NCBI GenBank assembly: GCA_016926695.1
Contig: JAFGOB010000067.1
Span: 1 to 39,835, forward strand
From: Dehalococcoidales bacterium
GTDB taxonomy: Bacteria; Chloroflexota; Dehalococcoidia; Dehalococcoidales; UBA3254
Length of the DNA: 39,835 nt
Direction of reading: 5' to 3'
The notes under the pieces are model-generated. The model had not been told where the DNA came from, did not search any database, and saw only the letters and a program-made list of their open reading frames with translations. Shown piece by piece: positions 1 through 39,835 of this stretch. Position numbers and translations under genes: made by a program. Position 1 is the first letter of the stretch. Each line of letters starts with the position of its first letter.

Positions 1-9
1 AGAACCATT

Positions 10-30
10 CTTCTCCCTTGAGGGGAGAAG
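10..30. repeat. Inverted repeat (hairpin) beyond pyrF
   Basis: Bases 10-17 pair with 23-30 (CTTCTCCC against GGGAGAAG) around a 5-nt loop, giving 8 perfect pairs. It lies about 60 nt past the pyrF stop codon in the direction of pyrF transcription. No U-run follows on the minus strand, so it could be a weak terminator or a dispersed intergenic hairpin. Confidence 0.4.
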
Positions 31-89
31 TTAGATGAAAGTGAAACGTTTTCAAAGCTATTCCACAGTCATTCCCTCTTTGCCTCCGG

Positions 90-905
90 TTACTGAACTT
101 TGTTGCGCCAGCGGTTGATCTCTTCCCTCAGTTTTAATGCCGATTCCCTGGCTGCTTCGGCAAAGTCCGCGCCCCTGGAAGCGTGGATGATCCCGCGGGA
201 GGAGTTGATGATGGCCATCTCTCCCTGCGGGCTGGTGCCGTTTTTCACCGTAGTGGCCACATCTCCTCCCTGTACCCCGATGCCGGGTATTAAAAGTGGC
301 ATCTCCGGGTGCATCCGGCGTATAATTTTTAATTCATCCGGATAGGTCGCGCCTACCACCAGTCCGATATTGCCGTTTTTGTTCCATTCCCCGGCTTTCT
401 CCGCCACGATTTCGAAAAGAGGCCTCAGGCCGGATGAGGTCTGGCAGGGCAGCGACTGGAAGTCCCTGGCCCCGGCGTTGGAGGTTCGACAGAGTATGAT
501 GATTCCTTTATCCCTGTACTCTAAAAAGGGCTCGATGGCGTCAAAACCCAGGTAAGGATTGACCGTGGCGGCGTCGAAACCCTGGATATCGAAAAGGGCT
601 TTAGCGTAAGCACGGGAGGTGTTGCCGATATCACCCCGCTTGGCGTCGGCTATGACAGGTATACCGGAGGGAACATATTTTACCGTCCGCTTCAGTGCCT
701 CCAGCCCGGCATCGCCCATGGCCTCGTAAAAGGCCAGGTTGGGTTTGTAGGCGCAGACCAGGTCGGAGGTGGCATCGATTACGGCCTTATTGAAATCGAA
801 TACGGATATCTTTTCCGGCATGAGATCGGGGTCGGTGTCCAGTCCCACACAGACCAGGCTGTTGTTCTTCCTGGAAATACTTAGCAGCTTTTCCTTGAAA
901 TTCAA
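90..905 (-). CDS. pyrF: Orotidine 5'-phosphate decarboxylase (type 2)
   Basis: PyrF decarboxylates OMP to UMP, the last step of de novo pyrimidine synthesis, in the cytosol. The protein has 271 residues, the usual length of the longer type 2 subfamily. The active-site signature DAKRGDIGNTS is at about residues 87-97, with GLDTDPD near 21-27 and the phosphate-binding region near PGIGVQGGD. The start is TTG at 905-903, chosen because GGAGG sits 5 nt upstream and the product starts MNFKEK. It diverges from folC across about 90 bases. No other pyr gene is in the window. Identification is firm from the signature; fine regulation cannot be read. Confidence 0.95.
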   Translation of the reverse strand: MNFKEKLLSISRKNNSLVCVGLDTDPDLMPEKISVFDFNKAVIDATSDLVCAYKPNLAFYEAMGDAGLEALKRTVKYVPSGIPVIADAKRGDIGNTSRAYAKALFDIQGFDAATVNPYLGFDAIEPFLEYRDKGIIILCRTSNAGARDFQSLPCQTSSGLRPLFEIVAEKAGEWNKNGNIGLVVGATYPDELKIIRRMHPEMPLLIPGIGVQGGDVATTVKNGTSPQGEMAIINSSRGIIHASRGADFAEAARESALKLREEINRWRNKVQ

Positions 906-997
906 ATCTTCCTCCCGCTAATTTTCTTCAGGTATCATACATTGGCGGTAATTCAGCGTCAAGTGATAGAATTATAATAAAGCAGGATGGGAACCAC

Positions 998-2365
998 GTG
1001 GATTATAAAGAAGCCCTGGACTATGTTTACGGATATACCAACTATGAAGCGGTACCCAGGCCGCATGCCGGGAGCAACTACGACCTGCGCCGGCTCTTCG
1101 AGACGCTTGAAAGGCTCGACAATCCTCACCTCAAGGCCCGGTCTCTGCATATTTCGGGGACCAACGGTAAGGGCAGCACCGCGGCTATGCTGGCCTCTAT
1201 CCTGGTTGAGGCCGGATACATCACAGGCCTTTATACCTCACCTCACCTGGTGACCACCCGCGAGCGTTTTTCAGTAAACCGGAGCATGATCTCGGAAGGA
1301 GAGCTGGCCGCGCTGGTCACGCGTCTCAAGCCTGAAATAGAGACCACCAACCGGGAAGCCAGGTACGGCAGACTGACTGTATTCGAAATACTGACCCTTC
1401 TGGCTTTCATGTACTTTACGGAAAAAAGGTGTCAGTTCCAGGTGATGGAGGTGGGCATGGGCGGTAGGTACGATGCCACCAATGTTATTCAGCCGGAGGT
1501 CTGCCTGCTGACCTCCATCAGTTTCGATCACACGGCGGTGCTGGGCAATACGCTGACGCAGATAGCCTCTGAAAAATGCGGTATTATCAAGCCCGGCTGT
1601 ACGGTGATATCCCACCCCCAGGAACAGGAGGCCGCCGCTGTTATTTCCCGGACCTGCCTGGATCTGGGAGTCACACTGATACAGGTAGGCTCTGACGTCA
1701 GGGGTAAAAGACTGGGATTTGATATCGATTCCAAAGGGATCGTCGATCGCAATGGGATCGACTATCACCAGGAGGTCGAAATCGAAGGCAGACTTGACAG
1801 TTACCGGGTCTCCATACCCCTTCTGGGACAATACCAGATCGATAATGCGGCGGCAGCCCTGGCTGCCGTGGAGGTATTGATTGAAAGAGGCTGCCGCATC
1901 AGCAAAGAAAATATCCTGCGAGGTCTGGCCGTAACGGGTTTCCCGGGCAGGCTCCAGATCGTCAGCCGCCATCCCCTGATCGTACTGGACGGCGGACACA
2001 ATCCCGGCGCGGCCCGCAATCTGAAAAAGGCTATCTCGGAGTATTTCAAGCCTGCCGGATCGGTCCTGGTTTTCGGCATCTCCAGCGATAAAGACATCGC
2101 CGGCGTAGTAGCCGAGCTGGCCCCGGTATTTCAGACCGTAATTGTTACCCGGGCTAACAGTCCGCGCTCAGCCAGGCTTGAGCATATTGCATCTGAGTTT
2201 GCCGCCTGCGGGAGAGAGACCCGTATATGTGAAAATGTCAGAGAGGCGGTATCGCTGGCTGAAAGCATGGTTGGGGAAAGAGACCTGATATGCATTACCG
2301 GAAGTCTTTATGTGGTGGGAGAGGCCATCGCCAGCATCAGGAGATATAACCCGGATAGCTTATAG
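998..2365 (+). CDS. folC: Folylpolyglutamate synthase / dihydrofolate synthase
   Basis: FolC adds glutamate to dihydropteroate and/or to reduced folates in an ATP-dependent ligase reaction of the Mur-ligase superfamily. The 455-residue length is normal. The P-loop GTNGKGST lies at residues 54-61, the EVGMGGRYDATN motif at 151-162, a SFDHTAVLG segment follows, and DGGHNPGA marks the start of the C-terminal glutamate-binding domain near residue 330. The start is GTG at 998, with AGGATGG upstream; a perfect TATAAT at 973-978 lies just before it, so the mRNA leader would be very short. The nearby ATG at 987 is in another frame. Whether the enzyme has one or both activities cannot be told from sequence. 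Confidence 0.93.
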   Translation: MDYKEALDYVYGYTNYEAVPRPHAGSNYDLRRLFETLERLDNPHLKARSLHISGTNGKGSTAAMLASILVEAGYITGLYTSPHLVTTRERFSVNRSMISEGELAALVTRLKPEIETTNREARYGRLTVFEILTLLAFMYFTEKRCQFQVMEVGMGGRYDATNVIQPEVCLLTSISFDHTAVLGNTLTQIASEKCGIIKPGCTVISHPQEQEAAAVISRTCLDLGVTLIQVGSDVRGKRLGFDIDSKGIVDRNGIDYHQEVEIEGRLDSYRVSIPLLGQYQIDNAAAALAAVEVLIERGCRISKENILRGLAVTGFPGRLQIVSRHPLIVLDGGHNPGAARNLKKAISEYFKPAGSVLVFGISSDKDIAGVVAELAPVFQTVIVTRANSPRSARLEHIASEFAACGRETRICENVREAVSLAESMVGERDLICITGSLYVVGEAIASIRRYNPDSL

Positions 2366-2417
2366 CTGGAAATATCCCCCGGCTGACGGGTTCTTTTATT
2401 TTCTGACTCCGGCTGCT

Positions 2418-2684
2418 CTATGTAGTACGGGTTAAGTATGGGTTAGTAAGGACATCCTCCGGCAGCATATTCGTCAGTATTTTTTCCATGGCCATGGTAT
2501 GGCTGCAAGTCTTCCAGGTGGAGAAAAAGGTGCAGGTACAATGCCACTGACCTTCTTTTAGACTGGTGGTATAAGTGTTGTGTTCCCCGCGAAATTGTAC
2601 ACTGAATTCGGAGAAGGTAATTCGCTCGGTCTCCTGAGCATAACGCTTGGCTTTTTCGATTTTCCCAATCAAGCTTGATTGCAT
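2418..2684 (-). CDS. Stand-alone SWIM zinc-finger protein
   Basis: This 88-residue protein carries the SWIM zinc-binding pattern CxCx(n)CxH: CTC, then CSH about ten residues later (WHCTCTFFSTWKTCSH). Known SWIM domains are usually parts of larger proteins (SWI2/SNF2 helicases, MuDR transposases, plant FAR1) and bind DNA or protein; here the domain is almost the whole protein, after a basic N-terminal segment (IGKIEKAKRYAQE). The start is ATG with an excellent GAGGAGGT site. A 13-codon leader ORF and an intrinsic terminator lie between its promoter and this start, suggesting attenuation. Its role is not known; it might be a regulator or a domesticated fragment. Confidence 0.75.
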   Translation of the reverse strand: MQSSLIGKIEKAKRYAQETERITFSEFSVQFRGEHNTYTTSLKEGQWHCTCTFFSTWKTCSHTMAMEKILTNMLPEDVLTNPYLTRTT

Positions 2685-2705
2685 GGGTTACCTCCTCAAC
2701 ATTAT

Positions 2706-2739
2706 TAAAAAGCACCGTACCCGCATGAGCACAGTGCTT
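2706..2739 (-). terminator. Intrinsic terminator (attenuator) before the SWIM gene
   Basis: Read on the minus strand, AAGCACUGUGCUC pairs with GGGUACGGUGCUU (13 pairs counting G-U wobbles) around loop AUGC, followed by UUUUU. The left arm begins inside the UAA stop of the preceding leader peptide, so a ribosome at that stop would cover the stem. It lies about 22 nt before the SWIM gene start, in the transcribed leader. Confidence 0.6.
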
Positions 2740-2779
2740 AAAGTTCCCTCGCTATTAAGTTGGGAATGAAAATCCGCAT
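2738..2779 (-). CDS. Putative 13-residue leader peptide
   Basis: A short ORF (MRIFIPNLIAREL, stop TAA) starts at an ATG preceded by AAAGGAGGG with about 9 nt spacing, one of the best ribosome sites in the window. It sits between a TATAAT box and an intrinsic terminator that overlaps its stop codon, all upstream of the SWIM gene. That is the layout of translation-coupled attenuation. There is no run of a single amino-acid codon, so the inducing signal is not evident. It is too short to be certain it is translated. Confidence 0.4.
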   Translation of the reverse strand: MRIFIPNLIAREL

Positions 2780-2810
2780 GGCGGTTTTCCCTCCTTTACC
2801 TCTATAGATT

Positions 2811-2816
2811 ATTATA
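2811..2816 (-). promoter_or_regulatory. Probable -10 box for the leader/SWIM transcript
   Basis: A perfect TATAAT on the minus strand lies about 11 nt upstream of the AAAGGAGGG site of the leader ORF. No convincing -35 hexamer is present at 16-18 nt, so the promoter is a moderate prediction. Confidence 0.35.
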
Positions 2817-2993
2817 CTCTCTTTTAAAAAGTAAAGTCCACCCGTATATTGAATTAAGCTCAGTATTGCCACCCCTCCTCCGGAAGGGCATTATAAGTCA
2901 AAACGAACCGTATCTCCCGGTGGTCAGTCTGGCGATATTGCCTTCCGGAATCCACCGGGATTACGTTTATTTACATTTATTTTCTTCGCTGCC

Positions 2994-4775
2994 CTATTTC
3001 GGGACTTCCGGGTATACCGAATATTCGGATAACAGCAGGCAGTTGTCGTCACGCATAGTCTGGGGCAGTTCCAGCTTATCGGACTGCTCTCTCTTTCCCA
3101 GCAGCACGGGTAAGAGCAGGTGCGAGCGGTGGACTTTGTCCCGGTAAACTTTGTGCAGCGTAGCCGTGGCTGTGTTCAGATGCGGGTGATAATGAACCTG
3201 TATCTCCGGGTCGCGGGGTGATTCCATGCTCTCTATAGTTAATTTGATCTGGTGCCCGGTCTTGAACACGTTGGAGATTACACCCAGTGCGAGGTTGTAT
3301 TCGTAAATTTCTCCGGGTTTAATGGGTTCCACACTTTCCCGGGTATGAGGATGGTAAGGCGCATAGGGTCTGGATTTTTTCGGGTCGACCGCCCGGTGAG
3401 ATGCCTTCAGGTAGCTTTTGGCTACCCTTGTTTCCACGCCGTTAGGCGCTATGTCATATAATCTCACTATCCAGTTGGTGTCGGACTGGTCGATCGAAGC
3501 GAAAAAGTTTATTGCCGCCGGGCCGATAACCTGTAAATCTTCGTCCAGGGGCGGGCTTTTATAGAGTACCCAGTCCCGTTTGTTGGACACATGCAGCGGC
3601 TGCTGGAAGAACCCGTCCGGTTCGTCCATGTTCAGTTCCGGTTCAAAGGAAAGTCCCTCCCAGCGGCGCAGGTAGCACTTTACGTACTCCGTCTGCGGCA
3701 GCGGCCATTCCTTGACATCACGCCACCTGTTCTCCCCCATTACAAAGAGCTTGATGGGAGACTCCTCCATCATCCCCGTATCGTTCCCCTTGAGCCAGTG
3801 GTCGTACCACCTGATCAATACTTCGGTATCTTCCCTCCATGGCCGCTCTTCCGGGCCGTTGGGTTTTACCAGCAGTTTCTTGGGAGTTTTTATTCCCTGA
3901 AACAGGTCCCAGTACCCCATATCCTCATGGGCGCATTTCCCCACCACATGCACCGGGATATTGATTTTATCATAGTATGCGTAAGCCGAAGCCGCCTTGT
4001 AGCTCGGCCCATCGTACGGATTCATCAGTGTATCGAAAAACCAGGGATTTTTCTGGGGATAGAGCAGGAGGTGATAGACATTGGGGTAATATTTAATATC
4101 CGGGTGGTTCAGGAGTTCCTGTCTGCGACGTTCGAATTCCTCTTTGGGCAGGTTTTTCACGGTCATCGATACAGCGTTGCTGGCCGCAAAGCCGCTGGTA
4201 CCGTGACGCCCGTACCAGACCCCGTATCCCATCAGGCTCAGGACTCCCCCCGGGTATCCCAGGTCGCGGTACATATCAGCGATCACGTGTGAGACGGCAA
4301 TACATTTCAGATGCGGCGGTTGCTCAATGGCAGCCTTGAGCTGTACCATGCTGAAGTATGAATAGCCTACCATACCGACATTACCGTTGCACCAGGGCTG
4401 TTTGGCAAGCCATTCGATAAGGTCATAGCAGTCCTGGCCTTCGGGACCGGGGAATTCACCTTCAGATGCTCCAGTGCCCCTGACATCGCCGATGACGTGA
4501 ATATATCCCCTGGGTACGTAGTCGTTGTAGTCGCCGGCCTCGATATTGCCGTCCCATACTGCACTGCGGTTCAGCGGCTGTGGCGGCAGCAGCAGCTCCA
4601 TCTCCTCCTTGCCGTAGCCGGACATGGCCAGCAGGACCGGAAACTTGCCCCTGGCAGCAGGGCGGAAAACGTTGATCGCCAGGCGGACTCCATCCCGCAT
4701 GGTAACATAGATATCCCTCTCGATCTTGATACCATACTTCGGCTGACTGATCAGTTGATGCCAGTCCTTCTTCAT
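2994..4775 (-). CDS. CocE/NonD-family alpha/beta hydrolase (S15-like)
   Basis: This 593-residue protein fits the X-Pro dipeptidyl-peptidase/cocaine esterase family: an N-terminal alpha/beta-hydrolase domain with nucleophile elbow GYSYF (Ser139) and oxyanion-region YGKEE, a helical cap, and a C-terminal jelly-roll domain from about residue 360 on. Family members hydrolyse esters, amides or N-acyl bonds. Oddly, where the family normally has the catalytic His (a GPW-H-G-like segment) this protein reads KPNGPEERPW with no His, so activity or the identity of the base residue is uncertain. There is no signal peptide, so it is cytosolic. The start ATG follows AAGGAGGAG. It diverges from argC; a 17-bp palindrome lies upstream. 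Confidence 0.85.
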   Translation of the reverse strand: MKKDWHQLISQPKYGIKIERDIYVTMRDGVRLAINVFRPAARGKFPVLLAMSGYGKEEMELLLPPQPLNRSAVWDGNIEAGDYNDYVPRGYIHVIGDVRGTGASEGEFPGPEGQDCYDLIEWLAKQPWCNGNVGMVGYSYFSMVQLKAAIEQPPHLKCIAVSHVIADMYRDLGYPGGVLSLMGYGVWYGRHGTSGFAASNAVSMTVKNLPKEEFERRRQELLNHPDIKYYPNVYHLLLYPQKNPWFFDTLMNPYDGPSYKAASAYAYYDKINIPVHVVGKCAHEDMGYWDLFQGIKTPKKLLVKPNGPEERPWREDTEVLIRWYDHWLKGNDTGMMEESPIKLFVMGENRWRDVKEWPLPQTEYVKCYLRRWEGLSFEPELNMDEPDGFFQQPLHVSNKRDWVLYKSPPLDEDLQVIGPAAINFFASIDQSDTNWIVRLYDIAPNGVETRVAKSYLKASHRAVDPKKSRPYAPYHPHTRESVEPIKPGEIYEYNLALGVISNVFKTGHQIKLTIESMESPRDPEIQVHYHPHLNTATATLHKVYRDKVHRSHLLLPVLLGKREQSDKLELPQTMRDDNCLLLSEYSVYPEVPK

Positions 4776-4828
4776 TTTCTCCTCCTTTTACACTTACTAA
4801 TGTTCCAAATAATAAGATAGGGTTTTAC

Positions 4829-4845
4829 ACTCAGCCGGGCTGAGT
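4829..4845. promoter_or_regulatory. 17-bp palindrome, candidate operator
   Basis: ACTCAGCC-G-GGCTGAGT is a perfect palindrome around one central base, in the region between the divergent hydrolase and argC genes and about 54 nt upstream of the hydrolase start. The tight symmetry without a loop suits a dimeric repressor site better than an RNA hairpin. No regulator gene lies next to it. Confidence 0.4.
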
Positions 4846-5017
4846 CCAGACTATTTTAAGACTATCAGTATATCTGCTGGATATTCGTATAATCCGATTC
4901 ATTGGCAACATTATAGCGGCTCATAGCCGGACTGGCAATTTCTCCGTCATATTTTAACGCCGTATTATCGAATGTGTTAAAATATAGGTCGGCATATTTA
5001 TTAGAGGAGATATTTTC

Positions 5018-6055
5018 ATGTCCAGGACCAGAGTTGGTATCATCAATGTAACAGGATATGTAGGCGTGGAGCTTGCTCGCCTGCTGTGCCGTCATCCCGG
5101 AGTGGAGCTGGTATCGGTCACCGGGCGCAGCGCCGCCGGGCAGAAGCTGGGGCAGGTCTTTCCGCACCTGTCCGGCATCGATCTGACCATAGAGGGCCAG
5201 ATGGGTGATGTGGAACTGGCTTTTTCAGCCATGCCACATCAGGAGAGCGCGAAACTGGTGGTCCCCCTTCTTGAGAAAGGCGTCAAAGTCGTGGATATGA
5301 GCGCAGATTTCCGTTTGAAAGAACCGGCTGAATACAAAACCTGGTACAGGTTAGACCATCCCGCTTCCCATCTGCTGGAAGAGGCTGTTTACGGCCTGCC
5401 CGAGCTTCATCGCGTGAAAATAGGCCGGGCCCGGCTGGTAGCCAATCCCGGCTGTTATCCTACCTGCTCGATCCTGGCCCTGGCCCCCGCCGTCGCCGCT
5501 GGCATCATCCAGTCAGATATTATCATCGATGCCAAGTCCGGTGTCTCAGGCGCGGGCCGAACACTCAAGCTGGGCAGCCTTTACTCCGAAGCGAACGAGG
5601 ATGTGGCGGCCTATTCCCTGGACGGGCACCGCCATCTGCCGGAGATAGTCCAGGAGCTGGCAGCCTTGTACAGCGGTGACAGGCCTAAGATTACCTTTTT
5701 ACCCCACCTGATACCCATGACCCGCGGTATGTTGAGCACCTGCTATGCCGCTATCGTTCCTGAAAAGTTGCCTGGCAGCGACCTCAAACAGGCCGTCCGG
5801 CAGTTATACACGGACTATTACCGCCAACAGCCTTTTATCAGGATCACGGACTCGCCTCCTCATACCAAGCATACCCTGGGCAGTAATTTCTGTCATATCT
5901 ATCCCTCTTACGATCCGCGTACGGGAAAACTGATTGTTATTTCCTGTATCGATAATCTGGTCAAGGGGGCAGCAGGACAGGGCGTTCAGAATATGAACCT
6001 GATGCTGGGCCTGCCGGAAACCGCCGGTCTGGAAGCCCCGGCCCTGTTCCCGTAA
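5018..6055 (+). CDS. argC: N-acetyl-gamma-glutamyl-phosphate reductase
   Basis: ArgC reduces N-acetylglutamyl phosphate to the semialdehyde with NADPH, the third step of arginine synthesis. The 345-residue length is normal. The N-terminal Rossmann segment starts near residue 6, the catalytic Cys lies in NPGCYPT (Cys146), and GHRHLPEI near residue 205 and HLIPMTRG match the active-site region of the family. ATG 5018 is preceded by AGAGGAGA. No argJ, argB or argD is nearby, so the gene stands alone rather than in the common argCJBD operon. Identification is firm. Confidence 0.95.
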   Translation: MSRTRVGIINVTGYVGVELARLLCRHPGVELVSVTGRSAAGQKLGQVFPHLSGIDLTIEGQMGDVELAFSAMPHQESAKLVVPLLEKGVKVVDMSADFRLKEPAEYKTWYRLDHPASHLLEEAVYGLPELHRVKIGRARLVANPGCYPTCSILALAPAVAAGIIQSDIIIDAKSGVSGAGRTLKLGSLYSEANEDVAAYSLDGHRHLPEIVQELAALYSGDRPKITFLPHLIPMTRGMLSTCYAAIVPEKLPGSDLKQAVRQLYTDYYRQQPFIRITDSPPHTKHTLGSNFCHIYPSYDPRTGKLIVISCIDNLVKGAAGQGVQNMNLMLGLPETAGLEAPALFP

Positions 6056-6084
6056 TCCCTCTTTCATCGTTAAAAATCTGTAGA

Positions 6085-6104
6085 GGTGGACCTCCGTGTC
6101 CGCC
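6085..6104. repeat. REP-like hairpin between argC and the alkD-like gene
   Basis: GGTGGAC at 6085-6091 pairs with GTCCGCC at 6098-6104 over a 6-nt loop. The flanks (GTAG before, CCC after) resemble the hairpin at 39532-39554, suggesting a small dispersed repeat family. It sits between convergent genes and has no U-run. Confidence 0.4.
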
Positions 6105-6132
6105 CAAGACTCGGGATTGCCCCTGCATATTC

Positions 6133-6846
6133 CTATTCCTTCGCCATGGCCTGCTTTCTCATATCCTGGGGCATTTTCTCGATGGCATACCTGAGAGCTG
6201 TCCTGGGCATGACCTTTTTGTGCTTCAGGACGTAGGCGAAGACCTCCGGCTGGTGCCGTTTGCAGGCTTCCTTCAGCATCCAGCCGTACCCCTTTTGCAC
6301 CAGGTCGTCCCTGTCTGTCAGCAGGCTGTCGGCAATCTCGAAAATATCCTCCAGGAATTTGCCCTCTTTGGCCGGAATAATCAGGGTTACGGCTGAGGCC
6401 CGGCGCAGCCAGCGGTTTTCCGACCTGCTCCAATGTTTCAGGTTTTCCAGGTACTGCGGATATTTATCAACGAAGGCGCCGATGGTATGATTGCAGAGTG
6501 TATCGCATACCGCCCAGTTGTGGACGTAGAGTGTAACCCATTTCTCCATCAGGGGGAAATCCCCGGCTTCGAATTTTGTCCTCTGCCGGTATGACCACTC
6601 GCAGGCGATGAAGGCTTCTTCACAGTAGCCGGACTTGAACAGATCATCGCAGAGGGCGAAGACCTGCGTCTTGTCCAGGTTTTTGATTTCGGCATAGTAT
6701 TGTCCGGCCATCTTTCCCACTGCGGCATTGTTGACCCCGTAATAGGTCACAGGCTCTTTGAAAAAGCGGGTGTATTTATCCCTGGTCTTTTCATCCGCCT
6801 GTTCACGCAGGCTGGTCCTGATCATTTCCAGAATATCCCTTGACAC
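6133..6846 (-). CDS. AlkD-like DNA alkylation repair protein
   Basis: The 237-residue all-helical protein matches the HEAT-repeat DNA glycosylase family AlkD, which removes bulky or cationic N3/N7-alkyl purines without base flipping. Recognisable pieces are the N-terminal YGVNNAAVGKMA segment, the WSYRQRTKFE and WVTLYVHNWAVCDTLCNH segment in the middle (the family's WD-containing region), and RWLRRASAVTLI, then GYGWMLKEACKR with the conserved W..K/R pattern. The start is GTG with GGAGG 11 nt upstream. It is convergent with argC. Many relatives are annotated only by homology, so substrate range is unknown. Confidence 0.88.
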   Translation of the reverse strand: MSRDILEMIRTSLREQADEKTRDKYTRFFKEPVTYYGVNNAAVGKMAGQYYAEIKNLDKTQVFALCDDLFKSGYCEEAFIACEWSYRQRTKFEAGDFPLMEKWVTLYVHNWAVCDTLCNHTIGAFVDKYPQYLENLKHWSRSENRWLRRASAVTLIIPAKEGKFLEDIFEIADSLLTDRDDLVQKGYGWMLKEACKRHQPEVFAYVLKHKKVMPRTALRYAIEKMPQDMRKQAMAKE

Positions 6847-6925
6847 CGGTTATCGCCTCCGATTTTTTCGCATTATTCCACAGCTTAGCACCCTGACATA
6901 GGGGAATCAACCGTATACGCTGAAT

Positions 6926-9016
6926 TTATTCATGCAGCAAAAACGGGTATCCTTCGTATAACCATGTTCTCCAAAAATCTATCCCCCGGTCCCCATAGAG
7001 CTTGGCATAAAGGACGTTGCCTTTAGCCTGTACCTGCATATAATCGACATAGAGTCTCCAGGAATCCTCCTGCTGCCCCGGCTCGGTCCAACTGGTGTGG
7101 TTGACCCGGTCGACCAGGATCTCCGCATTCTTGCCGGCCTGTTCGCTGGTGTCATGAACCAGTACCAGCGCTACGTATGGCCCCAGCAAGTCACTGCCGA
7201 TTCCAGTTCCAAAGACCCGGTAGTGCTTCAAAAGCCGGGCTGTGCCTGTATCTTCCAGGAAATCCTGGCTGTTGGCTATGGAGGCATTGCCGATAATACC
7301 GGAGAATACCCCCAATTCGGAAAGACCTCTGGCGGCAGCCCTGTATTCCGGCACCTCCGCCAGGCTGGGGGAAAAGGTCAAACCGGCATTAATCATCGAT
7401 TTTATCTTTGTTACGGAGTCGGCATAAAAAAGGCTGTGCTCCGTTACAGCCATTGGCAGGGCCCTGCCCTGATTGTCAATATGAGGCGGTTCGAAGGCCA
7501 GGCTTTCGTCAAAACAACCGTCTCCCCAGCTATAAACTGTTATCCCTCCGTAATTTTCCGAGGTGAAGCTTTGCCGGACCGCTTCCGGCCATTTGTCCCG
7601 GTTTTCCATGGCCCGGGCGGTGGCAGCGGGATCGTACCTGCCCAGCAAAGCATTCAAGGTCTGGGTCTCGCCGGAAATCTGGATATCGGCATCCACGCTG
7701 AATAAGTTGAATCCCACATTTTCCAGTGTAATGGGAGCACTTCTGGCATATGTACCAAGACCGCTCATAAAGCTTGCCATGAACCTGTTATTCAACAGTT
7801 GATGATAATCATCAATCAGTCCGTACATATCTTTTAAATAATCGCTAATTGAGTCCGGGCTGGATGAGTTGGGAATTGATATTCCACGCATATCCCGCAG
7901 AGCGGCGTAATCGTTCATAATCAGGTATTCTTCTTTGTACCTGATGGATTCCTGCGGCAGCAGTTTCAGTAGTTCGCAAAACCGGCCTGTATCAGGACCC
8001 GGAGAGAATATCTCCTGGTTCTCCACTCCTGCCCGGATCCTTTCAATCGCCTTTTTGCTGAGTGCGATAATCCTGTCTATATTATCCTCATACTCCCGTT
8101 GTGATATCACATTATTATCATTGGTTGTTATTATTGAGAGCATTTTTTCATGCCTGACAGCTAATTGGTAAACCGTCATTTGTATACCCATGAATTGTAT
8201 ACTTGTCACTGTGCCGACGCTGTCCGCCCCCAGTGAAGACAGGTCCCGGTCAATATCGACAGACTGAAACTCCAGGTCAGGCAAATTGAAATCTGAAATC
8301 ATTGAATCGACATTCAACTGTGAAGTTTGCTGCAAAGCCCCGGCTGCTCCTTCATCAGTACAGAACAAGTCGATTTCCTGGCTATATACTTCATCCAGGT
8401 CCCCAACCTTCAACTGCTGGGTGAACCCCAGCTCGATCAATGCCCGGGAATAATCCATCAATACGTCAAATACCCCCAGAGCTTCAGTATCCGGTATTTC
8501 CATATCGCCCAGCATCTCCATCAGGTATACTAAATCGATGCAATCTATTTTTTGCGAAGGGCCCAATATGATGTCCTCCGTCATGTCTTCCTGTTGAAGC
8601 GCCAGCTCTTCCAGAGTAATATTCATATGGCCTTTCATGATAGTATGGCAGGCGAAAACCGGATAGGCAGTTGGTTCATTCGTTCTGAATTCAAAGGGTT
8701 CCCAGGGCGTTTCAGAGGGGGCAGAAAGCGGGTCTTCAATAGCAGGCAGGTCAGGTGCCGGTGAGGGAGTTGTTTCCGGAGAGGGAGACTGCTGCGGAAC
8801 CGGAGAAGTCGCCGGGGGGAGAGTTGAAAACGGCAGTGTTGTTGGTTCGGGTGAAGGCAAAATTACCGGCGCTGGAGTTAGCGTAATATCCGGAACAGGT
8901 GCTGATGGTGAAACCATGTCCGGGGAAGGAACATCGGAGGTCGCAGGAAGGGAACATGCCAGCAGAGATGCGATCAGCAGCAAGAAGAAGACCGGCATAA
9001 TCAATTTGTAAAACAC
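6926..9016 (-). CDS. Large lipoprotein of unknown function
   Basis: The 696-residue protein begins with a lipoprotein signal peptide: hydrophobic stretch, then lipobox LLAC (Cys21). A Pro/Ser/Thr-rich spacer of about 75 residues follows (repeats such as SPAPVP and PSPETTPSP), then a large soluble domain with no motif I recognise. This layout suits a surface protein anchored to the membrane and held off it by a flexible stalk. The only cysteines in the ectodomain are few (for example FACHTIM, LFCTDEG, RFCELL). The start is GTG with GGGAGG 6 nt upstream. It appears monocistronic. Function not assigned. Confidence 0.8.
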   Translation of the reverse strand: MFYKLIMPVFFLLLIASLLACSLPATSDVPSPDMVSPSAPVPDITLTPAPVILPSPEPTTLPFSTLPPATSPVPQQSPSPETTPSPAPDLPAIEDPLSAPSETPWEPFEFRTNEPTAYPVFACHTIMKGHMNITLEELALQQEDMTEDIILGPSQKIDCIDLVYLMEMLGDMEIPDTEALGVFDVLMDYSRALIELGFTQQLKVGDLDEVYSQEIDLFCTDEGAAGALQQTSQLNVDSMISDFNLPDLEFQSVDIDRDLSSLGADSVGTVTSIQFMGIQMTVYQLAVRHEKMLSIITTNDNNVISQREYEDNIDRIIALSKKAIERIRAGVENQEIFSPGPDTGRFCELLKLLPQESIRYKEEYLIMNDYAALRDMRGISIPNSSSPDSISDYLKDMYGLIDDYHQLLNNRFMASFMSGLGTYARSAPITLENVGFNLFSVDADIQISGETQTLNALLGRYDPAATARAMENRDKWPEAVRQSFTSENYGGITVYSWGDGCFDESLAFEPPHIDNQGRALPMAVTEHSLFYADSVTKIKSMINAGLTFSPSLAEVPEYRAAARGLSELGVFSGIIGNASIANSQDFLEDTGTARLLKHYRVFGTGIGSDLLGPYVALVLVHDTSEQAGKNAEILVDRVNHTSWTEPGQQEDSWRLYVDYMQVQAKGNVLYAKLYGDRGIDFWRTWLYEGYPFLLHE

Positions 9017-9235
9017 CGCTGTCCTCCCGTATAAGTTTACCTTATGTTAGCCGATTGGCTAAGCTTATGCAAGCGGACTAATATCAGGTATGATTATTCA
9101 CGGTTATCTCATGCGCCTGTTCCTCGTGCTACTTGTACTGACAGGCGGATCCGGCCGGGCGAATAATGATACCCGGCTTGTGACAGGTTATGACAATTGA
9201 CCGGCCCCGTTTATTACTTTATACTGATAGTCCTG

Positions 9236-9793
9236 ATGATGAAGTCCGATTTATTTACTCCACAGGGAATTTTGTTTATTAACGGGATGTCCGGCGCCGG
9301 GAAGACTACCGCAGCGGACCTTGTCGCCAGGTCGTATCCGCGGAGCGCCCTCATCAAAGGTGATGAGATACATAACCTTATGGTAGCAGGAAGAATTCAT
9401 CCTCCGGGAAAGCCTGAGGACGAGGTTCAGGACCAGCTTTGGCTCAGGGACAGAAATATGGCCTTGCTGGCTGATAGCTTTTTTGAGTCCGGAATATTTC
9501 CTGTGCTCGAACAATGTATTTCCACCCGCCGGTATCTGGACTACCTGTTTTCAAGGATAAAATCCCGTCCTGTGGCTATGGTTGTTCTTGCTCCGCCTGT
9601 TGAAGTAGCTTTGGAGCGGGACCGGCAGCGTATTGAAAAAAACGTAGCCCATCTGTATATTGACAATTATTTTGAAATGAAGAAAGAGTTGTCCGGGATC
9701 GGTCTATGGCTGGATACCAAAGAGATGACTCCGGATCAGACGGCTGAGGCGATCGTTCGAGAAGCTTTTTCGAAAGGAATTGTGTACAGCTAA
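9236..9793 (+). CDS. P-loop kinase / phosphotransferase-like protein
   Basis: A Walker A motif GMSGAGKTT lies near the N-terminus, followed by a basic/acidic KGDEIHN segment, and later DRQRIEKN, a lid-like Arg-rich helix. This is the layout of small nucleoside or antibiotic phosphotransferases (zeta-toxin/chloramphenicol phosphotransferase/gluconate kinase class). The substrate cannot be told. The start is uncertain: tandem ATGs at 9236 and 9239 give about 185 residues; an in-frame TTG at 9197 would add 13 residues and overlap the stop of a 36-codon ORF. No candidate has a strong ribosome site. The gene ends just before a bidirectional terminator. Confidence 0.7.
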   Translation: MMKSDLFTPQGILFINGMSGAGKTTAADLVARSYPRSALIKGDEIHNLMVAGRIHPPGKPEDEVQDQLWLRDRNMALLADSFFESGIFPVLEQCISTRRYLDYLFSRIKSRPVAMVVLAPPVEVALERDRQRIEKNVAHLYIDNYFEMKKELSGIGLWLDTKEMTPDQTAEAIVREAFSKGIVYS

Positions 9794-9796
9794 CAT

Positions 9797-9829
9797 AAAA
9801 AACCCCCTCCCATCCGGGAGGGGGTTTTT
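9797..9829. terminator. Bidirectional intrinsic terminator
   Basis: CCCCCTCCC (9803-9811) pairs perfectly with GGGAGGGGG (9816-9824) over loop ATCC, with A-run on the left and T-run on the right. It works in both directions for the convergent kinase and hppA genes. Confidence 0.9.
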
Positions 9830-9848
9830 CGTAGAAAGAAACTGGTTG

Positions 9849-12041
9849 CTAAACGAACAGGGGGGCCATCACCAGCGTGATGGTGGCCAGCAGCTTGACC
9901 AGCACGTGCACCGAGGGACCTGCTGTATCTTTGAACGGATCGCCTACGGTATCGCCAACCACGGCGGCTGCATGAGGAGCGGATCCTTTACCCAGCACCT
10001 TGCCTTTCTCATCCTTCAACTGGTTGTCTTCGATGTATTTCTTGGCATTGTCCCAGGCGCCTCCGCCGTTGTTCATAAAGGATGCCATCATTATACCGCC
10101 GATGGTCCCCACCATCAGGACTGCGGCTACCACCATGGCGGCATCGTATCCCGCTGCGGCGGGTATATATCTGAAGATCACACCGATAATGATAGGCGCC
10201 AGCACCGGCAGCAATCCCGGGGCGATCATGCCCTTGAGGGCGGCGCGGGCGGTAATGTCTACCGCGCGGGCATAGTCTGGTTTAACGGTACCTTTCATGA
10301 TTCCGGGGTTCTCTCTGAACTGGCGGCGTACCTCTTCAATAATCTTGGCCGCGGTCTTGCTGACAGCCCTTATAGCCAGAGCGCAGAAGAAGTATACCAG
10401 CATGGCGGCTAGTAACGCGCCTACGAAAACATCCGGTTTGACCAGGTTAACATTCTCAAAGGTCTGTAAGACGCCGTCGATTTTGACATCGCGCAGTACG
10501 GCCACCCTCTCCAGGTAGGCCTGGAAAAGCAGGAAGGCTGCCAGACCGGCTGATACCATGGCATAACCCTTGGTCAGGGCCTTGGTGGTGTTGCCGACTG
10601 CATCCAGTCGATCTGTTATCCTTCTGACCTCGGGGCCGGCATGAGCGAACTCATTAACGCCGTTGGCATTATCCGTAATAGGACCGAAGGTATCCTCGGT
10701 AAGAACGAAGGAGCAGGTCATCAGCATACCCATAGTAGCGATAGCCGTACCGAAAGCTCCTGCTGCCGTGGGACTGATACCGTGCATCCCTCCCAGGGCC
10801 TGGCTGCCCAGGAAATAGGCTGCCAGCAGGGAGATGCCGATTATCAGGGCGGTCATGAGAGTACTTTCAAAACCTACTGCCACACCGGTAACGATATTGG
10901 TGGCGGGACCGGTTCTGGAGGCTTCAACGATGGATTTGACCGGCCTGTATTTCCCTTCTGTATAATACTGGGTAACAAAGACTACTACGATGCTGGCTAT
11001 GATGCCGATAAGGCCTGCGCCGGCTAACCAGCCCCAGCCGCCGGGCGCACCGCCCAGCATAGCCCAGACAGTCAAAATCATAGCTACCGCACTGAGTGCG
11101 ACCGAGACATAATAGCCCCGGTTAAGGGCATTCATGGGGTTCTCATTGCCCCTGATCCTGACACACAGGATACCGACAATGCAGGCGATAAGACCGAAAG
11201 AACGGACAACCAGCGGGAAGATAATCCAGGCGATATTCTGAGTAGCCATATACAGGGTAATACCCAGCACCATGGCGCCTATGTTCTCTGCCGCCGTGGA
11301 CTCGAAAAGGTCGGCTCCGCGGCCTGCGCAGTCGCCCACGTTGTCACCTACCAGATCGGCGATCACCGCTGCGTTGCGGGGATCATCCTCCGGGATCCCT
11401 GCTTCTACTTTACCCACCAGGTCTGCTCCCATATCGGCAGCCTTGGTATAGATTCCTCCGCCAAGCTGGGCGAAAAGGGCCACGAAGCTGGCCCCGAAAC
11501 CAAAGCCCAGGATGAGATGCGGGGCAGTTTCCGGGTGAGCATTGCCGCCGTAGGCGAAGAAGATAATGGTAACACCTATCAAGCTCAGGACTACGATCAA
11601 AAAGCCCGGTACGGCCGCGCCGCGCAGGGCTGTCTGGACTGCCTCATTCAGGCTTTTTTGTGAAGCTGCTGCACAGCGGCAGTTGGATTTGACGGCAATA
11701 ATCATACCGAGAAAACCGGCTACTCCGGAACAGATTGCGCCCACCAGGAAGGCTACCCCCGTTTTTACCGCAAAGTCCAGAGCGGTCACGTTTTCTATAC
11801 CCCTCTGACCTTGCAGTACTCCGACTATTACCGCGATGATAATAGCCACCACGATTGATAACATACCGATAGTACTGTATTGACGCTTCAGAAACGCCCA
11901 GGCGCCTTCGTAGATCATATCGCCTACTTGTTTCATTTCCGGCGTTCCCTGGCTGCGTTTGAGTGTGGTAACAACCAGCCAGATAGCAAAAAGGATTGTT
12001 ATCACACACGCCACCGGCACCACCCAAAATATTCCAGGCAT
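9849..12041 (-). CDS. hppA: Membrane-bound proton-pumping pyrophosphatase (K+-independent type)
   Basis: HppA hydrolyses pyrophosphate and pumps ions across the membrane. The 730-residue, about 16-helix protein carries the pyrophosphate-binding motif GADLVGKVE, then DNVGDCAGRGADLFES, and the C-terminal VVGDTVGDPFKDTAGPS loop. The segment GNTTKA has Lys at the position that, in the family, distinguishes K+-independent H+-pumps (Lys) from K+-dependent enzymes (Ala), so a K+-independent proton pump is the likeliest reading. ATG 12041 has AAGGAGG 4-5 nt upstream. Such pumps help energy-limited anaerobes recover energy from biosynthetic pyrophosphate. Monocistronic, ending at the strong terminator shared with the kinase gene. 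Confidence 0.97.
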   Translation of the reverse strand: MPGIFWVVPVACVITILFAIWLVVTTLKRSQGTPEMKQVGDMIYEGAWAFLKRQYSTIGMLSIVVAIIIAVIVGVLQGQRGIENVTALDFAVKTGVAFLVGAICSGVAGFLGMIIAVKSNCRCAAASQKSLNEAVQTALRGAAVPGFLIVVLSLIGVTIIFFAYGGNAHPETAPHLILGFGFGASFVALFAQLGGGIYTKAADMGADLVGKVEAGIPEDDPRNAAVIADLVGDNVGDCAGRGADLFESTAAENIGAMVLGITLYMATQNIAWIIFPLVVRSFGLIACIVGILCVRIRGNENPMNALNRGYYVSVALSAVAMILTVWAMLGGAPGGWGWLAGAGLIGIIASIVVVFVTQYYTEGKYRPVKSIVEASRTGPATNIVTGVAVGFESTLMTALIIGISLLAAYFLGSQALGGMHGISPTAAGAFGTAIATMGMLMTCSFVLTEDTFGPITDNANGVNEFAHAGPEVRRITDRLDAVGNTTKALTKGYAMVSAGLAAFLLFQAYLERVAVLRDVKIDGVLQTFENVNLVKPDVFVGALLAAMLVYFFCALAIRAVSKTAAKIIEEVRRQFRENPGIMKGTVKPDYARAVDITARAALKGMIAPGLLPVLAPIIIGVIFRYIPAAAGYDAAMVVAAVLMVGTIGGIMMASFMNNGGGAWDNAKKYIEDNQLKDEKGKVLGKGSAPHAAAVVGDTVGDPFKDTAGPSVHVLVKLLATITLVMAPLFV

Positions 12042-12313
12042 GTTTCCTCCTTGTACCTCCTAATATTTATCCTATTTTCAGGGCAGACTTGCAGAGACAC
12101 ATCATCCACCCGTTTTTCACGCACCGCCGCAGGGTACAGCATTAAAGAAGGCTGAAAGGAAAACCGCAAATTTCAGCAACTATCATACTACAAGCTCTTT
12201 GCGGGGTCAATAAGCGAATAGGTATATTAAACGCTTACGATTGATGATCAGGATAGAATACCAGGATTGAACATCAGGAATATACGATCCCGGATAAAGA
12301 AGAAGGCATAAAT

Positions 12314-12991
12314 CTAGAAAACCGGAGATTCGTTGTCAACAAGCCCGTCTTTCAGCCAGATAACACGGTCGACATATTTCCTGTCTTCCGGTTCATGGGT
12401 AACCATGACGATAGTTTGCTGAAGTTCACGGTTCAGCTTCCTGAAAAGTTCCAGTACGACCCTCGCCGATGTTACATCCAGGCTGGCGGTGGGTTCATCC
12501 GCAAACAGTATCTTGGGCCGGTTGACCAGAGCCCGGGCAATGGCTGCCCTCTGCTGTTCACCGCCTGAGACCTCGTGCGGGTAATGCGTCAGACGTTCGG
12601 ACAGTCCTACCGTATCCAGGAGTTCCTGCGCTTTTTGCCGGTAGCTGGATTTTCTGCCCAGGCATAAGGCTGGAAGGAAGACGTTTTCCAGTATATTGAA
12701 CTCGCTTATCAGTGAATATTCCTGGAAAACGTAGCCCAGATGGCTCAGTCTGAAATCGGCTTTCTGCTCCTCTGATAGTTTCATGACATCTCTGCCGTCT
12801 ATGAATATTTCGCCGCCCGTGGGAAAGTCCAGCATTCCCAGCATGTGCAGCAGAGTGGACTTGCCGGAACCGCTCCTCCCCATGATCGCCACAAATTCAC
12901 CGGTATCGATCTCCAGTGAAACCCCCTTGAGAGCCCGGGTGGCGGCAGTACCTTTACCATATGTTTTTTTCAGGTTATTGACCTTGATCAT
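12314..12991 (-). CDS. ABC transporter ATP-binding protein (MacB/LolD type)
   Basis: The 225-residue ATPase has Walker A GRSGSGKST (near residue 38), a Q-loop in VFQEYSL, signature SGGEQQRAA, Walker B ILFADEP and the H-loop VTHE. The extended YGKGTAATRALKGV N-terminus and VKSL-like ending are typical of the LolD/MacB/FtsE subgroup that works with FtsX-like permeases rather than classic importers. The partner permease gene lies 245 bases upstream on the same strand. Substrate unknown: lipoproteins, peptides or antimicrobial compounds are all possible. The ribosome site is weak. Confidence 0.92.
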   Translation of the reverse strand: MIKVNNLKKTYGKGTAATRALKGVSLEIDTGEFVAIMGRSGSGKSTLLHMLGMLDFPTGGEIFIDGRDVMKLSEEQKADFRLSHLGYVFQEYSLISEFNILENVFLPALCLGRKSSYRQKAQELLDTVGLSERLTHYPHEVSGGEQQRAAIARALVNRPKILFADEPTASLDVTSARVVLELFRKLNRELQQTIVMVTHEPEDRKYVDRVIWLKDGLVDNESPVF

Positions 12992-13235
12992 TTTTTGTCC
13001 GGTTCGTATTCTCTGCCACGACTCTATTTATGTAAAATTATAATTGTTTACTGATAGCGAAGCCTGGTTGAGCCTCAGACGAGCATTATCCGGTCATCTT
13101 TTCAACTTGCGGAGTCTGCAGGCGACCCAGGCTGAGCCAATCCCATTAAAAAGCAATTACTAATATCATCATATATAACAACCAGCCGGGCAGATCACAG
13201 TCTGTCCACTTATTACCATCATTATTACCTGTCAA

Positions 13236-14462
13236 CTAGTTTCCCCAGATAGCTTTAATGATACTCTCCCGGGTCAGGTTGAGAACGGGAATAATACCTG
13301 CCAGGATTGCCGCTGCTATCAGTCCGAAAATAGCCACTTTCACCGTTTCGGAGTCAATTACCAGGCTCACCAGCCCGATAGGAAGGTCGATGGGATGGCT
13401 GTCGAAATAGGGCTTGATAACATAGCCCAGGATAATCCCGCCGAAGATTATTCCCATCACGGCATAAAGCAGGGACTGGATAAGATATGAAAGCAGTACC
13501 ACTCCCCGGTTGACCCCGATTGCCCGCAGGATGCCGATCTGTCGTTTTCGGTGGGCTACGTTTATATAAATCACTATGAACATGACTACCCCGGCCACGA
13601 TCAAGCCGATGCCGCCGATCAGGGAGGCTATTATGCTGAAGCTGGATACAATTCCTCCCACCCCTCCTCCATAGTCCAGCCAGCTCCTGACCTGCCCGTC
13701 AATGCCGGCCGCTTCCATCTGCGCGATAAGGCTCTCCTCCGGACTGCCGGGCTCAGTCCGGACCAGTACCTGTCCGGCGGTATCCGCCGGTAGTCCCAGC
13801 ACGCCGGCCATATCATCAGCGGAAATATAGGCCAGCCTGTTGGCCTGGTCCTGGCGAGCCTTGAATATTCCCTTGACAATATAGGTCTGCTCACTGCCGT
13901 CCGGGAAGGTCAAATTCACCTGTTCTCCGATACCGGCGCCTCCCAGCGTTAAAAAGGGCTTGTTCTCAGCCATCTCTCCGCCTGCAATCTCCACTCCCAG
14001 GAGGATACTGCCGGTATCTCCCGGACCCAGGTAGCTGCCCTCGATAATGCTGCGGTAAATGGTAGTAACACCCTTTTCCCGGCCGGGGTCTATACCGATG
14101 ACTGTCCAGTTGCCGATTTCGGCCTCATCCGCCGTCCCCTCCTGGCTGTATTCAAACAAGGCCGTAGCCGGCAGGTGCCGGGCAATACCGCTTATACCGG
14201 GTATCTGCTCCAGTTTGCTCTCGATCAGGCTGAAATCTTCCAGGTAATAGCGGCCTTCGGGGGGATCGATGACAATATTTCCGAATAACGTATCTATCTG
14301 TTCCCTGTTGATGGCTTCTGTCACGCCGGACATGATGGATGGTGTGAGAATCAGATTGGCAAAGCTGAGGGAGGTGACCAGGATGATCATAATCAGGGTC
14401 CAGCGGCTGCCTTTGAGAATGGACTTGTAGGCTAAAAAGAACGCCAGTCTAAGATTTCCCAT
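13236..14462 (-). CDS. FtsX/MacB-type ABC transporter permease
   Basis: The 408-residue protein has one N-terminal membrane segment (residues about 20-42), a large extracytoplasmic domain of about 220 residues (MacB-PCD-like, with GNIVIDPPEG and GSILLGVEIAGG), then three C-terminal helices; RKRQIGILRAIGVNRG after the second helix is the FtsX-domain coupling region. It pairs with the downstream ATPase gene as an exporter or mechanotransmission complex. A palindromic hairpin in the leader and an operator-like dyad at the -10 lie upstream. No periplasmic adaptor gene is next to it. Confidence 0.88.
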   Translation of the reverse strand: MGNLRLAFFLAYKSILKGSRWTLIMIILVTSLSFANLILTPSIMSGVTEAINREQIDTLFGNIVIDPPEGRYYLEDFSLIESKLEQIPGISGIARHLPATALFEYSQEGTADEAEIGNWTVIGIDPGREKGVTTIYRSIIEGSYLGPGDTGSILLGVEIAGGEMAENKPFLTLGGAGIGEQVNLTFPDGSEQTYIVKGIFKARQDQANRLAYISADDMAGVLGLPADTAGQVLVRTEPGSPEESLIAQMEAAGIDGQVRSWLDYGGGVGGIVSSFSIIASLIGGIGLIVAGVVMFIVIYINVAHRKRQIGILRAIGVNRGVVLLSYLIQSLLYAVMGIIFGGIILGYVIKPYFDSHPIDLPIGLVSLVIDSETVKVAIFGLIAAAILAGIIPVLNLTRESIIKAIWGN

Positions 14463-14473
14463 ATTGCTTCAAC

Positions 14474-14494
14474 CAGGGAGGGAAACCTCCCCTG
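14474..14494. repeat. Hairpin just upstream of the permease start
   Basis: GGGAGG (14476-14481) pairs with CCTCCC (14486-14491) over loop GAAA, with two more pairs outside a bulged base. On the minus strand the GGGAGG arm resembles a ribosome site that is itself sequestered, 24 nt before the permease ATG, so it may control translation. Confidence 0.35.
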
Positions 14495-14574
14495 TCCTCC
14501 TCACACTCCCGGCGGGCCGGCTTTAGCGTCAATACGCATTATGTCTCTAATAATTCAGTCTATTATATACCTGT

Positions 14575-14592
14575 GTGTATATCAATTATGCC
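14575..14592. promoter_or_regulatory. Operator-like dyad over the -10 of the ABC operon
   Basis: ATATAC-N6-GTATAT is a perfect 6-bp dyad. A TATAAT box on the minus strand (14572-14577) overlaps its left arm, so a bound dimer would block transcription of the permease/ATPase pair. No matching -35 hexamer is clear. The regulator is not identified. Confidence 0.35.
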
Positions 14593-14675
14593 TAGAAGGA
14601 CTAGGTATTCTGCGGACTGTTGTATATAACAATGGAAAGGGGGCGAGCCCGCCGGACGGCGGTGGTATGGGCAGG

Positions 14676-15875
14676 TTATGATCCGGTCAGGCGGGAAAAA
14701 GCCTCGTTCTCCACCCGGCGCAGGACTTCCTGAAGCGGGATCTTTTTTTCCCGGGCAATAAGCCGGCAGTCTTCATATTCGGGAGAAACGGCCAGCATCT
14801 TACCTGCATACCGCTTGACCTTGACCCTCACCCGGCCGAGGCTGGAATCGAACTCCCTGATTTCCCTCCGGGTGATATGCCTGGTCACCGGTCTGATCCT
14901 TATGCCCAATGTTGAAGTTTCACGCAGAATGGTCTCCACCAGGACGGACTCAGCCTCTGCCGGGCACAATACGCTGAGCAGGACGGCAGGGCGGTTTTTT
15001 TTCATCTGAATAGGTGTGAACCAGACGTCCGCGGCTTGCTCCGCGAACAGTTTGTCCATCAGGTAACCGTAGACCTGGGGGTTCATATCATCGATATTGG
15101 TTTCCAGCAGCACCAGGTTTTCATTCTGGAAAACGTGTTCTCCTTGTCCTATCCAGACACGCAGGACGTTCGGCCATTCGCCGAAATCTTTACTTCCCGC
15201 CCCGTACCCGCTTTTTTCCAGTACAAGATCGGGCCGCCTGAAGGTACACAGCGAGGAAATGAGCGCCGCACCAGTAGGGGTAACCAGCTCACCCTGTACC
15301 TGTTCCGGACCGGGGAAATCCGTTACCGGGGCTCCGGCAGCGGAAAGCAATTGCAGGGCTGCCGGAACGGGTACCGGCAGTGTTCCATGTTGGGTAGTGA
15401 TATGACCGCTGCCCAGGGGCAGAGCGGAAGAGTAACAGCTTTCAATTTGCAATATTTCCAGTGCCAGGACGGACCCTACAATATCGATTATGGAGTCCAC
15501 GGCGCCGACTTCGTGAAAATGCACCCTGTCAAGCGGCACTCCGTGAATTTTCGCTTCGGCTTCACCCAGTTGCCGGAACACGGACCCGCTGACCTTTTTT
15601 ACACGCTCCGAAAGCCTGCTGTCATCGATCATTTCGAGTATGTCCGACAGCAAACGTTCATGCTGGTGTATCCGGTCCTCCAGTATCACATCGAACTTGG
15701 TGGCTGAGATGGCTGATCGTTTGACCTTTTGAGTGGAAAGCCTGTATCCTTCCAGTCCCAGGCTTTTCAGCCCGTCTGCCAGGGCTTCCAGGGAAAGACC
15801 CGTGTCCAGTAAAGCTCCCAGTACCATATCTCCGCTGCAGCCAGAAAAACAGTCGAAATACGCAATCCTAGACAT
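14676..15875 (-). CDS. larC: Nickel-pincer cofactor biosynthesis protein LarC
   Basis: LarC inserts nickel into the pincer cofactor (a CTP-dependent cyclometallase step). The protein has 399 residues in one frame, unlike Lactobacillus where larC1/larC2 are joined by a programmed frameshift. The N-terminus FDCFSGCSGDMVLGAL, the VDRVHFHEVGAVDSIIDI segment and the C-terminal TNIDDMNPQ motif all fit the family. The start ATG follows GGGGAGAGG. It is on the same strand as larE/larB but 618 bases downstream, so it may have its own promoter. Identification strong; the partner enzyme using the cofactor is not in the window. Confidence 0.93.
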   Translation of the reverse strand: MSRIAYFDCFSGCSGDMVLGALLDTGLSLEALADGLKSLGLEGYRLSTQKVKRSAISATKFDVILEDRIHQHERLLSDILEMIDDSRLSERVKKVSGSVFRQLGEAEAKIHGVPLDRVHFHEVGAVDSIIDIVGSVLALEILQIESCYSSALPLGSGHITTQHGTLPVPVPAALQLLSAAGAPVTDFPGPEQVQGELVTPTGAALISSLCTFRRPDLVLEKSGYGAGSKDFGEWPNVLRVWIGQGEHVFQNENLVLLETNIDDMNPQVYGYLMDKLFAEQAADVWFTPIQMKKNRPAVLLSVLCPAEAESVLVETILRETSTLGIRIRPVTRHITRREIREFDSSLGRVRVKVKRYAGKMLAVSPEYEDCRLIAREKKIPLQEVLRRVENEAFSRLTGS

Positions 15876-16493
15876 CTCGATCCTCTCCCCGCTTTTCTTT
15901 TACTCTCTTCAGAAACATCTCAAACTTAAAATCATTGTGTGTAATATGCTTCGTCGCTGCACTTTTCTAAATGAGTGAACCTCCCCAACACAGCGGGAAG
16001 GTACAGGTTTTTTTATTAGCTGAACCGGCTTTCCACAGACGTACACTGATGGAAATCACTACACTCGTCCTGGGGACTCGTTCGTAATGACAGAATGCAC
16101 CGTTATCATTTGTCATGGCGAGCCTCACCAGGTCCTTTCTCTCACCCTCGTGATCGGCGTCGCCATCTCAATACGTGTATAAGCCTGAATATCGGCTTTC
16201 CATTGAACCAAAAACCATCCATTCTTAGCCCGATAGCTTCCCGGACGGAGACTCCACAATAGCAGTTTTCGTAATAATTGTCCATTCTGGCTTGCAGCCA
16301 GCACCACGAAGTAGAAAATCCTTTTCCCTCTCTCCACTTTCCTCGCCCCTATTCCTAAATTCGCCGCAGCGAATAGGATGGCGGGTACCCTTTGGGTGCC
16401 GAGGAATCAGAAGGGGAGACAATAAAGATCTGTTTTCGGGGTAATCTCAACTTAAAAGATACAGTTCCGATATCGAAAGACCGGTGAATGATT
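15876..16493. other. 618-bp gene-free gap between larE and larC
   Basis: No ORF here looks like a protein: the short minus-strand frames at 16125-16422 are rich in Arg/Ser/Gly and have no ribosome site. The middle holds a dispersed-repeat-like inverted repeat (16082-16121). Near the larE end lies CGATATCG, and near 16380-16410 there is a short imperfect repeat (GGGTACCC...GGGTGCC). The rest looks like non-coding or decayed DNA. Confidence 0.5.
16082..16121. repeat. Imperfect inverted repeat, dispersed-repeat remnant
   Basis: TCGTAATGACA (16082-16092) and TGTCATGGCGA (16111-16121) are inverted copies matching at 9 of 11 positions with an 18-nt spacer. The GTCAT(T/G)GCGAG core is like a short intergenic repeat common in several bacterial genomes, so this is read as a remnant of such an element. 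Confidence 0.4.
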
Positions 16494-17315
16494 TTATTCC
16501 GGGTTTTGCCTGCCGATAGCGGCATTCAGACTGCCGGTATGGTAGCCGCTGAGGTCCAGGGTAACATAGAGATAGCCCAGCCCTTTGAGCTTTTCATTTA
16601 TTTCATTACGCGTATCATCATCAAACACCAGCGGTATGTCTTTCTCTTCGACCTCGATGCTGGCGATCTCACCATGGTGCCTTAAACGGACCTGCTTGAA
16701 TCCCAGATTGTGCAGAACGTTCTCCGCTGCGGCGATTTTTTCCAGGGTCCCGGGTGTGATCTCCGTCCCGTAGGGAATACGCGAAGCCAGGCAGGGAGAA
16801 GAGGGTTTATCCCAGGTCGGCAGGCCTGCCAGACGTGACAGGTGACGGATCTCTTCTTTCTCCAGTCCGGCTTCAACCAGCGGGCTGCGGACTTCCGCTT
16901 CCCGGCAGGCCTTCATGCCCGGACGGTAGTCCTGCAAGTCGTTCCGGTTGCTGCCGTCGGCTATCCACGCCAGTCCCTCTTTTTCAGCGGTTCTCTTCAG
17001 TTTTTCAAGAAGACCCTGCTTGCAATAATAACAGCGTTCCGGGGTATTGGAGATAAACCCGGGGTCCTCCATTTCATCCGTTTCAATCACCTGCAAACGC
17101 AGCCCCAGCTTTTGGGCTGTCAGCCGGGCTTCATCCAGTTCCGACGGCGGGCATAGGGCTGAATGGCCGAAAACAGCCAGGGTTTTATCCCCCAGGACCT
17201 GGCTGGCCGTGAACGCCAGGAAGGTGCTGTCCGTACCTCCTGAGAAGGAGACCAGCACGCTCCCCATTTCTCCGATAATATCCTTCAACCGTTCCAGTTT
17301 TTCTTGGCTGTTCAT
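16494..17315 (-). CDS. larE: Sulfur transferase LarE (nickel-pincer cofactor)
   Basis: LarE is a PP-loop ATP-pyrophosphatase that adenylylates the P2CMN intermediate and donates sulfur to make its two thiocarboxylates. The 273-residue protein has the PP-loop SGGTDST at residues 25-31, CYYC at 95-98 and PCLASRIPYG with Cys175, the position of the sacrificial cysteine in the Lactobacillus enzyme. With C95, C98 and C175 it could alternatively bind an iron-sulfur cluster, as some LarE do, and work catalytically; that cannot be decided here. Its ATG overlaps the larB stop codon (ATGA), so the two are translationally coupled. Confidence 0.93.
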   Translation of the reverse strand: MNSQEKLERLKDIIGEMGSVLVSFSGGTDSTFLAFTASQVLGDKTLAVFGHSALCPPSELDEARLTAQKLGLRLQVIETDEMEDPGFISNTPERCYYCKQGLLEKLKRTAEKEGLAWIADGSNRNDLQDYRPGMKACREAEVRSPLVEAGLEKEEIRHLSRLAGLPTWDKPSSPCLASRIPYGTEITPGTLEKIAAAENVLHNLGFKQVRLRHHGEIASIEVEEKDIPLVFDDDTRNEINEKLKGLGYLYVTLDLSGYHTGSLNAAIGRQNPE

Positions 17316-18127
17316 TTATCGCTGTCGTTCCCGCCGGCCTGTAAGTTAATCATGGCTGCCATATAGCCGGCCCCGAAACCGTTGTCTATGTTGACCACAG
17401 CCACTCCCGGAGCGCAGCTATTCAGCATGGTTAAAAGGGGCGCCAGGCCCTGAAAGCTGGCTCCGTAGCCTACACTGGTAGGCACCGCAATAATGGGTTT
17501 TGAGACCAGGCCGCCTAGAACGCTGGGCAAAGCGCCCTCCATGCCCGCTGCCACCACCAGCACACGCATTTCCCGCATGCCGGGAAGTATATCAAAGAGC
17601 CGGTGCAGGCCGGCTACTCCTATATCAAATATCCTTTCCACCCTGTTGCCCATAACTTCGGCCGTTACCGCCGCCTCTTCGGCAACGGGAATATCAGCCG
17701 TGCCCCCTGTCAGCACGGCTATGCCTGTTCGCAGGGACGTTTCCGTATGACGGGTAAATACGATAGTCCGGGCGACCGGATTATACCGCACCCCAGCCAG
17801 TTGGCCCTCCAGGGCCTGAAAGGCCTCGGGCGATGCGTGGGTGATCAGCAGCCGGTCGGCGTGTCCGGCAATCCGAAGGGCAATATCCGTAATCTGGCCT
17901 ACCGTTTTGCCCCTGCCGAAAACTACTTCGGGAAAGGCAGCGCGCAGACCGCGATGATGATCGATCCTGGCAAAGTCCAGGTTTTCATAGGGAAGTATGC
18001 TCAGCTCCTCTATCGCCGCTGAAACAGTGAGTTCACCCGATTTTACCTTATTCAGCGTTTGAGTCAGCCACTCCCCCATCTGCGGGAAGCCTGTTCCACT
18101 TTTACGTCTGGCTGCTTTTCCGGGCAT
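17312..18127 (-). CDS. larB: Pyridinium-3,5-biscarboxylic acid mononucleotide synthase LarB
   Basis: LarB carboxylates the nicotinate ring of nicotinic acid adenine dinucleotide and hydrolyses it, the first step of nickel-pincer cofactor synthesis. The C-terminal half is PurE-like: VVAAGMEGALPSVLGGL and VPTSVGYGAS are its binding segments, and the N-terminal half includes LDFARIDHHRGLRAAFPEVVFGRGK in two parts. The start at ATG 18127 (271 residues) is preferred because GAGGA sits 5 nt upstream; the in-frame ATG at 18139 has no ribosome site. It is followed by larE with a 4-nt overlap. The substrate-selective catalytic residues were not checked. Confidence 0.92.
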   Translation of the reverse strand: MPGKAARRKSGTGFPQMGEWLTQTLNKVKSGELTVSAAIEELSILPYENLDFARIDHHRGLRAAFPEVVFGRGKTVGQITDIALRIAGHADRLLITHASPEAFQALEGQLAGVRYNPVARTIVFTRHTETSLRTGIAVLTGGTADIPVAEEAAVTAEVMGNRVERIFDIGVAGLHRLFDILPGMREMRVLVVAAGMEGALPSVLGGLVSKPIIAVPTSVGYGASFQGLAPLLTMLNSCAPGVAVVNIDNGFGAGYMAAMINLQAGGNDSDK

Positions 18128-18218
18128 TGTATTCCTCATCTGCTAAAACTATATACAGACTATATTATATACCAGAGCTTCAATACAAATCCGATGATGT
18201 TTTGGTTTCTTTTTCCAT

Positions 18219-19007
18219 TTAACGTTTCAAGCCGCTATACAGTCCGTACCCGAAATACTCAAACAGGCCAAAAATACTGCGGGGAACGGAGATTGCTTCC
18301 CAGGTAAATTTCCTGGCGGCATGGTCTGTGAGAAGCATCTGAAAATAGCCGCACCAGGCTTTTACGAATTCAAGAAACTCGATCTGCCTGACTTCCTCCG
18401 TCCACTGTTCAATCGCACCGGTTTTGTAGATCGCGGCCGTAATCTCCTGCAATCCGGAACTTTCCAGCAATCCCTTCCAGCCGCTGCCGTCGCGGAATTC
18501 AGCATCCATTATGCGGGAGAGGTATGCGGCCAGGTCTTCAGGCGGTGTCCGCAGCCAGGTGACCTCGTTGATGCCGAGATACCCTCCGGGCTTTATTACC
18601 CTCCTGTATTCGTTTATTGCCCTGGGTTTGTCTGGTACAAAGGCATTTACTGACTCACAAATGACTGCATTGAAAGAGTTGTCATCAAATGGAAGCTCCT
18701 GCGCATCGGCAGTGCGGAATTCAACCCTCTTATCGAGACCTGCTTTCCCGGCTCTTGCTATCGAGCGGTCAACCATCGCGGCCAAGAGGTCGACTCCCGT
18801 TACTCTACAGCCGTAATTTTTAGCCAGGTAGCATGCACTTACGCCTGTACCGCAGCCTACCACCAGTACACGATTATCCCGTTCAACCCGGCACAGCTCG
18901 ATAAGCTTTCCGGTGGCTTTCAGTCCCCCCATATGTTTGGTCATCCCCCAACTGGCCTGGACCTGAAAATAGGGATTTTTGTCTGAAGACTGTCTTTTGC
19001 TGTCCAT
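18219..19007 (-). CDS. Class I SAM-dependent methyltransferase
   Basis: The 262-residue protein has the SAM-binding motif I VLVVGCGTG (about 48-56), an acidic post-I residue in VTGVDLLAAM, motif TADAQELPFDDNSF and a C-terminal KPGGYLGINEVTW typical of UbiE/Methyltransf_11 enzymes. Substrate not identifiable. ATG 19007 has a weak AGGG site. Its promoter region carries a striking 10-bp dyad that would overlap both -35 and -10, so it is probably regulated by a DNA-binding repressor. The tail (residues 185-262) has no recognised domain. Confidence 0.85.
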   Translation of the reverse strand: MDSKRQSSDKNPYFQVQASWGMTKHMGGLKATGKLIELCRVERDNRVLVVGCGTGVSACYLAKNYGCRVTGVDLLAAMVDRSIARAGKAGLDKRVEFRTADAQELPFDDNSFNAVICESVNAFVPDKPRAINEYRRVIKPGGYLGINEVTWLRTPPEDLAAYLSRIMDAEFRDGSGWKGLLESSGLQEITAAIYKTGAIEQWTEEVRQIEFLEFVKAWCGYFQMLLTDHAARKFTWEAISVPRSIFGLFEYFGYGLYSGLKR

Positions 19008-19108
19008 GATTAACCCTGCCTGTAAAAAATACAGAGCAGAATACCGGCTACAGCACCCAGGCTGAAACCGGACGTTCTGTTATTTGATTGTTGTACTGCT
19101 CTCGTATT

Positions 19109-19140
19109 TATTGTAGTAAATTAAGCATAATACTACAATA
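19109..19140 (-). promoter_or_regulatory. 10-bp perfect dyad overlapping a symmetrical promoter
   Basis: TATTGTAGTA (19109-19118) and TACTACAATA (19131-19140) are perfect inverted copies with a 12-nt spacer. On the minus strand they place TTGTAG (19133-19138) and TACAAT (19110-19115) exactly 17 nt apart, a promoter for the methyltransferase gene. By symmetry the same spacing exists on the plus strand. A repressor bound here would cover the whole promoter. Confidence 0.55.
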
Positions 19141-19271
19141 CTATATTTATCAATGCAAATAGATATGGCCGAATTTTCGCTTTGGCCGGGGTGGGGGTTG
19201 TGGAGATGTTCTCAAGAGGATGCATAGAAACAGGGAATACGTGGCCTGATGGCATGGCAGCACCAGACTAT

Positions 19272-20279
19272 TCAGGCCAGTTTCAGGTTGGGCACAACAT
19301 CCATATCCAGGCCGTCCGTTTTACCGGCCCGGTAGCGGTAGTATGCGCAGGCCGCGATCATGGCGGCATTGTCCGTACACAGGACAGGCGGAGGGATCAG
19401 GACCGGCACGGGTGATAGTTTGGCCAGCGTCTGACGGAGGGCCTGATTAGCCGCTACTCCACCCGCTACCAGTATTTGTCCCACCCCCAGCTCACTGGCC
19501 AGTGAGACGGTCTTGGCAGCCAGCACGTCGACGACCGCTTTCTGGAAGCTGGCAGCGGCATCATATTTGGAAGGCAGACCGTTTCGTGCGTTTTCATCAA
19601 GCGAAATTTTACCCCCCTCCACCAGTCGCAGCAAGGCTGTCTTGATTCCGCTGAAGCTGAAATCGTTGCTCCCCTCCAGCCATGCGTGCGGCAGCCGGAC
19701 CAGGTCTTTGCCTATTTCAGCCGCTTTCTGGATGGCAGGTCCGCCCGGGTAGCCCAGTCCCAGTATCCTGGCGGCCTTATCAAAGGCCTCGCCCGCAGCG
19801 TCATCCCTGGTCCGTCCCAGTAAAGTGTAGTCTCCATGATCTTTCATCAAAATAAGATCGCTGTGCCCACCGGATACAACCATGCATATTATCGGGAAGG
19901 TTATGGCGGCCCCGGTCAACCAGTTGGCGTAGATATGTCCCTCAAGGTGATTGATACCTATCAGAGGAATCCTGCGTGCCAGTGCGATAGCCTTGGCGGC
20001 ATTAACGCCCACCAGCAGCGAGCCTGCCAGTCCGGGGCCCCGGGTAACGGCTATGGCGTCTATGTCCTGCCAGTCCGTACCGGCATTTGCCAGCGTTTCC
20101 TCGATAACAGGCGTAATAGATAGCATGTGCTGCCTGGAGGCCACCTCCGGCACTATCCCCCCGTACCGGGCATGGATGTCTACCTGGGAGCTGATTATAC
20201 TGGAAATTACGGACGACCCGTTTTCTACTATGCTGGCGGCAGTTTCGTCGCAGGACGATTCGATACCCAGAATCTTCAT
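19272..20279 (-). CDS. tsaD: tRNA N6-adenosine threonylcarbamoyltransferase TsaD
   Basis: TsaD transfers threonylcarbamoyl from TC-AMP to A37 of ANN-decoding tRNAs, with TsaB and TsaE. The 335-residue length is typical. The N-terminus is GIESSCDET, the metal-binding histidines lie in HLEGHIYA (His111, His115), and [12 protein letters not shown] and VAGGVAANQ fit the ASKHA-type nucleotide fold. No tsaB, tsaE or tsaC is adjacent. A perfect extended -10 ends 7 nt before the ATG and no ribosome site is seen, so the mRNA may be leaderless. Identification is firm. Confidence 0.95.
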
Positions 20280-20286
20280 ATCTAAA

Positions 20287-20295
20287 ATTATAACA
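20287..20295 (-). promoter_or_regulatory. Extended -10 promoter of tsaD (leaderless)
   Basis: The minus strand reads TGTTATAAT, a perfect TGnTATAAT extended -10. Only 7 nt (TTTAGAT) separate TATAAT from the tsaD ATG, so transcription should start at or beside the start codon. Confidence 0.55.
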
Positions 20296-20428
20296 TACTT
20301 GTGATAATGTTATTCAGACCTGTGCTTGATTCCGGCCGGTGAATATGAGCCGGTATGGACCAGGATATTCAGAAACATGACCAGCGGTTGTTAATGATAC
20401 TGTGGCTGTTAAAATAGCCTTGAGTATA

Positions 20429-20490
20429 TTGACAATAATCTTTCGGGGTAGTAAAATATGCGTATAACCGCATACACGCAACTATGCATA
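20429..20490 (+). promoter_or_regulatory. Promoter and ArsR-type operator before the permease
   Basis: TTGACA (20429-20434) and TAAAAT (20452-20457) are exactly 17 nt apart, a near-consensus promoter. The dyad TATGCG-N6-CGCATA (20457-20474) overlaps the -10 and start site, followed by the palindrome TATGCATA (20483-20490). The stretch GCATACACG (20470-20478) recurs with one change before the arsR-like gene (GCGTACACG, 21838-21846), suggesting one repressor controls both. Confidence 0.6.
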
Positions 20491-20528
20491 TAGATGCTCG
20501 AATAATCGGCAGATAAAGGGTTCGCTTG

Positions 20529-21563
20529 ATGGATATAGTCCTGGATATTCTCCTGGGAGGCTGGAACGGCCTGGTCAGTTATCTCTCTGCCCATGTCATT
20601 ACCTGCCTGGTCCCGGCTCTGTTTATTGCCGGTGCTATTTCGGTATTCGTTTCACAGGCGGCTATTCTCAAGTATTTCGGACCCCAGGCCAACAAGTTCC
20701 AGTCCTACAGTATAGCTTCGGTATCCGGTGCAATCCTGGCAGTCTGTTCCTGTACCGTTCTCCCGCTGTTTGCCGGAATATATAAACGCGGAGCGGGACT
20801 GGGTCCGGCAATCGCATTCCTGTTTTCCGGACCGGCCATCAACATACTGGCAATTGTATATTCAGCCAGGCTGCTGGGCTATGACATAGGATTAGCCCGA
20901 GCGGTTGCTGCGATAGCTTTTGCGGGTATCGCAGGCTTGATTATGGCTCTCATCTATCGAAAAGAGGAGTCCCGGGCTGATGCCAGGGCCTTTGCGATGA
21001 TGACCGCTGATCCGGGGGGTAAGAGCATCTGGCTGCAGGTACTCTTTGTAGGGACCCTGGTTGTCATACTGGTAGTTACTGCTGCAAAGATCTGGATTGC
21101 AACGGGTATCTGTGTGGCAATCCTTGGTATCATACTATGGCGCTGGTTCAGCAAAGATGAAGTCATCCAGTGGCTTAAGGAAACCTGGCATTTTACCCGC
21201 CTGGTTGTTCCCTGGCTGCTGGTTGGAGTATTCATCGCGGGTATTTTAACGGTGGTTATTCCCCAATCTTTTATAGTGCAGTTTGTGGGAGATAATACGC
21301 TTTTAAGTAACTTGATAGCCTCTCTTTTCGGGGCTTTGATGTATTTTGCCACGCTTACCGAGGTGCCGATCATCAGGGCTTTCATGGACCTGGGTATGGA
21401 CCAAGGGCCGGCTCTGTCCCTGCTCATGGCTGGTCCCGCTCTTTCCTTGCCCAGTATGCTGGTGATTCGGAAAATCATAGGGACAAAAAAGATGCTCACA
21501 TATGTAGGTTTGGTGGCCGTCATGGCGACTGTAACAGGTTATGTTTTTGGTTTGATAGGTTAG
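20529..21563 (+). CDS. ArsP/DUF318-type permease
   Basis: The 344-residue membrane protein belongs to the PF03773 (ArsP_1) permease family. It has about 8-10 hydrophobic segments and the signature CSCTVLPLFAGIYKRGAG followed by FLFSGPAINILAI, where the CSC cysteines lie at the start of a helix, as in ArsP-type exporters of methylarsenite or related organoarsenicals; other members move unknown thiol-reactive metal compounds. A second GPALSLP motif near the C-terminus shows an internal repeat. ATG 20529 has AAAGGG upstream and is preferred to the TTG three bases earlier. Its promoter carries ArsR-like dyads, and an ArsR gene and thioredoxin-like genes lie directly downstream. Substrate inferred from family and context only. 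Confidence 0.85.
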   Translation: MDIVLDILLGGWNGLVSYLSAHVITCLVPALFIAGAISVFVSQAAILKYFGPQANKFQSYSIASVSGAILAVCSCTVLPLFAGIYKRGAGLGPAIAFLFSGPAINILAIVYSARLLGYDIGLARAVAAIAFAGIAGLIMALIYRKEESRADARAFAMMTADPGGKSIWLQVLFVGTLVVILVVTAAKIWIATGICVAILGIILWRWFSKDEVIQWLKETWHFTRLVVPWLLVGVFIAGILTVVIPQSFIVQFVGDNTLLSNLIASLFGALMYFATLTEVPIIRAFMDLGMDQGPALSLLMAGPALSLPSMLVIRKIIGTKKMLTYVGLVAVMATVTGYVFGLIG

Positions 21564-21583
21564 TAGTAAATGAAAAGGGGATT

Positions 21584-21802
21584 ATGGGAACCTGTAACTT
21601 GAACCGAGCAGCTTCAAGCAGCCATAAATTGACGTTTCTTGCCGGCAGAAGAGACAGAGATAATACAGATATGGAAAAGAGATGGCATGGAATATTTCCA
21701 GACAGACAGGGGATGCCCAGTATCCTGTATAACCGTTTTTATTTTGAGCATGGATACTGTTGTCAGAGCAACAACAGGCTGTCTTTAGCAAACTCAGACT
21801 GA
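21584..21802 (+). CDS. Doubtful 72-residue ORF between permease and arsR-like gene
   Basis: An ORF with a decent AAAGGGG ribosome site lies 20 nt after the permease stop. The product is polar, with a few Cys (Cys4, a CC pair near residue 59) and no recognised motif, and its composition does not look like a conserved protein. It could be the coding remnant of a former gene or a small metal-binding peptide. Listed only for completeness. Confidence 0.2.
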   Translation: MGTCNLNRAASSSHKLTFLAGRRDRDNTDMEKRWHGIFPDRQGMPSILYNRFYFEHGYCCQSNNRLSLANSD

Positions 21803-21827
21803 TATTGGTAAATACAAACAAAACCAG

Positions 21828-21843
21828 GTACGCCTGTGCGTAC
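21828..21843 (+). promoter_or_regulatory. Dyad just upstream of the ArsR-like gene
   Basis: GTACGC-N4-GCGTAC is a perfect 6-bp dyad lying directly before the GGAGGTG ribosome site of the arsR-like gene. Together with the related GCATACACG copy before the permease, it is a plausible autoregulatory operator. Confidence 0.5.
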
Positions 21844-21858
21844 ACGGAGGTGAATTTT

Positions 21859-22293
21859 ATGTATAACCTGGTAAAAGCCATGAAAGCGTTATCGGATGAT
21901 ACCCGCCTGAGGATTATTGGTATTATCCTGGAGCGGGAATGCTGCGTTTGCGAGGTGATACAGGCCCTTGACATTTCTCAAACCCGGGCTTCACGAAACC
22001 TGACCATACTATATGACGCCGGTTTTCTCAAGCTAAGGAAAGTTGGGCTGTGGTCTTTGTATTCACTGGATAAAGATGGAATACCGGATTATATGTCCGG
22101 TCTTGTAGAAGCCGTCAGGCTGGCACTGGTTGATAATTCTGTTGCAAAACGGGACAGGGAGAGGCTTAAAGCAGCCATACGCAGCGGAACAGGCTGTGTA
22201 ACCGGAGATAACGGAACCTGCGCAAGAAAATCTATCGTACAAGAAAATATTCCGATAACAAGTCTTCAAGTCTCAGGAATAAAACCGGGGTAA
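21859..22293 (+). CDS. ArsR-family metalloregulator with CVC sensor
   Basis: ArsR/SmtB repressors leave DNA when metal binds. The 144-residue protein has the winged-helix core (residues 5-75), recognition helix TRASRNLTILYDAG, and CCVCE at residues 28-32, which matches the alpha-3 metal site of E. coli ArsR (C32-V-C34-D); the third cysteine of that site (C37) is replaced, but an extra Cys28 precedes it. A C-terminal tail adds two cysteines (CVTGDNGTC, 113-121). ATG 21859 is chosen over an in-frame upstream start because GGAGGTG lies 7 nt before it. It probably represses the permease and itself. As(III) or a similar soft metal is the likely ligand, by inference. Confidence 0.85.
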   Translation: MYNLVKAMKALSDDTRLRIIGIILERECCVCEVIQALDISQTRASRNLTILYDAGFLKLRKVGLWSLYSLDKDGIPDYMSGLVEAVRLALVDNSVAKRDRERLKAAIRSGTGCVTGDNGTCARKSIVQENIPITSLQVSGIKPG

Positions 22294-22440
22294 TAATACG
22301 AAATCAAATTTGTCCCATTGAATTATCGGTCAATTGGTGAATAAGTCCGGAGTTCATTCTGGCAGGGGAAGAGGGTATGGTCTCATATTCAGGACTGTTG
22401 TAGCCCGGAATAAAAGAAAATAAAACCAGGAGGGTGAAGT

Positions 22441-22887
22441 ATGGAAATTGTTGTCATAGGGACGGAGCCGCCATGTATTCGCTGCGCTACTACTTTTAAA
22501 AGGGCAAAAGAAGCAGCTCAAAAATTTTCCGATAAAATTGAGGTGAAGAAGATTGCTATTCACTCGGAAGAAGCTGCCCGCTATGGAAATGTGGAAAGCG
22601 GCCACGGTATAGGTGACGCCGGTAAAATTCAGCCTGATGTTGAGGGAATGAAACGTGTGATGAGTGACATCGATGAACTGGTAAAAGATGAGGCGAAAAA
22701 TGAGAAATTGATTGATGCCAGACTAAAAGAACTGGAAAAAATATTGGTTCCGGTCAAGGAGAAAGCACGCGAAATGGGCTACTTGATGACGCCTGTTCTG
22801 GTTATCAACGGCCAGGTAAAATCCATGGATTATGTGCCGTCCAGGGAAGAAATCCAGGCCTGGATTGAAATTGAAAGAAGACGCTAA
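22441..22887 (+). CDS. Thioredoxin-like protein 1 with helical insertion
   Basis: The first of four small thioredoxin-fold proteins. The N-terminus has active site CIRC (Cys12, Cys15) after a short strand, as in the MTH895/PF13192 redox-active disulfide group, and the cis-Pro loop MTPVLVING (Pro118) comes near the C-terminus. Between them sits an unusual helix-rich, charged insertion of about 65 residues (about 46-113), making it 148 residues instead of about 85. AGGAGGGTG precedes ATG. No signal peptide is seen, so the protein should be cytosolic. It may pass electrons to, or bind, a metal cargo of the permease. Function is inferred from fold and neighbours. Confidence 0.75.
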   Translation: MEIVVIGTEPPCIRCATTFKRAKEAAQKFSDKIEVKKIAIHSEEAARYGNVESGHGIGDAGKIQPDVEGMKRVMSDIDELVKDEAKNEKLIDARLKELEKILVPVKEKAREMGYLMTPVLVINGQVKSMDYVPSREEIQAWIEIERRR

Positions 22888-22913
22888 TACGAGTTAAATA
22901 AATGGAGGAAAAT

Positions 22914-23171
22914 ATGATAAACGTTAAAGTGTTTGGTACAACTCCCCCCTGCGTTAAATGCAAAGAGCTGACCAGAAGAGCGGAAAAAGTGGCCGAAAAA
23001 TACCCCGGCCAGATTGAAGTTGCCAAATTTGATGCCATGTCTGCCGAAGGGGATAAATACTGTGTAATGATGACTCCGACATTGGTGATCAACGACAAGG
23101 TAGTCTCTATCGGTAAATTGCCCGCTGAAAATGAGATTGAAAAAATGATCAAGAAAGTAATGGAGGAATAG
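22914..23171 (+). CDS. Thioredoxin-like protein 2 (CVKC)
   Basis: An 85-residue thioredoxin-fold protein with active site CVKC (Cys13, Cys16) following TTPP, and cis-Pro in MTPTLVIND (Pro55); an extra Cys50 lies five residues before it. The short fold matches MTH895-like PF13192 proteins. The start is taken at 22914 because GGAGG sits 5 nt before it; the ATG at 22902 is inside that ribosome site's upstream part and is less likely. It follows the first paralogue by 26 nt. Confidence 0.78.
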   Translation: MINVKVFGTTPPCVKCKELTRRAEKVAEKYPGQIEVAKFDAMSAEGDKYCVMMTPTLVINDKVVSIGKLPAENEIEKMIKKVMEE

Positions 23172-23176
23172 ATCCA

Positions 23177-23437
23177 ATGGTTAAAATGGAGGTATTCAGC
23201 GGCGATCCACCCTGTCCGGGCTGTGTAGCTATTCTGGCTCTGGCGGATGAATATGCGGAGAAATACCGGGGGAGAGTTGAGGTTAAAAAGTACATCGGAG
23301 AAGAAGGAATGCCCAGGTTTGAGGAGTATAAAATGGTCTGTGTCCCCGCTGTAGTGGTAAATGAGGTAATCAAAATTGAGGGTATCTGTCCCAGCCGGAA
23401 GACCATGGATGCAGCCCTCAGAGAGGGTGGTCTATGA
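23177..23437 (+). CDS. Thioredoxin-like protein 3 (CPGC)
   Basis: An 86-residue paralogue with active site CPGC (Cys13, Cys16), and VCVPAVVVNE in the cis-Pro region (Pro57) preceded by Cys55. A further Cys71 lies in GICPS near the C-terminus, a feature shared with the next protein but not the first two. The GGAGG just after the previous gene's codons serves as its ribosome site with about 10 nt spacing. It overlaps the next gene by 4 nt. Confidence 0.78.
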   Translation: MVKMEVFSGDPPCPGCVAILALADEYAEKYRGRVEVKKYIGEEGMPRFEEYKMVCVPAVVVNEVIKIEGICPSRKTMDAALREGGL

Positions 23438-23697
23438 GCAAGATAAAAATTGAAGCCTTCCTCTCGGTTCCCGCCTGCTCGGGCGGAGTGAGCCTGATGC
23501 GCTTGCTCAGGGAAATCGAGCAGGAATATGGGGACAAGGTCGAGATTACCATCAACAAAGGGCGCAACGATCTCTTTGAGAAAAACAATCTAAGCTCGGC
23601 TCCAGCCCTGATTATCGGCGAACTGGTCAGGTTTATGGGAGTATGCCCGGATAAAGAGTCCCTGGTAGCAGCATTGAAGGAGTCAGGCCTGGACTGA
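23434..23697 (+). CDS. Thioredoxin-like protein 4 (degenerate CSGG)
   Basis: An 87-residue paralogue in which the active site reads CSGG: the first cysteine (Cys15) is kept, the second is Gly18. Cys71 in GVCPD and the cis-Pro loop SAPALIIGE (Pro57) are kept. It can no longer form a CxxC disulfide, so it may act by mixed disulfides, pair with Cys71, or only bind cargo. ATG overlaps the stop codon of gene 3 (ATGA), so the two are translationally coupled. No signal peptide is seen. Confidence 0.75.
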   Translation: MSKIKIEAFLSVPACSGGVSLMRLLREIEQEYGDKVEITINKGRNDLFEKNNLSSAPALIIGELVRFMGVCPDKESLVAALKESGLD

Positions 23698-23818
23698 TAA
23701 CATGAGGGAATCTCACTGTTTTCAGAATGTATTTATAAAGCTGTAGTTGCAACATAGCCCTTTTATTCTTTAGATTCAGGCTGATATATTTATAGTAATA
23801 TCTATCAGGGGTGTCAAT

Positions 23819-24580
23819 ATGATAACAGAGACAAAACTGAAATCAGACGGCCTGGACATTACCGGCCAACTTCATCTTCCCTCGGGCGGGCAGCCGCCCT
23901 ACCCGGCTGTGATACTGTGTCATGGCGTGCCATCCGGCCGTGTCGCCGACCCCTCCGACGGAGGCTATCCTTTTCTGGCTGAAACTATTGCTGTTGAGGG
24001 TTTTGCCGTCTTTATTTTCAACTTTCGCGGCTGCGGAACGAGCCAGGGCGACTTCAACGTAGCCGGCTGGAGCCGGGACCTGAAAACCGTTATCGACTAT
24101 GTCGCTGGACTGGATGAAATAAATCCCGCCCGCATCGCCCTGACCGGGTTCAGCGCCGGGGCGACTGTATCATTGTACGTGGCTGCCGGGGACAGGAGGG
24201 TTTCCGCTGTGGCGGGCTGTGCCTCACCGGCCGATTTCAGCCTTATCTATGCCTCCGCTGACCCGCGCCAGCACCTGGAACGTTACCGCAATATAGGTAT
24301 AATCCGAGATCCTCTCTATCCCCCGGACTTCGAGGGGTGGCTCGACGACTTCCGTAAAATAAACGCCCTTGCCTGCGTGGCGGATTTAGCGCCACGTCCC
24401 CTCCTACTGCTGCATGCCCGCGATGACAGCGTGGTGCCGGTTGAAAACTCCCGAAAGTTATACCGGCAGGCCGGTGAACCAAAAAAATTGGTCATCATTG
24501 AAGGTGATGAACACCGCCTCCGCCGTAGCCCGCAAGCCGTGAATATTCTTACCGGTTGGCTGAAGGAAAGCAGTAAATAA
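23819..24580 (+). CDS. Alpha/beta hydrolase (dienelactone/prolyl-oligopeptidase-like)
   Basis: The 253-residue protein has the oxyanion-region HGVPSG, nucleophile elbow GFSAGA (Ser112), an acid in HARDDSVVPV and a histidine in GDEHRL, giving a full catalytic triad. FNFRGCGTSQGDF is typical of small esterase/peptidase-like hydrolases. The substrate is unknown. It starts 121 bases after the thioredoxin-like genes, with its own AT-rich upstream region (TATAGT and an AGGGGTG ribosome site), so it need not belong to that operon. Confidence 0.85.
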   Translation: MITETKLKSDGLDITGQLHLPSGGQPPYPAVILCHGVPSGRVADPSDGGYPFLAETIAVEGFAVFIFNFRGCGTSQGDFNVAGWSRDLKTVIDYVAGLDEINPARIALTGFSAGATVSLYVAAGDRRVSAVAGCASPADFSLIYASADPRQHLERYRNIGIIRDPLYPPDFEGWLDDFRKINALACVADLAPRPLLLLHARDDSVVPVENSRKLYRQAGEPKKLVIIEGDEHRLRRSPQAVNILTGWLKESSK

Positions 24581-24613
24581 AGTGTTTATTGGTACATTCC
24601 TCCCCGGATTAAA

Positions 24614-24642
24614 TTGACCATATTACTAAAGTGGAATATAAT
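24614..24642 (+). promoter_or_regulatory. purF promoter
   Basis: TTGACC (24614-24619) and TATAAT (24637-24642) lie exactly 17 nt apart, about 53 nt upstream of the purF start. Confidence 0.65.
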
Positions 24643-24694
24643 TAGCATGTGACCTGGTAATTTATGCCAGGCACCTGGGTAGAGGACGTGAAAA

Positions 24695-26080
24695 GTGCGC
24701 GAAGCGTGCGGCATTTTCGGAGTGTATGCCCCAGGTGAAGACGTAGCCCGGATCACTTTCTTCGCCTTATTCGCTCTCCAACACCGCGGCCAGGAAAGTG
24801 CTGGTATCGCTACCTCCGATGGAAAGAAATTACAGGTATATTCCCGCATGGGACTGGTTTCACAGGTATTCAGCGAGGAGTCGTTAAGTCAACTCTCCGG
24901 AGATATCGCCATAGGTCACAACCGCTACTCTACTACCGGTTCCTCCCGTATTAACAATGCTCAACCTATCGTTGTCGGAAGCGGCGAAAATATCATAGCC
25001 GTGGCCCATAACGGCAACATCGTTAATTCCGAACCCCTTGGCAAAGAGCTCAGGGAGATGGGTTACACCTTCAATAGTTCTACCGATTCCGAGATTATCG
25101 CCAACCTTATCCATTCCGCTCCGGGCCAGGGCTGGCTGGAAAAAATCCGCTATGCCATGCGGCGTATCAAGGGCGCTTATTCTCTGGTTATCCTGACCAG
25201 GGACAGGCTTTTCACTGTACGCGATCCTTTTGGTGTACGTCCTCTTTGCCTGGGAAAAATCAACGGTCACTGGGTAGTAGCCTCCGAAAGCTGCGCTCTG
25301 GACCATATCGGTGCTATTTTTGTGCGGGAAATCGATCCGGGAGAAATCGTGGAAATCGATTCCGACGGCGCAAAAAGTTACCATGAGATACTGGAGAGAA
25401 AAGCTACCTGTATCTTTGAGTATATCTATTTTTCCCGTCCTGACAGTATTATTGACGGACGTCTGGTCTATCTCGCACGTCAGGCCATGGGAGCCCGGCT
25501 TGCCGAGGAATACCCGGTCCAGGCCGACCTGGTTGTGGGAGTTCCGGATTCAGCTACCGTGGCAGGCATCGGCTATGCCCAGAGGTCCGGTATACCCCAC
25601 GGAGAGGGACTGGTTAAAAACCGCTATGTCGGACGAACCTTTATCAGTCCCGACCAGCGTATGAGAGACCTGGGGGTCAAGCTGAAATTCAATCCCCTGC
25701 CTGATATCCTGCACGAAAAACGGGTTGTACTGGTAGACGACAGTATAGTACGCGGCACCACTACTCCCAAGGTGATTAATCTCCTGCGTAAAGCCGGGGC
25801 TAAAGAGGTCCATATGCGTGTTTGCGCTCCTCCTATCATACATCCCTGCTTCTTCGGCGTGGATATGGCTTCCCGCTGGGAGTTGATCGCCGCCAGTAAG
25901 TCGATTGATCAAGTCAGGCAATATATCGGGGCGGATTCCCTGGGATATATCAGCATTGAAGGACTGGTCAGCTCCATCGGACTGCCGGTCGATAATTTCT
26001 GCATGGCCTGCTTTACCGGCGATTATCCTATCCCGGTCCAGCTCGAAATGGACAAACTGGCCCTGGAAGCCAGGCCCTGA
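24695..26080 (+). CDS. purF: Amidophosphoribosyltransferase (Fe-S type)
   Basis: PurF makes phosphoribosylamine from PRPP and glutamine, the first committed step of purine synthesis. The 461-residue enzyme begins MREAC; the short propeptide would be removed to expose catalytic Cys5 (CGIFG) of the N-terminal glutaminase domain. The PRPP motif VLVDDSIVRGTT lies near residue 350. Four cysteines (KATCIFEY, HPCFFGVD, and FCMAC near the end) match the [4Fe-4S] ligands of the Bacillus-type enzyme, which fits an anaerobe. The start is GTG at 24695 with AGAGG upstream. purM follows 163 bases later. Confidence 0.96.
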   Translation: MREACGIFGVYAPGEDVARITFFALFALQHRGQESAGIATSDGKKLQVYSRMGLVSQVFSEESLSQLSGDIAIGHNRYSTTGSSRINNAQPIVVGSGENIIAVAHNGNIVNSEPLGKELREMGYTFNSSTDSEIIANLIHSAPGQGWLEKIRYAMRRIKGAYSLVILTRDRLFTVRDPFGVRPLCLGKINGHWVVASESCALDHIGAIFVREIDPGEIVEIDSDGAKSYHEILERKATCIFEYIYFSRPDSIIDGRLVYLARQAMGARLAEEYPVQADLVVGVPDSATVAGIGYAQRSGIPHGEGLVKNRYVGRTFISPDQRMRDLGVKLKFNPLPDILHEKRVVLVDDSIVRGTTTPKVINLLRKAGAKEVHMRVCAPPIIHPCFFGVDMASRWELIAASKSIDQVRQYIGADSLGYISIEGLVSSIGLPVDNFCMACFTGDYPIPVQLEMDKLALEARP

Positions 26081-26101
26081 GATACAGATGATAATTGGTA
26101 T

Positions 26102-26130
26102 TTCATCCCGATGTCATGATCCGGGATGAA
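26102..26130. repeat. 9-bp inverted repeat between purF and purM
   Basis: TTCATCCCG (26102-26110) pairs with CGGGATGAA (26122-26130) over an 11-nt loop. No U-run follows in either direction, so it is a hairpin or protein site rather than a standard terminator. Confidence 0.4.
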
Positions 26131-26243
26131 CAAGCAAGGAAGGCCTGAACGGTCTTGCATCAGGAATCTCCTCTCGTTTCAAATCCGATATTTTTGATTT
26201 TTTGTGATACAGTCGCCCAATATATTTTCAGGGAGAGAAGAAG

Positions 26244-27254
26244 ATGGATAAGCTGACTTACGCTGAAGCTGGTGTTGATATTAATGCCGGCATGAAGCTG
26301 AAAAAGATCATCGGCCGCCTGGCTGAGCCTACCTTCGGCCCGCAAGTCCTGCGCGGCATAGGCTTCTTCGGCGGTCTGTACGAGCTTAAAGACTACTGCC
26401 AGCCTGTACTGGTCTCACATGTGGACGGAGTGGGCACCAAAATGAAGATCGCCATCGCCCTGGACAAGCACGATACCATAGGCATCGATATCGTCAACCA
26501 CTGTGTGAACGATATATTTGTGGGTGGGGCGGCTCCCCTTTTCTTTCAGGACTATATCGCCATGGGCAAGCTCAATCCTGCCAGGGTGGAGTCTGTTATT
26601 CAGGGACTTGTCATCGCCTGCCGCGAGGTCGGCTGTGCCCTGATCGGCGGAGAGACGCCGGAAATGCCGGGCATCTATGCCGACGATGATTACGATCTGG
26701 TGGGTTTTATCGTAGGAGTGGTGGAAAAGGACCGCATCAAGCTGGGCGATGACGTCAAAAGCGGTGATGTTGTACTGGGACTGCCCTCCAGCGGCCCTCA
26801 TACCAACGGATACTCTCTTATCCGCCGCATCTTCGGCACGGACCCCAATGTCTTGAATACCCATTACCCGGAGCTGGGCACTACACTTGGCCTGGCTCTG
26901 CTGGAGCCTCATCGCTGTTACTACAACCAGCTTAGTCCCCTGATGCCCTCGATCAAGGCCCTGGCGCATATCACCGGCGGCAGTTTCTATAAAAATATTC
27001 CGCGTGTCCTGCCCGATGGCCTGGCTGTCCGGCTCGACAGCCGTGCATGGACGGTGCCACCTCTTTTCCGCCTCATCCAGAAAGAGGGTAACGTTGAAGA
27101 AAACGAGATGTACCATGTCTTCAACATGGGCATCGGGATGACGGTTATCTGCGCCGGGACCGCCGTAGACACTCTGCTTTCTTCTCTGTCGGGAGCCAAA
27201 ATCATCGGGGAAGTCATACCGCAGGCAGCCGAAGTCAGGGTGATCATTAGCTAA
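26244..27254 (+). CDS. purM: Phosphoribosylformylglycinamidine cyclo-ligase
   Basis: PurM closes the imidazole ring to make AIR using ATP, step 5 of purine synthesis. The 336-residue protein has the family's VDGVGTK nucleotide/substrate segment, GGETPEMPG near residue 137, and LPSSGPHTNGYSL near residue 180. GGGAG lies 8 nt before ATG 26244. With purF upstream it forms a small purine pair, though a hairpin and 163 bases separate them. Identification is firm. Confidence 0.95.
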   Translation: MDKLTYAEAGVDINAGMKLKKIIGRLAEPTFGPQVLRGIGFFGGLYELKDYCQPVLVSHVDGVGTKMKIAIALDKHDTIGIDIVNHCVNDIFVGGAAPLFFQDYIAMGKLNPARVESVIQGLVIACREVGCALIGGETPEMPGIYADDDYDLVGFIVGVVEKDRIKLGDDVKSGDVVLGLPSSGPHTNGYSLIRRIFGTDPNVLNTHYPELGTTLGLALLEPHRCYYNQLSPLMPSIKALAHITGGSFYKNIPRVLPDGLAVRLDSRAWTVPPLFRLIQKEGNVEENEMYHVFNMGIGMTVICAGTAVDTLLSSLSGAKIIGEVIPQAAEVRVIIS

Positions 27255-27595
27255 TACCCTCTTGTTTATATCACCGGGACGTACCGTTTTGCCCTGATTC
27301 ATTGGTGGGCTTGCTGCGGCATATCATTGAAACCGCGGATTTCTGTTTGTAGCTTCATTCTCAACCCTTCACCCTCAACCCTCGTTGGATAAGGCCGGCA
27401 TCCTCCGTTTACCGCTTTCATGACAACGCTTTTCCGAATTGGTATAATACTAGCATCGTTTTTGATCAGACTGAATTTTTTAGTCACTATTGGATTACCG
27501 GATAACGAATATCAGCCAGTACGTAACAGATAGCGCGCACCACATGTTGCTTCCATGGCTGTCTGTCTGAGAATAAATTGAGGAGCAGAAAGACT
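27255..27595 (+). promoter_or_regulatory. Gene-free stretch with promoter for the URO-D-family gene
   Basis: ATGACA (27420-27425) and TATAAT (27443-27448) are 17 nt apart, a good promoter about 150 bases upstream of the next gene. The stretch before it contains a partial direct repeat (CTCAACCCT near 27360-27380). No convincing ORF is present. Confidence 0.5.
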
Positions 27596-28975
27596 ATGAT
27601 GTTGAGCAGCAGGTCAGGAAAACAGACCGATATTCCGGAGAAATGGAATGAATTTTCTCCCGCGAAGAAGCGCCAGTGGAAGCTTGAAAACTTCCGGAGT
27701 GGGAAGGGTATCGATTTTATCAGTCCCGATGCTAGAGAAGGCTATCAGACCAGGGCCAAGAGGCTGGTGGATGCCTACAACATAGAGGAGCCGGACAGGG
27801 TGCCGGTCAGCTTGCCCATAGGCAACCTGCCGTTTTCCCTCTATGGAGTGAGCCAGCGTACCGCCATGTATGACTATGAGCAGGCGGTGCAGGCCTGCCA
27901 TAAATTCAATGCGCAGTATTCGACCGAACTCGAATATTTTGCCAACCCCTTTACCAACGCTGCCAGGGTGATGGATATTCTAGACTACAAGCTGTATGCC
28001 TGGCCGGGACACGGCCTTCCCGTAAATGCTCCTACCGTCCAGTTCGTTGAGGGGGAATATATGAAGGCCGAGGAATATGACGACCTGATTGACGACCCCA
28101 CCGATTTCTGGTTAAGGACCTACCTTCCCCGTGTATTCGGTGCTTTCGAACCCTTCAGCACCTTCAGCCCCTTAACCAGCATGATCGAGGTTGTATCCCT
28201 TGGTCAATTGGGTGTTCTGGCTGCACCACCTATGCAGGATACGTTGATTAAGATGCTGGAAGCCGGGCGGGAGTATCAGAGGATGATGCAGATCATGGGA
28301 CCGTATGCCGGGCTGGGGTCTTCCAGCGGTTATCCAGTAGCTATGGGCGGCATCTTTGCCAAAGCCCCCTTTGATACCCTGGGCGATACCCTCAGGGGAA
28401 CAGCCCCGCTGATGAAGGACATGTACCGCCGTCCCGATAAAGTGCTGGCAGCCTGCGACAAGATCGCCGACCTGACTATCAAGACTGTACTGCGGTCTCC
28501 CGGAATCACCCGCAGTATTATGGTAATGTATCCTCTCCATAAAGGTGCCGATGGCTGGATGTCCCAAAAGCAATTCGAGACCTTCTACTGGCCTTCCATG
28601 AAAAAGGTCATGGACGCTTTTATCAATGAAGGCCTTATCCAGTACCTGTTCGCTGAAGGCGCCTATAATACCCGTCTGGAGTCCGTCAACGAATTCCCGA
28701 AGGGTTTCGTTACCTGGCTTTTCGACCAGACCGATATGTTCAAAGCCAAAAAGATCCTGGGGGACAAATGCTGTATCCAGGGTAATGTGCCGTCTTCCCT
28801 GATTGTCACCGGTTCGCCCCAGAACGTAAAGGAATATTGTCGCAAGCTGATTGAAGGCTGCGGCAAGGGAGGCGGCTTTGTCCTTGCAGCCGGGGCTGTG
28901 GCTGAGGACCCTAAACTGGAAAATGTGCGAGCCATGATGGAAGCTGTCAGGGAATACGGTGTTTACCGCAAATAG
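27596..28975 (+). CDS. Uroporphyrinogen decarboxylase-family protein (MtaA/methyltransferase-like)
   Basis: The protein fits the URO-D/PF01208 superfamily, whose anaerobe members are mostly cobalamin or coenzyme M methyltransferases rather than heme enzymes. Supporting pieces are PDRVPVS near the N-terminus, HKGADGWMS, and the metal-region DKCCIQGNVPSSLI near residue 400. A true HemE would be about 340-350 residues; this one has about 459, with an N-terminal extension, so a methyltransferase or demethylase role is more likely. ATG 27596 is preferred because AGGAG sits 10 nt upstream; the upstream TTG is inside the ribosome site. ispG follows 45 bases later. Specific substrate unknown. Confidence 0.8.
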   Translation: MMLSSRSGKQTDIPEKWNEFSPAKKRQWKLENFRSGKGIDFISPDAREGYQTRAKRLVDAYNIEEPDRVPVSLPIGNLPFSLYGVSQRTAMYDYEQAVQACHKFNAQYSTELEYFANPFTNAARVMDILDYKLYAWPGHGLPVNAPTVQFVEGEYMKAEEYDDLIDDPTDFWLRTYLPRVFGAFEPFSTFSPLTSMIEVVSLGQLGVLAAPPMQDTLIKMLEAGREYQRMMQIMGPYAGLGSSSGYPVAMGGIFAKAPFDTLGDTLRGTAPLMKDMYRRPDKVLAACDKIADLTIKTVLRSPGITRSIMVMYPLHKGADGWMSQKQFETFYWPSMKKVMDAFINEGLIQYLFAEGAYNTRLESVNEFPKGFVTWLFDQTDMFKAKKILGDKCCIQGNVPSSLIVTGSPQNVKEYCRKLIEGCGKGGGFVLAAGAVAEDPKLENVRAMMEAVREYGVYRK

Positions 28976-29020
28976 AACATTTCGTGCTTTATGTGGAAAG
29001 CATTCGCTTGAGGTGAGACC

Positions 29021-30067
29021 ATGAATGCGAAACGCCTGTCAAAAGCTATTCAGATAGGGGGTGTTACCGTCGGTGGCGGAGCTCCCGTATCGGTACAGTC
29101 AATGACCAAGACGGATACCCGTGACAGCCGGGCTACCATCAACCAGATCAGAGAGCTGGAGGAATGCGGCTGTGAGATCATCCGCGTGGCCGTGCCGGAC
29201 ATGGAAGCTGCCCTGGCTTTGAAAGAGATCCGGAAGGGCATCCGCATACCCCTTATAGCCGATATACATTTCGATCACCGCCTGGCGCTGGCCGCCCTGG
29301 AATCGGGAGCCGACGGTCTTCGCCTGAATCCCGGCAATATACGTGAGACGGACAAGATAAAAGAGGTGGTCCGGTCAGCTAAAGAAAGAAGCGCCCCCAT
29401 ACGCATAGGGGTCAACCTGGGCAGCCTGCCCCCCGATCTCGATCCCGCGCTGTCTGTTCCCGGTAAAATGGTCGAAGCCGCCCTGCGTCATATCCGTATT
29501 CTGGAGGACCTGGACTTCGGTCTTATCAAGGTCTCTTTGAAAGCCTTCGATGTGCTCATCACGCTTCAGGCCTACCGCGAAATCGCGGAGAGGGTACCTT
29601 ATCCCCTGCATATCGGCATTACCGAGGCCGGAACGCCCCGCCGGGGCGTGATCCGCAGCGCTGTCGGCATTGGAATACTGCTCCATGAAGGCCTGGGCGA
29701 TACAGTGCGGGTCTCCCTGACCGGTCCTCCCCGGGATGAGGTCTTTACCGCTTATGAAATCCTGAAAAGCCTGGACCTGCGGGAGCGCGGTCCCACCCTG
29801 GTAAGCTGTCCCACCTGCGGCCGTACGGAGGTAGACCTGTTACCCCTGGCCAATGCACTGGATGACCGGCTCCTGAAAATCAGCAAACCCCTCAAGGTGG
29901 CCCTCATGGGCTGTGTGGTCAACGGGCCGGGCGAAGCTAAGGACGCCGATGTGGGAGCGGCCTGTGGAAAAGGTAAAGCCGTGCTCTTCAAGAAAGGTCT
30001 CCGGCTCCGCACCGTCGATGAGAAAGACGTCCTCCCCGAGCTTATGAAAGAGATCGAGGGGATGTGA
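29021..30067 (+). CDS. ispG: 4-hydroxy-3-methylbut-2-enyl diphosphate synthase
   Basis: IspG (GcpE) reductively converts MEcPP to HMBPP in the MEP isoprenoid pathway using a [4Fe-4S] cluster. The 348-residue protein has the TIM-barrel motif PLIADIHFDH, then GVNLGSLP, and cluster cysteines in SCPTCGRTE and GCVVNGPGE, three cysteines as in the bacterial short form. ATG 29021 has a GAGGTGAG ribosome site. It is the only MEP gene in the window. It may be co-transcribed with the upstream URO-D-family gene. Confidence 0.97.
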   Translation: MNAKRLSKAIQIGGVTVGGGAPVSVQSMTKTDTRDSRATINQIRELEECGCEIIRVAVPDMEAALALKEIRKGIRIPLIADIHFDHRLALAALESGADGLRLNPGNIRETDKIKEVVRSAKERSAPIRIGVNLGSLPPDLDPALSVPGKMVEAALRHIRILEDLDFGLIKVSLKAFDVLITLQAYREIAERVPYPLHIGITEAGTPRRGVIRSAVGIGILLHEGLGDTVRVSLTGPPRDEVFTAYEILKSLDLRERGPTLVSCPTCGRTEVDLLPLANALDDRLLKISKPLKVALMGCVVNGPGEAKDADVGAACGKGKAVLFKKGLRLRTVDEKDVLPELMKEIEGM

Positions 30068-30229
30068 AACGTACTTACCTCGTCCGGTTCGCTTCAGCAA
30101 TCAAGATTTCGAGAATATTGCTGATGTCTTTATCCCGAATAGCCTGAACATCTGACCTTTCGCTTGTGAATCAGCATAACGAGGCAATAACGACTCAATT
30201 TGCCCCTGGAAACGGTTGAGGAGGGAATT

Positions 30230-31456
30230 ATGCCCGATGCGGCATCTGAATCCAGGCCCCCGGGGAAGATATTCAGGCTGCACCCGAATGTCTTTTTCCT
30301 GGGGCTGACCAGCCTGCTTAACGATTTCAGCAGCGAGCTGATTTTTACGCTTTTGCCCCTTTTTCTTACCAATATCCTGGGAGCCTCGACTGTTCTGATA
30401 GGTCTGATCGGGGGAATTTCCGGGAGTGCGGACGCTCTTTTCAGGATCGCCAGCGGCTGGTACAGCGACAAAATGAAACAACGTAAGGTTTTTGCCGTGG
30501 CGGGATACGCACTCTCGGCTTTCGTTAGACCTTTTATGCTGGTTGCCGGAAGCTGGGGTGCGGTAACCGGCCTGAGGTTTACCGATCGCATAGGCAAGGG
30601 TATTCGCAATGCCCCGCGGGATGCCCTGGTGGCCGACTCGGTAGACAAGGAACTGAGGGGCAGGGCTTTCGGAATCCAGCGGGCCATGGACACCTCCGGC
30701 GCAGTAATCGGCCTGGCCGTGGCTGCTTTGATTATTTACCTGGTACAGGGCACGGACCGGGCCATGGAGTTGAGTACATACCGGTGGATGGTTATAGTCG
30801 GTATCATTCCCGGTATCCTTTGTACACTGGTTATCCTCTTCATGGTTAAAGAAGGTGGCAAGCGTGCAGATATCAAGGATTCTGAAGGAACAGCCGTTAA
30901 AACCGGAGGTGTGGGTCTCAGCCGTAAATTCAAGATATACCTGTGTATCGTGGGGATTTTTACCCTCGGGAATACCAGCGATATGTTCGTTATCCTGCGT
31001 GCTCAGAATCTGGGAAACTCTTTAATTTATATCTCCCTGATCCTGGTGATGTTTAACCTGGTCTCTGCCGTCTCCGCTATACCTGCCGGAATCCTTTCGG
31101 ACAGGCTGGGGCGAAGGGGAATGATCATTACAGGGTGGCTGGTCTATTCTGCGGTCTACCTGGGTTTTGCAGTCGCCAGTGCTGCCTGGCATATCTGGCT
31201 TCTTTTTACGGCCTACGGGGTCTATCACGGAATGGTGGAAGGAGTAAGCCGGGCTTTTGTAGCAGACCTGGTGCCGCCGGAAAAAAGGGGAACGGCTTAC
31301 GGGTGGTATAACGGTGTGTTGAGCATAGCTCTGCTGCCGGCCAGCCTGATCGCCGGCTGGATGTGGAGTGCCGTCAGCCCCGCTGCGACTTTCTATCTTG
31401 GAGCAGGGCTTGCATTGCTGGCAGCAGCGGGAGTCTGGATACTTCTGCGGGACTGA
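30230..31456 (+). CDS. MFS transporter
   Basis: The 408-residue protein has about 12 hydrophobic segments. The loop after helix 2 reads GWYSDKMKQRKV and the loop after helix 8 has LSDRLGRRGM, both the MFS motif-A pattern; DRIGKGIRNAPRD lies after helix 4. This matches the drug-efflux (DHA1-like) group, but the substrate cannot be told. The start is ATG 30230 with GAGGAGG; the TTG 30 bases earlier has no site. It is convergent with the small gene at 31463, only 6 bases away, with no terminator between. Confidence 0.85.
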   Translation: MPDAASESRPPGKIFRLHPNVFFLGLTSLLNDFSSELIFTLLPLFLTNILGASTVLIGLIGGISGSADALFRIASGWYSDKMKQRKVFAVAGYALSAFVRPFMLVAGSWGAVTGLRFTDRIGKGIRNAPRDALVADSVDKELRGRAFGIQRAMDTSGAVIGLAVAALIIYLVQGTDRAMELSTYRWMVIVGIIPGILCTLVILFMVKEGGKRADIKDSEGTAVKTGGVGLSRKFKIYLCIVGIFTLGNTSDMFVILRAQNLGNSLIYISLILVMFNLVSAVSAIPAGILSDRLGRRGMIITGWLVYSAVYLGFAVASAAWHIWLLFTAYGVYHGMVEGVSRAFVADLVPPEKRGTAYGWYNGVLSIALLPASLIAGWMWSAVSPAATFYLGAGLALLAAAGVWILLRD

Positions 31457-31462
31457 TGCCTG

Positions 31463-31768
31463 TCAGTAGTCCAGGATGTCTTTGAGTATTCTTTCGTAAA
31501 CCTGCGAAGGATTTATATCCCTCTCCGCCAGTTTTTTACCGAAATTGCCCCTCTTAAAATGTTCTACCATCCAGTTCTGTATCCGCAGCATTGAAGTTTG
31601 GTCTTTAAACTGTATGGCGATCCAGATATATGAGGTATACTCATTCAGGTCCGACAGGGTAATAATTTTCTGTTGAAACTCACCGGCCAGGTCCTCGGGC
31701 AACAGCTTGATAGCCTCACGGTAGTTATTCTCCAGTCTTTTATAAACATCCCCTTCGCGGATGGACAT
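31463..31768 (-). CDS. Small helical protein A (tandem paralogue)
   Basis: A 101-residue charged helical protein. It aligns with its upstream neighbour along its length: NY...KLLPEDL.GEF, then an EL/LNE block, then GKKLAE..I.P..VYERILKD. No known family is recognised. ATG has an AAGGAGAG ribosome site. It lies 18 bases after the neighbour, in the panC operon tail, so co-expression with pantothenate genes is likely, but that says nothing definite about function. Confidence 0.6.
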   Translation of the reverse strand: MSIREGDVYKRLENNYREAIKLLPEDLAGEFQQKIITLSDLNEYTSYIWIAIQFKDQTSMLRIQNWMVEHFKRGNFGKKLAERDINPSQVYERILKDILDY

Positions 31769-31786
31769 CCTGCGCTCTCCTTGTCC

Positions 31787-32092
31787 TTAATCAAATACAA
31801 AACAGCCCTTCAGCAGGTTGCCGTATACATCATCCGGACGTAATCCGGCGGCAATGAGTTTTTTGTTAAAAGCCATGACGGCCACTTTACGTCCTATCTT
31901 TCTCTGGGTCAGTCCGGTAGCCGCCCGCCCTTCGAACTCTGTAGATGTACGGATAAAGGGCGCCAGCTCCTCCAGTTCCTTGAGCGGAAGGACCCTGGTG
32001 CGGAATTCTTCCTGAAGTTCCTGGGGAAGTGTTTTTACCAGTGGTTCATAGTTTGAGCGCATGATTTCTTCTATCTCTTCGACCATCAACAT
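31787..32092 (-). CDS. Small helical protein B (tandem paralogue)
   Basis: A 101-residue helical protein, paralogous to the next gene: NYEPLVKTLPQELQEEF, LKELEEL and PDDVYGNLLKG line up with it. The start is ATG 32092, with GGGAG 6 nt upstream; the track's TTG six bases earlier is not needed. It begins 12 bases after the panC stop. Function not recognised; the pair looks like a gene duplication that has diverged. Confidence 0.6.
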   Translation of the reverse strand: MLMVEEIEEIMRSNYEPLVKTLPQELQEEFRTRVLPLKELEELAPFIRTSTEFEGRAATGLTQRKIGRKVAVMAFNKKLIAAGLRPDDVYGNLLKGCFVFD

Positions 32093-32104
32093 ATTCAACT
32101 CCCT

Positions 32105-32938
32105 TTATTCCAGCAGGATATTATCAAGCAAGCGGGTCCTGCCGAATTTTACCACCATTGATATCAGTACCGGAGATTCGGCCTTTTCCAGTTCGTTCAG
32201 GTTAAGAGCGTCTGCGATGCTGATATACTCGATTTGCCCCAGGGGGTTTTGCCGTATGAGTTCGGTCATAGCCTGCCTGATGCGGCCGGAGTCCCTCTCG
32301 CCGGCTGCCCACATGTCGCGGGCTTTGTTCAGCGACTGGAAAAGCACCGGCGCCTGCTGTCTTTCCTCGGGACTGAGATAGATATTGCGGCTGCTCATGG
32401 CCAGCCCGTCCGCCTCCCTGACCGTGGGGCAGATCACTATGTCCAGGTTCATATTGAGTTCTCGGGCCATTTTTTTGATAACCATGCATTGCTGTGCATC
32501 CTTTTGTCCGAAATAGGCGCGGTGCGGCTGCACTATGTTGAAGAGCTTTGTTACGATGGTCGCTACACCCCTGAAATGTCCCGGGCGGATTGACCCCTCC
32601 AGTCTCTCCGTGATCCCATCGACCTCAACCCAGGTGTTATAGCCATCCGGATACATCTCCGAGGCCTCAGGAATAAAGACAAAGTCCGCACCTTCTTTCT
32701 CCAGCAGTGCCAGATCACGTGGAAAGTCGCGGGGATAACGCTCGAAGTCCTCATTGGGACCGAACTGGGAGGGATTGACGAAAATGCTCACGAAAGTGCT
32801 GTTGTTTTCCTGGTGTGAATGTCTTACCAGCGAAAGGTGTCCTTCGTGGAGATATCCCATCGTCGGCACGAAGCCCGTGCTTCCCTGGGGGGAGTGACGG
32901 ACCTGCCGGATTTCGGCTATGGTTTTTATAATTTGCAT
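32105..32938 (-). CDS. panC: Pantothenate synthetase
   Basis: PanC joins pantoate and beta-alanine via a pantoyl adenylate, the last step of pantothenate synthesis. The 277-residue protein has MGYLHEGHLS at residues 27-36, where HEGH is the HIGH-like nucleotide motif, and FGQKDAQQ plus MSSRNIYLSPEER, the KMSKS-like region. The ribosome site is weak. Upstream lies a hairpin with a U-rich tail after the cupin gene; two small genes follow closely downstream. Identification is firm. Confidence 0.96.
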   Translation of the reverse strand: MQIIKTIAEIRQVRHSPQGSTGFVPTMGYLHEGHLSLVRHSHQENNSTFVSIFVNPSQFGPNEDFERYPRDFPRDLALLEKEGADFVFIPEASEMYPDGYNTWVEVDGITERLEGSIRPGHFRGVATIVTKLFNIVQPHRAYFGQKDAQQCMVIKKMARELNMNLDIVICPTVREADGLAMSSRNIYLSPEERQQAPVLFQSLNKARDMWAAGERDSGRIRQAMTELIRQNPLGQIEYISIADALNLNELEKAESPVLISMVVKFGRTRLLDNILLE

Positions 32939-32963
32939 AATCTTATCTTGATTTCTTAATAAA

Positions 32964-32986
32964 GGGGACGCCCACGGAGCGTCCCC
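32964..32986 (-). terminator. Hairpin between cupin gene and panC
   Basis: GGGGACGC (32964-32971) pairs perfectly with GCGTCCCC (32979-32986) over a 7-nt loop. Read on the minus strand it lies just after the cupin stop and is followed by TTTATT, a moderate terminator. It could separate cupin and panC transcription, or act as a REP-like repeat. Confidence 0.5.
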
Positions 32987-32994
32987 ACGGAACG

Positions 32995-33876
32995 CTAATA
33001 GTCGTTGCCAAAGGGATGTACATCTACAAACAGGATCGGTTTGGTCTGTTTAAGCGTGCCGCCCGGCCAATGGGGGATGAAGGGCGGGCAAACAACGGCG
33101 GTAGGAGAGGTAAAAGTATATTTCTCCTGTTCTTTACCCACGCATATTTCAAACTCGGCATTCAGTTGATTGAGATCTTCGGGATCGCTGCCCAGGAACA
33201 TCATACACTGGGTGGTGGGATGGGTGTGGGGTTTATCGGGATTCGGACCGATACGGTACGGCGCCTTTTTCATGCTCTCATAGAGGCAGACAAAGTCGAA
33301 GCCGGCATCTTTGGTTACTATGAAAGAAATAGTGCCCCCGCCGTCATCCCTGTTGGTGGGTCCGTAAACCCAGGCGCCTTTGCGCCGGAAGAGGATCGGC
33401 TGGACGTTTTTCATGTATTTTGGTCTCATACCTACCGGCTCGCCTGGCTTTTTATCCGTGACGTAGGGTTTTTCGCTGTATTCTTTGGCGATCGAGATCT
33501 CCGCCACGATAATCCTCTTGTCCATCCTGTTAATCGTAGCCGGGAAGTGCGGCATACCTTTGGGAATGGCGATAGCTGTCGAACAGGTTATCATGTGGGT
33601 TTCCATTTCCTCGCCGATGCAAAATTCAACCTCTGCCCACAGGTCGCTCATATCATTCATATCCGTTCCCAGGAATAGCATAACCTGATCGAAATCATGT
33701 ACATGCGGCTGATAGGGCGCTTCACCCAGTCTGCCCGCCATCCAGCAGGACCCGTACTTGATACAGCAGTCTATTCCCAGGTAATCTGCATTCAGCTCGA
33801 TTCCCTGTCTGTAAGGCCCGCTGGAGTAGTCCTGAAATTGCAGAGTTTTAACGAGCTGTTCGTATTTCCTCGCCAT
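32995..33876 (-). CDS. Double-cupin protein in the pantothenate region
   Basis: The 293-residue protein contains two clear cupin halves. The first has PHVHDFDQVMLFLGTD and PHFPA; the second has PHTHPTTQCMMFLGSD and PHWPG. HxH plus a distal His is the metal-binding pattern, and similar spacing in both halves shows internal duplication. Bicupins include dioxygenases, isomerases and binding proteins, so the reaction is open. The start at 33876 (MARKYEQ) is preferred because GGAGG lies 5 nt before it. It lies between panB and panC on the same strand. Confidence 0.75.
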   Translation of the reverse strand: MARKYEQLVKTLQFQDYSSGPYRQGIELNADYLGIDCCIKYGSCWMAGRLGEAPYQPHVHDFDQVMLFLGTDMNDMSDLWAEVEFCIGEEMETHMITCSTAIAIPKGMPHFPATINRMDKRIIVAEISIAKEYSEKPYVTDKKPGEPVGMRPKYMKNVQPILFRRKGAWVYGPTNRDDGGGTISFIVTKDAGFDFVCLYESMKKAPYRIGPNPDKPHTHPTTQCMMFLGSDPEDLNQLNAEFEICVGKEQEKYTFTSPTAVVCPPFIPHWPGGTLKQTKPILFVDVHPFGNDY

Positions 33877-34216
33877 TTTTCCCTCCATTTTTTCCTTATT
33901 ATGTCCTCTGTCAATTGTTGCGGCAGGAATTAAGCCCGGTTATGTCCCGGGTCCCGCCGATGTGGACGAATCAGTCTCTAACGTCTGCCCGACCTGCCTC
34001 CTGATCCGTAATAGGGTGGTAGTTCAAATAATAATAAGTCCGTTGAACTATTTTATTACATCGGGGTATGTCTAACAAGTATGTGTCATTGAAATATAGC
34101 ATGCAGTTATGCTGTCTGAGGAAAAAACTGTTTTACGGAAGGGTAACCGGAGGAATTTGACTTTTCTCTTAGTGAGGAGAGAAGGACATCCTCTCCTCAC
34201 CAGATACAACTGACCT
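33877..34216. other. 340-bp gene-free stretch between cupin gene and panB
   Basis: No ORF or strong promoter with matching -35 and -10 is visible. It contains a 10-bp hairpin (34172-34200) just past the panB stop, and an AGCAT-N6-ATGCT dyad near 34108. The rest is featureless. Confidence 0.4.
34172..34200. repeat. 10-bp perfect inverted repeat after panB
   Basis: GTGAGGAGAG (34172-34181) pairs with CTCTCCTCAC (34191-34200) over a 9-nt loop, 17 bases past the panB stop. No U-run follows on the minus strand, so it is an RNA hairpin or protein site of unclear role. Confidence 0.45.
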
Positions 34217-35044
34217 TTACTTAAGGTCGGTCAGTACTGACTCATCAAGTGGAAATCCGTGAGCATCCGTTGGGAATGTCCCGGTCCTGACCTCGTTTTG
34301 ATAACCGGTTATAGCATCCCGGATGATATCGGTTAGATGGCTATATTGTTTGGCATGTTTTGGCACGAAACCCGTGGTGAATCCCAGGATGTCATGTATA
34401 ACCTGCACCTGTCCGTCGCAGCCGGGACCTGCCCCGATGCCTATGGTGGGAATATCCACTTTCCGGGTTATCAGGGTAGCCAGGGGGGTAGGGACTGTTT
34501 CCATTACCACCGCGAAAGCTCCGGCTTGAGCGAGCGCCAGAGCATCGTCCAGCAGCTTTCTGGCTATCTCGGGAGTTTTACCCTGGATTTTATAACCGCC
34601 CAGTTGGTTCCTGGACTGCGGCGTCATGCCGATATGGCCCATGACGGGAATACCGCAGTCCACGATGCTTTTTACTGTTTCAGCCACGGTAACCCCGCCC
34701 TCCAGCTTGACGGCCTGCGCTCCACCCTCCTGTAAAAAGCGGGCTGCGTTGCGCAGGGCTTCTTCACGGCTGACATGGTATGTCATAAAAGGTAAATCGC
34801 CTACCACCAGGGCGTTTTTAACAGCCCTGGTAACGGCTTTAGTATGATGCAGCATCTCATCAATGGTCACCGGAATGGTAGAATCATAGCCCAGTACAAC
34901 GTTTCCCAGGCTGTCGCCAACCAGAATAAGAGGAATTCCGGCTTCATCGATTATCTTGGCTGTGGAATAGTCGTAAGCCGTCAGCATGGCGAATTTTTCG
35001 CCCTTTTGTTTCATCTCCTTTATCCGGTTGATGTTCATTCTCAT
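34217..35044 (-). CDS. panB: Ketopantoate hydroxymethyltransferase
   Basis: PanB transfers a hydroxymethyl group from methylene-THF to ketoisovalerate to make ketopantoate. The 275-residue protein has TAYDYSTAK near the N-terminus, LVGDSLGNVVLGYDSTIPVT with metal-binding Asp residues, and GIGAGPGCDGQV with GLTPQ-like residues. Its start lies one base after the panD stop, with AGAGGC upstream, so the two are coupled. Identification is firm. Confidence 0.96.
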   Translation of the reverse strand: MRMNINRIKEMKQKGEKFAMLTAYDYSTAKIIDEAGIPLILVGDSLGNVVLGYDSTIPVTIDEMLHHTKAVTRAVKNALVVGDLPFMTYHVSREEALRNAARFLQEGGAQAVKLEGGVTVAETVKSIVDCGIPVMGHIGMTPQSRNQLGGYKIQGKTPEIARKLLDDALALAQAGAFAVVMETVPTPLATLITRKVDIPTIGIGAGPGCDGQVQVIHDILGFTTGFVPKHAKQYSHLTDIIRDAITGYQNEVRTGTFPTDAHGFPLDESVLTDLK

Positions 35045-35045
35045 T

Positions 35046-35438
35046 TCAACTGCCTCTTAAAATATCGAGCGCCTCTTCGTATACACCCCTGGTATGCGTA
35101 ATCTTGTTCTCTGCGTCTACATAGACCAGGCGCGGCTGATAGTCCCTGGCTTTCTCTTCTTCAACCTGGCAGTATGCCAGAATAATAACAATATCGCCTT
35201 TGGCCACCAGGCGGGCGGCTGCGCCATTCAGGCAAATTTCTCCGCTGTTCTCTTTACCTTCGATGACGTAGGTACTGAAACGTTCCCCGTTATTGATATT
35301 GAGGATTTGTACCTGTTCGTAGGGCAGGATATCGGCAGCATCCAGCAGTTTTTTATCGATGGTAACACTCCCTTCGTAGGCGATATTACCGTCAGTGACG
35401 CGGGCGCGGTGGATTTTGCACTTTAGCATTGTACGCAT
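35046..35438 (-). CDS. panD: Aspartate 1-decarboxylase (pyruvoyl enzyme)
   Basis: PanD makes beta-alanine from aspartate. The 130-residue precursor has YEGSVTID: cleavage between Gly23 and Ser24 generates the pyruvoyl group on the alpha subunit. KIHRARVTD and NGAAARLV fit the family. The start codon lies inside the end of the upstream dehydrogenase gene (16-nt overlap), and panB starts one base after the stop. An alternative start at Met4 would still leave the active site intact. Confidence 0.95.
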   Translation of the reverse strand: MRTMLKCKIHRARVTDGNIAYEGSVTIDKKLLDAADILPYEQVQILNINNGERFSTYVIEGKENSGEICLNGAAARLVAKGDIVIILAYCQVEEEKARDYQPRLVYVDAENKITHTRGVYEEALDILRGS

Positions 35439-36325
35439 TTGCGGTTCCTCTCGATGTTAGATTTCAAAAATTCCCTGAATATATCTTCGAGCTCCATGGC
35501 CTGGCGCTCGCTAATTTTCCCCTTATCCAGGGCTACGGGAAGGGTCTGAAGTCCCAGTTCGCTGTAGGCGGGAATGATTCCAGGAGAAGTCTCCTTGAGT
35601 GTATCCAGGTGGATGCGGACGGTGCCGATATCTCCCCGGGCGACAGGCCCGGTCAAAGCATTGGGAATTCCCAGGTTTTCGATATTGTTGATGGTACCCT
35701 TGATCAGCGGCAGCAGGGCTTTAATGGCCTCTTCACGCGGAATGCCGAAGCTGCCCCACAGGTCCGCTGCCAGCTTGACCAGGGTGACCAGGTAGTTGCA
35801 GGACATAACGGCGGCGGTGTGGTAAGCGGCTTTATCCCCGGCGCCCAGTTTGATCCAGCGGCCTTCAAGCGCCTGTGACATCTCTTTCAGGATTTCCAGT
35901 AAAGGACCTTCAGCCTCCAGTGCGAAGGTTGAGCCCGGTAGATTTTCGATGGCTTTCTGAATGCCGGCGAAGGTCTGGAGAGGATGAAAAGAGCCGACCT
36001 TTGCTCCACATAACCTGGCGGGCTCAAGCACGTCCAGGGAATCAGCCCCGCTGCAGTGGACCACGTATTGACCGGCATGCCATTTGATCTCCGAGGCCAC
36101 CACCGGGATGGCGTCATCCGGTGTGGTAATGAAGATGAAACCGGCATTGTCGGCCACACCCTGAGGAGTACTGTATACCCGGCCGCTTCCGGCCGCCTTT
36201 ACCAGGCGTTCAGCGGATGAAGGGCTGCGGCTGAATACGGCCTCTACATTGTAACCATTGAGGCCCAGCCTGACTGCCAGCGAAGTACCTACTGTTCCTG
36301 CGCCGATAAATCCGATTTTCAACAT
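35423..36325 (-). CDS. Rossmann/DUF2520 dehydrogenase, candidate ketopantoate reductase
   Basis: The 300-residue protein has an N-terminal NAD(P)-binding motif GFIGAGTVGTSLA, then a HCSGADSLDVLEP segment and FHPLQTF, and a helical C-terminal half with LTGPVARGD; this is the layout of PF10727 plus DUF2520 proteins. PanG of Francisella, a ketopantoate reductase, is of this general kind, as I recall. Here it heads the panD-panB pair, and no panE or ilvC is seen in the window, so reduction of ketopantoate to pantoate is a natural job. Function is inference. A GAGGTAAG ribosome site and a long leader precede it. Confidence 0.8.
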   Translation of the reverse strand: MLKIGFIGAGTVGTSLAVRLGLNGYNVEAVFSRSPSSAERLVKAAGSGRVYSTPQGVADNAGFIFITTPDDAIPVVASEIKWHAGQYVVHCSGADSLDVLEPARLCGAKVGSFHPLQTFAGIQKAIENLPGSTFALEAEGPLLEILKEMSQALEGRWIKLGAGDKAAYHTAAVMSCNYLVTLVKLAADLWGSFGIPREEAIKALLPLIKGTINNIENLGIPNALTGPVARGDIGTVRIHLDTLKETSPGIIPAYSELGLQTLPVALDKGKISERQAMELEDIFREFLKSNIERNRKCVQC

Positions 36326-36503
36326 TTCATTCTTACCTCGAACCAGATTAAAGGCAAAAAAAAGACCTTCTCCGGTTGACCAGAGAAGGCATCTGAATTC
36401 TTCGATCTTGCCGTCTCGGTCGTTTCCGATCCAAGCGACTCAGGTAAATGAAACTGGAAAAATCCGCTCACCGCCCCGTTTTCGGAGTCGATGGCATTCA
36501 CTA
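36326..36503 (-). ncRNA. Structured 5' leader of the pantothenate operon (candidate riboswitch)
   Basis: A leader of about 175 nt separates a good promoter from the first gene. It can fold: CGACTC (36485-36490) pairs with GAGTCG (36436-36441), enclosing a CCG-AAAA-CGG hairpin and a GGTGA/TTTACC arm, forming a three-way junction; a CTTGGATC/GATCGAAG arm follows; then an intrinsic terminator. This is the shape of a transcription attenuator. A published Pan RNA motif occurs before pan genes in Chloroflexi and other phyla, but I could not confirm a match. Confidence 0.55.
36356..36389 (-). terminator. Attenuator terminator before the pan genes
   Basis: On the minus strand CCTTCTC pairs with GAGAAGG (7 perfect pairs plus inner GG/CC), followed by UC then eight U. 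It sits in the leader, 30 bases before the first pan gene, so it controls rather than ends transcription. Confidence 0.75.
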
Positions 36504-36509
36504 ACTTTT

Positions 36510-36538
36510 ATCCTATCAGAGAAAAAAAAGCTTGTCAA
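36510..36538 (-). promoter_or_regulatory. Promoter of the pantothenate operon
   Basis: On the minus strand TTGACA (36533-36538) and TAGGAT (36510-36515) are exactly 17 nt apart. Transcription should start near 36503, giving the leader described above. Confidence 0.6.
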
Positions 36539-36694
36539 ATTTGTGATCAATAAGAATGTCGTATAAGCCGGAACAGCCCCGGGTTGACTTTCCCGAGCCC
36601 GACAGGCGACAATAATACAAGAGAAGACAGGCTGCCTGTACGGCGGCCCATTACTATTTATCATCTGCGGGCTTTTTTTAAACAAGGATACTGC

Positions 36695-39379
36695 ATGCAG
36701 CAATGGCATAACATCAGCAGCGATAAAGTCCTGGAGGAGCTTGGCTCCGGTCTCTCCGGTTTGAATGAAGGGGAGGTTAACGACCGGCTCCGGAAATACG
36801 GCAGAAACGAGCTGGAAGCCAAAAAGAAAGCCTCTCCCGTCCTGGTCTTTCTCAGGCAGTTCATGAGTCCCCTGATCTATGTGCTGGCGGTAGCGGCTGT
36901 GATCTCTTTCGTGGTGGGCCACTATACCGACGCTTTCGTGATACTGGGAATTCTGATTCTCAATGCCGCTATAGGTTTTTTTCAGGAGACCCAGGCGGAA
37001 AAGTCCATGCAGGCCCTGCTTGAGCTGGCTTCACCCAGGGCCAAGGTAAGGCGCGGCGGTAAGGTCCTGGTAATTCCCTCCGGAGAGCTGGTCCCGGGTG
37101 ATATCATCCGGCTGGAAGCGGGCGACAGCATCCCGGCCGATGCCAGGCTGATAGAGGCGGTCAGTTTTAAGGTTAACGAGTCCACCCTTACCGGCGAGTC
37201 CATGCCCGTGGAAAAGGATGCCTCCTTCATCACTGATGAAGAGGCGACCATCGCCGACCGCACCAATATGACCTTTATGGGGACGACGGTTACCGGCGGG
37301 AGGGCTGTGGCTGCTGTGGTTCAAACCGGTATGTCCACGGAGATGGGCCGCATAGCCGGCGGTATCCAGGAGGTCAAAGCCGAGGAGACCCCTCTCCAGA
37401 AAAACGTCAGCCAGCTCAGCAAGTACCTGGTCTTTATCTTCCTGGGGGCCACCGCCCTGCTCCTCATCGTGGGCCTGCTTAAAGGCCTGGGATGGATGGA
37501 TATGTTCCTGATAGCGGTGGCGGCGGCGGTATCCTCCATTCCTGAAGGTCTCCCTGCGGTCTTGACGGTGGTACTGTCTATCGGGATGAGGTCTATGGCA
37601 CGCCGCAACGCCATTATACGAAAGCTGCTGGCGGTGGAAACACTGGGTTCAGCCACGGTGATCTGCTCCGATAAGACGGGTACTTTAACACTTAACCAGA
37701 TGACGGTCCGCCGGCTCTTTTCCGGCGGCGTTTCCATCCGGGTAACCGGTGAAGGCTATGAGCCGAAAGGGCAGTTCTTGAAGGACGAACAGCACTTGAC
37801 GCTTGAAGATACCAAGCGGCTGGACCTGCTTTTAAGGATCGGGTGTCTATGCAATGATTCCAGGCTGTCCTCGCAGGATGGGAAATTCAGCATCATAGGC
37901 GATCCGACGGAAGGGGCGCTGGTGGTGGCGGCGGGGAAAGCCGGGATGGAAAAGGCCGGGTTGGAGAGCCGGTATACCAGGCTGGATGAGATCCCCTTTG
38001 AAAGCGAAAATCAGTACATGGCCACTCTTCACAGGGACGGCGGGCAATGTGCGGTCTATATCAAGGGATCAGTGGAAAGACTTGCCGGTTTCAGCGGTTT
38101 CCTCCTGAAGGACGGCGAGGCCGTTCCCATGCAGCCCGCCGACAGGCAGAATATCCTGACCGCCGCTGACGATATGGCCGATAATGCCCTGCGTGTGATT
38201 GCCCTGGCCTTCATGGAAATGCCCCCGGAGACCTGTAAGGTGGATGAAAACAGCATCCGGGGAAAGCTGGTTTTTGCCGGGCTGGCCGGTATGGAGGACC
38301 CGCCCCGCGAGGAAGCCCGGGAGGCTATCAGGCAGTGCGGACGGGCCGGTATCAAGGTGGTGATGATTACCGGGGACAACCGGGTAACCGCCGAGTCCAT
38401 CGCCCGCCAACTGGAGATGCCTGCGGGCAGGACCGTAACCGGCAGCGAGTTGGCCAAGATGAGTGAAAGCGATCTGGCCGTGAATATAGAAAACATCTCG
38501 GTCTTTGCCCGCATTGAGCCCCTGCACAAGCTGAAAATAGTCAATGCTTTTAAAAACAGGGGCCATGTAGTGGCGATGACGGGGGACGGAGTCAATGACG
38601 CCCCCGCCCTTAAAGCGGCTGATATAGGTATTGCCATGGGCATCACCGGAACCGATGTGGCCAAGGAAGCCTCCAACATGGTATTGACGGACGATAACTT
38701 CGCTTCCGTGGTGTCTGCCGTGGACGAGGGCAGGGCTATTTTCACCCGCCTGCGTAATGTTCTGTTCTATTCCCTCAGCACCAACCTGGGCGAGCTGATG
38801 ATGCTGATTTTGGGCGTATTGTTCGTGGGACAGTCTCCCCTGGTGGCCGTCCAGATATTATGGGTCAACCTGGCGACTGATACAGCCGGCGATGTGCCCC
38901 TCGGTTTTGAGCCCAAGATCGGAGATGAGCTGAGGCACCCTCCCCGCCGCAAAGGGACAGGACTGATCTATCCCGGTCTGCTGGTGAGACTTATGGTAAC
39001 CGCCGTCCTGATCGGCATCGGCACTTTATTGATTTTCCGCTGGGCGGAGCCGCGCATGAGCATCGATGCCGCCGAGACCATGACCTTCTGCACCCTTAAT
39101 ACCTTCATCTGGTTCATGGCCTTTCAGGCCCGTTCGGATGAGTATTCCCCCTTCCGGCTGGGCTTTTTCAAGAACAAAATCCTGATATTTTCAATCGCCC
39201 TGGTGGCTCTTCTCCAGGTAGCCCTGGTCTATCTGCCTCCCCTCCAGGTGGCTTTCCACACCGCCCCCATAGGACTGAGAGACTGGGGCATCATCCTTGG
39301 AGCGGGTATAGCCCTGTTCCTGGTGGAGGAACTGCGGAAGCTCTTTCTGCCCCGGCTTTACTCCTGGGGCAAATGGTAA
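36695..39379 (+). CDS. Type II P-type cation ATPase (Ca2+/Mn2+-like)
   Basis: The 894-residue pump has the phosphatase TGES motif near residue 166, phosphorylation site DKTGTLT (Asp326), KGSVE in the nucleotide domain and the hinge TGDGVNDAP near residue 630. The transport-site residues match the SERCA pattern: PEGL in M4 (Glu284), N-x-x-E in M5 (Asn697, Glu700) and N-x-x-T-D in M6 (Asn725, Thr728, Asp729). Ca2+, or Mn2+, export is therefore likely. ATG 36695 follows AAGGA; a longer reading frame starts at a TTG that lies in a promoter-like -35 (TTGACT-N18-GACAAT), which favours the downstream start. It diverges from the pan operon. Confidence 0.9.
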   Translation: MQQWHNISSDKVLEELGSGLSGLNEGEVNDRLRKYGRNELEAKKKASPVLVFLRQFMSPLIYVLAVAAVISFVVGHYTDAFVILGILILNAAIGFFQETQAEKSMQALLELASPRAKVRRGGKVLVIPSGELVPGDIIRLEAGDSIPADARLIEAVSFKVNESTLTGESMPVEKDASFITDEEATIADRTNMTFMGTTVTGGRAVAAVVQTGMSTEMGRIAGGIQEVKAEETPLQKNVSQLSKYLVFIFLGATALLLIVGLLKGLGWMDMFLIAVAAAVSSIPEGLPAVLTVVLSIGMRSMARRNAIIRKLLAVETLGSATVICSDKTGTLTLNQMTVRRLFSGGVSIRVTGEGYEPKGQFLKDEQHLTLEDTKRLDLLLRIGCLCNDSRLSSQDGKFSIIGDPTEGALVVAAGKAGMEKAGLESRYTRLDEIPFESENQYMATLHRDGGQCAVYIKGSVERLAGFSGFLLKDGEAVPMQPADRQNILTAADDMADNALRVIALAFMEMPPETCKVDENSIRGKLVFAGLAGMEDPPREEAREAIRQCGRAGIKVVMITGDNRVTAESIARQLEMPAGRTVTGSELAKMSESDLAVNIENISVFARIEPLHKLKIVNAFKNRGHVVAMTGDGVNDAPALKAADIGIAMGITGTDVAKEASNMVLTDDNFASVVSAVDEGRAIFTRLRNVLFYSLSTNLGELMMLILGVLFVGQSPLVAVQILWVNLATDTAGDVPLGFEPKIGDELRHPPRRKGTGLIYPGLLVRLMVTAVLIGIGTLLIFRWAEPRMSIDAAETMTFCTLNTFIWFMAFQARSDEYSPFRLGFFKNKILIFSIALVALLQVALVYLPPLQVAFHTAPIGLRDWGIILGAGIALFLVEELRKLFLPRLYSWGKW

Positions 39380-39531
39380 AAAGCTGTCCTAAACCGGAGC
39401 TAATTATGACTCTATATAGCATCCTTCAGGCACTAACCAAGATCCACCCTTCCGGCCAATAGCGCCAATTTAGATGTACTGACTGAGGATGTCCATTCCT
39501 CATGGTATGTAGCTGATCCACCCTGACGTAG

Positions 39532-39554
39532 GGGCGTGGTCTCTCGACCCGCCC
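39532..39554. repeat. REP-like hairpin with a bulged base
   Basis: GGGCG plus GGTC pair with GACC plus CGCCC (9 pairs) with one bulged T. The flanking GTAG before it resembles the hairpin at 6085-6104. Confidence 0.4.
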
Positions 39555-39753
39555 GCCTTAAGCCTTTGAATATCAGTCGTAGCCTTGTTTATACTCTATC
39601 TGATTCGCGATAGCTCATTCAAAGAAATTTGTCCTCAACATAGGTCTCTTAGACTGTACGGCTTTGATTTTTGCTGGTAAGGACTCTATTTCGTAACTCT
39701 TTGTACTCAGGTGAATAATATAGTCCGGATTGATCCATTGGTTTAATGAGTGA

Positions 39754-39801
39754 GAGCCACTGTAATACTCAAAATGAGCCATATTTTTAATAAGAGAGCC
39801 A
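39754..39801. repeat. Three spaced GAGCCA repeats, IS21-like end
   Basis: GAGCCA occurs at 39754, 39776 and 39796, spaced 22 and 20 nt (TGGCTC on the minus strand). Multiple 20-nt-scale TGGCTC-type repeats at the termini are known from IS21-family insertion sequences, where the transposase binds them. No transposase gene is in the window and no TGT/ACA tip was confirmed, so this may be a remnant or the edge of an element lying beyond the window. Confidence 0.35.
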
Positions 39802-39835
39802 TTTATGATAATACCTTCCAGTTAACTGCAATGCT

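Follow-up and report, generated by a model that had tools for sequence, protein, structure and literature searches.

The window, by which we mean the whole stretch of 39,835 nucleotides analysed here, carries six genes on its + strand in the order permease, ArsR, A (with the motif CIRC), B (CVKC), C (CPGC) and D (CSGG), the last four encoding thioredoxin-like proteins. An earlier note on this DNA had described such a set on a single strand, and all six genes are indeed found there. The flanks hold tsaD on the opposite strand, an alpha/beta-hydrolase gene, purF (assigned by reading its sequence) and purM.

The permease (20529..21563, +, 344 aa) belongs to the ArsP_1 family, as had been proposed, with 271.2 bits against the PF03773 cut-off of 32.3. 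No profile model scoring over its cut-off names the cargo of this protein. Its best NCBIfam match is NF033936, the model of the SO_0444 Cu/Zn efflux transporters, though far under the cut-off (128.3 vs 300), and the SaoE model NF040736 is not reached either (125.7 bits vs 325). The second gene (21859..22293, +) encodes an ArsR/SmtB-family repressor of 144 aa, with 71.5 bits for NF033788 against a cut-off of 55. A start at TTG 21760 was considered for it and replaced by ATG 21859, where the frames of the relatives begin and which is most likely the correct one. The E. coli-type ArsR senses As(III) with a three-cysteine site made up of CVC and Cys37. The CVC metal-sensor motif claimed for the window's protein is present as ECCVCEV, that is, CVC with a vicinal cysteine, and there is no cysteine three residues after CVC.

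Protein A (22441..22887, +) has a thioredoxin fold with a helical insertion, the 35-residue helix 67-101, in an AF2 model with a pLDDT of 92.2. Protein B (22914..23171, +) comprises 85 aa from ATG 22914, which on the basis of the relatives is most likely its start. Protein C (23177..23437, +, 86 aa; AF2 model with a pLDDT of 94.8) has two cysteines in addition to those of CPGC, namely Cys55 (CVP) and Cys71 (GICPS), and protein D (23434..23697, +, 87 aa) combines CSGG with Cys71 (GVCPD). The thioredoxin fold as the class of A-D is supported by the models. The earlier note had named PF13192 (Thioredoxin_3, cut-off 24.8) as the family to search with. A, B and C belong to it, with 39.6, 63.9 and 37.5 bits, but D lies 0.4 bits short, at 24.4, and two D homologues score 25.9 (L030) and 24.1 bits (L001). 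The MTH895/ArsE model TIGR00412 (cut-off 62) is reached by none of the four (A 37.0, B 58.5, C 26.9, D 14.6), nor is the ArsD model PF06953 (cut-off 27), for which A scores 18.2 and B-D have no match at E 1.

The cysteines were counted in the best 120 listed proteins of each set, distant members not being included, and in the counts for D and A, where the window itself was among the proteins listed, its copy was left out once in each. The CIRC cysteines of A are kept in 120/120 (best 120 of 246 proteins found), the four cysteines of C (Cys13, Cys16, Cys55 and Cys71) in 120-121 of 121 rows (best of 1280 found), and in D Cys15 is kept in 119 and Cys71 in 113 of 120 (best 120 of 330 found).

The permease and ArsR genes are separated by 295 nt and ArsR and A by 147 nt, and the gaps that follow are 26 nt (A to B), 5 nt (B to C) and -4 nt (C to D). 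The last three values, obtained with B starting at ATG 22914, are the same as those given previously, and compared with the first two they mean that the tight packing is a property of A-D alone and not of the two upstream genes.

Candidate operator ahead of the permease

A strong sigma-70-type promoter, TTGACA-17-TAAAAT, with 11 of 12 consensus matches, lies ahead of the permease (20429..20457, +). Directly behind it there is an inverted repeat, TATGCGTATAACCGCATA (20457-20474, +). The probable ArsR operator, ATATGCGTATA (20456-20466, +, inside 20456..20474), overlaps both this repeat and the end of the -10 box. The corresponding motif, ATATGCGYATA, has a single match in the window where 0.06 would be expected, an expectation that applies to the window alone. 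The simple reading is that of a putative repressor site preceding the genes of the operon.

A similar site is present ahead of the leading arsR in all eight Dehalococcoidia relatives, where 9 to 11 of the 11 positions agree and the motif overlaps, or lies at most 20 nt behind, the -10 box of a sigma-70-type promoter with 9 to 11 of 12 consensus matches. The score is 11/11 in G002, G302, G300, G303 and G457, 10/11 in G003 and G285, and 9/11 in G418, the last value being equalled by 22 of 200 plain base shuffles. Only 7 or 8 positions agree at the other places scored, namely in front of arsR and A in the window, in front of the second arsR copy in G002 and in G003, and in front of the G806, G755 and G732 modules. 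It is important to point out that the scores in the relatives are partly circular, because the motif was picked from those same upstream regions. They can thus be regarded as supportive, but not as independent evidence.

Conservation and neighbours of the block

Thirteen loci from two phyla, including the window, were compared. They are few and partly close kin, and all of them were chosen by the C gene. Each was scanned with small profiles made for this analysis, at E 1e-5 and up to 9 kb from C, or less where the stretch ends. The contig of G001, a Bacillota MAG, is 3 kb long, which is too short to show ArsR or ArsP, and that of G418 ends 76 bases after D. The window's TsaD is 67-70% identical to that of five of the six Dehalococcoidia genomes compared (G300 and G303 were left out) and 48% identical to that of the sixth, G457, and the values for the four genomes of the Bacillota phylum are 47-58%. 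By this comparison the host has its nearest relatives among the Dehalococcoidia.

The order and strand of B-C-D are kept in all 13 loci, and ArsR and ArsP are found nearby on the same strand in nine. In one case, G300, a 332-residue frame that has no Pfam match stands between C and D. When B was used for the search instead, the block was present in three of the five loci obtained. The C profile finds two of 294 genomes drawn from the class, five of nine of the family and seven of 156 of the order of G003, as well as four of 398 genomes of the phylum of G001 (Bacillota) and one of 63 of its order. In the Dehalococcoidia order of 156 genomes, D occurs in exactly the same seven as C, whereas 109 contain one or more PF13192 matches; among the matches listed, at least three in tandem occur only in the seven genomes with the block. 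These numbers, together with the constant order, argue that the block is conserved beyond chance.

The four-gene row itself fares differently. Four consecutive genes with CIRC, CVKC, CPGC and CSGG are present in the window, but the number is not fixed, as A occurs in only four of the 13 loci (window, G457, G001 and G806). The constant unit is B-C-D. Six other loci (G002, G003, G302, G303, G285 and G418) have an ArsE-type thioredoxin, and no locus of the 13 has both this protein and A, so A may take the place of the ArsE-type protein. One database protein, P0243, reads as a natural A-B fusion, which is a hint only, since it comes from a single metagenome contig. There are also losses of individual cysteines within the loci. 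D is without Cys15 in G001, G457 and G806 and without Cys71 in G732, the D of G300 has lost its front part, and the C proteins of G755 and G732 have no Cys71.

We now turn to the neighbours that bear on the cargo. In five of the 13 loci, ArsE-, ArsF- and ArsG-type genes lie downstream of B-C-D, and ArsF and ArsG are over the curated cut-offs in both loci scanned for them, L003 and L028. ACR3 is over its cut-off near the block of G003 (in L003 it is 3.5 kb ahead of C, with 350.8 vs 282.8). In G755 and G806 it is the best permease relative that is adjoined by an ACR3 arsenite exporter (441.3 and 464.6 vs 282.8), and also by an ArsE-type thioredoxin and a DUF2703 protein; in G732 the corresponding neighbourhood looks alike by eye, ACR3 included. 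At the window there is no ACR3 within 9 kb, and tblastn with the ArsF and ArsG of L003 gives no match at E 0.01. The ACR3, ArsF and ArsG genes of the relatives are the main ground for naming arsenic, our best guess as to what the permease transports.

In G806, G755 and G732, all from the Bacillota phylum, the 6-9 kb seen at B-C-D contain neither an ArsR gene nor a permease gene on the same strand, and a closer permease relative is located elsewhere in the genome. In G806, A-B-C-D lies between a DUF169 gene and a TRAP transporter (the latter by reading), with another ArsP_1 permease ca 6 kb away on the opposite strand. In the stretch seen of G755 and G732 no permease is found at all, and B-C-D is accompanied by genes for a URO-D/MtaA-like methyltransferase, a MIP channel, HUIPC-family thioredoxin-like proteins and, by eye, corrinoid proteins. 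The profiles were run on the genes of G755 only, to which those of G732 were matched; one HUIPC-family protein of G755 is over its cut-off (119.4 vs 105).

These arrangements mean that the block also occurs where ArsR and a permease of its own are lacking, and the methyltransferase neighbours mean that it is not bound to the permease. The earlier note had held that relatives with the genes scattered or unlinked to the permease would speak against it; this is partly the case, as the genes are unlinked to a same-strand permease in the stretch seen of these three genomes. Its interpretation is partly supported. The unit is conserved and probably regulated, it is linked to permease and ArsR in nine of the 13 loci, and relatives provide an arsenic context. 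The interpretation is weakened in that A is not constant, B-C-D is separable and D has no CxxC at any of the 13 loci.

Proposed function

We consider it moderately probable that the locus is a detoxification operon under the control of a repressor and directed against a metalloid that reacts with thiols, the most likely candidates being trivalent arsenic and an organoarsenical. In our reading it is an operon of the ars type that contains a conserved thiol module of three proteins, the exact step of which is a prediction. ArsR would occupy the ATATGCGYATA site that follows the 20429 promoter, and binding of the metalloid to its vicinal cysteines would make it let go. The ArsP-type permease would then export the cargo, as suggested by its family and by the ars neighbours of the relatives. 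B, C and D, whose conservation is described above, would act as the thiol module. A and B, with ordinary CxxC sites, probably keep thiols and cargo reduced, and C, by its four cysteines, and D, by its active-site cysteine together with Cys71, are probably the ones that bind the metalloid, in the form of thiolate complexes, and that pass it on or buffer it much as ArsD does. The grounds for a putative relay in gene order, as envisaged in the earlier note, are the arrangement of the genes and the lack of CxxC in D.

A more specific version of this function is that B-C-D forms a metallochaperone cascade, in which B would be the reductant, C a four-cysteine loader and D a two-cysteine, non-catalytic carrier. 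It would load ArsP in Dehalococcoidia, and in some Bacillota-phylum genomes it would serve corrinoid-dependent methyl-transfer enzymes, possibly organoarsenic-demethylating ones. In this detailed form we find the proposal rather unlikely.

Alternatively, A-D could be mainly reductants instead of carriers, bringing electrons from cytosolic thioredoxin to the reduction of pentavalent to trivalent organoarsenicals or of nitro groups, with the permease exporting the product. Nitro-group reduction is the step that has been proposed for ArsEFG. The CxxC motifs of A, B and C are what such an alternative would lead one to expect, as are the ArsE-, ArsF- and ArsG-type genes of the five relatives. D, on the other hand, is without CxxC at every one of the 13 loci, and no ArsF- or ArsG-type gene is present in the stretch seen at the window, G300, G418, G457 and the four Bacillota-phylum loci. 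We judge this alternative to be unlikely.

Another scenario is that the thiol module B-C-D serves organometal or methyl-transfer chemistry in general. ArsP operons would have recruited it in one lineage and corrinoid methyltransferases in another, and arsenic would be only one of its uses. The neighbours in G755 and G732, with the permease elsewhere in the genome, are what suggests it. However, these two genomes look closely related, so the methyltransferase context may be one event; B and C score lower there (82-119 bits, vs 121-180 in the Dehalococcoidia loci, which with the window number nine); and the methyltransferase of G755 is under the MtaA/CmuA cut-off (115.4 vs 235.4). We regard this scenario as quite improbable. 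An operon for some other soft metal (Cu, Zn, Hg or Sb), to which the sub-threshold NF033936 match of the permease could point, as SO_0444 transporters are named for Cu/Zn, is very improbable in view of the ars-specific neighbours (ACR3, ArsF, ArsG) in the relatives.

Relation to known systems

Thioredoxin-like genes in ars operons are already in print. The operons in section 3.9 of PMC2963123 have two such genes together with CcdA, and arsC in seven of eight instances. The present locus resembles them in that small thioredoxin-fold proteins are encoded within an operon of this type and in that ArsP permeases are found in ars operons, but it has a block of three to four divergent proteins instead of two plus CcdA. 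It differs from the ArsEFG-type set (TIGR00412, NF040494, NF040495), which lies downstream of B-C-D in the five relatives, in the absence of ArsF and ArsG from the window and in A-D being under the cut-off of the ArsE model. ArsD is, according to PMC3091736, an arsenic metallochaperone with a thioredoxin fold, and hence likewise a thioredoxin-fold protein of arsenic resistance; PF06953 does not recognize A-D, however, and the putative partner here is ArsP, while that of ArsD is the ArsA ATPase.

The SAO and Tso operons contain several selenoprotein genes, thioredoxin-like ones among them (PMC13188914), and thus share with the window the presence of several thioredoxin-like proteins per operon; NCBIfam also has a permease named SaoE and a regulator named TsoR. 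The window's proteins are below the cut-offs of the SaoE, SaoT, TsoX, TsoC and TsoR models, and A-D have no selenocysteine codon, as there is no stop codon within the four reading frames. Campylobacter jejuni ArsP exports trivalent organoarsenicals (PMC6205960). The likeness to it is one of name, the window's permease being placed in Pfam's ArsP_1 by its profile score.

In titles and abstract openings we found no description of a permease with at least three tandem thioredoxin-like genes, nor of the B-C-D triad. If the proposed function is correct, this divergent thioredoxin-fold triad, with one member that has four conserved cysteines and one that is without CxxC, would represent a new way of delivering a toxic metalloid to a permease of the ArsP type, and binding and transfer of the metalloid could be measured directly on its three proteins, which are small and soluble. 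B-C-D could also serve as a marker triad for metagenomes, from which most of the relatives found here come.

A probable fusion and irregular copies

A 245-residue database protein from a single metagenome contig, P0243, reads as a fusion into one protein of the thioredoxin-like proteins A (CIRC) and B (CVKC). In the relative G300, a 332-residue frame (L026 7683-8678) is located between C and a shortened D, and a Pfam search with this frame gave no match. The second permease frame of another relative, G002, is short (L002 11295-12050), with a stop inside the genome match, and it looks like a decayed copy.

Recurring neighbours

The permeases of three loci from relatives have as a repeated neighbour a DGC-domain (PF08859) protein, which lies beside them at L030 6259-6648, L003 12457-12873 and L062 2565-2939. 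For the B-C-D block, a DUF169 protein was found to be a repeated neighbour in L003, L030 and L053.

Further features of the window

The nickel-pincer cofactor genes larC, larE and larB occupy 14676-18139 on the minus strand, and are adjoined by a methyltransferase (18219-19007) that is NF045667-like (DVU_1556 family), its profile score of 102.7 not reaching the NF045667 cut-off of 155. A strong promoter-like site, TTGACC-17-TATAAT (24614-24642), the second such in the window, is situated upstream of a gene starting with GTG at 24695, which is read as purF. Finally, the 465-residue protein encoded at 27578-28975 has a URO-D match that is confined to its second half (residues 260-460).
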